This document shows, piece by piece, positions 1 through 64,000 of a stretch of DNA of 64,000 nt. Below the pieces are notes generated by a model. The model did no database searches, had not been told where the DNA came from, and saw only the letters and a program-made list of their open reading frames with translations. Every line of letters starts with the position of its first letter. Positions within the stretch are counted from its first letter, which is position 1. A program made the position numbers and the translations under genes. Where the stretch lies: the NCBI GenBank assembly GCA_007693785.1, contig RECY01000028.1, positions 186,001 through 250,000 on the forward strand. Reading direction: 5' to 3'. Origin of the DNA: Phycisphaerales bacterium. GTDB lineage: Bacteria; Planctomycetota; Phycisphaerae; Phycisphaerales; UBA1924.

Positions 1-1062
1 GCCGAGGGTCAGGATGATGACGATAGTGGTGAAGCCGAGGAGGAGGCTGCCGCAGTCGCCGAGGAAGATGGTCGCGGGATTGAAGTTGTGGGGGAGGAAG
101 CCGAGGCAGGCGCCGAGGAGGGCGAGGCAGAGGACGATGCGTTGAGCGTCGCGCGGGCCGTCGTCGATGATCGCGAGCCCGAGCGCGACGACGAGGAGGC
201 CGGCGGCGGCGATCGCGGTGGTCCCCGAGAGCAGCCCGTCGAGCCCGTCGATGAGGTTGCTGGCGTTGCAGGCGCCAAGGACGAAGACGGCGATGATCCC
301 GGTGCCGATCCAGTAGAGCAGGTCGATGAAGAGGGCGCCGCCGCCGACGAGGGGGACAAACTCGGGCCAGTGGATCGCGAAGCCGATCGTCTGGACCTCG
401 TTCACGGTGACCGTGTCGATTCCGAGCGCGTTGGCGACGGGGAGGATGACGCCGGAGGCGACCTTGACGCCCACGTCGTCGTAGGCGAGCGCGGCCGCGG
501 CGAAGAGCTGCCCGCCGACTTTCTGCCACGGCGGGATGCCGATGACGTCGTCCAGCAGCCCCACGAGCATGATGATGGTGATGCCCAGCAGGATCGACAG
601 CGGGACGGGGGCGTGGATGAAGTCGGGGTTCAGGTGGTTGGTGGGGTGAAACTCCAGCAGCCCGGTTTGCGCGGTGGCGAGATAGGAGTAGAGAATGCCC
701 GCGAGCAGGCCGAGGAAGACCGCGACGCCCCCGAGATACGCGATCGGCGTGCGGTGGACCTTGCGCGGGTCCGAGGGGTGATCGACGACGCCGTTGGCGA
801 TCGCCAGCCGCCGCATGATCGGCGTGGCGCACAGGGTTACGACGAAGCTGATGACGACGATCCAGAAGTATCCGTGAAAGACGTCCAGACGGTCGAGCCC
901 GGCGGCGATCGCGGGGCTGCGCGTGCCGGCGGCCTCGGCGGCCGAGGCCGCGAGCGCCGAGGCCGATTGCTCCAGCTTCGCCAGCTCCGCCGCGAGTGCG
1001 TGCGCACGGTCCGCCAGGGCGGACGCGTCGTGCTCGTGCGGGATGGTGGCGAACGGCGTCAT
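1..1062 (-). CDS. WecA/MraY-type polyprenyl-phosphate sugar-phosphate transferase, C-terminus cut by window edge
   Basis: The frame is open from the ATG at 1062 to the left edge (354 codons), so the C-terminus is missing. Membrane-embedded enzymes of this family move a sugar-1-phosphate from a UDP-sugar to undecaprenyl phosphate and so start a glycan repeat unit. The signatures are NASNLIDGLDGLL near residue 265 and FLGDCGSLLLGF near residue 332, both family hallmarks; LLDDVIGIPP lies in between. Residues 1-60 form an Ala/Glu-rich cytosolic extension that the family does not usually have. The start codon overlaps the stop of the upstream SDR gene (TGATG), so the two are translationally coupled. 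In an exosortase exopolysaccharide locus this would be the chain-initiating enzyme; the exact sugar cannot be told. Confidence 0.9.
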   Translation of the reverse strand, partial: MTPFATIPHEHDASALADRAHALAAELAKLEQSASALAASAAEAAGTRSPAIAAGLDRLDVFHGYFWIVVISFVVTLCATPIMRRLAIANGVVDHPSDPRKVHRTPIAYLGGVAVFLGLLAGILYSYLATAQTGLLEFHPTNHLNPDFIHAPVPLSILLGITIIMLVGLLDDVIGIPPWQKVGGQLFAAAALAYDDVGVKVASGVILPVANALGIDTVTVNEVQTIGFAIHWPEFVPLVGGGALFIDLLYWIGTGIIAVFVLGACNASNLIDGLDGLLSGTTAIAAAGLLVVALGLAIIDDGPRDAQRIVLCLALLGACLGFLPHNFNPATIFLGDCGSLLLGFTTIVIILTLG

Positions 1063-2159
1063 CAGCTTCGTCTCAACTCCGCGGTTCCCTGGTTCGGAGC
1101 GGGCTCGGTCTTGGGCGGGCTCGGGGCCCGCCCGCCCATCTGCTCGGCCAGGTCTCGCACCGTCTCGCGGAGCGTACGCGCGGGGCGGAACCCGATCGCG
1201 CTCACAATGCGCGAGAGATCCGGTCGGCGACGGTGAAGATCCTCGAACCCCGGGGGGTACGCCCGGTCGTACGGGACCAACTCGATCGCGGAACGCGAGC
1301 CCAATTCCTCGATCACAAGCTCGGCGAGTTCGCGGATCGTGATCGGCTCGTCCCGCCCGAGATTGAAGACCCGCCCGCGGGCCGCGGGCTCGGCGAGGAG
1401 GCGCGGGAGGGCGTCGGCGACGTCGCGGACGTCGCAGAAGCAGCGGGACTGCGTGCCGTCGCCGAAGACGCGGAGCGGCTCGTCGCGGAGGGCGGCCTGA
1501 ACAAACCGCGGGAGGACCATGCCGTAGGCGCCGAGTTGTCGCGGGCCGACGGTGTTGAAAAGGCGTGCGACGACGGCGCTCACGCGTCCGGCGTCATGGT
1601 GGGCGAGGGCGAGGTGCTCATCGAGCGCTTTGGCGGCGGCGTACGACCACCGCGCGACGGTGGTGGGGCCGTAGATCACATCGTCGTCTTCGGAGAACCG
1701 TTCGCGGTCCGGCTTGCCGTAGACCTCGCTGCTGCTGGCGATGAGGACGGGGACGGGCTCGCGGGTGCGTTCGGTCTGTCGGGCGGCGTAGCGGAAGAGC
1801 TCGGCCGTCTGCCCGACGTTAATCTCGATCGCCCTGGCCGGGTCGTCCATGACGAGCCCGACGCCGACGGCGGCGGCGAGGTGGTAGATCTCGTCGAAAC
1901 GCTCCGCCCCGTCCGGGCGGTGCCCGTGGGTCTGCTCGAAAGCCCGGAGCGTGGCGCCGAGGTCGGCGTGAATAAAGGTCAGCCGCGGGTGCTCGGGCAG
2001 GTTCTCGCGTCGCCCGGTGGAGAGGTCATCGACGACAGTGAGGCGGTCGCCCCGGGCGAGGAGGCGTTCGGCGAGGTGGCTGCCGATGAAACCCGCGCCG
2101 CCGGTCAGGAGCGTGCGCCGCGGCGCGTCGGCGTGGTTGGAGGAAGCGCCGTGGGGCAT
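1062..2159 (-). CDS. NAD-dependent sugar-nucleotide epimerase/dehydratase (extended SDR)
   Basis: A 365-aa extended short-chain dehydrogenase/reductase. The Rossmann motif GGAGFIG is at residues 20-26, the SSSEVYG stretch with the catalytic Ser at 142-148, and the YxxxK pair is Tyr173/Lys177 (YAAAK). Length and motifs fit UDP-glucose 4-epimerase or UDP-glucuronate decarboxylase-like enzymes that make activated sugars for polysaccharides. NTVGPRQ after the active site resembles the UDP-glucuronate decarboxylase and dTDP-glucose dehydratase groups, but substrate assignment is not safe. It sits between the co-polymerase gene and the priming transferase on the same strand and overlaps the latter, so it very likely supplies a nucleotide sugar to that pathway. 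Confidence 0.88.
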   Translation of the reverse strand: MPHGASSNHADAPRRTLLTGGAGFIGSHLAERLLARGDRLTVVDDLSTGRRENLPEHPRLTFIHADLGATLRAFEQTHGHRPDGAERFDEIYHLAAAVGVGLVMDDPARAIEINVGQTAELFRYAARQTERTREPVPVLIASSSEVYGKPDRERFSEDDDVIYGPTTVARWSYAAAKALDEHLALAHHDAGRVSAVVARLFNTVGPRQLGAYGMVLPRFVQAALRDEPLRVFGDGTQSRCFCDVRDVADALPRLLAEPAARGRVFNLGRDEPITIRELAELVIEELGSRSAIELVPYDRAYPPGFEDLHRRRPDLSRIVSAIGFRPARTLRETVRDLAEQMGGRAPSPPKTEPAPNQGTAELRRS

Positions 2160-2180
2160 GGCGAGAAGGCCCGATCCCGT

Positions 2181-2203
2181 CCCGCCCCGGCGATCGGGGC
2201 GGG
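2181..2203 (-). terminator. GC-rich hairpin between co-polymerase and SDR genes
   Basis: A perfect 9-bp stem (CCCGCCCCG with CGGGGCGGG) around a 5-nt loop lies in the 60-bp gap between the two minus-strand genes. There is no U tract on the minus strand, so it could be a weak attenuator or an RNA-stabilising hairpin rather than a true terminator. Confidence 0.35.
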
Positions 2204-2219
2204 GTTTGTGTTGGTGTGC

Positions 2220-4430
2220 TCAGCTCTCGGCGGCGTGGTACTTATGGGTCGCCTGGATGTTGCGCTTGAGGTAGCCGCCGGCCGCCGAGCGGACGCCGTT
2301 GACCAGCACGCCGAGGAACTCGCCCTGGCTTTCGTTGAGCTCGTTGCAGAGGCGCGCGACGAGCCCGCGCTTCTCGCTGAGGGCGCGGACGACGAGCACG
2401 GACGCGTCGCAGAGGTTGCTGAGCGAGCCGGCGTCGCCGCTGACGACCGCGGGGGCGACGTCGACGAGCACGACGTCGTACTTGGTGCGGGCGTCGGCGA
2501 GCAGGTCGCGCATCGCCTGCGTGCCGAGGCGTTCGAAGACGCGGAGGCGATCGGTGCCGCAGGCGAGCAGGTGGAGGTTCTCGTCGTTGGTGATTTGCGC
2601 GGCCGCGTCGAGCGTCGCCTCTCCGGCGAGCACGTCCGCGAGCCCGGGGTGATCCCCGCGCTCGAAGACGCGGTGCAGCGCCGGGCGGCGCATGTTCGCG
2701 TCGATGAGCAGCACCCTGTGATCGCTGGCGGCGAACGTCAGCGCGAGGTTGCTCGCGACGGTCGTCGCGCCCGACTCGGGCATGCCCGGGACGACCAGGA
2801 GGGACTTGTGCCCGGCCTGACGCATCTTCTTGAGCAGCGGCGAACGGGTCTGGCGGAAGCTTTCCGCCAGCACGCCGCGGGGCTGATCGCGGAAGACCGT
2901 CGCGATGTTTTTGGGAGCCGAGGGGTCCTCGGAGGCGTCGGGGATGACGCCGACCACCCGGGCCCGTGGGATGAGCGTGATGTCGCTGGCGCTCTTGACA
3001 CGCTGATCGAGGATCTCGCGGAGCACGATCACGCCGGTGGTCAGGCCGAGCACGAGGAAGACGCTGAGCGGCCCGATGACAATGAGGCGGGGAAAGGCCC
3101 GCGCGTCCGGGATGCGTTCCTGCTGGAAGACCTGGATCCGGTCGGCGAAGCGGCCGGCGCTGATCGCCTGGATGTTGCGGAGGCCGTTCTCGCGATCGAG
3201 AATCGAGTCCTGCGTGCGCTGGATCTCCGAGTCCAGGTCCGAGATCTGGCGGACGAGGCGGGTCAGCTCGTTGTTGCGACGGTTGACGTCCTCGCGCCGC
3301 TCGAGCAGGTTGGCTTCCTGAGCGCGGAGCTGGCTGAGCCCGCGGCGGGCGCCGTCGACCTGAGCGTCGAACCCGTCGCGGAGGCGGCGCTCGCGCGTGC
3401 TTTCGAGCATGTCCTGGGCCGCGGCACGCTGGGACTGGAGCACCAGGATGTCTCGGTGCCCCTCGCCGATGCCCCGGCCGCGGGTCGAGGCGATCATCTG
3501 ATCGAGCCCGTCGATCCGCTGGCGGATCGCGCGGATCTCCTGGTCCCGGTTGACGGTCTCGCGGAGGCTATCGCTGTAGGTGACGCCGCCGGGGGCGCGG
3601 AGCTGCGCCTCGAACCCTGCGATCTGGTCCTCGATCGCTTCGACATTCAGGCGGATCGAGGCGAGGTTCTCGACGATCTTCTGGAGTTCCTGGGCGCTCT
3701 CGCTGATGCGGTTATCGAGCGTGCCGATGTCCTCGTCCACGAGGATCTGATCACGCTGGGTCTGGAGCGTGCGGACCTGAGCCCGCCCCTCGTTGATCAG
3801 TCGCTGGAGCGATGTCTGGTGCTCGCCACGCGAGGTGGTGCTCATCTGCGCGAAGGTGCTCATGTACGCGCCGCGGACAAGGCCGACGATCGCGGTCGCC
3901 TCGGCCGGGTCGCGATAGCTCATGGAGAGCTGGATGAACTCGGTCCCCCGCATCGGGGCCGCGCGAACGTCCTTGGAAAGTTCCCGCACAGCGGTCCGCG
4001 TGTCCATGTTGCCATCACCCGCGACGTACGGCTCGGCCCAGGTCGGTGCTTCCGAGAGCAGGCGAGGGTTCCGGACCACGGTTTCCAGAACGCGCGGGCT
4101 GGTCATGACCTGAGCCTGCGTCTGCATGAAACGCTCGAGTTCGTCCTTGTTGCCCGTTCGCCCGTCCATCGCCTGGTCGATCTGGGTCGTCGGCGGGAAG
4201 GCCTGGAAGATGACCGTGGACCGCCAGACCGGCGCGACGCGCCCGAGCACGATATTCCCAACGACCCCGAGCACCACGCCGATCACGCCGGCCGCCACGA
4301 ACACCCAGAGATACTTCTTCAGCAGGCGCACCGGGTCGATCGTGACCTGGAGCCCCGTGGTCGAGGAAGGCCCCTGGGCGGGGGGACGGGGTGTCGGCAT
4401 CGGCGGGCGTGGGGCGGGTGCGGTGGTCAT
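2220..4430 (-). CDS. Wzz/BY-kinase-type polysaccharide co-polymerase with degenerate P-loop
   Basis: A 736-aa protein with the layout of bacterial tyrosine kinase/chain-length co-polymerases. A Wzz-type N-terminus carries TM1 near residues 38-62, a long periplasmic coiled-coil runs from about 190 to 420, TM2 is near 445-470, and a cytosolic ParA/MinD-like ATPase domain follows. This family controls exopolysaccharide chain length and export with a Wza-type channel. The P-loop reads PESGATTVASNLA, where the family has GK[ST]: Ala555 replaces the catalytic lysine. The Walker A' region reads LLIDANMRRP and Walker B VVLVDVAP. The C-terminus lacks the usual tyrosine cluster. The fold is probably kept while kinase activity is lost (inference). 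AAGGA lies 8 bp before the ATG. Genes of the exosortase locus flank it on both sides. Confidence 0.9.
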   Translation of the reverse strand: MTTAPAPRPPMPTPRPPAQGPSSTTGLQVTIDPVRLLKKYLWVFVAAGVIGVVLGVVGNIVLGRVAPVWRSTVIFQAFPPTTQIDQAMDGRTGNKDELERFMQTQAQVMTSPRVLETVVRNPRLLSEAPTWAEPYVAGDGNMDTRTAVRELSKDVRAAPMRGTEFIQLSMSYRDPAEATAIVGLVRGAYMSTFAQMSTTSRGEHQTSLQRLINEGRAQVRTLQTQRDQILVDEDIGTLDNRISESAQELQKIVENLASIRLNVEAIEDQIAGFEAQLRAPGGVTYSDSLRETVNRDQEIRAIRQRIDGLDQMIASTRGRGIGEGHRDILVLQSQRAAAQDMLESTRERRLRDGFDAQVDGARRGLSQLRAQEANLLERREDVNRRNNELTRLVRQISDLDSEIQRTQDSILDRENGLRNIQAISAGRFADRIQVFQQERIPDARAFPRLIVIGPLSVFLVLGLTTGVIVLREILDQRVKSASDITLIPRARVVGVIPDASEDPSAPKNIATVFRDQPRGVLAESFRQTRSPLLKKMRQAGHKSLLVVPGMPESGATTVASNLALTFAASDHRVLLIDANMRRPALHRVFERGDHPGLADVLAGEATLDAAAQITNDENLHLLACGTDRLRVFERLGTQAMRDLLADARTKYDVVLVDVAPAVVSGDAGSLSNLCDASVLVVRALSEKRGLVARLCNELNESQGEFLGVLVNGVRSAAGGYLKRNIQATHKYHAAES

Positions 4431-4564
4431 GCTCGGGTCCTTGGGGGCCGACGCTCGGTCCGGCGTGCTTCTTATCGGCCCAGTGCAGGGCGCGGGTCAT
4501 GGTTAGTGCCGAGACGCCAAGGGCCGAGCCCGGGGCGTTCGGACGTGATCGGTCGGTTCTCGGC

Positions 4565-7500
4565 TCACTCTGAGCCGATTTCGGCTCGCAGGGCCTCGAG
4601 CTCGCCCTTATAGGACGTGCGGGCGGCCTCGTTGATCTCCATCAGTCGCTCCGCCTCGTCCAGCAGCACGATCGCCTCGGCGCGATCGCCCTGCCGCAGA
4701 CGTACGGCGGCAAGATGCACCCGGATCGCCGCGGCGGCAATGTCCGCGGTCGAACTCAGCGAAAGTCCGCGGCGCAGCGAACGCTCCGCCTCGTCCAGAT
4801 CCCCCAGCTCCCGCTGCGCCAGACCCAGCGTGTCATACACCGAAGGGTTCTCGGGCGAGAGCTCCGCCGCACGCTGGGCGAGCGGCAACGCGCCCGACGG
4901 GTCCGAAAGGTGCTGGACCAGCGTGTACGCGAGGTTGTTCAGGATCTCCCAGTTGTCCGGGAAACGCTCGGCACCCGCACGCCAGAACTCGGCCGCCTCC
5001 GCGTACGCCCCGGCTTCATACAGCCCCTCGGCCCCGAGCAGGATCGCCGCACGCTGCAGGCTCTCGTTCGAGCCATCACCCATCAACGAGCGCAGCGTTG
5101 AGACCCCCTCCCGACGGGAAGACGAGCTCTCGACCTGCGTCCGAGCGCGCATCAGCTGCGGCCAACCGGTTTCCCGCGTGCGCCCCTCGAGCTGGCGCAG
5201 ATACGCCACGCGGTCGGCACGCTCCGGGTACGCCATCGTCAACGCACCGTAGAACGCCAGGATCGCGCCGGGATTCTCCCGCACCAGGTCGTACGCGGCG
5301 TTGAAGTCTCGCACCGCGTCCTGCGGGCGCTGGCGAGCCAGCTCCGCACGCCCGCGGAGCACCAAGAGGCCCGCCGACTGCGCGATCGGGAAGTCCGAGT
5401 TCGCGTCCTGCAGGACATCGATCGCCCGACGCCCCGCCGGCGGGCTCTGACGCAGCAGGCTCTCGACATACGCCTGCAGCACCCGCCCCTGACGCCGACG
5501 CTCCCACGCCATCTCGAAGAGCTGCGACGAGCGCCCGAACAGATTCTGCGAGGCGAACAACTCGCCGAGACGCAGGATCCGATCAACGTCGGTCGGGTCC
5601 GCCTCGATCGCGTCGGTCGCCTCGCGGAAGGCCTCGGTGCCCCGATCGAGGCGGAGCAGCTCGACGATCAGGCCGTTGCGGAGGTTCTCGTCGCCCGGGT
5701 TGGCGCGCACGGCCGAACGCAGGTCGGCGATCGCTTCGTTCGTCCGCCCCATCCGGGCGTGCAGCCCGGAGCGGATCCGCAGCGCCTGCCAGTTGGTCGG
5801 GTCGAGCGTCACCGCGGTGTCCAGGTCGCTCATCGCGTCCTGCTGCGTCGCGGCCTCGCTCGCCAGGAGCTGCGCACGGGTCACGAAGACGAGCGGGTTG
5901 CTCGAGAAATCGGCCGCCGCCGAGTTCAGAAGCCGGAGCGCCCCGGCGCGATCGCCCGTGTTCCGCGCCAGCTCGGCCTGCAACAGGCGGATCGTCACGC
6001 TCCCCTGACGCACACGCGCCGGGATCTCGCTGAGCTGGCGTGACGCTTCTTCGTGACGACCGGCGCGGATCAACGACTCGATCAGCGTCTGGCGCACCGT
6101 GAAGCGGTCGTCGTCCGCATCGGCGGTGACGACACGCCCGAGCGCTTCGGCGGCGAGCTCGTAGTTCCCCGCGCGGGCCGCCCAACTGCCGAGGTAACGG
6201 TCCACGCCCATCGCCTCGCCCTGGAAATCGCGCCCGTCTTCGAGGATCGCGATGCCCTCGCGCACCAGCCCGCGTCGGATCATGAAGTCGGCGTAGGTGA
6301 TATACCCCGTCGCCGCCTCCGCGTCGTTCTCGACATCGATCAGGTAGTCCACGTAGCTGTTGCTCGCCCGCGCCAGGTCGCCCTGGGCGGCGTGCCAGTC
6401 CGCCTGCGCGGACGCGAGCGCGAGCGAAGGGCCCGCCTCCGCACGCACGCCGTCCAGCACCCGGCGGGCATCATCGGTCCGACCGACCTGCGTGTACAGA
6501 CGCCCCAGCTCGATCCGGTTGCCGAGGTCCTCCGGCTGCGTCTCGGCCTGGCGCTCGCGACGGGTGACCGCGAACGCACGATCACCGACCGACGCCTCCA
6601 GACGGAGCCAGAGCTCGTTGAACTGCGCGCTCCCGCGACCGTACCGCTCGTTCTCTCGCGCGACGTCCAGCGCGGCCCGCTCGTTGCCGCTGTCCACCAG
6701 CGTGCGCACGTATCCCAGCAGCGTGCCGAGGTCGTTCGGACGGATCTCGAGCGCACGGCGGAACGCGTTCACCGCCGGCCCGGTCTGACCGAGCTGGCGG
6801 CGTGTCTGCGCCAGCAGGAGCCACGTGCGGTGGTTGGTCGAGACGATCTGCACCGCCTGCTCGAGCTGCGAGAGCGCCGCGTCGGCACGCCCCTCGAACA
6901 GCGCCAGGCGAGCCCGGTAGGTCAGCCCGTTGACCTGGTCGAGGTTCAGGCGTGCCGCCTGCTCGGCGTACCGCTGGGCCGCGTCGGTCCGCCCGCTCGT
7001 CATCGCTTCGACGAACGAGAGCTCGATCACCCGCGGATCCTCCGGGCCCGCGTCCCGGGCATCGGCGAGCGCCTGGCGGGCCTCATCCGCACGCCCGGCC
7101 TGGGCGTACACGCTGTAGAGGTTGATCGCCCGCTCCAGCGCCGAGAGCTCCGCCGCCGCGATCTGGTCGAGCGCCGCCTGCACCGGGTCCGCGGTCATCG
7201 TTGTTTCACGGAGGCGGCGCAGGTCCTGGTTGTCCGGCTGCGCCGCGAGCGCGCGGTCGAGCGCTTCCACCGCCAGGTCCCGCTCGTTCCGGCTCATGCG
7301 GAGACGCCAGATCTGCGCGATCAGACGCGTGTCCTGACCGTGCTCGCTCGCTGCGGCTTCGAGGATATCGATCGCGTCGGTGACGCTGCCGGGCTCGACC
7401 GCGGTCCCCTGCACCGCGCGCTGGGCTTCCAGCAGCGCCTGGGTCACCGGGTCGTCGGCCCGTCGCTCGCCGATCATCGTCCGCACCCCGTCGAGAAGCT

Positions 7501-9133
7501 CCAGCACGCGGGGGTCGGTGGGGGCGATCTCACGGGCGGCTTCGGCCGCGGCGAGCGCCGCGTCGTTGTCGCCCAGCTGACTCAGCACGCGCACAAGCAT
7601 CAGACGCACGCCCACGTTCCCCGGCTGGAGCTGCGACGCCTGTTGCAGACGCGTCCGCGCCAGCCCGAGCTGCCCGCGACGCTGGGCGACCTGCCCTTCG
7701 AGCCCGAGCGCCTCGGGATCGCTCTCGGCGGTCACCCGGTTGTATTCCGACAGGAGGCGGTGCCCGGTCGCGAGGTCCTGCTCCGCGAGCGCGATCTTCG
7801 CATCCAGAAGCTGCACCGCCGGGTTGTCCTCGCTCAGGTCCGAGCCGACGGCGGCCCGGTACGCCTTGGCGCGCGTCAGGATCGACTCCCGCTCCTCCGG
7901 CGTGTTCGTCTCGTTCCACCAGCGGATCGCCAACTCGCCTTGGCGCAAGCGGGCCGCGGTGCGCTGGGAGTAGAGCAGCATCCCTTCCAGGCTCACCGGC
8001 GGGGAGGGGAGCTGGGTCACGCGTTCCAGCGTCGCGAGCGCCGTCTCAAACTCGCGTTGCAGCGTCTCCTGCTCGGCTCGGAACAGCAACAGGTCCGCGT
8101 TGTTCGGGTCGCGATCCAGCAGGCGAGAGACCGCGTCGGTCGTCAGCGGGGCCGTCCCGTCCTCCCGGACCACGCGCTCCAGCAACGCGACGCGCCGGTA
8201 CGACTCGGGGTTCAGCGTCTCCGGGTCCTGACGCGCCAGCAGGTCCACGATCGCCTCCACACGCGGCACGAACGAACGCCCGACCTCCTCAAGCGCGCGC
8301 ACGCGATCGGCCCCGCGACGCCCGGCGACCGCCTCGGCCCGTGCTCGGCTCAGCTCCTGGTTCAACGCCACCGACTGCGCGATCGGGTCCTCCGGCGCCC
8401 CCGCCGCGGCCGCGCGAACCGCCTCGATCGCCTCCTGCTCGCGCGTCCGCACCGCGTCCGTGTCCCCACGCAGGCGAGCCGACTCCACACGCACCGTCCG
8501 GTACAACGCCATCGCGACCGCGACGTCCGAATCGGAAGGGTCGGCCGCTAGGGCCAACTCCGCGTCACGGAGCAGACGGTCCCGGTTCTCGTCGGTCATC
8601 GTCACGCCTTCCATCGCCATACGCGTGTACGCGAAGACCGGGTAACGGCGGAGAATATCGTGGGGGCCGGGCTCGTCCGCGAAGTTTGCCAGCAGCAGGT
8701 CCGTCTCGGAGATCAGCTCCGCGTACCCGCCCTGGCTGAACGGGCTGCGCCGGAGACGCTCGTAGAGCTCCTGCAAGTACGCCCGGTGCGCATCGACGTT
8801 GGTCCGCGACACGATCGACATCTGACGGAGCGCGTTGAAATACTCGTTGTACGCCTCCTGATACCGAACCTGGCTCTCGGGGATCACCTGCACCATCGCG
8901 TCGCGCCACTTGGCGAGGTACTCAAGGTTCGTCCGGTCGCGGAAGACCGCGCGCCCGTAGAACTCTCTCGCACGCCGATAATCGCCCTCGTCCATCGCCT
9001 GATCGCCCATGCGGATCTGGTCGTCAGCGCTCCGGCTCATCACGTTGTACGCGACCAGCGCCACGCCGCCCGCGACCACGACGAGACCGGCCGAGAGCAG
9101 GACAACGAATCTGACGTTCACGCGAGAGGCCAT
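4565..9133 (-). CDS. Giant TPR-repeat protein of the exosortase locus
   Basis: 1522 aa. An N-terminal hydrophobic segment (about residues 9-30) has a short basic flank and no lipobox cysteine, so it is probably a membrane anchor with the rest outside the cytoplasm. The remainder is almost entirely tetratricopeptide-like helical hairpins, visible as recurring A-x-x-x-Y/F-x-x-A-L patterns with PDN, PEN or PTD turns (for example PENPSVYDTLGLAQRELG near the C-terminus). Large TPR proteins accompany exosortase/PEP-CTERM polysaccharide loci (known), where they probably scaffold synthesis or export; no catalytic motif was seen. AAGGA lies about 11 bp before the ATG. Between this gene and the co-polymerase are 134 bp without a gene. 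Confidence 0.88.
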   Translation of the reverse strand: MASRVNVRFVVLLSAGLVVVAGGVALVAYNVMSRSADDQIRMGDQAMDEGDYRRAREFYGRAVFRDRTNLEYLAKWRDAMVQVIPESQVRYQEAYNEYFNALRQMSIVSRTNVDAHRAYLQELYERLRRSPFSQGGYAELISETDLLLANFADEPGPHDILRRYPVFAYTRMAMEGVTMTDENRDRLLRDAELALAADPSDSDVAVAMALYRTVRVESARLRGDTDAVRTREQEAIEAVRAAAAGAPEDPIAQSVALNQELSRARAEAVAGRRGADRVRALEEVGRSFVPRVEAIVDLLARQDPETLNPESYRRVALLERVVREDGTAPLTTDAVSRLLDRDPNNADLLLFRAEQETLQREFETALATLERVTQLPSPPVSLEGMLLYSQRTAARLRQGELAIRWWNETNTPEERESILTRAKAYRAAVGSDLSEDNPAVQLLDAKIALAEQDLATGHRLLSEYNRVTAESDPEALGLEGQVAQRRGQLGLARTRLQQASQLQPGNVGVRLMLVRVLSQLGDNDAALAAAEAAREIAPTDPRVLELLDGVRTMIGERRADDPVTQALLEAQRAVQGTAVEPGSVTDAIDILEAAASEHGQDTRLIAQIWRLRMSRNERDLAVEALDRALAAQPDNQDLRRLRETTMTADPVQAALDQIAAAELSALERAINLYSVYAQAGRADEARQALADARDAGPEDPRVIELSFVEAMTSGRTDAAQRYAEQAARLNLDQVNGLTYRARLALFEGRADAALSQLEQAVQIVSTNHRTWLLLAQTRRQLGQTGPAVNAFRRALEIRPNDLGTLLGYVRTLVDSGNERAALDVARENERYGRGSAQFNELWLRLEASVGDRAFAVTRRERQAETQPEDLGNRIELGRLYTQVGRTDDARRVLDGVRAEAGPSLALASAQADWHAAQGDLARASNSYVDYLIDVENDAEAATGYITYADFMIRRGLVREGIAILEDGRDFQGEAMGVDRYLGSWAARAGNYELAAEALGRVVTADADDDRFTVRQTLIESLIRAGRHEEASRQLSEIPARVRQGSVTIRLLQAELARNTGDRAGALRLLNSAAADFSSNPLVFVTRAQLLASEAATQQDAMSDLDTAVTLDPTNWQALRIRSGLHARMGRTNEAIADLRSAVRANPGDENLRNGLIVELLRLDRGTEAFREATDAIEADPTDVDRILRLGELFASQNLFGRSSQLFEMAWERRRQGRVLQAYVESLLRQSPPAGRRAIDVLQDANSDFPIAQSAGLLVLRGRAELARQRPQDAVRDFNAAYDLVRENPGAILAFYGALTMAYPERADRVAYLRQLEGRTRETGWPQLMRARTQVESSSSRREGVSTLRSLMGDGSNESLQRAAILLGAEGLYEAGAYAEAAEFWRAGAERFPDNWEILNNLAYTLVQHLSDPSGALPLAQRAAELSPENPSVYDTLGLAQRELGDLDEAERSLRRGLSLSSTADIAAAAIRVHLAAVRLRQGDRAEAIVLLDEAERLMEINEAARTSYKGELEALRAEIGSE

Positions 9134-9232
9134 CGGCGGGATTCCTTACTCAATCTGGGACGGTGCCCGTCCGTCCGCCGACGCGAGCCGAGCCCGCGAC
9201 GGCGTCCCGCGCCGGTCGGTGCGGGTGCGGTC

Positions 9233-10114
9233 TTATGGTTGCTCGGCGCTCGCCACGCGGCGGCGGGGGTTATCAGGCGGATAGTTCCCAAGCTGGACTT
9301 CGACCCAGTCCGGGATGGTTCGAGCGATCTCGCCGTACATCTCGTCGAGGAACGAGCCGGCGATCTCCGCAAGCTCGCGCGGGTTCCGAGCCGCGGGGCT
9401 CATGAACTGCACCTTGCAGTAATAGGCGTAATCGTCGGTCAGGTTGAACGCCAGCGTGCGCACGCCCTCGGCGCTCGCCACCGTTCGCCCGTTGGCGATG
9501 AAGAAATAGCCCACATGGAACGGGTCGGTCCCGCGCCCGGTGAACTGCGTCACGAGGAAGCGAAGGTCCTGCGGGTTCGCCGGGAGGCGCACCCGAGCTC
9601 CGGGCAGGTCGCTGTATTGGTTGCTCAGTCGCGTGGTCACGATCCGCCCCATCCCGGACGGGGCCGACGTGTCCTCGACCCAGTCCGAGCCGCGCAGCGG
9701 GATCGGGTAGACCCCGCTCGCCGAGCCGATCGTCAGCCCGCCGCCCACAAAGCACCGCTCCGGCACGTGCGGGACCGTGTCGATCTGCCCGCTGTAATAC
9801 GCGATATGCACCTCGACCGTGATCGGGCGATCCGAGTGGCGGGTGTCCTTGCGAACGTACGTCCGCGTCAGGTAGTTCGTGGTGCCGAGCTCGCTCTCGA
9901 TCTCCGGCGCCTCGATCCGGTCCCGCCCGACGCGGATCCAACTCTCGCTCTCGGTCGGGATCGAGGCGACCATCCGCCCACCCTCGGCCTGAATCGGGAG
10001 CTTGCGGAGATGGATCCCGTACGCGTTGATCACCCACGTGAACCCCAGCGCCCCCGTGGAGAGGATCGCCGCGATCACCCACACCGCCGGGTTGGTGAAG
10101 CCGCGCGGGATCAT
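9233..10114 (-). CDS. epsI: Exosortase-associated EpsI-family protein
   Basis: 293 aa with an N-terminal TM segment (about residues 9-28) followed by a periplasmic domain. The family hallmark HVPERCF, with the conserved His116 and Cys121, is followed by VGGG. EpsI proteins occur fused to or next to exosortases in exopolysaccharide loci; their biochemical role is not settled. Here the start codon overlaps the exosortase stop by 4 bp (ATGA, 10111-10114), so the pair is translationally coupled. It lies upstream of the TPR gene on the same strand with about 100 bp between them. Confidence 0.92.
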
Positions 10115-11064
10115 GCCCCCACCCCCTTCGGCTGCGAAGCCGCGTTGTCTCCCTCACGGACGATCCGCTTCAGGGCCCACACCGCGCCGAGGAACAGCGC
10201 CAGTGCCGGCACGAGCAGGAACGTCCCGATCAGGCTGTGCGCGTCGCCGGCCGCCAGGTCCGCGTCCACGATCGACGCGATCCCCAGCACCGCGACCCGC
10301 ACGATGTTCATCAAAAGCGCCACCGGCACCGCCAGCAACAGGACCGCGATGCGCTGCCACCACCGGTCCGCGCCCAGCAGTGCCACAGCGCCCGAAAGCG
10401 CAATAAACGCGATGACCATCCGCATCCCGCTGCACGCCTCGGCGACGTTCAGGTCGTGCGTCTCGCCCGAGCCGGTGATCACGGTGAGGATGTTCCCCTC
10501 GACCGCCGCGCTGAACCCGAAAAGGGCCCCGATCGCGCTGAGCGCGACGAACGCGCCCTGGCTCGCGAGGAGTTGGAGCTGCCAGGTCACGAGGATCATG
10601 ATCCGCTCGCTGATCGTGACGGCGAAAACCAGGAACGCGAGGGGGAGGAACAGACGCAGCCCGACCCGCGGGCCGAGCACGGTCAGCGCGATCCCGAGCG
10701 CCGTCAGGACGAGGCTCGCCCCTTGGAGCATGTGGTTGCTCACGGCCGGGCTCATGTTGAAGAAGAAATAGCACCAGACGCCCAGGAGCACGATCGCGAT
10801 CCCGGGCCAGAAGACCACCGCCCGGGCCGCCGCCAGCTTGTGACGCATCTGCCAGATCATGTATCCGCTGATCAGCGGGATGACGTAGGCGTGCCCCCAG
10901 TCTTCCATATGGCTGCGGCTGAACAGGTGCTGGGTGTAGAGCCAGCGGAAAAAGAGCCCGACAAAAGCCGCCAGCAGGATCGCGAGCGGACCCCAGACCA
11001 CCCAGGGGCTTGAATCACCCGATGGCGATTGCAAATTGTTCGGGGCTTGAGCCGATGTCGGCAC
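10111..11064 (-). CDS. Exosortase (EpsH/Xrt family transpeptidase)
   Basis: A 317-aa polytopic membrane protein with about eight hydrophobic segments. The catalytic triad of the family is visible: Cys211 in AEACSGMRM, Arg256 in MNIVRV and His276 in GDAHSLIG. Exosortases are thought to cut C-terminal PEP-CTERM-type sorting signals and pass the proteins on to the cell surface, in parallel with exopolysaccharide production (family knowledge). The start is GTG at 11064, with GGGGAG 11 bp upstream. No PEP-CTERM target protein was recognised in this window, so substrates would lie elsewhere. Confidence 0.95.
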
Positions 11065-11134
11065 GACAGGTGCTCCCCAGTGGACGGGTGTTCAGCGAGT
11101 CATTGATACGCCCATCGGAGCCCCGTGTTCGGAA

Positions 11135-11162
11135 GCTCGGTCGCCGCCTGTGGCGACCGAGC
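11135..11162 (-). terminator. Perfect 11-bp hairpin between wza-like and exosortase genes
   Basis: GCTCGGTCGCC and GGCGACCGAGC form an 11-bp perfect stem with a 6-nt loop in the gap after the Wza-like gene. No U tract follows on the minus strand, so it may attenuate or stabilise rather than fully terminate before the exosortase gene. Confidence 0.4.
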
Positions 11163-11177
11163 GGCGTCGGCGGGGAA

Positions 11178-12659
11178 TCAGCCGCCTTGGAGGCGGGTCG
11201 GCGGGGCGCCGAAGACGTCGTTGCCGAAGTTCCGGTCCAGCAGGAAGCCGAACCCGTAGCTCGCCCGGAACCCGCCGCGGATGACCGCCAGCGGCGTCGC
11301 CCAGAAGTTCGTCCCGATGTTGATCCGGTCGTTCGCCTTGATGTAGATGTCCGGCTCGGTCCCCTCGGCGATCGCCCGCAGGTTCAGGCGGATCGTCGCC
11401 TGGCGGTCCGGGCCGACCATCCGGGTCAGGTCCACGCGCTCGGGGATCGCGATCGCCCCCAGCCCGCCGGCCGAGTCGATCAGACGCTGGAGCGTCAGCC
11501 CCGGCGCCAGCCCGTAGACGCCCGGGCGAGCGACCTGCCCCGCGACGTACACCTGCCCGGCGAACGGGTTCGGGATCCGGATGATGTCCCCCGGGCGGAT
11601 CACGATGTTGTACCGGGCGTCGCCAGCCAGCAGCGGGGCGACCGGCACCTGAATCACCCGCTGGGTCATCAACTCTCCGCGCCCGTCGCCGCTGTCGCCG
11701 GCCTGACGCGTCGCGCCCGTCCGCACCCAACGCCCATCTTCGTACGTCCACCCGCTCTGCCCGACGGCTTCACGCCGGCCTCCCCGCGGCTGATCCGGAT
11801 CCACCAGATCCACCACCGGCTCGGGGCGATCCTCGTTCCGCGTCGGCTGGGCGCTCCAGCGGGCGGCGCCCGCAAAGGCCGCCGGGCTGCCGCCGCGGTC
11901 GCGATCCTCGCCAAGCGTGTCGATCAGGTCCAGCAGGTCCTCGGCCGAGCGGGGCTCCTCGCCCCGTCGACCGCCCGTGCCGCTGCCGGCGGGGGCCTCG
12001 CTCTCGGTCAGAGGAACCTGACGAATAACGTACAACGTGTCGATAATCTCGCTCAGCCCGCCGGCCTGGGTCATCGCGTCCAGAACGCGGAAATCGGCTG
12101 CGGGGATGAGGAACTGCCCGCCACCCATCTGCCCGCCAAGCACGCTGTAGGTGTTCTGACGCGGGTTGGTCACCTGGAGGATGACGAGCGGGTCCGCGAC
12201 CAGGGCCCGCATCGCGTCGGCGATCGCGTCCCGCGCTTCCTCGCTGGTCATGCCCGCGATGCGGACGCGCCCGATCTGCGGCAGGTCGATCGAGCCTTGG
12301 GAATCGACGAACTGGAAGATTTGCTCCGGCGCGTCGACGCGGATCAGGTCGTAGGCCGTCACCTGCACCGCGTCGCCCGGGGCGATCCGGTAGTCGGTCA
12401 CCTCGGGCACGAGGTCCTCGGGCTCAATGCCCGAGATATCCACGTACTGCCCGCTCTCGCCCTCGATCGCGCTGAGACGCTCGAGGATCGGCACCGTCGT
12501 CGGCGTCCGCTCCCAGCGCCCTGTGACCGAAGGGTCCATGAAGCTGTCGGTCTCGCATCCGGTCAGACCGGCCAGACCGACCACCGACAACGCCAACGCG
12601 CCCGCCATCAGGCGTCGCGGGCGTCGGGAAATTACGTTCGACTCGTCGGCACGCTGCAT
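11178..12659 (-). CDS. Polysaccharide export outer-membrane lipoprotein (Wza/BexD type)
   Basis: 493 aa from the ATG at 12659, chosen because AGGAG lies about 12 bp upstream and because it places a lipoprotein signal at the N-terminus: basic residues, a hydrophobic stretch, then GLTGC with the lipidated Cys35. A longer in-frame ATG at 12764 would put 35 unrelated residues before the signal. The polysaccharide biosynthesis/export domain is seen as YRIAPGDAVQVTAYD near residue 90, followed by two SLBB-like repeats (around QNTYSVLGG and GQVYVAGQVARPG). Members form the outer-membrane pore for exopolysaccharide. A Gly/Arg/Asp-rich low-complexity insert of about 100 residues separates the SLBB repeats. 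It is the first gene of the minus-strand exosortase locus and partners the downstream co-polymerase. Confidence 0.92.
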   Translation of the reverse strand: MQRADESNVISRRPRRLMAGALALSVVGLAGLTGCETDSFMDPSVTGRWERTPTTVPILERLSAIEGESGQYVDISGIEPEDLVPEVTDYRIAPGDAVQVTAYDLIRVDAPEQIFQFVDSQGSIDLPQIGRVRIAGMTSEEARDAIADAMRALVADPLVILQVTNPRQNTYSVLGGQMGGGQFLIPAADFRVLDAMTQAGGLSEIIDTLYVIRQVPLTESEAPAGSGTGGRRGEEPRSAEDLLDLIDTLGEDRDRGGSPAAFAGAARWSAQPTRNEDRPEPVVDLVDPDQPRGGRREAVGQSGWTYEDGRWVRTGATRQAGDSGDGRGELMTQRVIQVPVAPLLAGDARYNIVIRPGDIIRIPNPFAGQVYVAGQVARPGVYGLAPGLTLQRLIDSAGGLGAIAIPERVDLTRMVGPDRQATIRLNLRAIAEGTEPDIYIKANDRINIGTNFWATPLAVIRGGFRASYGFGFLLDRNFGNDVFGAPPTRLQGG

Positions 12660-13042
12660 CACGGGTCGCGCTCCTGCAATCGAAAAGAACCGGGGTCCGG
12701 GCTCACAAGCCGTCTGGGCAAGCCCGCAGCCGAACCCGGCCGGGACCAACTCGGGCCACCGCACAACCTAGCACCGAGTGCGGGCGTGTCAAACGAACCG
12801 GAGGTCACCCCGGTTCGTCGCGAGCGGGCCAACCGCCCGCACAACGCGAACCATCGACCCGATCCGCCCCTCCGGTTGAGCCCGGTTCCGCACCCGGACC
12901 CCACCCGAGCACGCACCCGGGCGGTTCTGACGATAGAGAGTCGCGAATCGGCAAAATCTGCGCGTGCCGTGGCTTCCGCCCCCGCGACTGGGCTCTTGAC
13001 GCCCACGCCACGGGCGTGCGGGCCCGCCCCTAGTATTGTCCG
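12660..13042. other. Divergent intergenic region between the wza-like gene and lipA
   Basis: 383 bp without a coding region I can support. It must hold the start signals of two divergent units: the exopolysaccharide locus on the minus strand and lipA on the plus strand. On the plus strand a TAGTAT hexamer lies just before lipA. A TTGACG at 12996-13001 is 29 bp from that hexamer, too far for a normal -35. No operator palindrome was recognised. Confidence 0.6.
13031..13036 (+). promoter_or_regulatory. -10 hexamer TAGTAT, apparent leaderless start of lipA
   Basis: TAGTAT ends exactly 6 bp before the lipA ATG, and no Shine-Dalgarno lies between. The predicted transcription start coincides with the A of ATG. 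The same TANNNT-N6-start layout recurs at other genes here. Confidence 0.6.
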
Positions 13043-14245
13043 ATGCGTGAAGACTCCCCGACGACACAGCCGCCCGCACCCGCGAACGCCGGAGCCCGCA
13101 CCTCGCCCGCCAGCCCCCCGGCCAACCCGACCGCCATCGCCCGCACCCTCCAGCGCCACCCCCGCCCCGCCGGCGGCGACCCCATGCGCCGCGTCGATAA
13201 ACCCGTCTTCAGCCTCACCAGCATGGTTATCAACAACCAGGAGGCCCCCGTCCAGCAGCTCGCCACCAAGCGCAAGCCGAGCTGGCTCAAGGCGAAAGTC
13301 CCCGGCGGCCCCGGCTACAACCGCCTCAAGCAGATCATGGACGAGCACAGCCTCTTCACCGTCTGCCAGGAGGCCGGCTGCCCCAACATGGGCGAGTGCT
13401 GGGCACGCGGCGTCGCCACGATCATGATCCTCGGCGACACCTGCACCCGCGCCTGCGGCTTCTGCAATGTCAAAACCGGACGCCCCAAGCCCGTCGACCG
13501 AGACGAACCCCGGCGCGTCGCCGAATCCCTCGCCCTCATGGGCCTCAAGCACGTCGTCGTCACCAGCGTCAACCGCGACGAGCTCCCCGACGGCGGCGCG
13601 GGCATCTGGGCCGAGACGATCATCCGCAGCAAAGAAGCCTGCCCCGGCATGTCCATCGAGGTCCTGATCCCGGACTTCGAGGGCGACTGGGGCGCGCTCC
13701 AGATGGTCATCGACGCCGCGCCCCACATCATCAACCACAACGTCGAGTGCGTCCGGCGCATGTACCCGGCCGTGCGCCCCAGCGCCAAGTTCGACCGCTC
13801 CCTCGAACTCCTCCGACGCGTCAAGGAGCAGGGCGGCGTCGCTAAGACCGGCATCATGGTCGGCATCGGCGAACGCGACGAGGAAGTCCTCGAACTCATG
13901 GACCAACTCGTCGAGGCGACCGCGAAGCACCAAGGTCCAAAACCCGGCGATCCCTGCGACATCCTCACGATCGGCCAATACCTCCAGCCCACCCGCAACC
14001 ACCTCCCGATCGACCGCTGGGTGACCCCCGAGCAGTTCGACATGTACCGAGACGAGGGCGTGAAGCGGGGGCTGAAGGTCGTGGAGAGCGGCCCGATGGT
14101 CCGGAGCAGCTACCACGCCGACATGCAGGCCGACGCCCTGAGCGGGATCGAAGGCGAACGAGCCCAAAACGAAGCCGCCGGCGTCCCCCAGCCGGGCGTG
14201 GAACGGGTGCGGCAGTTGATCGAAGAACGCGAGCGCCGGGGATAA
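13043..14245 (+). CDS. lipA: Lipoyl synthase (radical SAM)
   Basis: 400 aa. Inserts two sulfurs into protein-bound octanoate to make lipoyl groups on 2-oxoacid dehydrogenases and the glycine cleavage system. Both iron-sulfur clusters are visible: the auxiliary-cluster cysteines in CQEAGCPNMGEC (about residues 110-121) and the radical-SAM CTRACGFC (about 133-140). The C-terminal RSSYHAD near residue 354 contains the serine that ligates the auxiliary cluster. The protein is some 80-100 residues longer than usual. The first 47 residues are Pro/Ala-rich, and an alternative ATG at 13184 would give 353 aa. I keep 13043 because the -10-like TAGTAT sits precisely 6 bp before it. No lipB is adjacent. 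Confidence 0.95.
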   Translation: MREDSPTTQPPAPANAGARTSPASPPANPTAIARTLQRHPRPAGGDPMRRVDKPVFSLTSMVINNQEAPVQQLATKRKPSWLKAKVPGGPGYNRLKQIMDEHSLFTVCQEAGCPNMGECWARGVATIMILGDTCTRACGFCNVKTGRPKPVDRDEPRRVAESLALMGLKHVVVTSVNRDELPDGGAGIWAETIIRSKEACPGMSIEVLIPDFEGDWGALQMVIDAAPHIINHNVECVRRMYPAVRPSAKFDRSLELLRRVKEQGGVAKTGIMVGIGERDEEVLELMDQLVEATAKHQGPKPGDPCDILTIGQYLQPTRNHLPIDRWVTPEQFDMYRDEGVKRGLKVVESGPMVRSSYHADMQADALSGIEGERAQNEAAGVPQPGVERVRQLIEERERRG

Positions 14246-14305
14246 GCCCGTCATGGGCACCAATTGGGTCTTGTTACGCATTTAAATAAAATTGCCTGAG
14301 GCTTA

Positions 14306-14333
14306 TTGACGAAATAAGACTCATAGATACGAT
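14306..14333 (+). promoter_or_regulatory. Promoter TTGACG-N16-TACGAT for the DUF4143 ATPase gene
   Basis: A near-consensus -35 TTGACG (14306-14311) and -10 TACGAT (14328-14333) are separated by 16 bp, within an unusually AT-rich 65-bp stretch. The ATG follows the -10 by 6 bp, implying a leaderless mRNA. Confidence 0.65.
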
Positions 14334-14339
14334 GTACTG

Positions 14340-15839
14340 ATGGCTGCGCGAGGCAAAAAGCCGCAGACGTCCTGGTCGCCGGGTACGGACGATTACCGGA
14401 CTGCTCTTGTCGATCAGAACCCCTGGTGGTCGAGCGGGGATGTTCCTCAGGCGCTCGCCCAGACGCAGGAACGCACCCTCGGCGCGAACCTGTTCAGGGT
14501 CATGCAGGATGGCGTTGGCCGTCAACGCTTTCACGTGGTCATCGGCCCGCGACGCGTCGGCAAGACCACCGCGATGTACCAGACGGTCCGCCACCTGCTG
14601 GCGCAAGGTGTCAGCCCGCGCCGGATCCTCTGGCTCCGCCTTGACCACCCGCTGCTGATGCGCGTCTCGCTCGGCGACTGGGTCTCCACGTACGCACGCC
14701 ATGAACTCGTTACAACCTCTGAGCAACCCACGTACGTTTTTCTCGATGAACTGACGTACGCGGAGGACTGGGACCTCTGGCTCAAAACGTTTTACGACGA
14801 AGCGTGGCCCGTGCGTGTTGTGGGCTCGTCGAGTTCGACGGCTCTGCTGCGCGATCGCCACGTCGAAAGCGGCGTCGGGCGATGGGACGAGATGTATCTG
14901 TCGCCATATCTCTTTCCCGAGTACTTGAGACTGATCGGAAACGCAGATCAGATCAGCACCGAGTCAACGTTGGCTGAGACAATCCGTGCGAATGCCACGG
15001 ACAGCTCATCAGCGATGGCCGAGCCGCTCCGCCGATACCTCCTCACCGGCGGCTTCCCGGAGTTACTGCTCCGCGAGCGGGCGTCCGACGCCGACGAGCG
15101 GTCCCGTTTGCTCGAATCACAGAGCACGCTCCGTTCCGATGCGGTCGAACGCGTGGTCTACAAAGACATCCCGCAGGCGTACGGCGTCGACAATCCCATG
15201 GCCCTCGAGCGGATGCTCTACGTGCTCGCCGAGCAGGCGACGGGCTTGTTGTCGCCGAAGAACGTTTGCGCGGATATCCAGATGACAACCCCGACGTTCG
15301 AGCGCTATCTGAGCTATCTCGAACGCGCCTTCCTCGTCTTCACGCTCCAGAATTACGCGGGTTCGGAAGGGACAAAGCAGCGTCGCGGGCGCAAGCTGTA
15401 CTTCGTGGACGGGGCCGTGCGGAACGCCGCCTTGCACCGTGGGCTCTCGCCCCTTGATGACCAAGGCGAGTTGGGCGTGCTGCGAGAGAACCTCGTTGCC
15501 GGGCATCTCCACGCGCTCGCGCAGCTCCACCAGACTCGCCTCTACCACTGGCGAGACGGCAAGACCGAGGTCGACCTGGTCTATGACGATGACCTTGGGC
15601 CGCTGGCGTTCGAGGTCGCCTCCAGCCCGCGTCACCATCGCGGGGCGCTCCGGGATTTTGCCGAACGGTTTCCCCGCTTTCGCGGACGGTGCTACCTCGT
15701 GGCTCCCGGCGCGAGCTATGAGCCGCCGCACAAGCCACTCAATAAGCCCGGGTTGATCTCGATCGAACTGCTGGTCCGTTGTGCGGGCGCTGTCGCGGAA
15801 CGGGCTCTACGTCTTCGCCTTGGTGTGGATGCGTCCTAG
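14340..15839 (+). CDS. ATP-binding protein with AAA and DUF4143 domains
   Basis: 499 aa. An N-terminal AAA-type ATPase domain has Walker A GPRRVGKTT (about residues 68-76) and Walker B YVFLDEL (about 130-136). A C-terminal DUF4143 region starts around DIPQAYGVDNP; the nuclease-fold-like motif DLVYDDD sits in the last third, after KTE. Proteins of this family are scattered through bacteria and archaea by horizontal transfer and have no settled function; some are proposed to belong to toxin-like or mobile systems. The gene has its own promoter in AT-rich DNA, and its codons use more A/T than the neighbours, consistent with acquisition. It ends 9 bp before marC, and its stop codon forms part of the marC -10 hexamer. 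Confidence 0.85.
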   Translation: MAARGKKPQTSWSPGTDDYRTALVDQNPWWSSGDVPQALAQTQERTLGANLFRVMQDGVGRQRFHVVIGPRRVGKTTAMYQTVRHLLAQGVSPRRILWLRLDHPLLMRVSLGDWVSTYARHELVTTSEQPTYVFLDELTYAEDWDLWLKTFYDEAWPVRVVGSSSSTALLRDRHVESGVGRWDEMYLSPYLFPEYLRLIGNADQISTESTLAETIRANATDSSSAMAEPLRRYLLTGGFPELLLRERASDADERSRLLESQSTLRSDAVERVVYKDIPQAYGVDNPMALERMLYVLAEQATGLLSPKNVCADIQMTTPTFERYLSYLERAFLVFTLQNYAGSEGTKQRRGRKLYFVDGAVRNAALHRGLSPLDDQGELGVLRENLVAGHLHALAQLHQTRLYHWRDGKTEVDLVYDDDLGPLAFEVASSPRHHRGALRDFAERFPRFRGRCYLVAPGASYEPPHKPLNKPGLISIELLVRCAGAVAERALRLRLGVDAS

Positions 15840-15842
15840 CCT
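15837..15842 (+). promoter_or_regulatory. -10 hexamer TAGCCT, apparent leaderless start of marC
   Basis: TAGCCT begins at the TAG stop codon of the upstream gene and ends exactly 6 bp before the marC ATG. The spacer is CCCCCC and no Shine-Dalgarno is present. Confidence 0.45.
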
Positions 15843-15848
15843 CCCCCC

Positions 15849-16481
15849 ATGCGATCCGAGATCCTCCAAGCCATCGTGACCACCGTCGCGATCATGAACC
15901 CCTTCGGCACCGCGCCGATCTTTCAGAACATGGTCTCCCCGCTCACGCCCGCGCGTCAGCGGGCGGCCGCCGTCAGCGTCTGCCTCTTCATCGCCGTCGT
16001 TCTCGTCGGCGTCGCGTTCGCCGGCGGGTTCGTCCTCAGCCTCTTCGGCATCTCGATCGACGCGTTCAAGGCCGCGGGCGGCGTCCTGATCGGGCTCATG
16101 GGCTTCGAGATGGTCCGCGGGAGCAAGAGCCAGGAGCACGAGCGCCTGGCCGACGAGGAAGAGATCCGCGAGCACGTGCTCGTCCCCTTCGCGATGCCGA
16201 TCGTGGTCGGGCCCGGCACGATCGCGACGATCGTCACGCTGAGCCTGAACGCGCGGGGCCCGGTGCCCTGGACCGCGCTCGCGGCCGTCGCCGCCGGCGT
16301 GCTCGTCACCGGCGCGTGCCTCTTCGGCATCCTGTTATTCGGGCGCTACCTCTCCAAGGGCGCGCAGCGGATCTTCACCCGCTTCCTCGGGCTGATCCTC
16401 ATGGCGATGGGCATGCAGTTCCTGCTCGCCGGGGCCGGCGCGGTGATGCAGGGCGCGGGGGCCCCGGGCATCGCGCCCTGA
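15849..16481 (+). CDS. marC: MarC/NAAT-family inner-membrane protein
   Basis: A 210-aa integral membrane protein with six predicted TM helices. The MarC signatures are MNPFGTAPIF at about residues 16-25, GFEMVRGSKS after TM3 and PFAMPIVVGPGTIAT at about 115-129. Despite its name the family is not a proven multiple-antibiotic-resistance factor; some archaeal relatives transport neutral amino acids, and the function of most members is unknown. It converges on the EVE-domain gene with only 4 bp between the stop codons. No ribosome-binding site is seen, in line with the -10 hexamer directly upstream. Confidence 0.92.
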   Translation: MRSEILQAIVTTVAIMNPFGTAPIFQNMVSPLTPARQRAAAVSVCLFIAVVLVGVAFAGGFVLSLFGISIDAFKAAGGVLIGLMGFEMVRGSKSQEHERLADEEEIREHVLVPFAMPIVVGPGTIATIVTLSLNARGPVPWTALAAVAAGVLVTGACLFGILLFGRYLSKGAQRIFTRFLGLILMAMGMQFLLAGAGAVMQGAGAPGIAP

Positions 16482-16485
16482 ACGC

Positions 16486-16917
16486 CTACAGCCCCGCCCA
16501 TTCGCGCAGCACCTTGTCCAATGCCGGCGGCACCGGCATCACGCTGAGTCGCGACTGCTTGACCAGCGTGAACTCTGCGAACCGCTTGTCGCCCTTGATC
16601 TTCGAGAGCGGGACGGGCTCTTTCGCCGCCTTCTTCGGCGCGAGATCGAACAGCACGAACTTGGGCTCGCCCGTGGAGGCGATCGTCTCGCCCGCGTGAT
16701 CGGGGTCTTCGTACGCGCCGCGCACGACCTTTGCGAGCCCGACGATGCGTTTCTCATCGCCGCTGTGATAGATGAACGCCTCGTCGCCTTCTTCGATGGC
16801 GCGCATGTGCTTCTGCGCGGGAGCGCTGGTGACGCCGTCCCAGTGGGTGCGTTGGTCGCGGACGAGATCGTCGTAGCTGTAGACGTCGGGCTCGGATTTC
16901 AGCAGCCAGGTGGTCAT
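16486..16917 (-). CDS. EVE-domain protein (thymocyte nuclear protein 1-like)
   Basis: 143 aa. The start MTTWLLKSEPDVYSYDDL is the textbook beginning of the EVE domain; DQRTHWDGVTSAPAQKHM, DEAFIYHSGDEK and GLAKVVRGAYED follow in the expected order. EVE domains are PUA-like folds that bind modified bases in DNA or RNA (known) and sometimes accompany restriction systems; no such partner is next to it. The start at 16917 was chosen by homology, although the frame stays open well upstream. TACACT sits 6 bp before it. A small soluble cytoplasmic protein. Confidence 0.93.
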   Translation of the reverse strand: MTTWLLKSEPDVYSYDDLVRDQRTHWDGVTSAPAQKHMRAIEEGDEAFIYHSGDEKRIVGLAKVVRGAYEDPDHAGETIASTGEPKFVLFDLAPKKAAKEPVPLSKIKGDKRFAEFTLVKQSRLSVMPVPPALDKVLREWAGL

Positions 16918-16923
16918 GCGGTG

Positions 16924-16929
16924 AGTGTA
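16924..16929 (-). promoter_or_regulatory. -10 hexamer TACACT, apparent leaderless start of the EVE gene
   Basis: Read on the minus strand, TACACT is followed by exactly 6 bp (CACCGC) and the ATG. No Shine-Dalgarno is present. It lies just downstream of the terminator of the cysteine-rich gene, so the EVE gene has its own start. Confidence 0.6.
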
Positions 16930-16945
16930 GTGGGGGCGTGCGCAC

Positions 16946-16976
16946 AAAAAACGCCCTCGGGCAAGGCCGAGGGCGT
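16946..16976 (-). terminator. Intrinsic terminator of the cysteine-rich gene
   Basis: On the minus strand a 10-bp perfect stem (ACGCCCTCGG with CCGAGGGCGT, 6-nt loop) is followed directly by a run of six T. This is one of the two cleanest intrinsic terminators of the window. It separates the cysteine-rich gene from the EVE gene. Confidence 0.85.
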
Positions 16977-17003
16977 TCGAGGTCGATCGAGAAATCGTGG
17001 GTC

Positions 17004-18152
17004 TTAGCCGGCGTTGGCGGGGGCCGAGTCGGCCTTGACGGTCTGGGCTGGGCAGACGTCGCTGCACGGCTTGTCGTCGCACGCCTTCTTGTCGCTGCAT
17101 TCGGTCTTCTTCGAGCAGCAGGCGCTGGTTTCCGCGACGGTCTGCACGTTCGCCGAGTTGCAGGAGCCCTTGGTCTGGCACGCGCCCTTGCGGGTGGTGC
17201 CGAGGGTCTTGAAGCTCGCGAGGGTGAAGCTCGCGGCCGGGGCGGCCTGGCTCCCGCACGGGGCGGCGCAGGTCGCGGCAGCAACGGGCGTCGCGGTCGA
17301 GCAGGTGGCCTTGGTCGAGCAGGCGGTGGTGGTCGTCGCGCAGGTCTTCGTGGCCGAGCAGGTGCTGGCCGCGACGGTCATCGCGGTGCTCTCGCAAGTG
17401 GTCTTGCACGCGGTCGCGCAGTCGCTGGCGAGGGCCACGGTCTGGGCCTCCGCCTTGCAGCAGCCGCTCTTGGTCTCGACGGCGGCGACGGTCATCGCGG
17501 CACCCTCGCAGGTCGTCGAGCAATCGGTTTTGGTCGAGCAGGTGTTCGCGGCAACGGTCTGCACCGCGGCGCTGCAGCACTCGGTCTTGGTCGAGCAATC
17601 GCTCTTAGTGGCGCAGTCGCTGGTCTGGCTGACGGGCGTGGCCTGAGCCTTCTCCGCAGCCTTCTCATCGGGGCAGCCGCCGCAGCAGTCGCCCTTGCCG
17701 TCGCCCACGCACCCGTCGGTGAGCTGCTTGCACTCGGTCGAAGCCACGGTCTGGACCGCGACGGCGTCGCCGCACTCGGTCTTCGCGCTGCAGCAGCCGC
17801 TCTCGGTCGCGGCAACAGTGGTCACCGTGGCCTGCTCGCAGTCGCTCTTGCCCTGGCAGCAGCCGCTCTTGGTCTCGGTCGCGGTCGCCATGAGCGAGCA
17901 GCAGGCCGAGCCGAGGTCGCAATCGCTCTTCTCGTCGTGCACGTGCTCGACGCCGCTGGCGCAGAGGGCGCAGTGATGCCCGTCGCTCGCGGTCTCGCTG
18001 ACGAGCGCGACGTCGCCGCCGGATCGCTTGCTCTCGCACGCGCCGAGGATGCACCCCGTCGAAACCAAGTTGAACCCACCAACCGCGACCGCGGTCAGCG
18101 CGATCACGCCGACCGCCGCTTTCACGGCAAACATTCCAGGACAACACCGCAT
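17004..18152 (-). CDS. Unrecognised cysteine-rich repeat protein with N-terminal signal/anchor
   Basis: 382 aa from the ATG at 18152, chosen for a strong Shine-Dalgarno (AGAAGGAGG about 8 bp upstream) and a signal-like N-terminus (MRCCPGMFAVKAAVGVIA). The hydrophobic stretch ends in STGC; a lipobox would want Leu/Val/Ile rather than Ser at -3, so lipidation is doubtful. The rest is low complexity, with about 46 Cys (12 %), many as CC pairs, and Thr, Ser, Lys, Asp and Ala. An imperfect unit recurs at least seven times: VxTVAA or MTVAA, a few residues, then SGCC, STC or SDC and often CSTKTxC (VTTVAATESGCC, VQTVAANTCS, MTVAAVETKSGCC, VQTVAETSACC). I do not recognise the family. Metal binding or a disulfide-linked surface structure is possible (inference). 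It has its own promoter and terminator. Confidence 0.8.
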   Translation of the reverse strand: MRCCPGMFAVKAAVGVIALTAVAVGGFNLVSTGCILGACESKRSGGDVALVSETASDGHHCALCASGVEHVHDEKSDCDLGSACCSLMATATETKSGCCQGKSDCEQATVTTVAATESGCCSAKTECGDAVAVQTVASTECKQLTDGCVGDGKGDCCGGCPDEKAAEKAQATPVSQTSDCATKSDCSTKTECCSAAVQTVAANTCSTKTDCSTTCEGAAMTVAAVETKSGCCKAEAQTVALASDCATACKTTCESTAMTVAASTCSATKTCATTTTACSTKATCSTATPVAAATCAAPCGSQAAPAASFTLASFKTLGTTRKGACQTKGSCNSANVQTVAETSACCSKKTECSDKKACDDKPCSDVCPAQTVKADSAPANAG

Positions 18153-18174
18153 CGCTCGGCCTCCTTCTATCGCG

Positions 18175-18191
18175 ACGGGCTTCACGCCCGT
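18175..18191 (-). promoter_or_regulatory. Leader hairpin just upstream of the cysteine-rich gene's ribosome-binding site
   Basis: ACGGGC-GTGAA-GCCCGT (6-bp stem, 5-nt loop) lies in the 5' leader about 10 bp before AGAAGGAGG. It could influence translation or stabilise the mRNA; it could also be a common GC-rich dispersed palindrome. Confidence 0.35.
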
Positions 18192-18318
18192 GATGGTTCT
18201 CAAACCCCCGTTGCCCGAAGCCCTTCGTACGAGAATCGCAGACGGATCATCGGCATCGACCACTTCACTGTACCGCCAGAGCCATAGATCGGCGGCTGCG
18301 GCACGCTGATTTCCTTCC

Positions 18319-18347
18319 AGAATCCCCGAAAACTGCATCGGTGTCAA
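18319..18347 (-). promoter_or_regulatory. Promoter of the cysteine-rich gene (TTGACA-N17-GATTCT)
   Basis: A perfect -35 TTGACA (complement of 18342-18347) is 17 bp from a modest -10 GATTCT (complement of 18319-18324). Transcription would start near 18312, giving a leader of about 160 nt. Confidence 0.55.
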
Positions 18348-18618
18348 GGCTGTTGCAACAGATACTAGAGATTGGACGATTCGGCTCGGTGGATATCACC
18401 CTGTTTAGGCGGCTTGAGGACCTTTGATGTCAATGTGGGAGAGCCGCGCGGCTTGGGTGCTTTGTGTGGGGACCGAGTCGGATGGGGTGGGTGTGTGTCG
18501 TTTTCGGGCTGCGGTGGAGTGAAGGGTTCGGGCGGTCGATACCGACGCGGGGCCCGGCCGACGGATCGGCCTGCGGGCGTTCGGGCGGGGCATCGGTGCA
18601 GACGGAGGTGGCGCAGGT

Positions 18619-20676
18619 ATGGATTCCAACCCGCACGATCGGCCCGCAACGGACCCGGCACACCCGGCCGACCCGGACCCCGTCGCCCACGCTGCGGAGG
18701 CGGAGGCCGGCGACCGCCTGCTGGACATGATCGCGGACGTGGAGCAGCAGCTCGCGAGCCTGAAGCAGGTCCACGCGCAGCGTCGCGAGACGGAGCTGAC
18801 GCTGACCGAGCGCGAGGCCGACCTCGCCAAGCGCGAGCAGGACTTGGTTTTCCGGTTCGACCAGATCCAGGCCGAGAAGGAGACCCTGGACGCGGCCCGC
18901 GGGGAGCTGGAGCGCGGACGGTCGGAGATCCAGACGGCTCTGGCGGAGCTCGAAGACCGGCGTCAGACGCAGGCCGAGCGCGAGCGGATGATCCGCGAAG
19001 ACAGCGAGCAGCGGATCGAATTGCTGAGCCAGCGCGAGGAAGAGATCGCCCGCGGCGCGGAGCTGGTCCGCCAGAGCCGCGACGAGATCGACCGACTCCG
19101 CGACGAACTGGCGGCCCAGCAAACGGCGCTCGACGAGCGTGCGGCGGTCTTCGAGGCGGGCGAGCAGGAATTGCGGGCGAAGCTGGAAGGGTTCAGCCAA
19201 CGGATCATCGAAGCCGAGCAGGCGCGGGAGGCGTTGGAGGTCGCGCTGGGCGAGCGTGAAGAGGCGCTGTCGTCGATGGCGTCGGAGCTTGGGGAAGCGC
19301 GGGCGTCGACCGCGGGTTCGGCGGAAGCCGAGGCCCGTCTGGAGGCCGCCGAAGCGGAGATCGCCGCTCAGCGTCAGGAGATCACGCGTCTTGAGGCCTC
19401 GCTTGCCGAGCGTGCGTCGCTGATCGAGGAGCTCCGCGAGCAGCAGGCCGACGCGGGCGTCGCCGGGCAGCGGATCCAGACGCTCGAGGCGCAGCTCTCG
19501 GCGGCGGTCGATGCGCGTGAAGCGCTCGAGGAGCGCCTGCGCGGGCTGGAGCGCGAGCTGGAGGCGGTGCAAGGCGAGGCCCGCGAGCTCGTCGAGCGTC
19601 ACCGGGCCGAGCACGGCAAGCGTTCGGTCGAGATCGAGCGTGAGCTGAAAGCGGCGAGGTCGGCGTGCGACGCGTTGCAGCGCGAGCTCGACGCGGCTCG
19701 GGCCGAGAAGACGGACCTGGAAAACGACGTTCTCGGCTTGACGGCCGAGGTCACCCAGCTCCGCGAGCGCCCCGCGGGGCGGAGCGATCCGTTCATCGCG
19801 AGTCGTCGTGCGCGCCTCCACGCCGTGCGCCAGGCGCTGCGGGCGCAGTCGGCGAAGCTGCAGAAAGCGAACCAGGCGCTGCGGAAGCGGTATCAGCAGG
19901 CCGAGCAGGTGCTGGCGCAGCGCGGGGAGCTGATCGTGGCGCGGGACGCGCTGGCGGCGGCGCAGTCCAAGGCGGACACGCAGAGCCGGGCCGGGCGGAT
20001 GTTCGGCGGGATGGCCCTGTTCCTGCTTGTGCTGACGCTGGTGGGTTCGCTGTCGTGGGTGACGGCGTTGCAGGTGGTGCCCGGGCGGTACGCCGCGACC
20101 GCGGTCATCGCCGCCCAGTCCCGGAACCGGGACCTGACCCCGGAGGAGGCGCAGCAGTGGGTCGCGTTCCATCAGGAAACGCTGACCGACGCGCGGTTCC
20201 TGGAGATGGCCTCCGAGCGCATGCGCCGGCGGGGGATCACCTCGATGGGCAGCGCCCCGGCGCTCCGCGAGCGGATGAACAGCGACACGGACGCCTTCAG
20301 CAGCGAGCCGGGCACGCTCACGATCGAGCTGCGCGGGCGCGGCGGGCAACGCACCGCGCGGGAGCTTGAAACCTTGGTCGCCTCGCTGATCGCCCACAGC
20401 AACGCCAGCCGACTCCGGCGCGCCGACGCCGCGATGACCGTCCTCCGAAGCCCGCCCTCCGGGGCCGATCGCCCGATCGGGTACGAGCACTACGCGGTCG
20501 CCGGCTCCGGGCTCGGCGTCGCGGTGCTGCTCAGCGGGTTCCTCGGCTTCGGCATCTGGCGCAAGCTCTCCAGCGTCAAGAGCACGTTCGAGCAGCAGGC
20601 GCAGGTCGATGCCGCGCTCGAAGAGGCGCGGTGGGGCCTGCCGGAAGACCTCAGCAGCGAACGGCTGGAAGGCTGA
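18619..20676 (+). CDS. Coiled-coil protein with C-terminal two-TM, Wzz-like periplasmic module
   Basis: 685 aa. Residues about 30-440 are one long coiled coil, very rich in Glu, Arg, Gln and Ala, with heptads such as READLAKREQDL and REEEIARGAELVRQ. TM1 lies near 460-485 (MFGGMALFLLVLTLVG), TM2 near 624-648, and the 140 residues between should be periplasmic. A topology of TM1, a short periplasmic domain and TM2, with YAATAVIAAQSR right after TM1, recalls chain-length determinant (Wzz) domains, but here a cytosolic coiled coil replaces the kinase. The GGAGG-type ribosome site is about 11 bp from the ATG. It is monocistronic and ends at a hairpin shared with the anti-sigma gene. A role in polysaccharide chain control or an envelope scaffold is inference only. 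Confidence 0.75.
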   Translation: MDSNPHDRPATDPAHPADPDPVAHAAEAEAGDRLLDMIADVEQQLASLKQVHAQRRETELTLTEREADLAKREQDLVFRFDQIQAEKETLDAARGELERGRSEIQTALAELEDRRQTQAERERMIREDSEQRIELLSQREEEIARGAELVRQSRDEIDRLRDELAAQQTALDERAAVFEAGEQELRAKLEGFSQRIIEAEQAREALEVALGEREEALSSMASELGEARASTAGSAEAEARLEAAEAEIAAQRQEITRLEASLAERASLIEELREQQADAGVAGQRIQTLEAQLSAAVDAREALEERLRGLERELEAVQGEARELVERHRAEHGKRSVEIERELKAARSACDALQRELDAARAEKTDLENDVLGLTAEVTQLRERPAGRSDPFIASRRARLHAVRQALRAQSAKLQKANQALRKRYQQAEQVLAQRGELIVARDALAAAQSKADTQSRAGRMFGGMALFLLVLTLVGSLSWVTALQVVPGRYAATAVIAAQSRNRDLTPEEAQQWVAFHQETLTDARFLEMASERMRRRGITSMGSAPALRERMNSDTDAFSSEPGTLTIELRGRGGQRTARELETLVASLIAHSNASRLRRADAAMTVLRSPPSGADRPIGYEHYAVAGSGLGVAVLLSGFLGFGIWRKLSSVKSTFEQQAQVDAALEEARWGLPEDLSSERLEG

Positions 20677-20771
20677 GGCGGCACTTTGCCGCTCGGGGGG
20701 CCGAAGCACGGCGTTCCCGCGGGCGGGTCTCGCCCCGCCCCCCCCTCGCACCGCACAGCACAGATCATGAC

Positions 20772-20796
20772 AACGCCCCGGGAATCCCGGGGCGTT
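20772..20796. terminator. Bidirectional hairpin between convergent genes
   Basis: AACGCCCCGGG and CCCGGGGCGTT form a perfect 11-bp stem with a 3-nt loop between the coiled-coil gene and the anti-sigma gene, which converge here. U tracts are lacking on both sides; it is probably a bidirectional terminator. Confidence 0.55.
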
Positions 20797-20836
20797 CGTC
20801 GTATCGGCGAGGGTTGTGCGCGCGAACGGGCGGGGG

Positions 20837-21715
20837 TTACGCGACGGAGGCGAGAATGATTATCGAGACAGCCTGCCCACGCTCGTAGGTGGTCGCGACG
20901 ATCGCGTACTGCGTGCGGGGGTTGGGGTCGAAGCCGGCTTGGGTGCGGAGGGCCTCTCGCGCCAGCCCGCCGGTCGCGCTGCCCTCGAGGGCGTGGCGCG
21001 GGCCGACCGGGGCGCCGTTGGCGTCGAGCGCAACGAGTTCGAGCGTGACCCCGGGCGTGCGGGCGAGGTTCTGGTGATAGACCACGACGTCGCCGGTGGT
21101 CTGGTTGATCCAGACGGCGGCCGAGGCGCGGTCAAACGGCGCGGGCGCGTCGCCCGCGAGCACGAGGGCGCGCTTGATCGAGTCGGCCCCGACGAGGACG
21201 GCGGCCGCGTCGCTCCCGGCCCGCGCGACCATCGCCTCGATCACCGCGTTGCTCTGCATCTGACGCTCGAGCTCGCTGTGGCTGTTCTGCAACCAGATAA
21301 TGAACGCACCGAACACGACAGCCGCCGTCGCGAAGCCGATCGAGGACGCGCGCCACACCGGGCTCACCCGCCGGGTCGGGAGCATCGCCGCCCCGGTCCG
21401 CCCGGCCGCGTGACGCAGGCGACGCACGCTGAGCAGTTCCTCTTCCAGCGCATCGACCGAAGCCGTGCGGACGGCCTCGATCACCCGGGCCCGAAGGTCG
21501 GCGGGCGCGTCCACCTCGGGGAGCAGCGTGTCGAGCTGCGCGATCCGGGTCTGCTCGCGCCGGATCTGGGCCTGAACGGCCGGGCCGGCCGAGGCGAGGG
21601 CCCGCTCGAACGCCTCGCGTTCGTCCGGATCGAGCAGGGCGAGCACGTCGAGTGCCGCCAACTCGATCAGGTCCGCGGTGGTCATCTGGGATGTCGAGTT
21701 CTTCGCGCCGTTCAT
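20837..21715 (-). CDS. Membrane anti-sigma factor (RskA-like)
   Basis: 292 aa. The N-terminal cytosolic part (ELAALDVLALLDPDE near residue 17) resembles the anti-sigma domain of the RskA/ECF class without a zinc-binding HxxxCxxC motif. A single TM segment lies near 118-142, followed by an extracytoplasmic domain of about 150 residues with the RskA C-terminal look (VWINQTTGDVVVYHQNLA, then LELVALDANGAPVGP). Such proteins hold their sigma factor at the membrane until an envelope signal releases it. The start overlaps the sigma gene stop by 4 bp (ATGA), the usual arrangement of a cognate pair. Confidence 0.88.
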   Translation of the reverse strand: MNGAKNSTSQMTTADLIELAALDVLALLDPDEREAFERALASAGPAVQAQIRREQTRIAQLDTLLPEVDAPADLRARVIEAVRTASVDALEEELLSVRRLRHAAGRTGAAMLPTRRVSPVWRASSIGFATAAVVFGAFIIWLQNSHSELERQMQSNAVIEAMVARAGSDAAAVLVGADSIKRALVLAGDAPAPFDRASAAVWINQTTGDVVVYHQNLARTPGVTLELVALDANGAPVGPRHALEGSATGGLAREALRTQAGFDPNPRTQYAIVATTYERGQAVSIIILASVA

Positions 21716-22287
21716 GCGGCCGACTCCTCATTCACTTGCACACGCTCGCGCAGACGGACCAGGGCCCGGCTCAACGCGGATTTGATGGTACCAAGAGGTG
21801 TGTCTAATTCCTCACCAATTTGTCGCAATGTCTGCCCCCCGAGATACGCCCGGGTGACCACCGTCCGCTGGAGCTCCGGGAGCTCCTCGATCCGCTTCAT
21901 CAATTCCCCGAACCGCTCGGCATTGAGCAGGTTGTCGGCCTCGCTCGCCCGGACGGGCGGGCTGTACGCCCCCGTCGCCTCGTCCATCGTGGTCGCCTTG
22001 ATCCGGGCCCGCTGGCGACGGAGCTTGTCGACCAGGTGCCGACGGCTCAGCAGCATGACCCAGGTCACCAGGGCGGCCCGCTTCGGGTCGTACCGGTCCG
22101 CGGTCCGCCAGAGACGGACGAAGACCTCCTGCACGGCGTCCTCGGCCTCGGCCCGGGTCGGCATCGTCTGGTACGCCATGCGGAACACCAGCGACCCGAA
22201 CCGGTCGTACAGCTCCCCGACGGCCGCCTCATCGCGAGCCGCCACGCGCTGCATCAACGCCAGGTCCTGATCGGGCGAAGCCGTCAC
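21712..22287 (-). CDS. ECF-family RNA polymerase sigma factor
   Basis: 191 aa from GTG at 22287, preferred because GGAG lies 8-9 bp upstream and the length is normal for the family; the frame is open to an ATG at 22500 that would add 71 unconvincing residues. Region 2 is seen as LYDRFGSLVFRMAYQT and AEDAVQEVFVRLWR, region 4 as LPELQRTVVTRAYLGG with the helix-turn-helix LRQIGEELDTPLGTIKS. It would direct RNA polymerase to a stress or envelope regulon and probably autoregulates this operon. The downstream overlapping gene is its membrane anti-sigma factor. Confidence 0.93.
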   Translation of the reverse strand: MTASPDQDLALMQRVAARDEAAVGELYDRFGSLVFRMAYQTMPTRAEAEDAVQEVFVRLWRTADRYDPKRAALVTWVMLLSRRHLVDKLRRQRARIKATTMDEATGAYSPPVRASEADNLLNAERFGELMKRIEELPELQRTVVTRAYLGGQTLRQIGEELDTPLGTIKSALSRALVRLRERVQVNEESAA

Positions 22288-22597
22288 CTCGGGGTCTCCA
22301 ACGTGCGGTGGGGGTGTGAGCCGCCGAATGCGGCCCCCCGGAGCCAGTGCCGAGCGTCCTAGATCCTTGCCCGGCAGCGGGCTATACGCCCCCCCCGAGG
22401 GCCGCGGTTGCACGGGGTCTGCGAATCTGGTGAAGCGGGTGCCGAGAACGTATTCCACGAGGGTGAAGACCCCAAAAACGGCTTGTCGAGCCACGGGCAA
22501 TCCGTGGTGATCGCGTCGCTTCGCGTGTGAAGCGGATGTCCGCTAGAATCCGCCTGTTCTGGGGATTGTAATTTTATCATCACAGGCAGGAAGACCC

Positions 22598-22626
22598 TTG
22601 TGGGGGATGGGATTTTCCGATAGTCT
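22598..22626 (+). promoter_or_regulatory. Candidate promoter TTGTGG-N17-TAGTCT of the prepilin-like gene
   Basis: TTGTGG (22598-22603) and TAGTCT (22621-22626) are 17 bp apart. The hexamer ends 2 bp before an in-frame ATG at 22629, which argues that translation begins further on, at GTG 22680. Confidence 0.45.
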
Positions 22627-22679
22627 GTATGAGCAGGTCGCACGGACCCGAAGGGGCCAGCCGCGGAGATCCTGACAGC

Positions 22680-23522
22680 GTGCCGATTCATCGTGACAAC
22701 ACGATTGTGGCGAGCCACCCTTGCGCCGGTGAGGTGCGAGGGCGTTGTGGACGCGCTCGTCCCGGGTTTACGCTGATCGACGTCTTGGTGTCGCTCGCGG
22801 TGGTGGGTGTGCTGATCAGCCTGCTGCTCCCGAGCCTGAGCCGTGTTCGGGAGACGACCCGTCAGGTGCTTTGCTCCTCGAACGTTCGTCAGATCGGGCT
22901 CGGCGTCGCGATGTACGCCGACGACTGGCAGGACCGGATCCCGATGTCGGTCTATGTCACGCCGATCGGGCACCAGATCCCCCGGGGGGCCAACGGGGCG
23001 GCCGGCTCGGCTGTCAACACGATCAATCTTCGCCTGGATATTGATGGTCTGTGGCGGAGCCCTTGGGACGGCCTCGGGCGGCTGTACAGCGCCGAGTATC
23101 TTCCGACCCCGGGCGTGTTCTTCTGCCCGTCGCACTCCGGTGAGCACCCGCAGAGCCGTTACGAGGGCCAGTGGACCCGGCCGATCGGCTTGATCGTGGG
23201 CAACTACCAGTATCGCGGTCAGGGCCCCAACGGCTCGACGTATCTGAGCCGCATCGAGCCCCGCCGATCCTCGCTCGTGGCGGACATGATGTTCGATGCG
23301 GACAGCCCGAACCACGACAACGGGCTCAACCTGCTCCGCTCGGACATCTCGATTTCGTTCATCGCCGATGATTCCGGGCAGCTTTACCGGCGCTTCGCGA
23401 TGATGGCCGGCGGGAGCGGGACCGGCGGCGTCCGAGCCTGGGACACCCTTGATCGCGCCAGCGACGGGCAGAGCACCTCGGGCGGCGGTAGCGGCGGTGG
23501 CGGCGGGCCCGGCGGGTTCTGA
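22680..23522 (+). CDS. Type IV prepilin/pseudopilin-like protein with N-methylation motif
   Basis: 280 aa from GTG at 22680, chosen because GGAG lies about 10 bp upstream and because the in-frame ATG at 22629 abuts the -10 element. The prepilin motif RPGFTLIDVLVSLAVVGVLI is complete: cleavage after Gly, Phe at +1 and a hydrophobic helix. Position +5 is Asp instead of the usual Glu, a conservative change. The globular part has CSSNVRQIGLGVAMYADD and the FFCPSH and DxxF patterns of the large planctomycete DUF1559-like pseudopilin group, and ends in a Gly/Ser tail. It probably goes through a type II secretion or type IV pilus machinery. It converges on the binding-protein gene with 18 bp between. 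Confidence 0.85.
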   Translation: MPIHRDNTIVASHPCAGEVRGRCGRARPGFTLIDVLVSLAVVGVLISLLLPSLSRVRETTRQVLCSSNVRQIGLGVAMYADDWQDRIPMSVYVTPIGHQIPRGANGAAGSAVNTINLRLDIDGLWRSPWDGLGRLYSAEYLPTPGVFFCPSHSGEHPQSRYEGQWTRPIGLIVGNYQYRGQGPNGSTYLSRIEPRRSSLVADMMFDADSPNHDNGLNLLRSDISISFIADDSGQLYRRFAMMAGGSGTGGVRAWDTLDRASDGQSTSGGGSGGGGGPGGF

Positions 23523-23540
23523 TCGATCTGCATCTTGGTG

Positions 23541-25445
23541 TCAGCGCACAACGTCGCTCGGAGCGGGCGTCGGGGTGGTGCCATTGATCAGGTGCATGAG
23601 GTGGATCTGTTGCTCGCTGCGCGGGTGGGCGCTGACGCCGCCGACCCGATCGGGGTCAAACATATAGATGGTGGAGTAGAAGAAGATCGGGGCCATGGGG
23701 ACGTCTTCTTCCATGAGGATGCGCTCGGCCTCTTCGAGCATGCGCATCCGGGCCTCCGGGTCGGCCTCGTCGCTCGCCCGGTCGAGGAGCTCGTCGAGCA
23801 CGGGGTTGCTGTAGGCGCGGTCGTTGTTGCCGTCGCCGGTGCGGTTGAGATCGAGGAAGGTGGTGGGGTCGGAGTAGTCCCCGTACCACCCGCCGCGTGC
23901 GGTCATGAAGTTCTGGTTCTTGAGGTCGTCGCGGTAGACCTTGATCTCTTTCTGGCTGAGCGAGACGGGGACGCCGAGGTACTGTCGCCAGTTCTTGGCG
24001 ATCGCCTGGGCGATCGTGTCGTGCCCGCCGCCGGTGTTGACGCTGAGCTCGACGGTGGGGAAGCGGCTGGTGTCGGGGTAGCCGGCCTCGGCGAGCAGCC
24101 GCCGGGCGCGCTGGATCAGCTCGCGCCGGGCTTCCTCGGTGCGCATGTCGCCGATGTTGGGCAGGCCCTGAGGCGGGGTGTAGCCGGGGATCGATCCGGG
24201 CGGGATGAGGGAGTGGGCGACGGGCTCGCCGAGGCGTCGCACCTCGTCGGCGATCGAGGCTTTGTCGATCATCATCGCGAACGCGCGCCGCACGCGGGCG
24301 TCGTGGAACGGGTTGTCCCGCCCGTCGGGGAGGTTCGGGAGGGTGTTGAAGTTCCACCAGTAGGTGCCGAAGGCGGGGACGGCGTGGATGTGCTTCCGCG
24401 GATCGGGCGGGAGGCGCCGGTCGATCTCGAACTGGTCGAGCCCCTGGGCCCGCAGTTCCTCGATCAGGTCGGCGTGCTCGCGGTAGAAATCGGCCTTGTC
24501 GTCGAGCATGTCGCCGCGGTAGGCGGGGGTGACCTCGCTGAGCCAGTCGACCGCGCCGGTCTGGAACGCGAGGACCTGCGCGTTGGGGTCCTCCACGCTC
24601 GGGATGCTCACCGAGCGGATGCGCAGGGCATCGGTGTCCCACCAGTGGGGGTTGGCTTCGAAGCGCATGTCGCGCTTGAACCGCCAGCGCGTGAGCTTGA
24701 ACGGGCCGTTGCTCACCAGCGTCGGCGGCTTGGTCCAGCCCAGGCGCGTCCGCATCCGCCCGCTCGCCGGGTCCAGACGCTCGTACTGCTGCACTAGGGG
24801 CGGGTAGACGGGGTAGAGCACCGCGAAGCCCGCGATGTCCAGGAAATACGGGATCCGGCGCGTGAGGTGCACGGTGAACGTCCGCGCCTCGTCGTCGGCC
24901 TCGATCGCCACCATCGACTCGAACCGGCGCTCGGTCTCTGCCCATAACGCCTCGGCCGAGTCGTACGGGCTCTCGGGCGTGCCGAAGCGGGCGAGCTCGT
25001 CGGTCCGCCAGTTATAGAAATCCTCGGCCCCGTCGATCAGCATGAACAGCTTGAAGTAGGCGGCGGCGTTGTCCGGCAGCATCGCGCGGCGCCAGCTGTA
25101 CGCGAAATCGCTCGGCTTGACGAGCGAGCCGTTGGACCACTTCGGGCGCGGGTTCTCGCGGAAAAAGAACGTGTACGTGCGCCCGTCCTCGGAGATCGCC
25201 CACCGCTCGGCGACCGCCGGGATGGCGGCGAAATCGTCGCTGAAGATGTCGGCCCGCACCAGCCCCTCGAAGAGCATCCGCCCGACGCGGAGGTCCTGCA
25301 TCCAGGACATCTTCTGGAGGTCGAGCGTGGTGACGTCGCCCCGGTTGATGAAGGCGAAGTCGGCGGGCGGCTCCGGGCGGTCGCTGAGCACGCTGACGGC
25401 GATCGCCAACGCGAGCAGCACGATCGGGATAAGCAGGCGGACCAT
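23541..25445 (-). CDS. Extracellular solute-binding protein, family 5 (peptide/oligopeptide ABC transporter)
   Basis: 634 aa. The N-terminus (MVRLLIPIVLLALAIAVSVL) is an uncleaved anchor or signal peptide without a lipobox cysteine. The mature region has the family 5 pattern: a lead-in with LDLQKMSWMQDLRVG, then LFEGLVRAD, YTFFFRENPRPKWSNGS, and FDANPHWW-like FEANPHWWDTDALRIRSV. OppA/DppA proteins bind short peptides in the periplasm; a few act in chaperone or signal roles. No permease or ATPase genes of the transporter are next to it. Upstream is TAGACT exactly 6 bp before the ATG, with no Shine-Dalgarno. Confidence 0.9.
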   Translation of the reverse strand: MVRLLIPIVLLALAIAVSVLSDRPEPPADFAFINRGDVTTLDLQKMSWMQDLRVGRMLFEGLVRADIFSDDFAAIPAVAERWAISEDGRTYTFFFRENPRPKWSNGSLVKPSDFAYSWRRAMLPDNAAAYFKLFMLIDGAEDFYNWRTDELARFGTPESPYDSAEALWAETERRFESMVAIEADDEARTFTVHLTRRIPYFLDIAGFAVLYPVYPPLVQQYERLDPASGRMRTRLGWTKPPTLVSNGPFKLTRWRFKRDMRFEANPHWWDTDALRIRSVSIPSVEDPNAQVLAFQTGAVDWLSEVTPAYRGDMLDDKADFYREHADLIEELRAQGLDQFEIDRRLPPDPRKHIHAVPAFGTYWWNFNTLPNLPDGRDNPFHDARVRRAFAMMIDKASIADEVRRLGEPVAHSLIPPGSIPGYTPPQGLPNIGDMRTEEARRELIQRARRLLAEAGYPDTSRFPTVELSVNTGGGHDTIAQAIAKNWRQYLGVPVSLSQKEIKVYRDDLKNQNFMTARGGWYGDYSDPTTFLDLNRTGDGNNDRAYSNPVLDELLDRASDEADPEARMRMLEEAERILMEEDVPMAPIFFYSTIYMFDPDRVGGVSAHPRSEQQIHLMHLINGTTPTPAPSDVVR

Positions 25446-25451
25446 GCCCGG

Positions 25452-25457
25452 AGTCTA
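25452..25457 (-). promoter_or_regulatory. -10 hexamer TAGACT, apparent leaderless start of the binding-protein gene
   Basis: On the minus strand TAGACT is followed by 6 bp (CCGGGC) and the ATG at 25445. No Shine-Dalgarno is present. Confidence 0.6.
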
Positions 25458-25634
25458 CACCGGCGCGTTCTCGGACCCGGCGTCCGGCTCGTGGGGCAGG
25501 GGTTGGGTTGTGCGGGTCGGGGCCGTGAAGGGGGGCTGGGTCGCCTTCAAGTCGTGGTGGGGTGGGTCCGATGACCTTGCGGTGCGCCTCCCGGGCTCGG
25601 GCCCCGGCTGCGCCGCGATCGGAGGCCTCGTCAC

Positions 25635-26414
25635 GTGGACATCGGCACCGTCATCGGGCTCATCGTGGGGATCGGGGCGATCCTCATGTCGATCATCCTG
25701 GGCGGGGGCAACCCGGCCACGCTGATCAACTTCCCGTCCATCGCGGTGGTGGTGGGGGGGACGATCGGCGCGATCGTGGTTTCTTACCCGCTGGCGCGCG
25801 TCTTCAAGATGCACAAGGTCCTGCTGAAGGCGTTCTTCGTGAAGCCGGCGGACCCGGGCGAGACGATCCGCGACCTGGTCCGCTACGCCGAGGTCGCCCG
25901 TCGCGAGGGCATCCTGAGCCTCGAGAACCTGATCAGCGAGATGAAGGACCCGTTCATCGTCCGCGGCGTCAAGATGGCCGTGGACGGGACCGACCCGGAA
26001 CTGATCAAGACGATCATGGACACGGAGCTGGAAGCGCTCATGGAGCGTCACTTCCAGGGCAAGCAGATGCTGGACCTGATCGGGCGTTACGCGCCGGCAT
26101 TCGGCATGATCGGCACCCTGCTCGGGCTGATCGCGATGCTCCAGAACATGGACGACCCCTCGAAGATCGGCCCGGGCATGGCGGTCGCGCTGATCACGAC
26201 GCTCTACGGCGCGCTGCTGGCGAACATCGTCACCGGCCCGATGGGCGACAAGCTCGTCTCCCGCGACAACGAGGAGGTCCTGGTCAAGTCGATCATCATC
26301 GCGGGTGTGATGTCGATCCAGTCGGGCGACAACCCCCGCGTGGTCGAGAGCAAGCTGCTCACCTTCCTGCCCCCGGCCGACCGGGCCGCGGTGAGCCCGG
26401 GCGAGGCCGCCTGA
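25635..26414 (+). CDS. motA: Flagellar motor stator protein MotA
   Basis: 259 aa from GTG, with GGAGG about 9 bp upstream. A four-TM proton (or sodium) channel subunit: TM1 starts at the N-terminus (IGLIVGIGAILMSIILGGG), TM2 at about 34-54 (PSIAVVVGGTIGAIVVSYPL), and the TM3/TM4 region has the signature AFGMIGTLLGLIAML then MAVALITTLYGALLANIV. The cytoplasmic loop contains ARREGILSLE, the region that touches FliG. It heads a plus-strand flagellar cluster and is followed by motB after 28 bp. Confidence 0.96.
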   Translation: MDIGTVIGLIVGIGAILMSIILGGGNPATLINFPSIAVVVGGTIGAIVVSYPLARVFKMHKVLLKAFFVKPADPGETIRDLVRYAEVARREGILSLENLISEMKDPFIVRGVKMAVDGTDPELIKTIMDTELEALMERHFQGKQMLDLIGRYAPAFGMIGTLLGLIAMLQNMDDPSKIGPGMAVALITTLYGALLANIVTGPMGDKLVSRDNEEVLVKSIIIAGVMSIQSGDNPRVVESKLLTFLPPADRAAVSPGEAA

Positions 26415-26442
26415 CCGGCAGAGCCGGAGAAAGGTTGGCCCC

Positions 26443-27183
26443 GTGGCGCTCAAGAAAAAGCGAAGCAGCAACGAGATCCCGGCGTGGATCGTGACCTACG
26501 GCGACATGATGTCGCTGCTGCTGTGCTTTTTCATTCTGCTCGCCGCGTTCAGCGAGCTGAAGCAGCCGCGTGAGTACCGGAAGGTCTACGTCGCGATCCA
26601 GGAAGCCCTGGGCCTCCGCGGCGGGATGGGCAACATCCCGCTCGAGACCGACCCCAGCAACACGCTCCACAACCAGCTCGAAGAGCTCGGCAGCAAGGCG
26701 ACGACCAACCGGAGCCGCGCCGAGGCGACCGAGGCGAACGTGCCCGGGCGGGACCTGCACGTCAGCCGCGTCCACGAGGGCACGGTTTTCACCGTCGGAG
26801 GGACGATCACGTTCGACCCGGGCTCGCACGAGCTGAGCGAGACGGCCCGTCGGGTGCTGTCTCAGGAGGTCGCCCCGCGGATCCGGGACCAGCGCGTCAA
26901 GATCCGCATCAGCGGGCACGCGTGGGGCGTGGAGGACCTGCGAAGCGGGCTGAGCTACGAGGACCTGAGCTACGAGCGCGCGAGGACCGTGCGCGATTTT
27001 CTGGTGAACGAGTGCGAGGTGGACCCGCTGATCCTCCGGATCGAGGCGGCGGGGAACACCGAGCCGAACGTGGTGCCGAGGTCCAGCCTGGAGCCCGCCG
27101 GCGAGAACCGGCGCGTGCAGGTTTTCCAGACCGAGGCGTTGATCGATCAGTTGCACCCGGACCCCTACGGGACGGGGCGGTAA
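26443..27183 (+). CDS. motB: Flagellar motor stator protein MotB
   Basis: 246 aa from GTG. One N-terminal TM helix (about residues 18-38) starts after PAWIVTYGDMMSLL, which contains the conserved proton-binding Asp of the stator. A C-terminal OmpA-like peptidoglycan-binding domain runs from about 105 on (FDPGSHELSETARRVL, then ISGHAWG, then LSYERARTVRDFL). It anchors the stator in the wall and forms the ion path with MotA. The stretch between is polar and Arg/Glu-rich. fliL follows 18 bp downstream. Confidence 0.95.
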   Translation: MALKKKRSSNEIPAWIVTYGDMMSLLLCFFILLAAFSELKQPREYRKVYVAIQEALGLRGGMGNIPLETDPSNTLHNQLEELGSKATTNRSRAEATEANVPGRDLHVSRVHEGTVFTVGGTITFDPGSHELSETARRVLSQEVAPRIRDQRVKIRISGHAWGVEDLRSGLSYEDLSYERARTVRDFLVNECEVDPLILRIEAAGNTEPNVVPRSSLEPAGENRRVQVFQTEALIDQLHPDPYGTGR

Positions 27184-27201
27184 TCGGGGAGGAGGTCGCC
27201 C

Positions 27202-27723
27202 GTGGCGGATGAGCAGCAGGCGGAGGCGTCGCCTCCGAAGAAGAAGTCGATGAAGACGATCCTGATCGTCGCGGGGCTCATGATCCTGGAAGGTGTCGCG
27301 GTGCTCGGCTTCGTCATGATGACGGGGCTGGCGCCCGGGCTGACCAAGGCGATGGACCTCCAGGGCGAGGACGCGGCCGACCGGGAGCGCCCGGTCGAGA
27401 TCCTCCTGATGGAGGACAAGTTCCCGAACCTGACGACGGGGCGTGTGTGGCTGTACGACGCGCAGATCTGGCTCCGCGTGCGTCAGAAGAACGTGCCGCG
27501 GGTCGAGCAGATCATGGAGCGTCGTCGCGCGGAGATCGCCGAGCAGGTCGGGCTGATTTTCAGCCGGGCGCAGGACCGCCAACTCAAGGAGCCGGGCCGC
27601 GAGACGATCACGCGCCAGCTCCAGACCTACCTGCAAGAGGTTTTCGAGCACGACGCCGACGGCCTGCCCCGGGTCGAGCGGGTGATGGTGCCGGTGCTCA
27701 AGCCGATCCTCGCGGACCTGTAG
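27202..27723 (+). CDS. fliL: Flagellar basal-body-associated FliL-family protein
   Basis: 173 aa from GTG, with GGAGGAGG 8-9 bp before. A lysine-rich cytoplasmic start (PPKKKSMK) precedes one TM helix (about 19-41), then a periplasmic FliL domain with the YDAQIWLRVRQKN strand, RRAEIAEQVGLIF helix and ITRQLQTYLQEVF. FliL forms rings around the stator and supports motor torque. The position after motAB agrees. The next 255 bp hold no gene; in many bacteria fliM would be here. Confidence 0.9.
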   Translation: MADEQQAEASPPKKKSMKTILIVAGLMILEGVAVLGFVMMTGLAPGLTKAMDLQGEDAADRERPVEILLMEDKFPNLTTGRVWLYDAQIWLRVRQKNVPRVEQIMERRRAEIAEQVGLIFSRAQDRQLKEPGRETITRQLQTYLQEVFEHDADGLPRVERVMVPVLKPILADL

Positions 27724-27978
27724 CCGCCCGTTCGTCGGCTCGGGCGCAGATTTTGCCGACCGAAGCCGAGCGTTCTCATGGTCGCGGACGGGGTGTTGCG
27801 GGGGCTGAGGCCGGGCCGATCGCGCAAGGGTTGCGTGCGAGATGGAATTGTGTGCGCGTGCGCCGGGGTGGGCCGATGCTGTGCGAGCCGCGGAGGCGGT
27901 GCGCGTTGGGCGTGGCGAGCACGCACGCCCGCGCGGGTGAGCAACACGAGTTGCTCGGGACGCGGGAGGCGGCACGGC
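27724..27978. other. Gap between fliL and fliN, without fliM
   Basis: 255 bp with no supported coding region. The usual neighbour fliM is absent. The frame of fliN stays open upstream to 27778, but the residues before 27979 (Arg/Cys/Gly-rich) look non-coding, and a good GGGAGG site precedes 27979. No convincing promoter was found. Confidence 0.55.
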
Positions 27979-28731
27979 ATGGCGGATCAGGACGACATCA
28001 AACGCCCGGGCGACGACCCGGCGCCCGAGGGTGAAACGCCGACGAACGACGCGGAGGACGCGTCGCTCCCGGAGCCGACGCCCCCGGCTGACAACCAACC
28101 CGAGGACCAGCCCGAAGCCTCGGCCGATGAGGCGACGGAGGCCTCCGCGGTGTCGGAGCCGGAGACCGCTGCGGCTGGCGAGGCGAGCGACGGGGACGAG
28201 CTGGACGCCGCGACCGCGGCGGCCCTCGCGGCTGCGCAGGAGGCCGTCGCCATCGCGACCGGCGCGACCAAGCCCCCGGCGGCGTCCGCCCCGGCGGGAT
28301 CCGCAGGCGAGGCGTCGAAAACGGGCCCGATCAGCGATGCCGACATCGCCGCGGCGATGGCGACCGCCAAGCTTGAACGAGCGATCGACGAGCAGGCCGA
28401 GCCGCTGCGTCTGCCCGACTTCGCCCCCGGCGCGAACGCGGGCGGGGAGGGCGGGCAGGGGCGGTTCGACCTGCTCAACGGCGTCAATCTGAACGTCAAG
28501 ATCGAGCTCGGGCGCACGCGAATGCTCCTTGAGGATGTGCTCCGCCTCACCGAGGGCGCGGTCGTGGAACTCGACAAGCTCGCGGGCGACCCGGTGGACG
28601 TCTTCGTGAACGAACGTCACGTCGCGCGAGGCGAGGTCCTCGTGCTCAACGACAATTTCTGCGTGCGGATCAACGAGATCGTGGACACTGCGCTTGAGAG
28701 CCAGCGCGGCTCCGCCCGCGCCAGCGGTTGA
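27979..28731 (+). CDS. fliN: Flagellar switch protein FliN with long acidic N-terminal extension
   Basis: 250 aa from ATG 27979, with GGGAGG about 10 bp upstream. Residues 1-150 are low complexity, rich in Glu, Ala, Pro, Asp and Thr. The SPOA/FliN domain occupies the last 85 residues: LNVKIELGRTRMLLEDVL, VVELDKLAGDPVDVFVN, VARGEVLVLNDNFCVRI. FliN lines the base of the C ring and interacts with FliH for export. Typical FliN is about 100-150 aa, so this one is unusually long. A hydrophobic patch FDLLNGVNL just before the domain is common in the family. No separate FliM is seen here. Confidence 0.92.
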   Translation: MADQDDIKRPGDDPAPEGETPTNDAEDASLPEPTPPADNQPEDQPEASADEATEASAVSEPETAAAGEASDGDELDAATAAALAAAQEAVAIATGATKPPAASAPAGSAGEASKTGPISDADIAAAMATAKLERAIDEQAEPLRLPDFAPGANAGGEGGQGRFDLLNGVNLNVKIELGRTRMLLEDVLRLTEGAVVELDKLAGDPVDVFVNERHVARGEVLVLNDNFCVRINEIVDTALESQRGSARASG

Positions 28732-28841
28732 TCACGGCGCCAAGCGGAGAGCCGGGGAGAAGAGCGAGGACGGGGCCCCGCGGCGGGCCGAGACCATTTG
28801 CAGCAACCACCGACGGCGGAGCCGTCGGAGCATGAGCCAGG

Positions 28842-29738
28842 ATGGCGATGACCATGCAGCGGCGGACATCTCTCGCGGCGACCGTGCCGACCCGGCGTTC
28901 ACACGCCGGCGTGCGCGCCTGCGCGTTCATCTTCGCCCTGCTCGCCGCCAACGCCGCGCTCGCGGACTTCGCTCGGTTCGGCCCCGTCTTACCCGAAGAT
29001 TCGGGCGTGGTCGCGGTATCGCAGCCCTCGGCGGATGCGTCCCTGGCGAGGGAATCGCGCCCGCTTTTCCCGGATGCCGCCCGCCCCGAGGCACGGGCGG
29101 AGAGTGCGGGACCGGGCCATGCCGTGGCTCAGGAAGCGCCGCGGACGGCGGCCGCGTTGGTCGTGGTGCTCGCGATCGCCGCGGCGATCTTCCTCGGGCT
29201 GCGCGCGATCGCGAAGCGCACCGGCGGGTTCGCCGCGATGCTGGGCCCGGGCGGGCGAGCGCCGGCGGGCGTCCTCGAAGTGCTCGGGCGATACCCTGTC
29301 GGACGCGGGCAGACGCTCGTGATCCTCAAACTCGATCGGCGCGTGCTGCTCGTCTCCCAGACCGGCGGCGGGCGCCTCGGCGGCGGGGGCTTCCAGACTC
29401 TCTGCGAGCTGAGCGAGCCCGACGACGTCGCCTCGATCCTCCGCAAGACGCGGGATGAATCGAGCGAATCGATGTCCTCGCGGTTCCAGCAGATGCTCAA
29501 GACGTTTGACCGCGGGCACGAGAGCCGCGGCGCCGACCCGACGCGGATCGTGACGAGCATCGCGCCTGCGCCGATCCGTGTGCGTCCCGCCCCGCCCGCA
29601 CCGTCATCGCCCGCGACGCCGATGACCGGTCGCGACGCGGCGGCCGCCCTGCGCTCGCGTTTGGACGCGTTGCGCCAGGCCGAAGCGGCGTCGGTCGAAC
29701 TGAGCCAGGCGAGCCGCCTGCGGGAGGTGCGGGCATGA
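28842..29738 (+). CDS. fliO: Flagellar biosynthesis protein FliO
   Basis: 298 aa. A signal-peptide-like segment (about residues 22-42, CAFIFALLAANAALA) precedes a periplasmic linker, then one TM helix near 104-123 (AALVVVLAIAAAIFLGLRAI). The cytosolic FliO domain follows: VLEVLGRYPVGRGQTLVILKL and RRVLLVSQTGGG. FliO helps FliP assemble into the export gate. It fits the order fliN-fliO-fliP and overlaps the fliP start by 4 bp. The last 100 residues are a Pro/Ala-rich tail of no clear function. The family is poorly conserved, so naming relies on layout plus context. Confidence 0.82.
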   Translation: MAMTMQRRTSLAATVPTRRSHAGVRACAFIFALLAANAALADFARFGPVLPEDSGVVAVSQPSADASLARESRPLFPDAARPEARAESAGPGHAVAQEAPRTAAALVVVLAIAAAIFLGLRAIAKRTGGFAAMLGPGGRAPAGVLEVLGRYPVGRGQTLVILKLDRRVLLVSQTGGGRLGGGGFQTLCELSEPDDVASILRKTRDESSESMSSRFQQMLKTFDRGHESRGADPTRIVTSIAPAPIRVRPAPPAPSSPATPMTGRDAAAALRSRLDALRQAEAASVELSQASRLREVRA

Positions 29739-30826
29739 ACGTGCGCACGCTCGCGATGTGGCTGCTGGTGGTGGTGTCGGTGCTGTGCGCCGCGTCGTCG
29801 GCGTTCGGTCAGGTGATCTATGGCCCGCAGGAGCCGGGTGCGGCCCCGCCGCCGATGATCCCGGGCGGCCCGCCCTGGGACGGCGGGACGGGCCCGGTGC
29901 TCGCGCCGCCGGAGGTGGTTGCGAGCCGCGATTCGCTCAACCCGATCAGCGTGCTGGGCGGCGCGGCCGAGCTGTTCGCGGGGCGCGGTGCGTACAACGG
30001 CGTGGGCGAGCCCGGCGCGGTGGGGCCGAGCGACGACCGCCCGGGTTTGTCGGCGGCGATCAACGTGATGATCCTGCTGACGACGCTGACGCTGGTGCCG
30101 TCGATCGTGCTGATGTGCACGTGCTTCCTGCGGATCCTGATCGTGCTGGGGTTGTTGAAGCAGGCGCTCGGGACGCAGAGCCTCCCGCCGAGCCAGGTGC
30201 TGACGGGCCTGGCGCTGTTCATGACGCTGCTGGTGATGAGCCCGACGATCGACCGGATCTGGTCGGAGGCGGTGGAGCCGTACGGGGCCGGAGAGATCCG
30301 CGACTACGACGAGCTTTGGGACCGGGCGAAGACGCCGGTGCGGGACTTCATGTTCGACCAGATCGAGGCGACGGGGAACTGGTCGAGCCTGATCATGGTG
30401 CTCGACTACCGCGGCGTCGACACGAGCGAGCCCGAGACGCTGACCCGCGCCGACGTGGACATGATCTCGCTGATCCCGGCGTACATGCTCAGCGAGCTCA
30501 AGGTGGCGTTCCTGATGGGGTTCCGCGTCTATCTGCCGTTCCTGGTGATCGACATGGTGATCGCGAGCCTCCTGATCTCGATGAGCATGATGATGCTCCC
30601 GCCGGTGCTGATCAGTCTGCCGTTCAAGCTCTTGCTGTTTGTGCTGGTGGACGGGTGGACGCTGGTGGTGGGGAGCCTGCTGGCGAGCTTCCGTCTCGAG
30701 GGCGAGAGCGAGCGCCTGAGCGAGCAGGTGGCGGCCGCCGCCTCGCTCGACCTCGGCGGCGCGGTCGCGCGGGCCCCGCCCTGGGCGATGGACGCGGCGA
30801 CGGCGGCGATCGGTTGGGTCTCGTGA
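29735..30826 (+). CDS. fliP: Flagellar export gate protein FliP
   Basis: 363 aa. A cleavable signal peptide (MNVRTLAMWLLVVVSVLCA) and a Pro/Gly-rich periplasmic N-terminal stretch of about 80 residues come before the conserved core. FliP signatures: CTCFLRILIVLGLLKQALG, the LPPSQVLTGLALFMTLLVM helix, and PAYMLSELKVAF with LPFLVIDMVIASLLISMSMM. FliP forms with FliQ and FliR the helical export gate of the flagellar type III apparatus. The residues between about 195 and 245 are longer than in enterobacterial FliP. fliQ begins 18 bp downstream. Confidence 0.96.
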   Translation: MNVRTLAMWLLVVVSVLCAASSAFGQVIYGPQEPGAAPPPMIPGGPPWDGGTGPVLAPPEVVASRDSLNPISVLGGAAELFAGRGAYNGVGEPGAVGPSDDRPGLSAAINVMILLTTLTLVPSIVLMCTCFLRILIVLGLLKQALGTQSLPPSQVLTGLALFMTLLVMSPTIDRIWSEAVEPYGAGEIRDYDELWDRAKTPVRDFMFDQIEATGNWSSLIMVLDYRGVDTSEPETLTRADVDMISLIPAYMLSELKVAFLMGFRVYLPFLVIDMVIASLLISMSMMMLPPVLISLPFKLLLFVLVDGWTLVVGSLLASFRLEGESERLSEQVAAAASLDLGGAVARAPPWAMDAATAAIGWVS

Positions 30827-30844
30827 CGCGGACGGAGGCGCAGG

Positions 30845-31102
30845 ATGTACGACGAGTCGGCCGTGCTCTTGGTGCGGGAAACGCTGGTGCTGGTGCTGCG
30901 GATCTCCGCGCCGATGCTGCTGGCGGGGATGCTGATCGGCCTGCTGATCTCGATCTTCCAGGCGGTCACGAGCATCCAGGACCAGACGCTGACGTTCGTG
31001 CCGAAGATCGCGGTGATGGTGCTGGTGGCGGCGATCCTGGTGCCGTGGATCGTGGGGAATCTTGTCGCGTACGCGCAGGAACTGTTCACGCTGGTGTGGT
31101 GA
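30845..31102 (+). CDS. fliQ: Flagellar export gate protein FliQ
   Basis: 85 aa, the normal family length, with two TM hairpins. The signature ILISIFQAVTSIQDQTL appears as LLISIFQAVTSIQDQTLTF near residue 36, followed by VPKIAVMVLVAAILVPW. Part of the FliPQR gate. A tight operon position between fliP and fliR. Confidence 0.96.
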   Translation: MYDESAVLLVRETLVLVLRISAPMLLAGMLIGLLISIFQAVTSIQDQTLTFVPKIAVMVLVAAILVPWIVGNLVAYAQELFTLVW

Positions 31103-31123
31103 TGCGGACGGGTGGCCTGAGCG

Positions 31124-31963
31124 ATGGTGATCGAGCCGCTGCTGGAACACGTCGGGCCGTTCTTTCTCGTGTTCGCGCGGTTCACGGGGCTGTTTGTCTT
31201 TGCGCCGATCTTGGGCAGCGGCGTGGTGCCGGTGCGCGCCAAGGCGCTGGCGGCGACGGCGATGGCGTTCGCCGTCTACCCGCTCGCGCCCGAGTGGTCG
31301 CAGACGCCGGTGCCGACGGATCTGTTCGGGCTGGCGCCCCTCTTGATCTCGGAGTTGCTGATCGGGCTGCTGCTGGGCCTGCTCGCGACGCTGCCGCTGG
31401 TCGCGCTGCAGATGGGCGGGCAGCTCATGGGCTACCAGATGGGCCTCTCGCTGGCGCAGTCGTACAACCCGGATTTCGAGACGAACCTGGACGTCATCGG
31501 GCAGATCATGTTCTTGCTGTCGCTGTCGATCTTCGCGGCGGTGGGCGGGTTGGACGCGTTGTTCCTGTCGCTGGTGAACACGCTGGAGCGCGTGCCGCCG
31601 GGCGGGTTCCAGGCGGGATGGACGCCGGTGGAGCTGATCGTGGGTCTGCTGGGCTCGGGGTTCGAGCTGGCGGTGCGCGTGGCGACGCCGGTGCTGGGGA
31701 TCACGCTGGTGTCGATGATGGCGATGGGCTTCATCATGAAGTCGATGCCGCAGGTGAACGTGCTGTCGATCGGGTTTGCGCTCAAGATTCTGCTGGGTGT
31801 GTTCATGCTGGCGTTCTCGATCGCGGCGATCGGGGACGCGGGGGCGTCGTGGGTGGAGGCGACGCTGGAGTCGGTGGTGCGCTGGAGCCGCTCGCCGGAG
31901 GCCTCGGGCGGGCAGGGGCTGGAGATCATCGAGCGGGCGCGGGCGTCGCGGGGCGGGGGGTGA
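31124..31963 (+). CDS. fliR: Flagellar export gate protein FliR
   Basis: 279 aa, about six TM helices. The FliR patterns FFLVFARFTGLFVFAPILGSG at the N-terminus, LISELLIGLLLGLLATLP, and QMGGQLMGYQMGLSLAQ then PDFETNLDVIGQ identify it. FliR completes the FliPQR export gate and contacts FlhB. The flhB start follows 6 bp after the stop. Confidence 0.95.
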   Translation: MVIEPLLEHVGPFFLVFARFTGLFVFAPILGSGVVPVRAKALAATAMAFAVYPLAPEWSQTPVPTDLFGLAPLLISELLIGLLLGLLATLPLVALQMGGQLMGYQMGLSLAQSYNPDFETNLDVIGQIMFLLSLSIFAAVGGLDALFLSLVNTLERVPPGGFQAGWTPVELIVGLLGSGFELAVRVATPVLGITLVSMMAMGFIMKSMPQVNVLSIGFALKILLGVFMLAFSIAAIGDAGASWVEATLESVVRWSRSPEASGGQGLEIIERARASRGGG

Positions 31964-31969
31964 TCGGCG

Positions 31970-33109
31970 ATGGCTGAGGACCTCGGCGAAAAATCCGAAC
32001 AACCCACCGAGCGCAAGAAGAAGCAGGCGCGCGAGAAGGGGCAGATCGCCAAGAGCCAGGACTTCGGCGCGGCGGTCACGCTCCTCGCGGCGGTCCTGCT
32101 CATCGTTGTCTTCGGCGGGTGGATCGGCGACCGGTTCGCGGCGGTCATGACGCGCACGCTCAGCGGCGAAGTGGGCGATGAGCCGCTGAGCGCCGGCTCG
32201 GTCGGGGCCGAGGCGCTCTGGGTCGGCACCCAGGCCGCCCTGGCGGTGCTGCCCGTCGCGGCGCTGATGTTCCTGATCGCGATGGTCGGGCAGCTGGTGC
32301 AGGTGGGTTTTGTGCTCTCGGGCGAGCCGATCCGTCCCAAGCTGAGCAAGATCAACCCGCTCAAGGGCTCGAAGCGCCTCGTCGGCAAGAAGAACTGGAT
32401 CAAGACGGGCGTGAGCCTGCTCAAGCTCGCGGTGGTCATCGGCGTCTCGTGGCTGGTGATGAGCGGGAAGGTGGGGCAGATCGCGAACCTGCCGGCGCTC
32501 GGGCTCAACGCGGGGCTCGCGGTGATCGCGCGGGTGATGCTCGAGCTGGCGCTCTGGCTGGTGCTGCTGCTGATCGTGGTGGGGATCATCGACATCGTCG
32601 CGCAGCGGTGGAGCCACAACGAAGAGCTGAAGATGACCAAGCAGGAGGTCAAGGACGAGCGCAAGAGCATGGACGGCGACCCGCACGTCCGCCAGCGCCG
32701 CCAACAGATGGCCCAGGACATCGCGATGCAGCGCGTCCAGGCCGACGTGCCCAAGGCCGACGTCGTCGTGACCAACCCCACGCACTACTCGGTCGCGATC
32801 CGCTATGACGGGGCGACGATGAGCGCCCCGCGGGTGGTCGCGAGCGGGGTGGACATGATGGCGTTCCGGATCCGTCACGTGGCGGCGGCGCACGGCGTGC
32901 CGATCGTCGAACGCCCGCCGCTCGCGCGGGCGCTCTACTTCGGCGTCCCCGTCGGGGGCGAGGTCCCGCCGCAGCATTACGAAGCGGTCGCAGAAGTCCT
33001 GGCGTATGTCTACCGGCTCGAAAACCGGGAGCCGACGTCGGGCGACGCCGGCGCACGCGCCGCCGGGCGTCACGCCGACCGGCGCGAGCCGGCGCGGGCC
33101 GGGGCCTGA
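31970..33109 (+). CDS. flhB: Flagellar export switch protein FlhB
   Basis: 379 aa. The start AEDLGEKSEQPTERKKKQAR matches the conserved FlhB amino terminus. Four TM helices follow, and the cytosolic domain carries the autocleavage motif NPTH at about residue 269 (VVTNPTHYSVAIRYD). Cleavage within NPTH switches export specificity from rod/hook to filament substrates. The C-terminal tail (Arg/Gly/Ala-rich) is extended by about 30 residues. flhA begins 23 bp downstream, after AGGAGG. Confidence 0.96.
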   Translation: MAEDLGEKSEQPTERKKKQAREKGQIAKSQDFGAAVTLLAAVLLIVVFGGWIGDRFAAVMTRTLSGEVGDEPLSAGSVGAEALWVGTQAALAVLPVAALMFLIAMVGQLVQVGFVLSGEPIRPKLSKINPLKGSKRLVGKKNWIKTGVSLLKLAVVIGVSWLVMSGKVGQIANLPALGLNAGLAVIARVMLELALWLVLLLIVVGIIDIVAQRWSHNEELKMTKQEVKDERKSMDGDPHVRQRRQQMAQDIAMQRVQADVPKADVVVTNPTHYSVAIRYDGATMSAPRVVASGVDMMAFRIRHVAAAHGVPIVERPPLARALYFGVPVGGEVPPQHYEAVAEVLAYVYRLENREPTSGDAGARAAGRHADRREPARAGA

Positions 33110-33132
33110 GCGTTACAGGAGGTTGAACGGGC

Positions 33133-35316
33133 GTGGCGGATTCCAAGGACAAACCAGCGACCGGCGGCGGGGGGTTCGCGCTCCCCTCGTGGGTCCACGC
33201 GATCGGGAAGCAGCGCGGGCTGATCGTCCCCATCGGGTTTGTCTCGCTGCTCGTCGTCCTGCTCGTCCCGCTCCCGCCGGCGATCATGGACGCGCTGATC
33301 GCATTCAACATCTCCCTCGGCGTGATCGTCCTGCTCACGACGATCTACATGTCCAAGCCTCTGGAGTTCAGCGTCTTCCCGTCGCTGCTGCTCGCGACCA
33401 CGCTGCTCCGCCTGGTGCTCAACGTCGCGAGCACGCGCCTGATCCTGACGGCCGACGCCTCGAGCCCGCAGGAGGCGATGGGCGTCGCGGGCAAGGTCAT
33501 CAGCGCGTTCGGGAATTTCGTCGCCGGCGACAGCCTGTTCGTCGGCATCGTGATCTTCTCGATCATGGTGATCATCCAGTTTCTGGTCATCACCAAGGGC
33601 GCGACGCGGGTCAGCGAGGTCGCGGCACGCTTCACCCTCGACGCCATGCCCGGCAAGCAGATGGCGATCGATAGCGATCTCAACGCCGGCATCATCAACG
33701 AGCAAGAGGCCCGGGACCGGCGCGAGGAGATCCGGCGCGAGGCCGACTTCTTCGGCTCGATGGACGGTGCGAGCAAGTTTGTCCGGGGCGACGCCGTCGC
33801 GGGCATCATCATCACGCTGGTCAACATCATGGGCGGGTTCGCGGTCGGGGCGATGGAGAAGGGCTGGCCAGCGGCGCAGACGGCCGACGTCTTCACGCGA
33901 CTGACCATCGGCGACGGGCTCGCGAGCCAGATCCCGAGCTTCATCATCTCGATCGCCGCCGCCCTGATCGTGACCCGTTCGGGCAGCAAGGCGCAGCTCG
34001 GCGAAGAGATGACCGCGCAGGTGATGAGCCAGCCGACGGGGCTGGCGATCACGAGCGGTTTTTTGGTGCTGCTCGCCGTGACGCCGCTGCCGACGGTGCC
34101 GCTGCTGGTGACCGGCGTGGGGCTGGGGCTGATCTCGTTCACGATGCAGCGCACGCGTCGTCGGAGCACGCGCGAGGCGGCCGAGGAGGTCGCGACCGCA
34201 GGGGCCGCCGAGGCGGGCCAGCCCCCGCCCGTCGAGACGCTGCTCAAGGTTGATCTGCTGGAGCTCGAAGTCGGCTACGGGCTCGTCGGGCTGGTGGAGA
34301 AGGGCGGCGGCGCGGGGCTGCTCGATCGCATCAGCGCCACCCGTCGCCAGATGGCGATCGAGCTCGGCTTCGTCATGCCGCCGGTCCGCATCCGCGACAA
34401 CATGCAGCTCGGCTCGAACCAGTACAGCCTCAAGATCCGCGGCAACCCGGTCGCGGGGGGCACGGTCCGCCCGGATCACCTGCTCGCGATGGATTCCGGG
34501 CTCGCTTCCGGGCGGATCGAGGGCGAGACGACCAAGGAGCCGGCCTTCGGGCTCGACGCGGTCTGGATCAGCCCGAGCCTCCAGCCGCGGGCGGAAACGA
34601 TGAACTACACCGTCGTCGATCCCGCGAGCGTGATCGCGACGCACGCCAGCGAGGTCGTCAAACGCCACGCCGACGAGCTGCTGACGCGCGAGGAAGTCGC
34701 GAACTTGGTCGAAGGGCTCAAGGAGCGGGCGCCGCGGCTCGTGGAGGAGGCGATCCCCGCGGTCATCAAGCGTGCGGACCTGCAGAAGGTGCTGCAGAAC
34801 CTGCTCCGCGAGCGTGTGCCGATCCGCGACCTCGAGACGATCGTCGAAACGCTCACCGAGTGGGGCCCGAAAACGAGCGACCTGGAGGTGCTGACCGAGT
34901 ATGTGCGGAACGCGCTGCGCCGGTCGATCTGCGCCTCATACACGAGCGACACGGGCGATGGTGTGCCGCGGCTGATCTGCGTCACGCTCGACCCGGGCCT
35001 GGAAGACCTGATCGCGGGGTACATCGACCGCGGGCCGGCGGGGACGACGGTGAACATGCCGGCCCGCGTGGCGACGGCGGTGGCGCGTCAGATCGGCGAG
35101 GGCCTGCAGCGGGTGACCGAGGCGGGGGCGTTACCGGTGGTGATCGCTTCGCCGCAGGTGCGCGCGACGGTGCGTCAGGTGCTCGAGCCGCACGTCCCGG
35201 GCGTGGCGGTGCTGGGGTACAACGAGGTGGAGCCGGGCGTGGAGGTGCAGTCGATGGCATTGATCATGTCGCCGGCGTTGACGGCCGGGGCGGTGGGCGC
35301 GGCTGGGGCGGCGTGA
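33133..35316 (+). CDS. flhA: Flagellar export protein FlhA
   Basis: 727 aa from GTG, preceded by AGGAGG. An eight-TM N-terminal half contains the FHIPEP signature (ATTLLRLVLNVASTRLIL near residue 95) and GEVAARFTLDAMPGKQMAID-type loop residues. The C-terminal cytosolic half has RDLETIVETLTEW and VRNALRRSIC. FlhA forms the nonameric ring that docks substrate-chaperone complexes and couples export to the proton motive force. Length is normal (about 700 aa). It ends about 100 bp before flhF. Confidence 0.96.
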   Translation: MADSKDKPATGGGGFALPSWVHAIGKQRGLIVPIGFVSLLVVLLVPLPPAIMDALIAFNISLGVIVLLTTIYMSKPLEFSVFPSLLLATTLLRLVLNVASTRLILTADASSPQEAMGVAGKVISAFGNFVAGDSLFVGIVIFSIMVIIQFLVITKGATRVSEVAARFTLDAMPGKQMAIDSDLNAGIINEQEARDRREEIRREADFFGSMDGASKFVRGDAVAGIIITLVNIMGGFAVGAMEKGWPAAQTADVFTRLTIGDGLASQIPSFIISIAAALIVTRSGSKAQLGEEMTAQVMSQPTGLAITSGFLVLLAVTPLPTVPLLVTGVGLGLISFTMQRTRRRSTREAAEEVATAGAAEAGQPPPVETLLKVDLLELEVGYGLVGLVEKGGGAGLLDRISATRRQMAIELGFVMPPVRIRDNMQLGSNQYSLKIRGNPVAGGTVRPDHLLAMDSGLASGRIEGETTKEPAFGLDAVWISPSLQPRAETMNYTVVDPASVIATHASEVVKRHADELLTREEVANLVEGLKERAPRLVEEAIPAVIKRADLQKVLQNLLRERVPIRDLETIVETLTEWGPKTSDLEVLTEYVRNALRRSICASYTSDTGDGVPRLICVTLDPGLEDLIAGYIDRGPAGTTVNMPARVATAVARQIGEGLQRVTEAGALPVVIASPQVRATVRQVLEPHVPGVAVLGYNEVEPGVEVQSMALIMSPALTAGAVGAAGAA

Positions 35317-35419
35317 ATGTTGTGCACATCTTGCACACGCCGCGCGATTTGTGCGTGCATGGGCGCACGGAGTGCGGTAGGATGGGCGCGACATTCGTTC
35401 GTAGCCAAGGATGGCGAGC

Positions 35420-36922
35420 ATGAACCTGAAGACCTTCCGCGCCGCGTCGATGGCGGAGGCCCTGTCCGAGGTCAAGCGTGATCTCGGGCCCGACGCGGTG
35501 ATCCTGCATACGAAGACCTACCGCGAGGGCGGTTTGCTCGGCATGGGCGCACGCCTGGTGGTCGAGGTGACGGCCGCCGACGAAGCCGACGCGGGCACGC
35601 TCCCGCGCCGCCGACGCGCGGCACGCCAGGCCGCCGCCGCGTCGAGGACGCCCGCCGCCTCGTTCACGGAAGACGGTGGGGGCGTCGCGACGCTCGAGCC
35701 CCCGCGGTCGTCCGCGCGTTCCAACCCCGCCGACGGCTTCACGCCCGCGCGATTCGAGGCGCTCCACCAGCCCGCACCCCGCGTCCCAGGCAACCCGGCG
35801 CCCAAGGCGACCGGCGCGATCGAGCCCGAGCCCAAGCCTGTGTCTCGGGCCGCGCCCCGTCCGGAGGCCGGCCCCGCCGACCCGTCCCGCGCGGCCCCGG
35901 GCGAAAAGCCTGACGCGAGAGAGCACGCCGCCGCCGACGATCCGCTCGCCGCGGCCCGCTCGATCGCGACCCGCGTCCGCCCCGCGCCCGTGGATCGCGT
36001 CGCCCGGGAAACGCTCGAAGACGAGATCCGCTCCATCAAGCGGATGGTCACTCAAGTCCTGCGGCACTCCCGCCGAGCCACCGGGCCCGCGGGGTGGGGC
36101 CCGAGCGATGCTGTCGGCGACGCGCTCAGCGAACTCGACAGCAAGCTCTCGGCTCAGGACGTCGCGCCCGACGTCATCGAACGCCTGATCGGCGGGCTGC
36201 GCGACGAGCTCTCGGAGTCGGAACTCGCCGACGCCGGCGTCGTGCGCACGGCCGCCCTGCGTCGCATCGGCGCGATGCTGCCCATCGGTTCCGAGCCGCC
36301 CGCTCCCAGCCGAGCCGCGGACGGCCGACCGACCACGATCGCCCTGCTTGGCCCGACCGGCGTCGGCAAGACCACCACCCTCGCCAAGCTCGCCGCCACC
36401 CATAAGCTGCGCCACGGACGCAAAGTCGGGCTCATCACCAGCGACACCTATCGCATCGCGGCCGTCGAGCAGCTCCGGACCTACGCCAACATCATCGGCC
36501 TATCGCTCAAGGTCGTGCTCACGCCCGACGAGATGGGCGAGGCGTGCGAGGCGTTCGCCGCCTGCGACGTCATTCTGATCGACACCGCCGGGCGTAGCCA
36601 GCACGACACGGACAGGATCCGCGAGCTCCGCGAGTTCGTCGAGGCCGCCCGCCCGCACCGTCGCCACCTGGTGCTCTCCGCGGCCGCGCAGGAAGCCGTC
36701 ATGCTCGCAGCCGCCGACCGATTCGGCGCCTTGGGGCCGGACCGCCTGCTGCTGACCAAGCTGGACGAAGCCGTGCGATTCGGCCCGGTGCTGAACGTCG
36801 CCTCGCGCGTGGCACTCCCGCTGGGCTACGTGACAAGCGGGCAGGAGGTGCCCGACGACATCGAGCCCGCGAACGCCGACCGCCTGGCGCGTCTGATCCT
36901 GGACGGGCGGGTGTCGGCATGA
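35420..36922 (+). CDS. flhF: Flagellar SRP-type GTPase FlhF
   Basis: 500 aa from ATG 35420; an in-frame ATG at 35411 is only 0-1 bp from its AAGGA, whereas 35420 has it at about 9 bp. The N-terminal B domain (NLKTFRAASMAEALSEVK, then HTKTYREGG) is typical. A Pro/Ala/Arg-rich linker of about 120 residues follows, then the NG domain: G1 GPTGVGKTTTLAKLAA near 311, G3 DTAGRS near 388 and G4 TKLDEA near 447. FlhF sets the site of flagellum assembly and is counteracted by FlhG. Its stop overlaps the flhG start (ATGA). Confidence 0.94.
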   Translation: MNLKTFRAASMAEALSEVKRDLGPDAVILHTKTYREGGLLGMGARLVVEVTAADEADAGTLPRRRRAARQAAAASRTPAASFTEDGGGVATLEPPRSSARSNPADGFTPARFEALHQPAPRVPGNPAPKATGAIEPEPKPVSRAAPRPEAGPADPSRAAPGEKPDAREHAAADDPLAAARSIATRVRPAPVDRVARETLEDEIRSIKRMVTQVLRHSRRATGPAGWGPSDAVGDALSELDSKLSAQDVAPDVIERLIGGLRDELSESELADAGVVRTAALRRIGAMLPIGSEPPAPSRAADGRPTTIALLGPTGVGKTTTLAKLAATHKLRHGRKVGLITSDTYRIAAVEQLRTYANIIGLSLKVVLTPDEMGEACEAFAACDVILIDTAGRSQHDTDRIRELREFVEAARPHRRHLVLSAAAQEAVMLAAADRFGALGPDRLLLTKLDEAVRFGPVLNVASRVALPLGYVTSGQEVPDDIEPANADRLARLILDGRVSA

Positions 36923-37908
36923 CGGCCCTCGGTCCGCTCCGTGAGGTTCAGGCTCGTGAGGGCGTCCAGCTCGCGCCCGCTTCCGACGTCGCGCTGCGCG
37001 ATCAGGCCACCCGCCTGCGAGCCCTCGTCCGCGAAGCCGAACGCGAGCCCCCTTCCCCCCGTCAGCATCAGCCCCAGCCCGCGCCCGTGCCGAGGCCAGC
37101 GCATCCGGCGTCCGTCCCGTGTGCGCCGGCGGTGCGTCAGGCGCCGGTGATCGCCTTCGCCAGCGGCAAGGGCGGGGTCGGAAAAACCACCATCGCCGTC
37201 AACACCTGCGTCGAGCTCGCCCGGGCCGGGGCGCGGGTCACCCTGGTGGACGCCGACCTCGGGACGGCCAACGCCGACGTGCTCTGCGGGTTCACGCCCA
37301 CGCGCCGCCTCGATCGCGCCATCGTGCACCACGCCGCCACACTCGATGAGCTCGCGGTCGATGCGCCGGGCGGTTTCCGGCTGGTGCCGGGCTCGGTCGG
37401 CGTCGCCCGGGCCGCCGAGCTCGAGCACCGCGAGCGGGCCCGCTTTGTCGAAGCCGTGCTCGGGCTCGGGCGACGGGGCGAGCTCGTCGTGGTCGATTGC
37501 GGCGCCGGGATGGGCCCGGACGTCTCGGCGATCCTCGCAGCCGCGGACCTCGGGATCATCGTCGCGACGCCCGATCCCACCTCCATCACCGACGCGTACG
37601 CGGTGATCAAGGGCCTGGTCACCCGTCGCGGCCCGGCCCGCGCCCGCGGGCTACGCCTGGTCGTGAACATGGCCTCGAACGAGCAGGAGGCGCTCCGCGT
37701 CCACGCCCGCGTCGCGCGGGTCTGTGAGCGTTTTCTGGGCTACCGCCTCGCGATGCTCGCCTGGGTGCCCCGGGATGCGCGGGCCGGCGAGGCCGTCCGC
37801 AACCGCCAGCCCGTCTCGATCGCCCGCCCCAAGGCCCGGTCGTCCCGCGCGATCCGCGAGCTGGCACACCGTGTGCGAGGATGTACCCAGCCGACCACGC
37901 CCGCCTGA
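36919..37908 (+). CDS. flhG: MinD-like flagellar number regulator FlhG (FleN)
   Basis: 329 aa. After a 75-residue Pro/Arg/Gln-rich N-terminal region comes a ParA/MinD ATPase domain: deviant Walker A ASGKGGVGKTTIAVN near 80, VTLVDADLGTANADVL (Walker A') and LVVVDCGAGMGPDVS (Walker B). FlhG restrains FlhF and C-ring assembly, so setting flagellar number. Genes overlap 4 bp with flhF. The N-terminal DQxxxLR segment (RDQATRLRAL) may be the FlhF-activating helix. No clear C-terminal MinD-type amphipathic helix was seen. Confidence 0.92.
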   Translation: MTALGPLREVQAREGVQLAPASDVALRDQATRLRALVREAEREPPSPRQHQPQPAPVPRPAHPASVPCAPAVRQAPVIAFASGKGGVGKTTIAVNTCVELARAGARVTLVDADLGTANADVLCGFTPTRRLDRAIVHHAATLDELAVDAPGGFRLVPGSVGVARAAELEHRERARFVEAVLGLGRRGELVVVDCGAGMGPDVSAILAAADLGIIVATPDPTSITDAYAVIKGLVTRRGPARARGLRLVVNMASNEQEALRVHARVARVCERFLGYRLAMLAWVPRDARAGEAVRNRQPVSIARPKARSSRAIRELAHRVRGCTQPTTPA

Positions 37909-38048
37909 GCCGCCGCCCGCGCGAGGGCGTCCCCGGCCCGCGCGTCCCGTGGGTCGGGCGTCATTTTCGACAGATCGCGAACGCTCGGCGCGGACGCGAA
38001 AAAACACGTGATGTGTTCGGCGGAAAGGTGAACCCCCGCCCCCATCCG

Positions 38049-38056
38049 GCCGATAG
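38049..38056 (+). promoter_or_regulatory. Sigma28-like -10 element (GCCGATAG) upstream of the small membrane protein
   Basis: GCCGATAG matches the flagellar sigma28 -10 consensus GCCGATAA in 7 of 8 positions. No well-spaced TAAA-type -35 was found; AAAG at 38024-38027 is too distant. A housekeeping -10 (GATAGT) overlaps. Low certainty. Confidence 0.3.
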
Positions 38057-38128
38057 TCTGCGGTCTTGTCGGGGGGCGTGCGGGCTCGGTCGGTGATGCG
38101 GGTTATGCACGAGAAAGAGGTTGCACCG

Positions 38129-38464
38129 GTGGTCACGCGCCAAACGCCAGAGTTCATCGCGGCGAGTTTTGCGCTGTGCGGGTTCGCGCTCGCGACGGTC
38201 GCGGGGCACGTCGCCGGGCAGCCGCTCGTGCGTGTGCTGGTGGTCGCGGTGCTCGCGATGTTCCTGTGCCGCCTAGTGGGGGTGTGGGCGGGGCGTGCGG
38301 CGATGGTCGCGGTCGACGAGTTCCTCGAGAAGTACGCGGGCGATCGACCGGTGCCCGAACAAGAGACGTTCGAAGAAAGTTTGGAAGTGTCTGAGGATGA
38401 CGCCCCATTGGCGTCGCCTGTGTCTTTGGGGCGTTCATCGCAGTCGGACCGGTTGGCCGCATAA
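38129..38464 (+). CDS. Small two-TM membrane protein between flhG and the flagellar sigma gene
   Basis: 111 aa from GTG 38129, chosen because AAAGAGG lies 8 bp upstream; longer in-frame starts at 38066 and 38105 lack such a site. After QTPEFIAASFALCG come two hydrophobic segments (about 8-30 and 34-55), then a charged cytosolic C-terminal half (VDEFLEKYAGDRPVPEQ, then many Glu/Asp/Ser). I do not recognise a named family. The position just before the FliA-type sigma factor suggests a flagellar or motility-linked role (inference). The stop is about 160 bp before the sigma gene. Confidence 0.7.
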   Translation: MVTRQTPEFIAASFALCGFALATVAGHVAGQPLVRVLVVAVLAMFLCRLVGVWAGRAAMVAVDEFLEKYAGDRPVPEQETFEESLEVSEDDAPLASPVSLGRSSQSDRLAA

Positions 38465-38491
38465 AAAAATGATGAGACCTTGCGGCCGGGC

Positions 38492-38520
38492 TTTCCGGCG
38501 GGATCGGTTTTCTGTATACT
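38492..38520 (+). promoter_or_regulatory. Promoter of the FliA/WhiG-type sigma gene
   Basis: A good -10 TATACT (38515-38520) with a weak -35 TTTCCG (38492-38497) at 17 bp. The leader would be about 100 nt, with AAGGAG before the ATG. This gives the sigma factor its own transcription apart from the export cluster. Confidence 0.55.
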
Positions 38521-38628
38521 CCCACAACTAGGCGTCACGGATCGGCGCACGGTTGGGAGTCGGGATGCGTAGCAGGGTGTTCTGCCCGTTCGCGTGCTGA
38601 AAAATCAGGGTTCAAGGAGCGGACCACT

Positions 38629-39498
38629 ATGGCAGCGACCAAGCCGTACAACGCGCGTCTCGGCACGCGCGGCACCGGGCGATATGCCGCCCGTCACGCG
38701 GAGCCTTCCGGCGGCCCCTCGCCGTACGACGACGTGCCCGCCGAGGAACTCTGGCAGTCCTATCAAATCAAGCGGTGCGAAAAGGTTCGCAACTTTCTCA
38801 TGGAAAAATACCTTCCCCTCGTGCGCTACAACGCCGAGCGCATCTACGCTCGCCTGCCTGACGAGGTCGATATTGAGGACCTCATGTCCGCCGGGCTCTT
38901 CGGGCTGATGGACGCCATCAACGGCTTCAAGCTCGAGCACAAGGTCAAGTTCGAAACCTACTGCGCCCCGCGCATCCGTGGCGCCATCCTCGACGAGCTC
39001 CGCTCCATGGACTGGGTGCCCCGCCTTGTCCGCAGCCGCTCCGCGAAGGTCGAGCAGGCCCGCCTCCAGATCCACGCCGAGACGGGCACGAAGCCCGACG
39101 ACGCCGAGATCGCCCGGCGCATCGGCCTGCCCGACGGCGAGTTCGAGAAGTTCAAGCGCGACTCCGTCGCCGTCAGCACCGTCAGCCTCACCCGCAAATG
39201 CTTCGGCTCCGACGGGTCCAAGGACGTGCGCGAGATCGACGTCATCGGCGACGACAACCAGCCCGACCCGCTGACCGACATCCAGCGTCGCGACCTCAAG
39301 AACCTCATGACCAAGGGCCTGAGCCGCGCCGAGCGACTCATCGTCATCCTCTACTATTACGAGGGCATGACGATGAAAGAGATCGGCTCCACGCTCGACC
39401 TCTCCGAGAGCCGCGTCAGCCAGATGCACAGCTCCATCCTCCTCCGCCTCAAGGCCCAGATGCAGCACCGGATGCGCGAGCTCGAGCCCATGAAGTAG
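38629..39498 (+). CDS. fliA: Sigma factor of the FliA/WhiG family
   Basis: 289 aa. Region 2 reads YLPLVRYNAERIYARLPD, then IEDLMSAGLFGLMDAI and FETYCAPRIRGAILDELR; region 3 is SRSAKVEQARLQIHAETG; region 4 ends in MTMKEIGSTLDLSESRVSQM, the helix-turn-helix that reads the -35 box. It matches sigma28/WhiG rather than sigma70. It should transcribe late flagellar or motility genes. The 40 N-terminal residues are a family-variable Arg/Gly/Pro region. AAGGAG lies about 11 bp before the ATG. A strong terminator follows the gene. Confidence 0.93.
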   Translation: MAATKPYNARLGTRGTGRYAARHAEPSGGPSPYDDVPAEELWQSYQIKRCEKVRNFLMEKYLPLVRYNAERIYARLPDEVDIEDLMSAGLFGLMDAINGFKLEHKVKFETYCAPRIRGAILDELRSMDWVPRLVRSRSAKVEQARLQIHAETGTKPDDAEIARRIGLPDGEFEKFKRDSVAVSTVSLTRKCFGSDGSKDVREIDVIGDDNQPDPLTDIQRRDLKNLMTKGLSRAERLIVILYYYEGMTMKEIGSTLDLSESRVSQMHSSILLRLKAQMQHRMRELEPMK

Positions 39499-39534
39499 GC
39501 CCGCGCGGCGCAAGGCGCAACCAAGCAACTCCTC

Positions 39535-39566
39535 AACGCCCGGGTTTCGTACACCGGGCGTTTTTT
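39535..39566 (+). terminator. Intrinsic terminator after the flagellar sigma gene
   Basis: CGCCCGG and CCGGGCG form a perfect stem, with flanking AA/TT pairs, around a 10-nt loop, followed by six T. It ends the flagellar region. Confidence 0.88.
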
Positions 39567-39622
39567 GTTGGCTCACCTCGCATCCGCTTGCACTCGTCCG
39601 CCGGATCGGGTGGACTGCACCC

Positions 39623-40180
39623 GTGGACACGCGACCGAGCCATCCCGAAACGCCGAGCACCCCCGGCCCGTCCGAGGCCGTCGCATTCATCGCGCTCGGG
39701 GCCAACCTGGGCGACCGGGCGGTCACAATCGGGTCGGCGTTCGAAAGCGTGCGCATTCTCGGGGGCGTGCGCCTCGAAGCCTGCTCGAATCTGCACGAGA
39801 CGGCCCCGGTCGGCGGGCCGCCGGATCAGCCCGCGTACCTGAACGCCGCGGTCCGTGTCCGCACCACGCTCGGCCCGCGCGAGCTCCTCGCCGCTCTCCA
39901 CGCCGTCGAGCGCGCGCACGGGCGCGACCGCGCCCGCGAGGCCAGGTGGGGGCCCCGCACGCTCGATCTCGACCTGCTGATCTACGCCGACCTCGTGATC
40001 GACGAGCCCGGCCTCACCGTCCCGCACCCGCGGCTCGTCGAGCGGCTGTTTGTGCTCGAGCCGCTCGCCGAGGTCGGCGCGGACGCGGCCGTCCCCGGCC
40101 CCAGCGGCGGCGGACGCACCGTCGCCAGCCTCCTCCGATCCCTCCGGAACGCATCGGGCGTGGGCGGGGGCCTCTCGTGA
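39623..40180 (+). CDS. folK: 2-amino-4-hydroxy-6-hydroxymethyldihydropteridine pyrophosphokinase
   Basis: 185 aa from GTG. HPPK transfers pyrophosphate from ATP to hydroxymethyldihydropterin in folate synthesis. The start GANLGDRAVTI and the signature RWGPRTLDLDLLIY, which carries the metal-binding aspartates, are intact; LTVPHPRLVERLFVLEPL follows as expected. The stop overlaps the next gene's ATG (TGATG). folP or folB are not adjacent. Directly upstream, TGGACT lies 6 bp before the GTG, possibly a poor version of the -10 layout seen at other genes. Confidence 0.94.
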   Translation: MDTRPSHPETPSTPGPSEAVAFIALGANLGDRAVTIGSAFESVRILGGVRLEACSNLHETAPVGGPPDQPAYLNAAVRVRTTLGPRELLAALHAVERAHGRDRAREARWGPRTLDLDLLIYADLVIDEPGLTVPHPRLVERLFVLEPLAEVGADAAVPGPSGGGRTVASLLRSLRNASGVGGGLS

Positions 40181-40902
40181 TGCGCGCTCTAAAGGGCGCC
40201 GCGTGCGTGATGCTCTCGGCCGCCTGCGTTCCGGCGCAGGAGGCGATCGTGGACGACCTGAGCTCGATGCCCCGCGCGGCCGCCCTCGGGCTCGTCGCTC
40301 ACCACGCCCGATCCAACACCATCGCCGACCGCGTCGACGTCCGCCTTCGCGACGTCTTCGGCAACGTCGATCAGGACGTCTTCATCCGCCGATGGTGCTA
40401 CGCCTGCCCACGCGGCCCCGTGCTCGCGCTCGAACTCGCCGACCTCCGCGTCTTCACCGATCGACGCGCGATCCGTGTCTGGATCGACACGCCCGATGCC
40501 CCGGTCTTCGAAGCCCCGGCCGGGGGCTCGAGCGCGCTCGATCTGCTCGCGGCTCACCTCCCGCCGATCACGCTCCCCGCCGTCTCCGCCGCCTTGGGCG
40601 ACGGCCTCACCGGGCCCTGGTTCGACGCGATCGAGTGGGAGCCGTCGGCCGACATCATCGATCGCCCGGGCGAAGCCCCGATCGTCCGCCTCCGCGGCTT
40701 CGCGGGCGACGGGCGCGAGGCCGAGCTCTTCCTCGACGCCGAGACCGGACGCCTCCAGCGCCTCCGAGCCCCCATGCCCGGCGGCGACGCCGAGATCGAA
40801 CTCCGCTTCACGGAACTCGCCCCCGGCGATCCGGCGACGTGGACCCCCGCGCTCGATGCCCGCCCACGCGCCGCCTCGATCGACGAGCTTCGCCGCGATT
40901 GA
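40180..40902 (+). CDS. Exported protein of unknown function
   Basis: 240 aa from the ATG that overlaps the folK stop. The N-terminus has a short hydrophobic stretch (AACVMLSAACVPAQ) with a likely signal peptidase site after VPAQ; VMLSAAC could also be read as a lipobox, less probably because of its place. The mature part has VRLRDVFGNVDQDVFIRRW, a WCYACPRGP motif with two cysteines, and ELFLDAETGRLQRLRAPM, whose DAETGRLQRL pattern recalls outer-membrane lipoprotein carrier-like beta strands. No family was recognised. Translational coupling to folK is probably incidental. Confidence 0.65.
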   Translation: MRALKGAACVMLSAACVPAQEAIVDDLSSMPRAAALGLVAHHARSNTIADRVDVRLRDVFGNVDQDVFIRRWCYACPRGPVLALELADLRVFTDRRAIRVWIDTPDAPVFEAPAGGSSALDLLAAHLPPITLPAVSAALGDGLTGPWFDAIEWEPSADIIDRPGEAPIVRLRGFAGDGREAELFLDAETGRLQRLRAPMPGGDAEIELRFTELAPGDPATWTPALDARPRAASIDELRRD

Positions 40903-40920
40903 TCACGCCCGTCACGCCAC

Positions 40921-40948
40921 GCACGCGGGCTCGTGCGAGCCCGCGTGC
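40921..40948. terminator. Perfect 12-bp hairpin between convergent genes
   Basis: GCACGCGGGCTC and GAGCCCGCGTGC form a perfect 12-bp stem with a 4-nt loop in the 81-bp gap where the exported-protein gene and the recombinase gene converge. It lacks U tracts; probably a bidirectional terminator. Confidence 0.6.
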
Positions 40949-40983
40949 GCGGTGGGTCGTTCAAACATGGCGTTCGAGCGGGA

Positions 40984-42000
40984 TCAGCTCGCCTCGGCCC
41001 GCGGGTGGGCGTCGTCATAGGCCCGGCGCATCCGCTGCGTGCTCAGGTGCGTGTAGACCTGCGTCGTGCTCAGCGACTGGTGCCCGAGCAGCTCCTGCAC
41101 CGATCGCAGGTCGGCCCCGTTATCCAGCAGGTGCGTCGCGAACGAGTGGCGGAGCGTGTGCGGGCTGATCGCCGGGTCGAGCCCCGCCTCGCGGAGGTAC
41201 TTGTCAAGCTTGCGACGCACGCTGCGGCTGCTCAGGCGACCGCCGTGCTTGTTCACAAACAGCGGCTGGTGCGACGGATCGACCTCGGGCGAGCCCAGAC
41301 GCGCGTCCTCGCGCAGCCGCTCGGCATACGCCCGGATCGCCGCCAACGCGTGCGAGCCCAGCGGCACGATCCGCTCTTTCTTCCCTTTGCCCCGCACCCG
41401 CATCGCCTCACCCGCCAGGTCCAGGTCCGCCACGTTGAGCCCGACGAGCTCGCTCACGCGGAGCCCCGTGGAGTAGAGCGTTTCGAGCATCGCGCGGTCG
41501 CGCAGCCCGAGCACATCCCGCTCGTCCGGAGCCGCCAGGAGTTGCTCCACCTGCTCGATCGTGATCGCCTTCGGCAAGCGCTTGCTCTGGCGCGGCGTGC
41601 GGATGAGCGTCATCGGGTTGCTCACCGCCAGCCCGCGCCGGTGGGCCCACTTGTAAAACGAACGCAGCGTCGCGATCTTCCGCGCCATCGTCGCGGCAGA
41701 GTAGTTGTTCTCGGCGAGCGCCTCCAGAAACCCCCGGATCAGGTCGGCGTCGCCTTCGCAGATGACCGCCGTTAGCGTCCGCGGCGTCAGGCTCCCGGCG
41801 ACTTCGGGCTGCTCGCTCCGGCTGCGCTTCTCGAGCGCGTCGCGCTCGGCGGCGTCGTGCATCGGGATGCCCTGCGAAGCGGTCAGGTGCTCGACGAACT
41901 GGCGCAGGTCGGCGCCATAGCACCGCGCCGTGTACGGGCTGAAGTGCCGCTCATCGGTCAGGTATGACTGAAAGGCCTCGGTCAGCGGGAGCGTGGGCAT
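40984..42000 (-). CDS. Tyrosine recombinase of the XerC/XerD type
   Basis: 338 aa. An N-terminal SAM-like core-binding domain (FQSYLTDERHFSPYTARCY) and a C-terminal catalytic domain. The active-site residues are visible: Arg in STGLRVSELV (about 179), Lys in the GKGKKER beta hairpin, HxxR in HTLRHSFATH (about 280) and the H...Y set in GHQSLSTTQVYTH (about 305-318), the last Tyr being the nucleophile. XerC/D resolve chromosome dimers at dif together with FtsK. It stands alone without integrase neighbours or att-like repeats, so a housekeeping Xer is likelier than a phage integrase. A 30-residue insert near 45-75 is unusual. GGAG precedes the ATG. Confidence 0.9.
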   Translation of the reverse strand: MPTLPLTEAFQSYLTDERHFSPYTARCYGADLRQFVEHLTASQGIPMHDAAERDALEKRSRSEQPEVAGSLTPRTLTAVICEGDADLIRGFLEALAENNYSAATMARKIATLRSFYKWAHRRGLAVSNPMTLIRTPRQSKRLPKAITIEQVEQLLAAPDERDVLGLRDRAMLETLYSTGLRVSELVGLNVADLDLAGEAMRVRGKGKKERIVPLGSHALAAIRAYAERLREDARLGSPEVDPSHQPLFVNKHGGRLSSRSVRRKLDKYLREAGLDPAISPHTLRHSFATHLLDNGADLRSVQELLGHQSLSTTQVYTHLSTQRMRRAYDDAHPRAEAS

Positions 42001-42132
42001 CGTCCACTCCGGTAAGCCCGTCGCGCCGGACGCGTCGGGCGGGTTGCGTGTCGTGCGCGGAGCGTTCTTAGGCGTCCCGCTTCGGCCCGAACAGATGGGC
42101 CGCGTGAATCTGATCCGCCGACGACCGGGGCC

Positions 42133-42963
42133 TCAGCGCCTCGGTCGCCGGTCGTCCTCGCGGGCCATCCGCTCGGTCCGCAGCCACTCCTGACGGATCA
42201 GCTGCGCGACCGTGTGATGAGCCGCGAACTCCGTGAACAGCTCCATGCTCGCGAGATACCGACGCCACCCGAGAACGCGTTGTTCCGGGTCCTGCCGGCC
42301 CTGCGCATAGCCCCGGACGTCGTAGATCACCTGGTGGTTCTCCCCGTCGAGGTGCTCGCTGACGACCGAGCCCGGTTCGTCCCGCGGCTCGCGGTGTTCC
42401 GGGAAATAGGTGTATTCGGTGGGCTGGTAGATGAGCTGGCGCGGGTCGAGATCGACGTGTCTCGGGTCCTCGATCCGCCCCCGCGGCGTCGGATAGAGCG
42501 CCAGCGCCAGGCCGAGCGCCGGCTTGTAGGGGTCGTAGCTGGTGATGGAACCGACGATGATCGCGTCGGCGCCGAGCTCGGTCGCGAGGCGTCGGGCGTC
42601 GTCTGGGGATTCGAGCGCGTGCATGCCGAGCGCGCGCATCTGGGCGATGGTCCGGTTGAGCGGCAGAGCCCGCACGCCGCGGACCTGGGCGGCGGCCGCG
42701 ACCACGCGATCGCTGATCGCGTAGCTATCAACAAAGGAGACGCCCGTCTCGTTCCGGAGCGGGACGACGGCCCAGAGCGGTTCGCCCCGGACGGTGTCGT
42801 AGGGGGCGATCGTGGGGGCCGGGGGCTCGAGCGGCGCCGGGCGGCTCGCGCACGCGACGATCAGGAGGGCCGCCCCGAGAAGGGGCCCGCCGAGGGCGAG
42901 GCGGACGAACGCACGCATCGCGCGCGCGCGCCGGCTCGTGAGCATGGGCTGTGCACTTGTCAT
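42133..42963 (-). CDS. Putative envelope lipoprotein of unknown function
   Basis: 276 aa, with AGGA about 8 bp before the ATG. A lipoprotein signal is likely: Arg-rich n-region, hydrophobic core and LLIVAC. The mature part reads LWAVVPLRNETGVSFVDSY, then DRVVAAAAQVRGVRALPL and LGADAIIVGSITSYDPYKPA. This order (Asn-Glu-Thr-Gly, a mid helix, then a DAIIVGxI strand) resembles CsgG/LpoB/FlgT-like periplasmic folds, but I cannot name the family. The next gene upstream codes for a TolB-like lipoprotein on the same strand about 120 bp away; a functional link is possible. Confidence 0.7.
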   Translation of the reverse strand: MTSAQPMLTSRRARAMRAFVRLALGGPLLGAALLIVACASRPAPLEPPAPTIAPYDTVRGEPLWAVVPLRNETGVSFVDSYAISDRVVAAAAQVRGVRALPLNRTIAQMRALGMHALESPDDARRLATELGADAIIVGSITSYDPYKPALGLALALYPTPRGRIEDPRHVDLDPRQLIYQPTEYTYFPEHREPRDEPGSVVSEHLDGENHQVIYDVRGYAQGRQDPEQRVLGWRRYLASMELFTEFAAHHTVAQLIRQEWLRTERMAREDDRRPRR

Positions 42964-43087
42964 GGCGTCCTGCCGAGAGCGCCCGGGGCTCCGCCCGGGC
43001 GGTGGGTTGCTTGTGCCGATCGCCGGAGCGTTTCGGCGGGAAGCGTCCCGCGCCGGTTTCCCGTCGCGGGGCGTGCGTCGTGCAGGC

Positions 43088-44452
43088 TCAGTTGCCGCCG
43101 CCCGGGATCGGGACCTCGGCGAACTGCTCGTCGTTGGTGTTCGGCTTGCCGGTGTTGGCGTAGTTGTTGGGGGTGGGATAGTTGCCGGTCGCGGCGAGCA
43201 CGGCCTGGGCCGTGTTCATGCTCCAGATGTTCTCCGCCCCGTTGCGGTTGCTGACGAAGAACAGGTCGTTGTTCCGCCCGAAGGTCGGCATCAGGTCGAC
43301 CGACCCGCCGTTGGTCAGGCGGACGTGGTTCATCCCGAAGGCGTCGACGAGGTGCAGGGCGGCCTCCTCGGGCTCGGCGTCGTGGAAGGTCGGCCACTGG
43401 CTCGGGTTCGGCACGCTCGCGTACACCACGAACTTCCCGTCCGGGCTCCACGTCGGGTTGATGAGCGCCGAGTAGTTGCTGTAGGCGATCTGCGTCTGGT
43501 TGACCGCCGAGCCCTGCTTGTAGTCCAGCGTCCACACGCTGAACGCACGCTCGCCGCGCTCACGCGAACGCTGGAAGACGATCTTGTCCGAGCCGTTGAC
43601 GCCCGTGCCGGGCGTGGGGCACCACTGCGGGAAGAGCCCGAAGCCGATGTGGTGGGCCATGCCCGTGTTGTTCAAGTCGACAACCCACAGCTCCCAGCGG
43701 CCCGAGACCTGCCCGAGGCGGCAGAAGACCAGGCTGCTCCCGTCCGGCGACCAGCTCGGGTGCAACTCGTGCGCGCCCTCGAAGGTCAGCTGGACGGCCT
43801 TGCCGCCGCTGGCGGGCATCACGAAGATGTCCCAGTTCCCGTTCCGGTCGCTCGCGAACGCGATCCGCTGCCCGCACGGGCTGACCGAGGGCATCACGTC
43901 GTTGAACGGGCTGTTGGTGAGTTGCGTCACGACCTGGCTGTTGATCGGGCGGACGTAGATGTCGGCGGTGGGGCGGTGCTGCGTGCTGCTGAAGACCAGG
44001 AAGCGACCGCACGGGGTGACGGTCGGGTCGAAGTCCGAGCCCTCGTGGGTGAAGGTGACCTGGCTGATGTTGCCGACGTCGGGCGAGTTGCCGAAGTGGT
44101 CGACCTCGGTCGGGAGGCTCGGGGCGAGGATGTCGCCGAAGAGGTTCAGGTTCGAGGCGTAGTCGAACCCGTGCCGGCTCGGCTGGTTGTTCTTGACCGG
44201 CACCTGGATCGAGCCGGCGCCGATGCTCGCGTTGGTGTACGGGTGACCGGCCTTGTTCTGGCCCCGCCGGTTGTGCCCGGGTTGGACTTCGGCGAAGCTC
44301 TCGCCCTCCCCCGCGGCGATGTACGCCGGCTCCGTGCTCTCCCAGTTGGCGGTCCGCGCCCCGCTCGTCGCGGTGTTCGCACAGCCGATCATCCCAAGGC
44401 TCGCACCCGCAAGGGCGACGAGCGTCCAGCGTCCGTTGGTCGCGATCGTCAT
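43088..44452 (-). CDS. TolB-like beta-propeller lipoprotein
   Basis: 454 aa. The N-terminus ends in SLGMIGC, a lipobox. The rest contains several WD40-like/PD40 beta-propeller blades of the TolB type: HEGSDFDPTVTPCGRFLVF, SPFNDVMPSVSPCGQRIAF, AHELHPSWSPDGSSLVF, ALINPTWSPDGKFVVY and SVDLMPTFGRNNDLFF. In place of SPDG the first two blades have TPCG and SPCG, with conserved Cys. TolB works in envelope integrity with Pal, but no tolA, tolQ, tolR or pal is near, so an independent surface or periplasmic role is likely. GGAG is 9 bp upstream of the ATG. Confidence 0.85.
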   Translation of the reverse strand: MTIATNGRWTLVALAGASLGMIGCANTATSGARTANWESTEPAYIAAGEGESFAEVQPGHNRRGQNKAGHPYTNASIGAGSIQVPVKNNQPSRHGFDYASNLNLFGDILAPSLPTEVDHFGNSPDVGNISQVTFTHEGSDFDPTVTPCGRFLVFSSTQHRPTADIYVRPINSQVVTQLTNSPFNDVMPSVSPCGQRIAFASDRNGNWDIFVMPASGGKAVQLTFEGAHELHPSWSPDGSSLVFCRLGQVSGRWELWVVDLNNTGMAHHIGFGLFPQWCPTPGTGVNGSDKIVFQRSRERGERAFSVWTLDYKQGSAVNQTQIAYSNYSALINPTWSPDGKFVVYASVPNPSQWPTFHDAEPEEAALHLVDAFGMNHVRLTNGGSVDLMPTFGRNNDLFFVSNRNGAENIWSMNTAQAVLAATGNYPTPNNYANTGKPNTNDEQFAEVPIPGGGN

Positions 44453-44893
44453 GGATCAGGTCTCCGTCGTTGCAGTCCCTTGCCGAGTTGGTCCCGACGC
44501 GATGCACGCGCCGGGCCCGAACGGGCCTCCACCCGATCCGACCGGCCGAATTCTGTGCCGGCCCGTGTTCGGCAGGGCTCCGCCTGCCAGTTGCCCACGG
44601 GCACCACGTTGATCTTCGGCCACTCGGTTTATCGGACGAGTCCGCGAGCCCCCTTGAGCCCGGTCCGAGCGGCTGTCCGGGATGCATCGGTCGGCACAAA
44701 GGGGGGCATGAGTCCGGGAAGCAAAATCCGAGAACCCGACGCCCGCATGATCGGACCACCGGCAAACCCCCCATCCGAACGGGCTTCGCAAGGGCCTCGC
44801 ACGAAACATGTTGGGCACGCGCGCACCGAGACCGCCCGAGCCCACGCCGTTCGCGAGCCCGGGCTCCGGGGAGGCAATCAGAATCGCCCGCGT
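44453..44893. other. Intergenic region upstream of the TolB-like gene
   Basis: 441 bp. It must carry the promoter of the minus-strand TolB-like gene and the 3' end of the small unknown gene. I see no convincing gene, hairpin with U tract or promoter pair; open frames here are arginine/proline/glycine-rich composition artefacts. Confidence 0.5.
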
Positions 44894-45163
44894 CTATTCC
44901 GGAGCGGCTTCACCGACGATCGCCGGCGTCTCCGCCCGGCGTTGCCAGGCCGACTGCGGGCCGCGCGGCTGCTGGGCGTTCACCAAGCGTTCCAGATAAT
45001 GCGCGAGGTTGGGCTCGCGGAAGCGGTCCAGGTACTCGCGCGTTGCGCTGGGGTTGATCTCGAGGATGCGGTGGACCAGTTGCTCCCTGGTCATCCGCGG
45101 TTCGGGCTCCGTCGTCGGTTCCACCGACGCCGCTCGCTGTAGGGGTTCAAACAGCGTGGACAC
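44894..45163 (-). CDS. Small protein of unknown function, uncertain start
   Basis: 89 aa if GTG at 45163 is the start (ACGGAG 9-10 bp before). The frame reads well and stays protein-like, with VSTLFEPLQRAASVEP, then MTREQLVHRILEINPSATREY, LDRFREPNLAHYLERL and VNAQQPRGPQSAWQRR. Helix-rich and charged, without a TM segment; probably cytosolic. The frame also makes sense upstream to about 45215 (LADGTEPN before the GTG), right after the purine-rich AGAAGGAGAG, but no ATG, GTG or TTG lies there; only CTG codons do. Either a rare start is used or the purine run serves something else. I do not recognise the family. Confidence 0.55.
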   Translation of the reverse strand: MSTLFEPLQRAASVEPTTEPEPRMTREQLVHRILEINPSATREYLDRFREPNLAHYLERLVNAQQPRGPQSAWQRRAETPAIVGEAAPE

Positions 45164-45329
45164 CTGGTTCGGCTCCGTCCCGTCGGCGAGCAGGCCGAGC
45201 GGGGTCTTGATGGGTTGTGGGTCTCTCCTTCTCCGAATGTCTGTCTTCGTCCAGACAGGCTGTGCGCGTGCAGAGGTTGCGCCGCGCGGGACGGCAAGGG
45301 CGCGGACGCGCAGCCCGTGCGCGAGGGCA

Positions 45330-45335
45330 TACCCT
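45330..45335 (+). promoter_or_regulatory. Possible -10 hexamer TACCCT before the unknown gene at 45341
   Basis: TACCCT ends 5 bp before the ATG, one base closer than the 6-bp layout at other genes. GAGGG at 45323-45327 is too far for a good Shine-Dalgarno. Weak. Confidence 0.3.
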
Positions 45336-45340
45336 CCGCC

Positions 45341-46030
45341 ATGCCGGACGCCTCGCTTCCCATCACGCACGCCACGCCTTCCGAAGCCGGGCGGCTCGAC
45401 CTGCCGGGCTTCGCAACGCTCATACCGGGCAATCCCGCCGAGGGTCTGCTCTGGGCTCGGGCCGGCGGCACCCCCGAGCAGGGGCGATGGCTGAGCTACG
45501 CCGGCTGGATCGGCGAGCAGCCCGGCGCGGGATTGGGTGTGTTCGCCCCCGATTTTGCGACTTGGGGCCCCACGGGGCGGACCTGCTGGCTCAAGATGCT
45601 CGCCGAGGCCGACGCTTATTTGAATGCGCACGACGAGCGGTGGTGCCTCCGCCCGCACGCCCGCCACCTGCTCCCGGACCCGCAGCAGTGCCTCAACCTG
45701 CTCCGCTCCCGGGCGGACCAAGAATCCGGCGGACCGGCACGGATCGAGCTGATCCTGGAGCCGACGGCTTTCCTCACACCCCAGATGCTCCCGACGGGTG
45801 AGGACCACATCGCCCGCGCCGTCGCGGCCCTCGGCGACCGCCCGGAGGTCGTCGCCCTGATCGCGACCAACGTGCGCACGGTGGCACGCGACGGAGCCGA
45901 GGCGGAGCTGGCGCTGTGTGAGGTGGAGGAGGGGGAGCTGCCGCCCGCGTGGATCCTGGAGCCGCTGGAGGCGATCGCGGCCCGGCGCGGGCTGCCGCTG
46001 TTCCGCCCGAGTCCGGCGCCGAGCGGGTGA
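45341..46030 (+). CDS. Protein of unknown function, possibly TIM-barrel-like
   Basis: 229 aa from ATG 45341 (MPDASLPITHATPSEAGRL); an earlier in-frame ATG at 45215 would add 42 Cys/Arg-rich residues that do not look like protein. The body reads GFATLIPGNPAEGLLWARAG, WCLRPHARHLLPDPQQCLNLL, GPARIELILEPTAFLTPQML, then DRPEVVALIATNVRTV and ends with GLPLFRPSP. Alternation of strand-like (IELILEP, VALIATN) and helical segments would suit a xylose-isomerase-like TIM barrel, in which an LEP strand and a later 'glxxD' strand recur, but no metal-binding set is complete. Function not assigned. nuoC follows 70 bp downstream on the same strand. Confidence 0.6.
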   Translation: MPDASLPITHATPSEAGRLDLPGFATLIPGNPAEGLLWARAGGTPEQGRWLSYAGWIGEQPGAGLGVFAPDFATWGPTGRTCWLKMLAEADAYLNAHDERWCLRPHARHLLPDPQQCLNLLRSRADQESGGPARIELILEPTAFLTPQMLPTGEDHIARAVAALGDRPEVVALIATNVRTVARDGAEAELALCEVEEGELPPAWILEPLEAIAARRGLPLFRPSPAPSG

Positions 46031-46100
46031 CGCCGGGCGAATCGAGCCCCTAAACTCCCGCGAAGCAGGCTTCACCCCGCACGAGAAAGCAGGCCGACGC

Positions 46101-46667
46101 ATGGCGACCGCACGCCCGACGCCCAATCTGGATCACCCGACGTTCAAGCTCGTCAAGGATCGCTTCCCGGGCAAGAAGTTCCGGGCGACCGAGTTCCGCG
46201 GGCAGAGCACGCTGATCGTCGAGCCCGAGGACGCGCACGAGGTGCTCGCGTTCCTCAAGACCGACCCGGCGGCCGTGTACAACTTCCTCAGCGACGTCAT
46301 CGGTATCGACTACCTCAACTACCCGGCCGAGATGCCGGGGCGGTTCGCCGTCGTCTACAACCTCTGCGCCTACAGCCGCGACGACCGGTTCTTTGTCAAG
46401 ACGTTCCTGGACCCCTCGATCCCGACCGACGGGATCGACGAGGACCCGGCGCTCTGGCTCGACAGCGTCTGCGACCTCTGGCCCGGGGCCGAGTGGCCCG
46501 AGCGCGAGGTCTTCGACATGTTCGGCGTCCGCTTCCGGAACCACCCGGACCTCCGGCGCATCCTCACGTGGGAGAGTTTCCCGGCCCACCCCCTCCGCAA
46601 GGACTACCCCCTCCGCGGACGCGGCGAGCGCGAGAGCTACAACGTCGTCGACCGCTCGTCGTCGTGA
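46101..46667 (+). CDS. nuoC: NADH-quinone oxidoreductase subunit C
   Basis: 188 aa, with AGCAGG about 8 bp before the ATG. The 30-kDa subunit of respiratory complex I; belongs to the peripheral arm and helps bind subunit D and the N2 cluster region. The signature WPEREVFDMFGVRF with HPDLRRIL (about residues 132-155) is intact, and the end LRKDYPLRG is typical. The first 60 residues match the N-terminal NuoC domain. No other nuo genes appear in this window; in most genomes nuoC stands with nuoA, B and D, so this is a solitary copy or a split operon. Confidence 0.94.
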   Translation: MATARPTPNLDHPTFKLVKDRFPGKKFRATEFRGQSTLIVEPEDAHEVLAFLKTDPAAVYNFLSDVIGIDYLNYPAEMPGRFAVVYNLCAYSRDDRFFVKTFLDPSIPTDGIDEDPALWLDSVCDLWPGAEWPEREVFDMFGVRFRNHPDLRRILTWESFPAHPLRKDYPLRGRGERESYNVVDRSSS

Positions 46668-46718
46668 GCGGCAGAGAGCCAGATCGCAAAGTGACAAATC
46701 GCCAGATCCGGATCCGGC

Positions 46719-46853
46719 GATGTGCCACCGACCTCTTCTGAGCGGTCAGTGCTCTGTTTCTATCGCTCCTTCAACGCTCTCGATCCGGAAGGTGAGGGGC
46801 GGGAGGGGCGAAGGAGTGGGAGCACTGACCTTCGGAAAGGTCAGTGGCACATC
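46719..46853. repeat. REP-like inverted pair, family with GTGCCAC(C/T)GACC
   Basis: Left arm 46719-46754 and right arm 46820-46853 are near-identical in inverted orientation (GATGTGCCAC outermost, GGTCAGTGCTC innermost). Each arm is itself a small palindrome: CACCGACC/GGTCAGTG on the left and CACTGACC/GGTCAGTG on the right, the latter with a TTCGGAAA loop. This is the layout of bacterial interspersed mosaic elements (paired REPs) between genes. It fills the gap after nuoC and ends just before the convergent LPS gene. Confidence 0.7.
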
Positions 46854-46876
46854 CGGAGGGATGGTTCTTCGCCCAT

Positions 46877-49800
46877 TTACCGCGGCGTGGTGATCGGGCC
46901 GGGGCGGCGCAGGTCGATGCGTCCGGTGGTGAGATCCCAGGTCAGCCCCTCGGCCGTCACGGCGGTCCCGGCTGAGCCGTCGAACATCGTCAGGCGGTTG
47001 CCCGTCGCGGCCGCCGCGCGGGCGTTGCCCGTGTCGGCGTCGTAGAACAACTCGTCCGCGACGACCTCGCGCCCGCCCGAGCGCAGGTAGACCGCGCCCG
47101 TCGCGATCGCTTCGCGCAGGCGTCCGGCGCTGTCGTCGCCGGTCGCCTCCGCGTCGTCGTCGCGCAGGCGACCGGTGAGGCGTTCGCACTCCAGGTCGGT
47201 GATCTCGCCGTCGCCGGCGCGCCGGTGGGTGAGGCGGACGCGTCGGCGGAGGTCGAACGTGTCCGCACCGCGGTCGAAGGTCATCCCGCCGTCCCAATCG
47301 AACAGCGCGTCCCCGCGCGCGATCCCGCCGCTCGCCCCGGCCCCGGGGCCCGAGTCGGCGTCCTGCAGATCGCGGATGAACAACCGTCCCGGCCCGGGCA
47401 CGTCCAGCGTGTCGAGCACGCCGTCGCCCTCGACCTGCTCGCCCTCCAGGTACAGGATCCGGCGCACGCGCCCGGCGTCGTACCCGCGGCTCTCCACACG
47501 CACCCGCTCGCCCGGCGTCTCGCTCGTCGCGACGAACGAACGCAGCCCGCGGCCCTCACCCGCGTCGAACGCCGAGCCTTCGCCGCTCGCACGGTCCGCC
47601 TCGGCCGGGGTGAGCAGCACGCGGACGCGGTCGGCCGCGATGGTGTCCCGGCTCACGCCCGCCAGCTCGGCACGCGCCTCGACGTCGCCCGAGGCTTCGA
47701 GCAGGCCGGCGAGGTCGTCGAAGAACATCCGCCCGAGCCACGTCGCCTCGATCTCCTGCGCGCCCTCGCTGGTTTCCGGCGGCGTGCGCAAGAACCGGCC
47801 CGCGCCGATGATCTCGACCGTCCGCGCCAGCCCGTCGAGCTGGATCGCGCCGCCCTCGATCCGCGTGTCGCGCACGCCGACGAAGGCGTCGTCGCCGATC
47901 AGCTCGGCCTGCTGCACGGGCACACGCGCGATCAATCGCTCGGCCGCGCCGCGTACGCCGTCGTCGCCCGTGATCCGCACGTCGCCCTGCGCAAAGACCT
48001 GATCGATCTCGACCGAGCCCGTGTCGTCGCGGAAGAGCTGCGCTTCGAGCAGGTCGGCGTCGAGCGACTGCTCGCCCCGCTCGACACGGACCTCGCCCCG
48101 GGCGAGGAGGTTGGTCGGGTCGAAGGGCTCCCGCGTGTCGGGGCTTCGCGGGTCGTCGAAGGCGACGTCGACCAGCTCGCGGGCGCGGAGCGAGCCGCCG
48201 CGGCCGTCGGTCGCGACCGCGTTCTCGCGGACGACCAGGCGGCGCAGCGCCGTGTCCGATCGCTCGGAGCTTTCGAACTGGGCGCGGAGAAACCCGCCAC
48301 GGATCTCGGCCCGCCCGTCGGTGGCGCGGACGTCGCCGTTGAACATCGCCTCGCGGAGCACGCCCGTCGCGTTGCCGTTCTCGGTGTCAAAGGTGAAGTC
48401 GGCGTGCTCGCGCCAGGAAATCGCGGCCTCGGCGTCCTCGGGCAGTCGAGTCCCGCCGAGCCCGCGCAGCTCCCCCGCAACGGGCACGCGGGCGAGCCCG
48501 GTCGAGAGCCCGGCCTCGAGGCGGCTGGTCACGATCCGCCCGGCCTCCTGCGCGCGCACGTCCACGCCCTCGGCGACGGCGCTGATCAGCACCAGCTCCC
48601 GTCGCGTCGCGGCGTACCGCAGCTCGTCGCAGACACCCTCCACGCGGAGCTCGTCGTCGCTGAACCGCAGCGTCCCCGGGGCGGCGGTCATGCGCATCGC
48701 GGCGTCGTCGTTCGTGAGCTGGCGCGGGCGGTCGCCCAGCGGGCGGAGCACGAGCGGGCCGGACCATGTGGCCGTGATCGGGTGCGTGAAATCGGCGCTC
48801 TCCCCGCGTTCGGCGATCGCGTCCTGCGTGCTCACGGGCTGCGCCGTCGCGTGGGCGAGCGCGCTCAGCATCGGCAGCACGGGCAGTTGTGGTGTGAACG
48901 AGGGCGTCGGCACCCGCGCGGCCCGCTCGCCGAACGCACCGGGCGCGAGGCGGTTGCCCACCAGACGCGCCCAGAGCTCCAAGCGGTCCGCGTCGATCCG
49001 TCGCCCGGGCTGCTCGATCCGCACGGGCCCCGCGACGTCCACGCTGTAAAACTGCTCCCGCGGGACGCTCGGCGCGGGGAACGGGGTGGCGGGCTCGCCC
49101 GGCCTCGGCGCGGCCCCTTCGCCGCTCGGCCCGCCCGCGACGCGATCCGGCGCGGGCGCGGGGGTCGGCGCGGGAGACTCGGACGCGAGCGCGTCGCCCG
49201 CGCCCGTCGGCGGGGTGTACACGAGGCGGCCGTCGCGCTGGATCTCGAGGCGTTCGATGCGTTCGCGGGTCTCGCTGTAGAGCGCGCGGACGCCGGTGCC
49301 GGCGAAGTCGAGCTCGGCGCTGGTGATCTCCAGGCGATCGTCGGTCGCGATCTCGTTGACGGTGAAGTCGAACTCGAGGCGATCGACGCGGGCGGTGAGC
49401 GCGGGCGCGAGCGTGTCGGGGTCGATCGTGCCGGTCAGTTCGCGGATCGTCTCGGGGTCGTAGGCGCGGATGAGCACGCCCCCCGCGAGGACGCCCGCCT
49501 CCGGGCGTCGGTCCTGCTGCCCGACCATGACAAAATCGCCGCGGTCGGCGCGGACGTGGACAGCCGAGCCGTCGCGCTGGTAGATCCACGCGCGGGGCTG
49601 CCCGACGGCGTACCGCTGCACGCCGGTGGGCTCGATCGTGTCGTAGACGAGCTCGCTCTGGAGGCGTTCGGGGTCGTCGCGGTCCATGAACTGGAGGACG
49701 CCGGCCCGTCCGGCGGCGGCGGGCGCGTCGTCGCCCCGGAGCCCGCCGGGGACGAGCGCGGGGGCGGGCGGGTCCTCGTCATCGCGGTCGCGCGAGGGCG

Positions 49801-49909
49801 AGCCGGGGCCGGCGCCCTGGACGATGAAGAAGAGCACGATCGCGCCGAGCGCGATCGCGACGCCGCCGGCGGCGGCGAGGCCGAGGGTTTGCGTGCTGAG
49901 GCGGGCCAA
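46877..49909 (-). CDS. Giant LptC/OstA-like LPS-assembly protein
   Basis: 1010 aa from TTG at 49909, supported by AAGGAG 10 bp upstream. An N-terminal TM helix (about residues 8-30) leads into a long periplasmic region. Recurrent strands of the OstA/LptA/LptC type are visible: VHVRADRGDFVMVG near 115, then REQFYSVDVAGPVRIEQPGRR, and near the end FDLRRRVRLTHRRAG and ATGNRLTMFDGSAGTAV. LptA/C subunits bridge LPS from the inner to the outer membrane, and single ones are about 150-200 aa; here several modules appear concatenated with Pro/Ala-rich linkers. It is next to kdsC and kdsD, the same neighbourhood as lptC-lptA in enterobacteria. lptB is not in the window. Naming as lptC, lptA or lptD-like is left open. 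Confidence 0.78.
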   Translation of the reverse strand: MARLSTQTLGLAAAGGVAIALGAIVLFFIVQGAGPGSPSRDRDDEDPPAPALVPGGLRGDDAPAAAGRAGVLQFMDRDDPERLQSELVYDTIEPTGVQRYAVGQPRAWIYQRDGSAVHVRADRGDFVMVGQQDRRPEAGVLAGGVLIRAYDPETIRELTGTIDPDTLAPALTARVDRLEFDFTVNEIATDDRLEITSAELDFAGTGVRALYSETRERIERLEIQRDGRLVYTPPTGAGDALASESPAPTPAPAPDRVAGGPSGEGAAPRPGEPATPFPAPSVPREQFYSVDVAGPVRIEQPGRRIDADRLELWARLVGNRLAPGAFGERAARVPTPSFTPQLPVLPMLSALAHATAQPVSTQDAIAERGESADFTHPITATWSGPLVLRPLGDRPRQLTNDDAAMRMTAAPGTLRFSDDELRVEGVCDELRYAATRRELVLISAVAEGVDVRAQEAGRIVTSRLEAGLSTGLARVPVAGELRGLGGTRLPEDAEAAISWREHADFTFDTENGNATGVLREAMFNGDVRATDGRAEIRGGFLRAQFESSERSDTALRRLVVRENAVATDGRGGSLRARELVDVAFDDPRSPDTREPFDPTNLLARGEVRVERGEQSLDADLLEAQLFRDDTGSVEIDQVFAQGDVRITGDDGVRGAAERLIARVPVQQAELIGDDAFVGVRDTRIEGGAIQLDGLARTVEIIGAGRFLRTPPETSEGAQEIEATWLGRMFFDDLAGLLEASGDVEARAELAGVSRDTIAADRVRVLLTPAEADRASGEGSAFDAGEGRGLRSFVATSETPGERVRVESRGYDAGRVRRILYLEGEQVEGDGVLDTLDVPGPGRLFIRDLQDADSGPGAGASGGIARGDALFDWDGGMTFDRGADTFDLRRRVRLTHRRAGDGEITDLECERLTGRLRDDDAEATGDDSAGRLREAIATGAVYLRSGGREVVADELFYDADTGNARAAAATGNRLTMFDGSAGTAVTAEGLTWDLTTGRIDLRRPGPITTPR

Positions 49910-49952
49910 CGGACGGACGCTCCTTCCCCGGTCGCTCGGCCCCTGCGGGGCC

Positions 49953-50486
49953 TCACGCGGTCGTGTCGGTCTGATCGTATCGGGCGAGGAGTTCCGCGAG
50001 GGCCCCGCGGGCGCCGAGCAGGTGATTCACCGCGTCGCGCACCGCCCCGCGCCCGCCCGGGCGTGGGGTGACGTAGGCCGCCCGGGCCCGCAGCTCGGGC
50101 TCGGCGTCCGCGACCGCGACGGGGAGCCCGACCGCCCGCATCGGCGGCAGGTCCGGCCAGTCGTCGCCGATGAACGCAACCCGGGCCAGCTCGATCCCGC
50201 GTCGTGCGCACAGGCGCTTCAGGTCCGCGAGCTTGTCGGTCGAGCCCTGGACGACGTCGTCGATGCGCAGCTCGGCCGCCCGGCGTTCAACGGCCTCGCT
50301 CGTTCGCCCCGTGATGATCGCCGATCGGAGCCCGGCGCGTCGCCAGAGCGTGAGCCCGAAGCCGTCGCGCGTGCTGAAGCTCTTGGTTTCGAGCTCGCCC
50401 GAGCCGAGCGTGACGCGCCCGTCGGTGAGGACGCCGTCGACGTCGAGGACGAGCAACTCGATGACGGCGGGGTCGGTGAAGGGCAC
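49953..50486 (-). CDS. kdsC: 3-deoxy-D-manno-octulosonate 8-phosphate phosphatase (HAD family)
   Basis: 177 aa from GTG 50486, with GGAG 7-8 bp upstream. The frame stays open to an ATG at 50618, but those 44 residues are encoded by the REP-like repeat and are not credible. HAD motif I is DVDGVLTDG (nucleophile Asp15, acid Asp17), with IITGRTSEAV (motif II) and FIGDDWPDL (motif IV) in the right order, and lack of a large cap domain fits KdsC. It removes phosphate from Kdo-8-P in Kdo synthesis. Stop 44 bp before the LPS-assembly gene; preceded by kdsD on the same strand. Confidence 0.92.
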   Translation of the reverse strand: MPFTDPAVIELLVLDVDGVLTDGRVTLGSGELETKSFSTRDGFGLTLWRRAGLRSAIITGRTSEAVERRAAELRIDDVVQGSTDKLADLKRLCARRGIELARVAFIGDDWPDLPPMRAVGLPVAVADAEPELRARAAYVTPRPGGRGAVRDAVNHLLGARGALAELLARYDQTDTTA

Positions 50487-50516
50487 GGGGGGCTCCGGGA
50501 GGGGACTTCGATTCTG

Positions 50517-50619
50517 GGTGGCACAGCTCTCCGAGCTGTGTGTTTGTGGAGGGCTGTTTCTGGATAGTGAAGCTGTGGGGAGGATGTGGGAGGGACACAG
50601 GTCGGAGACCTGTGCCACC
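50517..50619. repeat. REP-like inverted pair, family GTGGCACAG..CTGTG
   Basis: Left arm 50517-50541 and right arm 50595-50619 are 25-bp inverted copies. Each is itself a hairpin: CACAGCT-CTCCG-AGCTGTG on the left and CACAGGT-CGGAG-ACCTGTG on the right, so the base changes between arms are compensatory within each hairpin. Both begin with GTGG outside, like the tetranucleotide head of REPs linked to RAYT transposases (family knowledge). No RAYT gene is in the window. Confidence 0.8.
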
Positions 50620-50634
50620 TAGGGGCCGGGCCGA

Positions 50635-51714
50635 TCAGTCTTCGCGTCGGATGAGTCGGAGGGCGATGAGGTCTTGGACGTCGAGGAGGCCTACGGGTTT
50701 GCCGTCGCGGTCGATGACGGGGACTTCGTCCTGTCGGTGTTCGCGGATCATGAGCAGGGCGTCTCGGACGAGGGCGTCGGCGGGGATGGTGCGCGGGCCG
50801 CGGGTCATGACGTTAGCGAGCGGTTGATCGAGCGCGCCGGTGTCGCGGAGCATGAGGCGGCGGAGGTCGCTGTCGGTGAAGATGCCGGTGAGGACGCCGG
50901 TCGCGGGGTTGACGATGAGCAGGGCGCCCGGGCGGCGGGGTGTGCCGTCGGCGTGGGTGAGCGCTTCGCGGACGGTCGCGGTCTCGATTGCGAGGGGGAG
51001 GTTCTCGCCGGCTCGGAATCGGAGGACGTCGGTGACGGGGCGGAGCTGCCCGCCGAGCGAGCCGCCGGGGTGGCGTTTATGGAAGTCGCTGGTGGAAAAG
51101 TGGCGGCGTCGTGCGGCGGCGAGCGCGAGCGCGTCGCCGAGCGCCAGCGTCGCGGTCGTGCTGCTGGTGGGGGCGGCGAAGCCCGCGGCGGCTTCATCCT
51201 CAAAGGGGAGCGTGAGTGCGACGCTCGCGAGGCGTTCGAGCGTGCTGGGGTGGGCGCTACCGTGCGTGCTGCGGCGTGTGATGCTGATGATCGGGAGCTT
51301 GTCCTGCTTCAGGATCGCCGCGAGGTTGACGACTTCTTCGGTCTCGCCGCTAAAGCTGAGGCAGAGGGCGACGTCGGAGGCGCGGAAGCGGCCGAGGTCG
51401 CCGTGGGCGGCCTCAGAAGGATGGACGCTGTGGCTGGGGATCCCGAGGCTGGCGAGGGTCGCGGAGATCTTGGCGCCGATCAGCCCGGACTTGCCGAGCC
51501 CGGTGACCAGGACGGTGCCGCCCTGCTCGACGCACTGGCAGATGCGGTCGACCGCGTCGTGGAACTCGCGACCGAGTGTGCCGGCGAGGGATTCGATCGC
51601 CTCGGCTTCGGCTCGGAGGACGTCGCGTGCAAAGGCGAGCTCGGCGTCGTGGTCGCCGGGCGTGTGTGTGGGGGCACGAGTGGTGTTCGCGAGTTGTTCC
51701 GGGTTTTTAGGCAC
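50635..51714 (-). CDS. kdsD: Arabinose-5-phosphate isomerase (SIS plus CBS pair)
   Basis: 359 aa from GTG. Interconverts ribulose-5-P and arabinose-5-P, the first step towards Kdo. The SIS domain (about 60-190) shows VLVTGLGKSGLIGAKI, SVHPSEAAHGDLG, SFSGETEEVV and the active-site-proximal SSTTATLALGDALA; two CBS motifs follow (about 225-359), including DEVPVIDRDGKPVGLLD. It stands with kdsC in the order of enterobacteria. TACCCT lies 7 bp before the GTG, with no Shine-Dalgarno, so it may be leaderless. Confidence 0.95.
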   Translation of the reverse strand: MPKNPEQLANTTRAPTHTPGDHDAELAFARDVLRAEAEAIESLAGTLGREFHDAVDRICQCVEQGGTVLVTGLGKSGLIGAKISATLASLGIPSHSVHPSEAAHGDLGRFRASDVALCLSFSGETEEVVNLAAILKQDKLPIISITRRSTHGSAHPSTLERLASVALTLPFEDEAAAGFAAPTSSTTATLALGDALALAAARRRHFSTSDFHKRHPGGSLGGQLRPVTDVLRFRAGENLPLAIETATVREALTHADGTPRRPGALLIVNPATGVLTGIFTDSDLRRLMLRDTGALDQPLANVMTRGPRTIPADALVRDALLMIREHRQDEVPVIDRDGKPVGLLDVQDLIALRLIRRED

Positions 51715-51721
51715 TGGGTGT

Positions 51722-51727
51722 AGGGTA
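51722..51727 (-). promoter_or_regulatory. -10 hexamer TACCCT, apparent leaderless start of kdsD
   Basis: On the minus strand TACCCT ends 7 bp before the GTG (spacer ACACCCA). No Shine-Dalgarno is present. The spacing is one base longer than the exact 6 bp at other genes. Confidence 0.45.
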
Positions 51728-51824
51728 GACTCGGTGGCTGGCGTGGCGCGTGGCGTGGGAGCCGCGGGTGTGCGCCTTTTTGAGGTCCTGTTCTGAAGTT
51801 CTGCCCCGTCTGGATGGAGCCCGC

Positions 51825-52685
51825 GTGACGCCTGATGCCCGATCGCAAACCGCCGCCGAGGCGTCGTCGCCCGTGATGGGCGCCGGCGAGGACTACCGCG
51901 TGCGCCTGGAGGCCTTCGAGGGCCCGCTGGACCTGTTGCTGCACCTGATTCGGCGTGCGGAGGTGGACATCGAGGATGTGCCGCTGGCGCGGATCACGGA
52001 TCAGTACCTGAGCCACCTGGAGCAGCTCGACCGGATCGATATCGACTTGGCGGGGGAGTTTCTCGTGATGGCGGCGACCTTGATGGAGATCAAGTCGCGC
52101 CTGATCAACTCGCCCGAGGAAGGCTCGGCCGGCGAGCGCGAGTCGCGCGACGAGGACGCGGGCGACCCGCGGGCGGAGCTGATCCGTCAGCTGCTGGAGT
52201 ACAAGAAGTACCGGGATGCGGCCGATGCGCTGGAGGCGCGCCGGGAGCTGTGGTCGCGCCGGGTGCCGGTCGCGCCGGCGAAGGCGGATCAGAAGGCGCT
52301 GGCCGAGGCGATCGAGGACGCGGGCTCGGTGGAGATGGACGAGCTGGACCTGCTGACGCTGGTGGCGGCGTTCGAGCGGATCGCCGAGAGCGTGGACTTC
52401 GGGCGCGTGGGCGAGCACGAGGTGGTGGACGACGACACGCCGATCGAGCTGCACGCGGAGGACCTGCTCGACCGCTTGCGCCGCGAGGGCGAGGTCGGCG
52501 GGGAGCGCGGGGCGCGGCGCCTGCCGCTGACGGCGGTGTTCGAGGGTCGGACGCGCTCGGCGATGCTCGGGCTGTTCCTCGCGCTGCTGGAACTGCTCAA
52601 GCAGCAGCGGGCCGGGGCGACGCAGGAGGGGGACGTGATCTGGGTGGAGCTGCGGAAGGCGGCGTCGGACGAGCCGCGACCGTGA
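51825..52685 (+). CDS. scpA: Segregation and condensation protein A
   Basis: 286 aa from GTG 51825 (GGAG 8 bp before); an ATG at 51750 would add 25 unlikely residues. ScpA is the kleisin subunit of the Smc-ScpAB complex. The N-terminal kleisin motif FEGPLDLLLHLIRRAEVDI is complete, IDLAGEFLVMAATLMEIKSRLL-type helix (MAATLMEIKSRLIN) follows, and the C-terminal winged helix contains AVFEGRTRSAMLGLFLALLELL. The last codons and the stop (EPRP and TGA) lie inside the REP-like repeat at 52671. scpB is not adjacent. It is divergent from kdsD. Confidence 0.94.
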   Translation: MTPDARSQTAAEASSPVMGAGEDYRVRLEAFEGPLDLLLHLIRRAEVDIEDVPLARITDQYLSHLEQLDRIDIDLAGEFLVMAATLMEIKSRLINSPEEGSAGERESRDEDAGDPRAELIRQLLEYKKYRDAADALEARRELWSRRVPVAPAKADQKALAEAIEDAGSVEMDELDLLTLVAAFERIAESVDFGRVGEHEVVDDDTPIELHAEDLLDRLRREGEVGGERGARRLPLTAVFEGRTRSAMLGLFLALLELLKQQRAGATQEGDVIWVELRKAASDEPRP

Positions 52686-52783
52686 GGGAGCGGTTGGGTC
52701 GGCACCGGTGTTGACATCCTCGCTTTGTGCCAGATTTCGGGAGGCAGGTGTGCATCGGGACCGCTCCCTGACGGTCGCGGCTC
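52671..52783. repeat. REP-like inverted pair, family GAGCCGCGACCGTnAGGGAGCGGT
   Basis: Two 24-bp inverted copies at 52671-52694 and 52760-52783 differ at one base. The left copy includes the last codons and stop of scpA; the right one ends 1-2 bp before the stop codon of the convergent DUF393 gene. Resembles dispersed repeats common in planctomycete genomes (from memory, not checked). Confidence 0.75.
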
Positions 52784-52784
52784 G

Positions 52785-53219
52785 TTACGGGAGCAGTTGC
52801 GCCCGCTCCTTGGCCGTCGGCATTTTGCACGCCTCCGGCCCGCCGAACCATTTGAGCCTTCTCGCGGCGATGAAGCGGTAGGCGGCGTCGCGGATGGGGC
52901 GTGGGATGACGCGTCCGGCGGTGGCCAGGGGTCGCCAGGGGCCGCCGAGGTGGTGGAGGATGCGGAGGATCGCGTTGCTGCGGAGGTGCAGCCCGCGGTC
53001 GTCGCGGAAGACGATGGTGCCGAGGTCGGTGGGTTTGTTCGGCTCGTCGAGCGCGGCGTACGTCTCGCCCTGCAAGGGCGCGAAACGCAGGCGGGCGTGC
53101 TTGTCGCGGTCGAGGATCCAGCGGACGCTGCGGTCGCAGAGCCCGCACTCGCCGTCGTAGAAGACGATGGGGTGGTCGGTCGGCGGCGCGGTCAGCGTAC
53201 TTGGGGCGGCTTGGGTCAT
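52785..53219 (-). CDS. DUF393/DCC-family thiol-disulfide oxidoreductase-like protein
   Basis: 144 aa. The DCC signature YDGECGLCDRSV has the CxxC at Cys25/Cys28, followed by WILDRDKHARLRFAPLQGE, then SNAILRILHHLGGPW and the end YRFIAARRLKWFG, all typical of DUF393. Members are thioredoxin-fold-like proteins of unsettled function. The start overlaps the DUF2071 gene stop by 4 bp (ATGA). The stop codon is at the edge of the REP-like repeat. Confidence 0.9.
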   Translation of the reverse strand: MTQAAPSTLTAPPTDHPIVFYDGECGLCDRSVRWILDRDKHARLRFAPLQGETYAALDEPNKPTDLGTIVFRDDRGLHLRSNAILRILHHLGGPWRPLATAGRVIPRPIRDAAYRFIAARRLKWFGGPEACKMPTAKERAQLLP

Positions 53220-54010
53220 GGCTTGGGCTCGAAGAGATTGAAGCCGCGGACGCAGACGCCGTCGGTCGCCATCGCGTGCGGCTCGCCCTCGGCGGAGAGC
53301 CCGGCGGCCGCGATCAGCGTGTCGTCGAGGTGTTCCACCGTCGCCTGACGGAGCGGCCAGGGCTCGTGTTCAACGCGGCTGGCGAGCACGCGGCCTCGGC
53401 GTTTGGTGAAGAAGTAATAGCGTTCGGTCAGGAAGTGCTCGAGCGAGCCGGGTTGGGCTTGCGGGAGGGGCTCGCCGGCGCGCCAGGCGACGTGCGTGCG
53501 ACCGTCGGCCCATGGGCCGCGGCGTCGGGCGAGCTTGTAGTCGCACCGTTCGTGCGCGCGTTCCAGGTCGTGCGCACGTTCATGGGTGACCTCGAAGCGC
53601 GAATGGACGTAGTTCAGGCTCCAGAACCAGCGCCCGCCAAGGACGGGGAGCAGGCTCGCCGCGTCGAGGCTGAAGAACCAGACGCCCGGGAGCCCGCGGT
53701 GGCGCACGTACGTGCGCACGTTGCACTCGTAGAAGTTCCGGACACCGGGGGCGATCGGCGGCACGCCTCGGAATTGGCAGTCCGCCATGCGGAAGGGGAC
53801 GAGCGCGACCCAGGCTGAGGCGTCGAACAGGTCGATCTCCAGCGGCTCCGGCACGAGGGCGCGCATGGTCTCCGGCTCGATCCGCCAGTGCAGGAAGAAC
53901 AGGTCCAGCCAGTTCATGTGCACCGCGGGCGTCGTGGGGCCGAGGACGGGGGGCGGGCTCGCGGTGATCGGTGGGGCGGCGGTGTCGCTGGTGTCGGTCG
54001 AGTTGTTCAT
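53216..54010 (-). CDS. DUF2071 family protein (YqjF-like)
   Basis: 264 aa from ATG 54010; a longer frame to 54220 is only the shadow of the deaminase gene. It starts NWLDLFFLHWRIEPETM and has LVPEPLEIDLFDASAWVALVPF, PGVRNFYECNVRTYVRHRG and VWFFSLDAASLLPVLGGRWFW, the order of the DUF2071 acetoacetate-decarboxylase-like beta barrel. The activity of the family is unknown. The start overlaps the deaminase stop by 4 bp (ATGA), and its own stop overlaps the DUF393 start, giving a three-gene operon. Confidence 0.9.
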   Translation of the reverse strand: MNNSTDTSDTAAPPITASPPPVLGPTTPAVHMNWLDLFFLHWRIEPETMRALVPEPLEIDLFDASAWVALVPFRMADCQFRGVPPIAPGVRNFYECNVRTYVRHRGLPGVWFFSLDAASLLPVLGGRWFWSLNYVHSRFEVTHERAHDLERAHERCDYKLARRRGPWADGRTHVAWRAGEPLPQAQPGSLEHFLTERYYFFTKRRGRVLASRVEHEPWPLRQATVEHLDDTLIAAAGLSAEGEPHAMATDGVCVRGFNLFEPKP

Positions 54011-54474
54011 GCGTGCGGCTCGCCGATGTCCTCGGCCCAGAGCTCCGGGTGCTGGAGGATGAACTCGGCCATCATGATCTTGCACCGCTCGTCGTCGGCG
54101 AGGATCAGGCGTGCGCCCTCGGCCGCCAGCCAGTCCTCGCGCCCGAGATAGTTCTGGTGCTCGCCGATCACGACGCGCCCGATCTGGTGCAGCACCGTCG
54201 CCCCGGCGCACATGGCGCACGGGCTGAGGGTGGTCGCGAGGGTGAGGGCGGGCCAGTCGCGCCGCCTGCCGGCGTGTCGGAGGCAGACGGTCTCGGCGTG
54301 GGCGGTGGTATCGCCGGTCTGCACGCGGAGGTTGTGCCCGACGGCCAGGACGGTGCCGTCGCCGGTGCCGAGGGCGGCCCCAATAGGGATGCCGCCCTCG
54401 CGACGGGACTTCTCGGCTTGGGCGATCGCGGCGTCAAGCAGATGGCGGTCGCCCTCGGTCAGCGTGTCGGGCAT
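54007..54474 (-). CDS. Yeast-type cytosine/nucleoside deaminase
   Basis: 155 aa, with GGAGG about 9 bp before the ATG. Zinc ligands and proton donor of the cytidine deaminase fold: HAE (His59, Glu61) and PCAMC (Cys86, Cys89). Outside the core it matches fungal cytosine deaminase FCY1 rather than TadA or guanine deaminase: GGIPIGAAL, GHNLRVQ, VVIGEHQNYLG in place of VVGENVNF, ADDERCKIMM and the end WAEDIGE. Cytosine to uracil is the likely reaction; the divergent upp gene 130 bp away would use the uracil. Fcy1-like enzymes are uncommon in bacteria, where CodA (unrelated) is the usual cytosine deaminase. Confidence 0.88.
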   Translation of the reverse strand: MPDTLTEGDRHLLDAAIAQAEKSRREGGIPIGAALGTGDGTVLAVGHNLRVQTGDTTAHAETVCLRHAGRRRDWPALTLATTLSPCAMCAGATVLHQIGRVVIGEHQNYLGREDWLAAEGARLILADDERCKIMMAEFILQHPELWAEDIGEPHA

Positions 54475-54591
54475 GGCGGGGGCCTCCGGGGTCCGGGGTC
54501 GGGATGAGCGATCGAGCGCAGTCGATCGGGCGTAGTCAAGGTTATGCGAGATCGGCGGCGGGGCGGGGCCGACTGGAGCGTGTGTTGCCGC

Positions 54592-54597
54592 TACATT
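54592..54597 (+). promoter_or_regulatory. Possible -10 hexamer TACATT before upp
   Basis: TACATT ends 8 bp before the upp ATG, and no clear Shine-Dalgarno is present. Close to but not the exact 6-bp layout found elsewhere. Confidence 0.35.
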
Positions 54598-54605
54598 GCC
54601 CGGTC

Positions 54606-55268
54606 ATGAGCACACCCGCGCCCGTTAAAACGACCGAGCCGATCGAACGCCTGGTGGTCTTCCGCCACCCGCTGATCTCGCACAAGCTGGCGGCGTTGCG
54701 CGACGCTCGGACGGGGCACCGCCCGTTCCGGGCGCTGATGTCGCAGATCGCGGGGCTGATGGTCTACGAGGTGACGCGGTCGTTCGAGACGACGCCGGTG
54801 ACGGTGCAGACGCCGATGGGCCCGGCACCGTGCGCACGGATCGAGCGACCGGTGACCGTCGTTCCGGTGCTGCGCGCCGGGCTCGGGATGACCGACGGCG
54901 TGCTGGAGCTGATGCCCGAGGCGCGAGTGGGGCACCTCGGGCTCGTGCGGGACGAGCGGACGCTGCTCCCGACGACGTACTTGAAGAAGCTGCCGAAGGA
55001 TTTGGACGCGGGGCCGGTGATTTTGATCGATCCGATGCTGGCGACCGGGGGGAGCGCGGTGGAGGCGGCGCGGATCCTGCGGGAGGCGGGGGCCGTGGAT
55101 CTGCGGATGATCTGTCTGGTCGCAGCGCCGGAGGGCGTGCGCCGCCTGACCGAGGCCGACCCGGGGCTGACGATCTACACCGCGGCTCTCGATGAGCGGA
55201 CGAATGAGAAGGGGTACATCCTGCCCGGGCTGGGTGACGCGGGGGATCGGTTGTATGGGACGGGGTGA
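54606..55268 (+). CDS. upp: Uracil phosphoribosyltransferase
   Basis: 220 aa from ATG 54606; the frame stays open to 54504 but those residues are not conserved. Converts uracil and PRPP to UMP. Start RLVVFRHPLISHKLAALRD is the family hallmark; VVPVLRAGLGMTDGVLEL, then the PRPP loop LIDPMLATGGSA and the uracil-binding ALDERTNEKGYILPGLGDAG are intact. Length normal (about 210). Divergent from the cytosine deaminase operon, so the two enzymes together salvage cytosine. Confidence 0.96.
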   Translation: MSTPAPVKTTEPIERLVVFRHPLISHKLAALRDARTGHRPFRALMSQIAGLMVYEVTRSFETTPVTVQTPMGPAPCARIERPVTVVPVLRAGLGMTDGVLELMPEARVGHLGLVRDERTLLPTTYLKKLPKDLDAGPVILIDPMLATGGSAVEAARILREAGAVDLRMICLVAAPEGVRRLTEADPGLTIYTAALDERTNEKGYILPGLGDAGDRLYGTG

Positions 55269-55272
55269 TCCG

Positions 55273-55403
55273 TCCGGTGCCCCGGAAAATCCCGAAGCGG
55301 GCATTTCCGGGAGTCTGTTTCTGAGATCGAGCGCCCGCCGAAGGTCGACCCGGAAAAACTGCGCCGACCGCGGCGGTCGGCTCCGTGTTTCCGGGGCACC
55401 GGA
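55273..55403. repeat. Long-range inverted repeat enclosing two hairpins (branched structure)
   Basis: TCCGGTGCCCCGGAAA (55273-55288) and its exact 16-bp inverse (55388-55403) enclose about 100 bp. Inside lie two further hairpins: CCGGAAAATCCC..GGGCATTTCCGG (imperfect, sharing the left outer arm) and GCCGACCG-CGG-CGGTCGGC (perfect 8 bp, 55363-55381). It fills the gap between the convergent upp and sulfotransferase genes. No U tract; could be a terminator, a mobile palindromic element or a structured RNA. Confidence 0.6.
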
Positions 55404-55414
55404 GCGCGTTACTT

Positions 55415-57247
55415 CTATGTGCGGGCGACGAAGGGGATCGACCAGGGGTATTCGAAGCGGACGCCGGCGGGCCAGTGGGGTTCGGTCATGAAGACCGGCG
55501 CTTCGAAGCCGGCGTCGGTGAGCGCGCTGACGAGCCCTTGCTGGCTGAAGACGCGGGTTTCGAGCCAGGTGAGGTCGTCGGCAGGGCAGTTGAATTTCTC
55601 GAAGACCTGGCGCTTGCCATTGGGGGTGATGTTGACGAGCACACGCCCGGTGTCGCGGTGCTCGATGCGGTAGTCGTGGAGATCAGGGAAGTGCTCGAGG
55701 GTGTCCCCCTCGAGGCGGAAGGGGACGGTCGCGATGAGGGCGCCGCCGGGCCTGAGCAGCGTGCGGAGGTTGGTGAAGACGCGATTGATCGGCGGGCGGA
55801 GACGGTTGAAGACGTCCGAGGCGAGGACGGCGTCCAGCGAGCCCGGGGCGGCGATCGCGGGGTCCGGCTCGTGCGGGTCGAAGCGGGGGGCCTCGTGCGG
55901 GGCGGTGTTGGTGTAGGCGAGTTTGCCCGCGAGACGCTCGGCGTAGGGGGGCCAATCGCTGAGCCCGAGCACACGCCGGTCGGGGTTGCCCGGCATGCGG
56001 GCGATGGGGACCGACTCGGCGAAGAGCTCGAGGCTGAGCAGGTGGACCATCGCGCGCATGCGGGCGGTCGATCGGCAGGTTGGGCAGGCGGGGATCTCGC
56101 GCCCGAGCTTGGTGATGCGCGTGCGCACGCGGGAGGCGCAGACGTTGCACGTGAAGGCGATGCGCCCGGCGTGATCCACCGGCGCGCCCGCCTCGCGGGC
56201 GGCGTGGAGCGTGGCGGGGTCGACCGGTTGGCGCAGGTCGCGGAGCTTGCGGGCGACGCGCTGGATGGGCCCCGGCTTGGCGGCGGGCGATGCGGTGGTC
56301 TCGGCTTTGACGAGGCGTTCGACTTCGGCGGGCTTGGCTTTGGGCGACCACTCGCCGGCGTGCTCGTACCCGTAGCGGTGGAGGGCCTCGCCGACGAGTT
56401 CGTCGGCGGCCGCGGCCTGCTCGGGCGTCAGCGTCCATTTCCAACGCCCGGCCGAGCGGACGGCGAAGGGCACACGCCCCGCGCCCGGGTCGGCGTCGGA
56501 CGCGACGACCTTATCGGCGCTGCCCGCGAGCGTGTGGGCGTCGGTGTGCGCGAAGTTCGCCAGGTGCGTGCGCACGCGCTCGTCCATCCCGAGCCCGAGC
56601 CATGCCAGCAGGCGAGCGACCTCGCCTTCGTAGTCCGCGACGAGCGACTCGTACCGCATGTGGTGGACACGGGCGGCGGGGATGCGCGCGACGAACGGGG
56701 CGTATTTGTTATCAAAAGCGAGCCAGCCCTCAAGAGCCTCCTCGAAGCGGAGCCCGGTCATCTTGGCGATCGACAACGCCGTATCGCGCGGGTCGCGCAC
56801 GATGTGGGCGTATCGCGCATCGGGGAAGGTGTCGTCGAGAAAGTCCAGGCAGTCGGAGAGGTGGGGGTGCTTTTCCCCGAAATAGGCGAGAGGTTCCGGC
56901 GCGTCGGGGTCGGTGTGCTTGCCCTGCGCGCCGGCGATGCGCGCGTAGTAGCGTTCGATCAGCACGCGGGCCTCGTCCTGCAGATGATCGGCCCAGAGCT
57001 TGTGGTGGGTCTTGCCGAACTGGATGCCCGCCTGGACGCCGACGCGGCTTTGGGTGATGTTGTGGTGAAGCTGGAGGAAGACCGCGGTCTCGTTGGTCAT
57101 GACGATGCGCGGGTGGGCGTCGAGGATCTGGGCGAGAGCGGTCGTCCCGCTCCGGGCGGCCCCGATCAGGAAGAGCGGCTTGGCGAGCCCGAGCGGGGCG
57201 CGGGCGACCTCGCTCGCGACGGTGGCATCGGTGCTGGGCTCGCTCAT
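55415..57247 (-). CDS. Sulfotransferase fused to a zinc-ribbon methyltransferase-like domain
   Basis: 610 aa from ATG 57247. N-terminal part (about 20-290): sulfotransferase family, with the PAPS-binding P-loop FLIGAARSGTTAL (about 26-38) and the 3'-phosphate-type motif HIVRDPRDTALSI. A middle Pro/Ala/Lys-rich linker leads to a four-cysteine ribbon, CNVCASRV and ACPTCRS (about 366-393), and then a SAM-methyltransferase-like domain (RVLGLSDWPPYAERLAG, SLDAVLASDVFNRL, LLRPGGALIATVPFRL). In this last domain the glycine-rich motif I is degenerate. Such fusions decorate polysaccharides or glycolipids (inference). It converges on upp and is divergent from the next sulfotransferase. Confidence 0.85.
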   Translation of the reverse strand: MSEPSTDATVASEVARAPLGLAKPLFLIGAARSGTTALAQILDAHPRIVMTNETAVFLQLHHNITQSRVGVQAGIQFGKTHHKLWADHLQDEARVLIERYYARIAGAQGKHTDPDAPEPLAYFGEKHPHLSDCLDFLDDTFPDARYAHIVRDPRDTALSIAKMTGLRFEEALEGWLAFDNKYAPFVARIPAARVHHMRYESLVADYEGEVARLLAWLGLGMDERVRTHLANFAHTDAHTLAGSADKVVASDADPGAGRVPFAVRSAGRWKWTLTPEQAAAADELVGEALHRYGYEHAGEWSPKAKPAEVERLVKAETTASPAAKPGPIQRVARKLRDLRQPVDPATLHAAREAGAPVDHAGRIAFTCNVCASRVRTRITKLGREIPACPTCRSTARMRAMVHLLSLELFAESVPIARMPGNPDRRVLGLSDWPPYAERLAGKLAYTNTAPHEAPRFDPHEPDPAIAAPGSLDAVLASDVFNRLRPPINRVFTNLRTLLRPGGALIATVPFRLEGDTLEHFPDLHDYRIEHRDTGRVLVNITPNGKRQVFEKFNCPADDLTWLETRVFSQQGLVSALTDAGFEAPVFMTEPHWPAGVRFEYPWSIPFVART

Positions 57248-57452
57248 GCGGCGTGTCTCGCGTGGGGCGGGGTGGTGTCGGGCTCGCTCGGCGGGCGTCG
57301 AGGCACATCGACGGCAACGCTGCATCGCGGCGGGGCGTGCTCGGCGGGCGGGCGGGGCGGGCGGTGAGCCTTCGTCGGGCGACGGACGCCCTCACCCCGA
57401 ATCGTTGTGTTGAGCATACCGCGTCACTGGCCCTGGTGCGGCCCGCGAACCC

Positions 57453-57458
57453 TATGAT
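57453..57458 (+). promoter_or_regulatory. -10 hexamer TATGAT, apparent leaderless start of the sulfotransferase gene
   Basis: TATGAT ends exactly 6 bp (CCGCGC) before the ATG at 57465. There is no Shine-Dalgarno. Confidence 0.6.
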
Positions 57459-57464
57459 CCGCGC

Positions 57465-58496
57465 ATGCCCGCCGACGATGCCCGTCATGAAAACAGCACG
57501 CCCGAGCCGACGCACGCCCCCGGTGCAACGCCCGCGGACGCCACGGATGGCTCGATAGACGCTCCATCCACGGACGCTCCCGTGCCGGAGGCGGTCGAGC
57601 CCGAGCCGCTCGGGCCGGGGCCTGTGTTTGTCATCGGCGCGCCTCGGAGCGGGACGAGCGCGTTGGCGTGGGCGATCGCGGCCCACCCGGACTTTGTGAC
57701 GGGCAACGAGGCGGACTTCACGTTTTACATGCTACGGAGCAACCCCTTCGGCGAGGCGTGGATCAGGACCAACGCCCGCGCCGACGCGATGCTGACCACC
57801 TCCGGGATGGATCGGGCGACGTTCATGCGCACGATGGGGGCCGGGATCGACGCGATCTTCCGCGCGATGCACGCAGAAAACGGGGAGGGCGAGAAGCGTT
57901 GGGTGGATTCGACGCCGGCGAACACGATGGTCGCGGATCGGCTTGCGGAGCTGCTGCCGGACGCGCGGTTCGTCCATATCTTGCGGGACGGTCGGGCGGC
58001 GGTCGCGTCGATGGTCAAGAGCGGGTTCAGCACGCAGGTGGCCAAGGATTTTCGGTTCGCGTGTGATACGTGGGCGTTCTACGCACGCAAGGCCCGGCAG
58101 TTGTCGGCGGCGATGCCGCACCGGGTTCTTGAGCTGCGTCAGGAGCGGATGAGCGAGGACGCCGCGGGCTCGATGACGGACGTGCTGGCGTTCTTGGCGG
58201 CCGAGCCGCACCCGGGCCCGGCGGCCAAGCTGGGGGAGGGGCGGATCAACTCCAGCTACGGGAACGTGTCGGCGTCGGACGTGCTCAAGCCCAAGGCCGC
58301 GAGCGAGATGCCCAAGGTGCCCTGGTCGGACTGGACCGATGAGCAGTGGGAGATCTTCGAGGAAGCGGCGGGCGAGACGATGGCGGAGATGGGCTACGAG
58401 TGGGTTCGCCCCGAGCCGAAGCCCGAGCTTGACGCGGGCCCGGCAGGCGAGCCCGAGCCCTCGGCGGCGACCACAGATTCGGCCGAGACGCGATGA
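57465..58496 (+). CDS. Sulfotransferase family protein
   Basis: 343 aa. Residues 1-50 are a Pro/Ala/Asp/Glu-rich unstructured start. The PAPS-binding P-loop is FVIGAPRSGTSALAWAI (about 55-71), and FVHILRDGRAAVASMVKSG is the second PAPS motif. The catalytic region KRWVDSTPANT resembles 'K..D.TP' of polysaccharide and protein sulfotransferases. C-terminal DWTDEQWEIFEEAAGETM is typical of the family. The stop overlaps the wzt gene start by 4 bp (ATGA), which couples it to the polysaccharide exporter. Confidence 0.9.
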   Translation: MPADDARHENSTPEPTHAPGATPADATDGSIDAPSTDAPVPEAVEPEPLGPGPVFVIGAPRSGTSALAWAIAAHPDFVTGNEADFTFYMLRSNPFGEAWIRTNARADAMLTTSGMDRATFMRTMGAGIDAIFRAMHAENGEGEKRWVDSTPANTMVADRLAELLPDARFVHILRDGRAAVASMVKSGFSTQVAKDFRFACDTWAFYARKARQLSAAMPHRVLELRQERMSEDAAGSMTDVLAFLAAEPHPGPAAKLGEGRINSSYGNVSASDVLKPKAASEMPKVPWSDWTDEQWEIFEEAAGETMAEMGYEWVRPEPKPELDAGPAGEPEPSAATTDSAETR

Positions 58497-60070
58497 CGAC
58501 GCTCGATCACACGCCGGCGGTGGGGGACGTGGCGATCCGGGCCTCGGGGCTCGGCAAGTGTTATCACGTGTATGAGAAGCCGCACCACCGCCTGATGCAG
58601 TTCACGGCTGGCGGGCGGAAGGCGTATTACCGCGAGGTGTGGGCGCTCCGCGGGGTCTCGCTGGAGCTTCGCCGCGGGGCGTGCTTCGGGATCGTGGGGC
58701 GCAACGGCGCGGGCAAGACGACGCTTTTGCAGATGATCGCGGGCGTGCTGACGCCGACCGAGGGCGAGGTCGAGGTGTTCGGGCGTCTGACGGCGCTGCT
58801 GGAGCTCGGGAGCGGGTTTCACCGGGATTTTACGGGTCGAGAGAACGTGTTCATGGCCGGGGCGCTGCTCGGGCTGAGCAAACGCGAGATGGAGGAGAAG
58901 TTCGACAAGGTCGCGGGCTTCGCCGATATCGGTGAGTTCATGAACCGGGCCGTGCGGACGTATAGCAAGGGCATGTACGCACGCCTCGCGTTCGCGGTCT
59001 ATGCGAACCTTGATCCGGACATCTTCATCGTGGACGAGGCGCTGGCGGTGGGCGATGCGGCGTTCCGGCACCGGTGCATGTACCGCTTCCGGGAGATGCG
59101 CGACCGGGGCGTGACGATGCTGTACGTCTCGCACGACGCGGCCTCGATGAAGCAGTTCTGCGACGAGGTGCTGTGGATCGACGGCGGCGTGCTTCGCGAT
59201 CAGGGCGAGGCGGGCGCGGTCACGCGGGCGTATCTGAACGACCTTTTTGGCGTGACGGAGCGCACGCCGGCGGCGACGCCCAGGGCGTCCGATGCGGCCC
59301 CGGAGCCTGCGCCCAACGCGAAGGCGTCTCCGGACCCCGCGGTGAAGCCGGCGACCGAGACCGCGCCTGAAAAAAAGCCAGCGCCAGGGCCCGAGCCGGC
59401 TTCGCTGGCGCAGGCGGTCGCGGAGGCGGAGACGGTGGACGACGCGGAGGCGGAAGCGGTCGCGGCCGCCGAGGCCAAGGGGCCGCCCGAACCGGTCTTC
59501 GAGGGGCCGGAGGCGTCGATCCCCGGCGGCGACGACCGGACCGGGGACGGGCGTGCGGTGATCGAGGGGGTGGGTCTGTACGACGCGCGGGGGCGTGCGA
59601 GCCGCGTATTCCGGAACGGGGAGACGATGCTGGTGCGCGTGACGTGCCGGAACGTGTCGCTGGACCCGGCGGAGGACGGGTGGGTGCTGGGGTACACGCT
59701 GCGGAACTTCAAGGGCCAGGATATCTCGGGGTTCAACACGCTATCGGCGGTAGACCACCTCGCCCCGCCGCCGCCCGGCGCGTCGCGGACGCACCGGTTC
59801 GAGATCGAACTGCCCGCGCTGCACCCCGGCGATTATGCGCTGACGGTTGCAGTCGCGGGGTGGAGCCCCGGCGACGACCGCCCCGTGCGGGCGGACCGGA
59901 TCGAGAATGCGCTGGTGCTGAAGCTGGCGTGCGATAAGCGGGTGCACAACCTGCTGGCGATGGAGACCGTGTTTGTGGAGGAAGCGGACGCGGGCGGCTC
60001 GCCGGAAAGCGTGACGAGCGATCAGGGGGGCGGGGCATCGATGCCGGGGGCGCGCTCGTCGGCTGGGTAG
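58493..60070 (+). CDS. wzt: Polysaccharide ABC transporter ATP-binding protein with C-terminal carbohydrate-binding module (Wzt type)
   Basis: 525 aa. ABC ATPase domain: Walker A GRNGAGKTT (about 70-78), signature YSKGMYARLAF (about 157), where the O-antigen exporters have a YSxGM in place of LSGGQ, and Walker B IFIVDEALAVGD. A Glu/Ala/Pro-rich linker (about 260-340) precedes a C-terminal beta-sandwich typical of Wzt proteins that recognise the capped glycan end (DARGRASRVFRNGETMLVRV, then DISGFNTL). Its permease Wzm lies two genes on, after a methyltransferase gene. The last 49 bp overlap, tail to tail, the antisense sulfotransferase gene. Confidence 0.93.
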   Translation: MTTLDHTPAVGDVAIRASGLGKCYHVYEKPHHRLMQFTAGGRKAYYREVWALRGVSLELRRGACFGIVGRNGAGKTTLLQMIAGVLTPTEGEVEVFGRLTALLELGSGFHRDFTGRENVFMAGALLGLSKREMEEKFDKVAGFADIGEFMNRAVRTYSKGMYARLAFAVYANLDPDIFIVDEALAVGDAAFRHRCMYRFREMRDRGVTMLYVSHDAASMKQFCDEVLWIDGGVLRDQGEAGAVTRAYLNDLFGVTERTPAATPRASDAAPEPAPNAKASPDPAVKPATETAPEKKPAPGPEPASLAQAVAEAETVDDAEAEAVAAAEAKGPPEPVFEGPEASIPGGDDRTGDGRAVIEGVGLYDARGRASRVFRNGETMLVRVTCRNVSLDPAEDGWVLGYTLRNFKGQDISGFNTLSAVDHLAPPPPGASRTHRFEIELPALHPGDYALTVAVAGWSPGDDRPVRADRIENALVLKLACDKRVHNLLAMETVFVEEADAGGSPESVTSDQGGGASMPGARSSAG

Positions 60071-60975
60071 CCGAGGCGTTCGAGCCACGCCACGAAGACG
60101 GCCTGCGACAGCGCCCGCGTGCTGAGCGAGAGCGGCTCGCTGAACCAAGAGCGTGCGAGCCCGCGTTCGAGGTGCTCGCCCGCTTTGGGTTCACCCATCG
60201 CTCGCCCGGTGAGGCGTTCGAAGGAGACGCGATCGAGCGCACGCTCGGCGGCGGTTTCGTGGATGGTGACGCCCGCGCGGGCGAGGGCGGCCGCGAGGTT
60301 GCTGGCGGTGGCGTCGCTGTGAAACAGGTCTTCGTAGCGGAGGTGGGCCGCGTAAGGCTCGGCGAGCCATCGCTCGCTCCACTGGGCGAGTTCGCGGTAG
60401 CCCCCGAAGCGTGCGGGGAGGCGCTCGGGGTTGCGTGCCTGAAGGTGGGCGGGCTGGTCGTCGAAGGGGACGTCGCACCCGACGAGGCAGCAGGCGAGGG
60501 CATCTTCGAAGGCGAGGCGGGCGAAGGTGGGGCCGCAAAGGTGGTTGGGGCGGTGGCGGATGAATCGCGTGGCGCTGAGGGCCGCGTCTCGGGCGTCTCG
60601 GTAGGTGTGTACGACGAGGGTGGTGGGGCTTTCGCGGAGTTCAGCCCGCCAATGGTCACTCGGCGGCCCGTGCAGGCAGACGATCTCGCCGCGGGCGAGG
60701 CGCGGGATGGAGCCATCGTTTTCGTAGGGCTGCCAGCGGGGTGGCTTGGGCCAGACGTTGGGGTCGGTCTCGCACGCGGCGTGCACGGGGCGAAGGCCGA
60801 ACAGCTCGGCGAAAAGCGTGCGGTAGGTGCTGGTGCCGCTTCGGGGCATGGAGACCACCGCGAGGCGGTCGAAGCCCGAACAGTCGTGCAGACGAGCGGC
60901 GATCGGGCTCGGGGCGTCGCCCACCGGGCGGAGCATCGCGGGTTGATCGCGCGTGTTCGCGGCGTCGGCGGGCAT
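60022..60975 (-). CDS. Sulfotransferase family protein, antisense overlap with wzt
   Basis: 317 aa, minus strand in a plus-strand cluster. P-loop SMPRSGTSTYRTLFAELFG (about 41-59) and the second motif VVHTYRDARDAALSATRF identify the family; VSFERLTGRAMGEPKAGEH is the C-terminal 'FExLxGR..G' motif. Four cysteines lie in the stretch 164-170 (EDALACCLVGC). TAAGCT is exactly 6 bp before the ATG. Its final 49 bp overlap the wzt 3' end in opposite orientation. It probably modifies the exported polysaccharide. Confidence 0.88.
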   Translation of the reverse strand: MPADAANTRDQPAMLRPVGDAPSPIAARLHDCSGFDRLAVVSMPRSGTSTYRTLFAELFGLRPVHAACETDPNVWPKPPRWQPYENDGSIPRLARGEIVCLHGPPSDHWRAELRESPTTLVVHTYRDARDAALSATRFIRHRPNHLCGPTFARLAFEDALACCLVGCDVPFDDQPAHLQARNPERLPARFGGYRELAQWSERWLAEPYAAHLRYEDLFHSDATASNLAAALARAGVTIHETAAERALDRVSFERLTGRAMGEPKAGEHLERGLARSWFSEPLSLSTRALSQAVFVAWLERLGYPADERAPGIDAPPP

Positions 60976-60981
60976 CCCGGA

Positions 60982-60987
60982 AGCTTA
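60982..60987 (-). promoter_or_regulatory. -10 hexamer TAAGCT, apparent leaderless start of the antisense sulfotransferase gene
   Basis: On the minus strand TAAGCT ends exactly 6 bp (TCCGGG) before the ATG at 60975. No Shine-Dalgarno. Confidence 0.55.
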
Positions 60988-61044
60988 TGCTTGCTCTCTG
61001 AAGAGCGGTAGTGCGGATTGGCGATAGCGGAGGCGGAGCAGCAC

Positions 61045-62034
61045 ATGGCACAGGTCGAGAACGAGCGCCCCCCGGTCGAGGTTTTAAGCAAGCCCAGCGC
61101 CGACGAGAAGTCGGCGGACAAGCTGGTCGAGAAGCTCGGGCCGCAGCTCAAGCAGCTCGTGTACAACACGCGGGCCCGGCGCGGTTTCAACGCCCACGGT
61201 GTGCACGTTGTGCCGGCGAACTTCTACTCGGTCATCCCGACCTTCGACGACATCGAGCGGAGCTACGAGTACGACGGCTCGCCCGCGCCGTACGACGACC
61301 GAAAGGTCTTTGACCTCGACCGGCTCGACGCGACGCTGGCGGCGATGATGCCGTTCGCGGCGGAGTTTGAGCCCGCGCAGAGCGGGAGCGTCGAGCGTCC
61401 CAAGGGCTACTTCTGGAACAACCCGGCGTTCAGCTATTCGGACGCGATGAGCTACTACGCGTTTGTGCGTCTGTGGAAGCCGAAGCTGGTGCTGGAGATC
61501 GGGTCGGGCTTTTCGACGCTGGTCGCCTCCGCGGCCGCGGAGCGGAACCGGGCGGAGGGGGTCGAGACTCGCATCGTTTGCATTGAGCCGTATCCCAAGC
61601 CCTGGCTCGCGGAGATCCCGCACGTCGCGGAGGTCATCGAGCGCCCGGCGCAGTCGTTCGATGCGGACTGGTTCAACGAGCGCCTCGGCGACGGGGACGT
61701 GTTCTTCATTGATTCCACTCACGTGGTCAAGACCGGCAGCGATTGTGCGCACCTCTACCTGAGGATCCTGCCCAACCTGCGCCGCCACATCCTCCTGCAC
61801 GCGCACGACATCTTCCTGCCCTACGGCTACCCGCGCGCGTGGCTGGAGGAGAAGTCGATCTTCTGGAACGAGCAGTACATCCTCTACGCGCTGCTCCACG
61901 GGAATCCGAGCCTGCGCGTGCTCTTCGGGAGCGCGATCATGCGCCATCACCGCATGGACGCCCTGACGTCGTTCATGCACGGGCGCAGCCAGCCCGGCGG
62001 CGGGAGCCTCTGGTTCGAGCACGTCCCGGCATGA
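61045..62034 (+). CDS. SAM-dependent class I methyltransferase-like protein
   Basis: 329 aa from ATG 61045, supported by the GGAG-like purine stretch just upstream; a TTG at 61018 would add 9 residues. Motif I is LVLEIGSGFSTLVAS (about 155); the acidic end of strand 2 is IVCIEPYPKPWL; later DVFFIDSTHVVKTGSDC and ILLHAHDIFLPYGYP resemble the class I MTase of the cephalosporin hydroxylase/methyltransferase_24 group, with a metal-like HDIF. It lies between wzt and wzm in the polysaccharide exporter cluster, so terminal O-methylation of the glycan (which can stop chain growth) is possible but inferred. Confidence 0.82.
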   Translation: MAQVENERPPVEVLSKPSADEKSADKLVEKLGPQLKQLVYNTRARRGFNAHGVHVVPANFYSVIPTFDDIERSYEYDGSPAPYDDRKVFDLDRLDATLAAMMPFAAEFEPAQSGSVERPKGYFWNNPAFSYSDAMSYYAFVRLWKPKLVLEIGSGFSTLVASAAAERNRAEGVETRIVCIEPYPKPWLAEIPHVAEVIERPAQSFDADWFNERLGDGDVFFIDSTHVVKTGSDCAHLYLRILPNLRRHILLHAHDIFLPYGYPRAWLEEKSIFWNEQYILYALLHGNPSLRVLFGSAIMRHHRMDALTSFMHGRSQPGGGSLWFEHVPA

Positions 62035-62894
62035 GCCACGCGGCCCCCCCAGCGCCGCCACCGGGCGTCTCCCGCCCCGCCCCGCGCCGCCCGGTCGCCT
62101 GGCTCGAGCCCGTGCTCGCGCCATGGAAGCGCCGCGTCTTGCTCGCCAACCTTTCCGGTCGCGAGTTGTCGCAGCGGTACAAAGGGTCGGCGCTCGGGTT
62201 GCTCTGGGCCCTCGCCGGCCCTCTGCTCCAACTCGCGGTCTACGCGGTCGTCTTCGGCTGGCTGCTCAGCGCCCGCTTCGGAGACGCCGGCGATCGCGCG
62301 ATGTACGTCCTCGAGCTTTTCTGCGGCATCCTGCTCTTCGGCATCTTCGCCGAGGTCATCTCCCGCGCGCCGACGCTGGTCATGGATAAGCAGAGCCTAG
62401 TGACCAAGGTCGCGTTCCCGCTGGAGCTTTTGCCGCTGGTGGCGTTCTGGGCGGCGTTGGTGCCGGCGGTGCTGGGAATGGGGCTGCTGGTGGGGGGTGT
62501 GTGGTACGTCACGGGGCGGGTGCCGTGGACCGCACCGCTGGTCGTGCTCCCTTTGATCCCTCTCCTGCTTTTGACCACCGGCTTGTCCTGGATCCTCTCG
62601 GCGGTCGGCGTCTACGTGCGCGACACGCAGCACGCGATCCGCTCGGCCGTGCAGTTGCTTTTCTTCCTCACGCCCGTCGTCTGGCCCATCAGCATGTTGT
62701 CCGATGAGATGCGGTTCTGGGTCATGCTGAACCCGATGGCCCAGGTCGTCGAGTGGTCCCGGGCCGTCCTGATCCACGGCACCATTCCCGACGCGGGGGC
62801 GCTGCTCGTGCTCACGGTCGCGTGCCTGGCGGTCTGTCTCGTTGGCTCTTGGTGTTTTCAAGTGCTGAGGCGAGGCTTTGCGGATGTTGTTTAG
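62031..62894 (+). CDS. wzm: ABC-2 type polysaccharide exporter permease (Wzm type)
   Basis: 287 aa, start overlapping the preceding stop by 4 bp. About six TM segments after a cytosolic basic N-terminus. Family motif near the start: RELSQRYKGSALGLLWALAGPLLQL (Wzm 'R..kt.Y.gs.LG..W....P' pattern); the C-terminal LNPMAQVVEWSRAVL is also typical. With Wzt it exports an undecaprenyl-linked glycan across the inner membrane. This separate system is independent of the exosortase-type export genes at the left end. Confidence 0.93.
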   Translation: MSHAAPPAPPPGVSRPAPRRPVAWLEPVLAPWKRRVLLANLSGRELSQRYKGSALGLLWALAGPLLQLAVYAVVFGWLLSARFGDAGDRAMYVLELFCGILLFGIFAEVISRAPTLVMDKQSLVTKVAFPLELLPLVAFWAALVPAVLGMGLLVGGVWYVTGRVPWTAPLVVLPLIPLLLLTTGLSWILSAVGVYVRDTQHAIRSAVQLLFFLTPVVWPISMLSDEMRFWVMLNPMAQVVEWSRAVLIHGTIPDAGALLVLTVACLAVCLVGSWCFQVLRRGFADVV

Positions 62895-63219
62895 GTTTTG
62901 ATCGTGCTCTAGCCCCGCGTCCATGCACGCGGCTCGCGGGGGGTGAGCGGGATACGATCCGCATCAATGGCGCTGGGGTGCGGGCGATCGCGTTCCTGGC
63001 CCATCAGCCGGGCTCCGGGGGAGAGCAGTTGACCTGAGCACGCCCCCGGAACAGGGCTCGCGTGCACAGGGTTGCATGGAGCGGGGCACGCCGGAGGGGC
63101 GGCCCGATCGGCCGGCAGCGATGCGGCACACAACACCGGCGCGAACCACGCCAGCCCCGAGCGGCGGCGGAGACGTCGGTTCCACGACTCCACGGGGGTC
63201 ACGGGGGAGCCAGCGGGCA
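62895..63219. other. Gap between wzm and the terminal methyltransferase gene
   Basis: 325 bp with no supported gene; only a 21-codon open frame at 62967. TTGACC (63027-63032) has no matching -10. The gene that follows has GGGGGAG about 9 bp before its ATG. Confidence 0.5.
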
Positions 63220-64000
63220 TGTGCAACCAGTGGTGCCTGGCCTTCGGGCGAAGCCTTAAGCCGAAGCTCCCGCAACGCGCCCGCGTGCTCGACGTCGGCT
63301 CGCGCGATGTCAACGGCTCGATGCGCGAGGTTTTCGCCGACATCGCTTCGGCATATGTCGGCGTGGATATCGAGGCCGGGCCCGGCGTCGACGTCGTCGG
63401 CGACGTGGTGGACCTGGGCGAGCTCGTCGGCTGGAACGCGTTCGACCTGGTGATGTCGACCGAGATGATCGAGCACTGCGAGCCCTGGCGGGATGCCGTC
63501 AGCGCGATGGTCGCCAGCGTGCGTGTGGGTGGGTACGTGCTGATCACGACCCGCAGCCCGGGCTTCGCGCTGCACGGGTATCCGAGCGACCATTGGCGGT
63601 ACACACGGGCGGACATGCGCCGCATCCTTGGTCCGGTTTGCGAGATCATCGACGTGCAGAGCGATCCGACGCTCGGCTGGGCGTGCGGGGTCGGTGTCCT
63701 GGCGCGACGCACGGCGACGGACGAGGAACTCCCCGCGTGGCGGGCCTCGCTCGACCACATCGAGCTGTACAAGGTGACCCCGGGCGTGGATATCGAAGGC
63801 ACGCACCGTGTGGAGCTCGCCGAGCCGCTGGACGACGACGCGGGGAAGGACGCCGGCTCGCCGGGCGAGCCGATCTGGGATCAGGTGAGCCGCTACTCGG
63901 GCGTCGCGCAGGCGATCCGAGCCAACGCCGGGGAGCGGGCGGTGCGTGTGCTGGACGTGGGCAGCGGGGAGCCGCGGCTGCTGCGGAGCCTGCTGCCCGG
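63220..64000 (+). CDS. Methyltransferase with a second methyltransferase domain starting at the window edge
   Basis: Open from ATG 63220 to the right edge (260 codons), so the C-terminus is missing. First domain: RVLDVGSRDVNGSMREVF is motif I, AYVGVDIEAGPGVDVV follows, and FDLVMSTEMIEHCEPW with VRVGGYVLITTRSPGF are motifs II-III of Methyltransf_11-like enzymes; HWRYTRADMRRI is common in glycan methyltransferases. At about 247-256 a second VLDVGSGEPRLLR begins, so this is a two-domain protein. Together with wzm/wzt it probably modifies the polysaccharide. Confidence 0.85.

Follow-up and report, generated by a model that had tools for sequence, protein, structure and literature searches.

A gene for a cysteine-rich, membrane-anchored protein lies on the minus strand at positions 17004..18152 of the window, by which we mean the whole stretch of 64,000 nucleotides, from an uncultured planctomycete, that was analysed. 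It belongs to a planctomycete family defined by a conserved N-terminal anchor, a preferred chromosomal locus and a distinctive cysteine spacing. Our leading reading, which we put forward tentatively, is that the product, a polythiol tethered to the membrane and exposed outside the cytoplasm, buffers thiophilic metals. This reading is weighed below against three others; in all four, we infer function from anatomy.

The open reading frame runs from an ATG start to a stop at 17006-17004 and encodes 382 residues, 46 of which (12.0%) are cysteines. The median cysteine content was 0.60% in 45 comparison open reading frames, chosen along the window on the basis of GC3; the cysteine-rich gene itself is not one of them. 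An earlier note on this DNA had allowed for a frame that is not translated. The frame looks coding because of its GC content by codon position (0.524/0.644/0.921) and its use of TGC for 44 of the 46 cysteine codons, and relatives of the gene are under purifying selection. A Shine-Dalgarno sequence, AGGAGG, was read at 18160..18165 (minus strand), and similar motifs are common upstream of relatives (71 of 81 upstream regions, against 7.9 in shuffles). Downstream, an intrinsic terminator with a 12-bp stem and a T run occupies 16943..16978 (minus strand; z -3.38 against shuffles). A TTGACA hexamer is present upstream of the gene, but a promoter scan of 16000-19000 returned 0 promoter-like sites, and the mean best sigma-70 score over 81 upstream regions, those of the window gene and of 80 relatives, was no better than that of shuffled sequence (5.52 versus 5.85). 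The leader, 18260-18140 (minus strand), folds at chance level (z -0.76; 43 of 200 shuffles were equally stable), and an Rfam search of 16800-18700 gave no match. As a description of the sequence, the earlier note was therefore right about the frame, its roughly 12% cysteine over some 380 residues, the TVA units, the anchor, the strong Shine-Dalgarno sequence and the clean terminator, while its strong promoter and leader hairpin are not borne out.

Residues 1-39 (18036..18152, minus strand) form a conserved anchor module, recognised from the anchor alignment, AlphaFold2, KD19 and charge. It consists of a basic N-terminus, a helix at residues 8-32 and the exit segment GGFNLVSTGC-ILGAC, which contains C34 and C39. 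The helix is the single N-terminal hydrophobic helix of the protein (KD19 2.08), and AlphaFold2 (ten sequences) modelled just this segment, with a mean pLDDT of 37.7, a low-confidence model that cannot exclude a fold. The anchor, with the pattern GYN..TTGCPLGxC, is also the sole part of the family that aligns. The N-termini of the first relatives matched at the start, the hydrophobic helix and a GGYN..TTGC-xLG-xC-like exit. In the 68-row anchor alignment, every row has C39 and at least 90% have C34. The earlier note had not singled out this family-defining module.

Nearly all anchors (79 of 81) contain a hydrophobic 19-mer (KD >= 1.6), against 2 of the 81 tails. Positive charge is higher at the N-terminus than over residues 33-50 in 77 of the 81 proteins; this charge pattern predicts an N-in/C-out orientation, with the tail on the periplasmic side. 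A loose PROSITE-type lipobox pattern fits C34 and C39 of the window protein and 40 of 81 members; 19 of 81 have a lipobox with its cysteine at 15-35 and a lysine or arginine within the first seven residues, and 5 of 81, the window protein not among them, fit the strict form [LVI][ASTVI][GAS]C. The 'signal or membrane anchor' of the earlier note may thus be an uncleaved helix or, for some members, a lipoprotein signal.

Behind the anchor, residues 40-382 (17007..18035, minus strand) make up a low-complexity tail rich in cysteine and in alanine, threonine and serine, without confident structure and predicted to be extracytoplasmic. As the earlier note had proposed, TVA stands at seven unit heads (VTTVAA, VQTVAS, VQTVAA, MTVAA, QTVAL, MTVAAS and VQTVAE), and these units alternate with CC, SDC and CSTKTxC segments. 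The cysteine-cysteine autocorrelation of the tail peaks at lags 6 (z 3.1) and 21 (z 3.7) relative to shuffles; CxC is absent and CxxC occurs twice. Residues 156-160 (17673..17687, minus strand) form a CCGGC motif, one of the CCGxC motifs that recur in motif counts across 81 family tails. TVA itself was found in just 30 of these 81 tails and does not define the family.

The window protein matched nothing in Pfam or NCBIfam at E<=10 or in the PDB at E<=1. When 48 members including the window protein were scanned against Pfam (E<=0.1), no family was matched by more than one member, and an NCBIfam scan of members gave one marginal match. Used alone as a query, the window protein found, besides its own genome, 7 of the 99 others searched from its taxonomic family (E 8.7e-8 to 5.7e-4). 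An anchor-region profile, A2, matched 71 of 163 genomes of this taxonomic family. Across the order, 69 of 301 genomes were matched by the 68-row profile A3; all 69 belong to the window's taxonomic family, and 11 of them were new. The window protein matches A3 at E 6.9e-18 by construction, being one of its rows. The A2 match in G154 and the second matches in G125 (A2) and G106 (A3) were spurious. Three further candidates were false and were dropped before counting: L108 (480 residues, 0.4% cysteine, HlyD-like by eye), L109 (frame interrupted by a stop) and L159 (1.4% cysteine). The resulting set of 81 proteins comprises 69 loci, 11 further loci and the window; L068, L079 and L154 in it are cut by contig ends, and L067 and L078 were retained in it though excluded from the A3 alignment. 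Two later finds, L194 and a tail fragment at one edge of L210, lie outside the set. With these two, the gene is present in at least 83 of the 163 genomes and in 47 of the 74 genera of the taxonomic family.

In a sample of the phylum, 15 of 392 genomes were matched, 10 from the same taxonomic family and five from outside it. The latter (L204-L208) have short anchors and cysteine-rich tails and are candidate homologues, possibly look-alikes. A search of the phylum with profile A6 gave three extra weak matches (G391, G421 and G642); A6 includes L204-L206 and is circular for those. Among named genomes, the window protein found no relative, and the anchor alignment A5 found nine loci, one of them on chromosome CP054186.1. 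Seven of the nine are labelled Phycisphaerales, Phycisphaeraceae or Phycisphaerae, one Planctomycetota and one (L144) 'Leptolyngbya sp. PLA1'; this last label looks wrong, since the coding sequence is identical to one from the window's taxonomic family. A plasmid search gave no match, and coverage outside the phylum consisted of this search and the two scans of named genomes. The profile search across Planctomycetota suggested in the earlier note, run here with the anchor instead of the repeat, agrees so far with a phylum-specific surface protein. Of the note's interpretation, the unrecognised family and the anchor hold up, and the TVA unit as its hallmark does not.

The 81 proteins range in length from 51 to 669 residues (median 162) and contain 4 to 53 cysteines (median 16). 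Tail limits were pattern-based in 53 proteins and set by a fixed cut at residue 40 in 28, which gives tails of about 12 to over 600 residues; L067 and L078 (51-52 residues) consist of the anchor and about 12 residues more. Pooled tails contain 20% alanine, 9.8% cysteine, 0.8% aromatic residues and 0.8% histidine, and the proteins are acidic (median net charge -9). Across 71 non-redundant tails, the spacing of cysteines is far from random. CxC is almost absent (3 versus 111.0 expected, z -11.7) and CxxC depleted (40 versus 110.2, z -8.0), whereas CC (180 versus 110.6, z 7.1), CxxxC (142 versus 108.7, z 3.5), Cx5C (179 versus 106.6, z 7.9) and Cx6C (143 versus 106.2, z 3.8) are enriched, and cysteine pairs rise again at lags 18-22 (z 2.8-6.0). 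Neighbouring cysteine and histidine residues are not enriched in the tails (40 versus 44.1 expected).

In ten close pairs of relatives, dN/dS over the whole coding sequence was 0.08-0.36, indicating purifying selection, and cysteine positions, judged by eye in the alignments inspected, were kept; these relatives are translated and constrained. For the window gene itself, the search gave no relative close enough for a direct test of selection. Small tandem repeats are visible in the DNA, and between L098 and L103 the copy number of a seven-residue cysteine repeat changes by two.

The gene mostly occupies one chromosomal slot. In the window, an EVE-domain gene (PF01878, E 5.1e-38) lies downstream at 16486..16917 (minus strand), and a divergent gene for a coiled-coil protein with no Pfam match lies on the other side at 18619..20676 (plus strand). 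Among the 69 true loci, 53 are followed by the EVE gene on the same strand and 51 are preceded by the divergent coil gene; for the 11 further loci the numbers are 7 and 5. Within the stretches analysed, several of which are cut by contig ends, 60 of the 80 relatives have the EVE gene and 56 the coil gene; the two occur together in 43, at least one of them is seen in 73, and 7 show neither. The window locus has both. Beyond the coil gene, genes for an ECF sigma factor and a putative anti-sigma factor occur at 45 and 46 of 69 loci. Neither the conserved neighbours nor ten open reading frames taken from L204-L206, which are three of the five loci beyond the taxonomic family, included a recognisable metal gene, and no reductase was recognised among the neighbours scanned.

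The neighbours also occur on their own. Of the 163 genomes of the taxonomic family, 146 have the coil gene. We examined 48 stretches upstream of it, some incomplete, from a subset of the genomes without an anchor match; the EVE gene, divergent from the coil gene, was found in 25. An unfiltered hmmsearch of all open reading frames of at least 30 residues in these stretches recovered one missed member, L194 (E 1.5e-10). In 24 genomes (L210 excluded), the EVE and coil genes lie within about 3.5 kb of each other with no detectable cysteine-rich gene, sometimes with another gene between them. The cysteine-rich gene thus appears to have been gained or lost at this slot, and its neighbours are independent of it. 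We therefore set aside the coil, sigma and EVE genes as a guide to function. A motif, GTTCAG-N16-[CT]CGATA, was likewise rejected as a control element of the cysteine-rich gene, as it reads towards the coil gene. A looser pattern occurs in 35 of 81 upstream regions, and the strict motif lies upstream of the coil gene elsewhere in 8 of the 48 stretches (one of them, L194, with the cysteine-rich gene) against 0.05 in shuffled sequence; it is absent from the window.

Metal handling is favoured by two sets of observations: the YHS/TRASH modules that two relatives carry, and the gene's co-occurrence with a heavy-metal P-type ATPase. The tails of L075 and L158 each contain three tandem YHS/TRASH-like modules of the form NxxCP...G..V.FC...C. 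TRASH/YHS domains are reported to bind transition metals through cysteine, one example being a probable copper sensor (PMC4626032). Whole L158 passes the Pfam YHS (PF04945) cut-off (31.8 bits versus 30.3, E 1.5e-7), whereas single modules of either protein and whole L075 (17 bits) fall below it; among 48 members scanned, only L075 gave a YHS match at E<=0.1. A genome-wide YHS search (E<=0.001) found no match in G038, the genome that holds L158, and its module match is therefore weak when scored singly. Neither the window protein nor its genome has a YHS match; in the window protein, just CCGGC recalls the second YHS knuckle. Short pieces resembling the two knuckles recur more widely. The first knuckle is echoed by CP[VIM]TG, seen in 8 of the 81 tails and 6 genera where 0.0 were expected; the second is echoed by CCGxC, seen 14 times against an expected 0.9, in 14 of the 81 tails and 9 genera, with genus g23 contributing five. 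They may be remnants of YHS knuckles.

YHS frames of 780-920 residues were found in 34 of the 163 genomes, and the four that were checked are all P-type ATPases with YHS and heavy-metal-binding domains; two of these four, cut at the stretch end, pass the NCBIfam heavy-metal model and fall below its copper cut-off. The cysteine-rich gene is present in 25 of the 34 genomes with such a frame and in 58 of the 129 without (one-sided p 0.0025), the hypothesis being post hoc and the p values here and below ignoring phylogenetic relatedness. The association persists when the partial YHS matches G132 and G133 are left out (23/32 versus 60/131, p 0.007), when the large genus g59 is left out (25/27 versus 58/115, p 2e-5) and when genera are counted (17/19 with the frame versus 30/55 without, p 0.005). 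Other YHS genes show no link to the cysteine-rich gene (30/62 versus 53/101, p 0.75). No such ATPase frame was found in the genome of the window.

Known thiol-based metal-binding proteins differ in design. Bacterial metallothioneins (SmtA/BmtA, MymT) are cysteine-rich cytosolic proteins of low complexity with almost no aromatic residues, and CxC and CxxC clusters are their hallmark. The present family shares the richness in cysteine, the scarcity of aromatics and the low complexity, but has no metallothionein match in Pfam or NCBIfam, almost lacks CxC, is longer and anchored, and is predicted to lie outside the cytoplasm. The copper storage proteins Csp1 and Csp3 (DUF326, PF03860) also have many cysteines and an excess of CxxxC. 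According to one report (PMC5171941), Csp is a folded four-helix bundle, and single Csp3 helices hold Cu(I) by CxxxC spacing; the window protein has no PF03860 match and no confident fold. DUF326/Csp was found in 6 of 163 genomes, one of which has the cysteine-rich gene, too few for a test of Csp as its replacement. The chlamydial outer-membrane proteins OmcA and OmcB are likewise cysteine-rich envelope proteins of the PVC superphylum. Among the matches listed for Phycisphaerae cysteine-rich proteins, YTV, YHS/TRASH, Csp and metallothioneins in the open-licence literature, no title or opening lines described a family with this anchor and cysteine-rich tail.

The YTV proteins (PF07639) bring in a different explanation, namely that the tails are linked by interchain disulfides to each other or to other envelope proteins and tether the inner membrane to a network of protein in the periplasm or wall, as an analogue of YTV where YTV was not found. 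This is the main rival of the metal-buffer reading, and we consider it possible but unlikely. YTV proteins are planctomycete, extracytoplasmic and built of cysteine-rich repeats. In published work they are identified in planctomycete cell-wall preparations and reported only from Planctomycetales (PMC8567305; statements on YTV also draw on PMC10632474). In our control set (12 loci fetched and 10 proteins extracted, some identical), CxC (18 versus 59 expected, z -6.0) and CxxC (23 versus 59, z -5.6) were depleted as well. Avoidance of these spacings thus sets the present family apart from metallothioneins and not from YTV, and it favours or at least allows cross-linking. YTV was found in 9 of 149 genomes of the phylum and in none of the four genomes of the window's taxonomic family listed, the window genome included. 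The number of cysteines is even in just 34 of the 81 proteins (three of the 81 being cut by contig ends), which suggests that the cysteines are not simply paired within the chain. The enriched spacings and the composition, on the other hand, separate the two families: YTV proteins have 6-10% aromatics, a lag-5 cysteine period and no CC excess, whereas the tails described here are acidic, rich in alanine and poor in aromatics, peak at lags 1, 4, 6 and 7 and follow an N-terminal anchor. The window protein has no YTV match (Pfam E<=10). A gene undetected in about half of the genomes, with tails that can shrink to about a dozen residues, would be ill-suited to encode a main structural protein, and cross-linking leaves the YHS-like modules unexplained.

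Without any specific metal or structural role, the cysteine clusters could instead act as a sacrificial or redox thiol buffer in the periplasm, absorbing oxidants, nitrosative species or misfolding stress and being recycled by a DsbD-like reductase. The dense CC pairs, the indifference to tail sequence and length, and the ECF sigma and putative anti-sigma genes beyond the coil gene are in line with this idea. The coil gene, however, is found with or without the cysteine-rich gene and pairs with EVE where the latter was not detected, so the neighbourhood says little. CxxC, the usual motif of thiol-disulfide exchange, is depleted in the tails, and the scanned neighbours include no recognised reductase. 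We regard such a buffer as improbable. Least of all do we expect that the tail has no fixed role and is slippage-prone, low-complexity sequence tolerated behind a selected anchor, which might for example bind a partner through Cx4C. The anchor is indeed the part that aligns, tails of about 12 residues exist and small tandem repeats occur at the DNA level, but purifying selection over whole coding sequences, cysteine positions kept by eye in close pairs and strict cysteine spacing across non-redundant tails make this reading very improbable.

The evidence for buffering of thiophilic metals is made up of the modules of L075 and L158, the CP[VIM]TG and CCGxC motifs, the enrichment of CxxxC, the composition of the tails and the co-occurrence with the P-type ATPase. 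Against it stand the depletion of CxC and CxxC, which YTV shows likewise, the low histidine content and the lack of enrichment of cysteine-histidine neighbours, together with the absence of a recognised metal gene nearby, the window genome without a YHS match and the weak scores of single modules. Periplasmic thiols would also tend to oxidise, which we count on the same side. The computations themselves establish the coding gene, the single-helix anchor and its orientation by charge, the family and its locus, the selection, the cysteine spacing and the YHS/TRASH-like modules of two members. For the buffering reading we infer export of the tail, free thiols, metal binding, the choice of metal and a storage role. 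An N-in/C-out helix with a conserved Cx4C pair at the membrane exit would hold a probably disordered acidic tail, which would display regularly spaced cysteine clusters in the periplasm. There the tail would most likely buffer thiophilic metal ions near the inner membrane, Cu(I) first and possibly zinc, cadmium or mercury, and its capacity may be tuned by gain and loss of repeat units. Such gain and loss would explain a fast-changing tail behind an anchor that is kept.

A bolder and rather doubtful proposal is that these proteins are planctomycete-specific 'polythiol brushes', neither metallothionein nor Csp. They would combine the anchor module, mostly in one slot, with an evolutionarily elastic array of cysteine clusters that has its own spacing code, preferring CC, CxxxC and Cx5C and avoiding CxC and CxxC, and would form a periplasmic metal reservoir feeding or relieving a P-type ATPase. 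In some lineages the array would have turned into a chain of TRASH modules. If true, this would represent a third design for thiol-based metal storage, located outside the cytoplasm.

In planctomycetes, cysteine-rich proteins of the envelope keep recurring and have found little explanation. The present analysis adds a defined family in a lineage in which YTV, the known wall family, went undetected. Its profile, preferred locus, apparently empty sites and distinctive cysteine spacing make the choice between metal storage and envelope cross-linking directly testable. The family is also a clear case in which an anchor and the spacing of thiols are kept while the sequence of the tail turns over.

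The Cys-rich proteins, each built from a conserved N-terminal helix module (the anchor) and a Cys-rich tail, include two members in genus g73, at loci L067 and L078, that consist of the anchor and a tail of only ~12 residues, giving a whole protein of 51–52 amino acids. Neither the EVE-domain gene nor the coil gene was found near these two loci. At L081, in the same genus, the protein has 98 amino acids and its gene is located in the slot between the EVE and coil genes. Long-tailed members (L062, L087, L097, L102, L105, L152, L155 and others) have in common a second motif, a PxMMPxAF / PVVMPAMF region recognised by eye between the Cys blocks. A strict pattern for this motif occurred four times, in 3 of the 81 tails (0 expected). 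Within the locus sequence examined, the coil gene was not found at the seven long-tailed loci named here.

The coding sequence of the member at L144 (QWIH01000020.1, with the record title 'Leptolyngbya sp. PLA1') is identical to that at L058, a locus in a genome of this planctomycete family. Because of this sequence identity, the organism label 'Leptolyngbya sp. PLA1' looks wrong.

The gap between the Cys gene and the EVE gene is ~1 kb in many loci that carry the Cys gene. Where no Cys gene could be detected, the slot between EVE and coil is in some genomes (L169, L175, L166, L202 and L217) occupied by a different ORF, of ~280–310 amino acids. In both L248 and L255, where the P-type ATPase frames have YHS and HMBD domains at their N-terminus, an amino-acid permease gene adjoins the ATPase frame.

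The coil gene (18619–20676 (+)), present in 146 of the 163 family genomes, encodes a coiled-coil protein with two membrane segments. By eye, the short domain between these segments recalls Wzz-like chain-length proteins; a Pfam search with the coil protein gave no match. Upstream of the coil gene, and oriented towards it, lies a two-block motif, GTTCAG-N16-[CT]CGATA (among L039–L107 and L165–L217; for example L040, L044, L165 and L203). A looser version of the pattern was present in 35/81 upstream regions, and the strict form in 8/48 other coil-gene stretches, against 0.05 in shuffles; the motif was looked for in the window and not found there. We infer that the motif resembles an ECF-type promoter. 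An ECF sigma gene is located beyond the coil gene.
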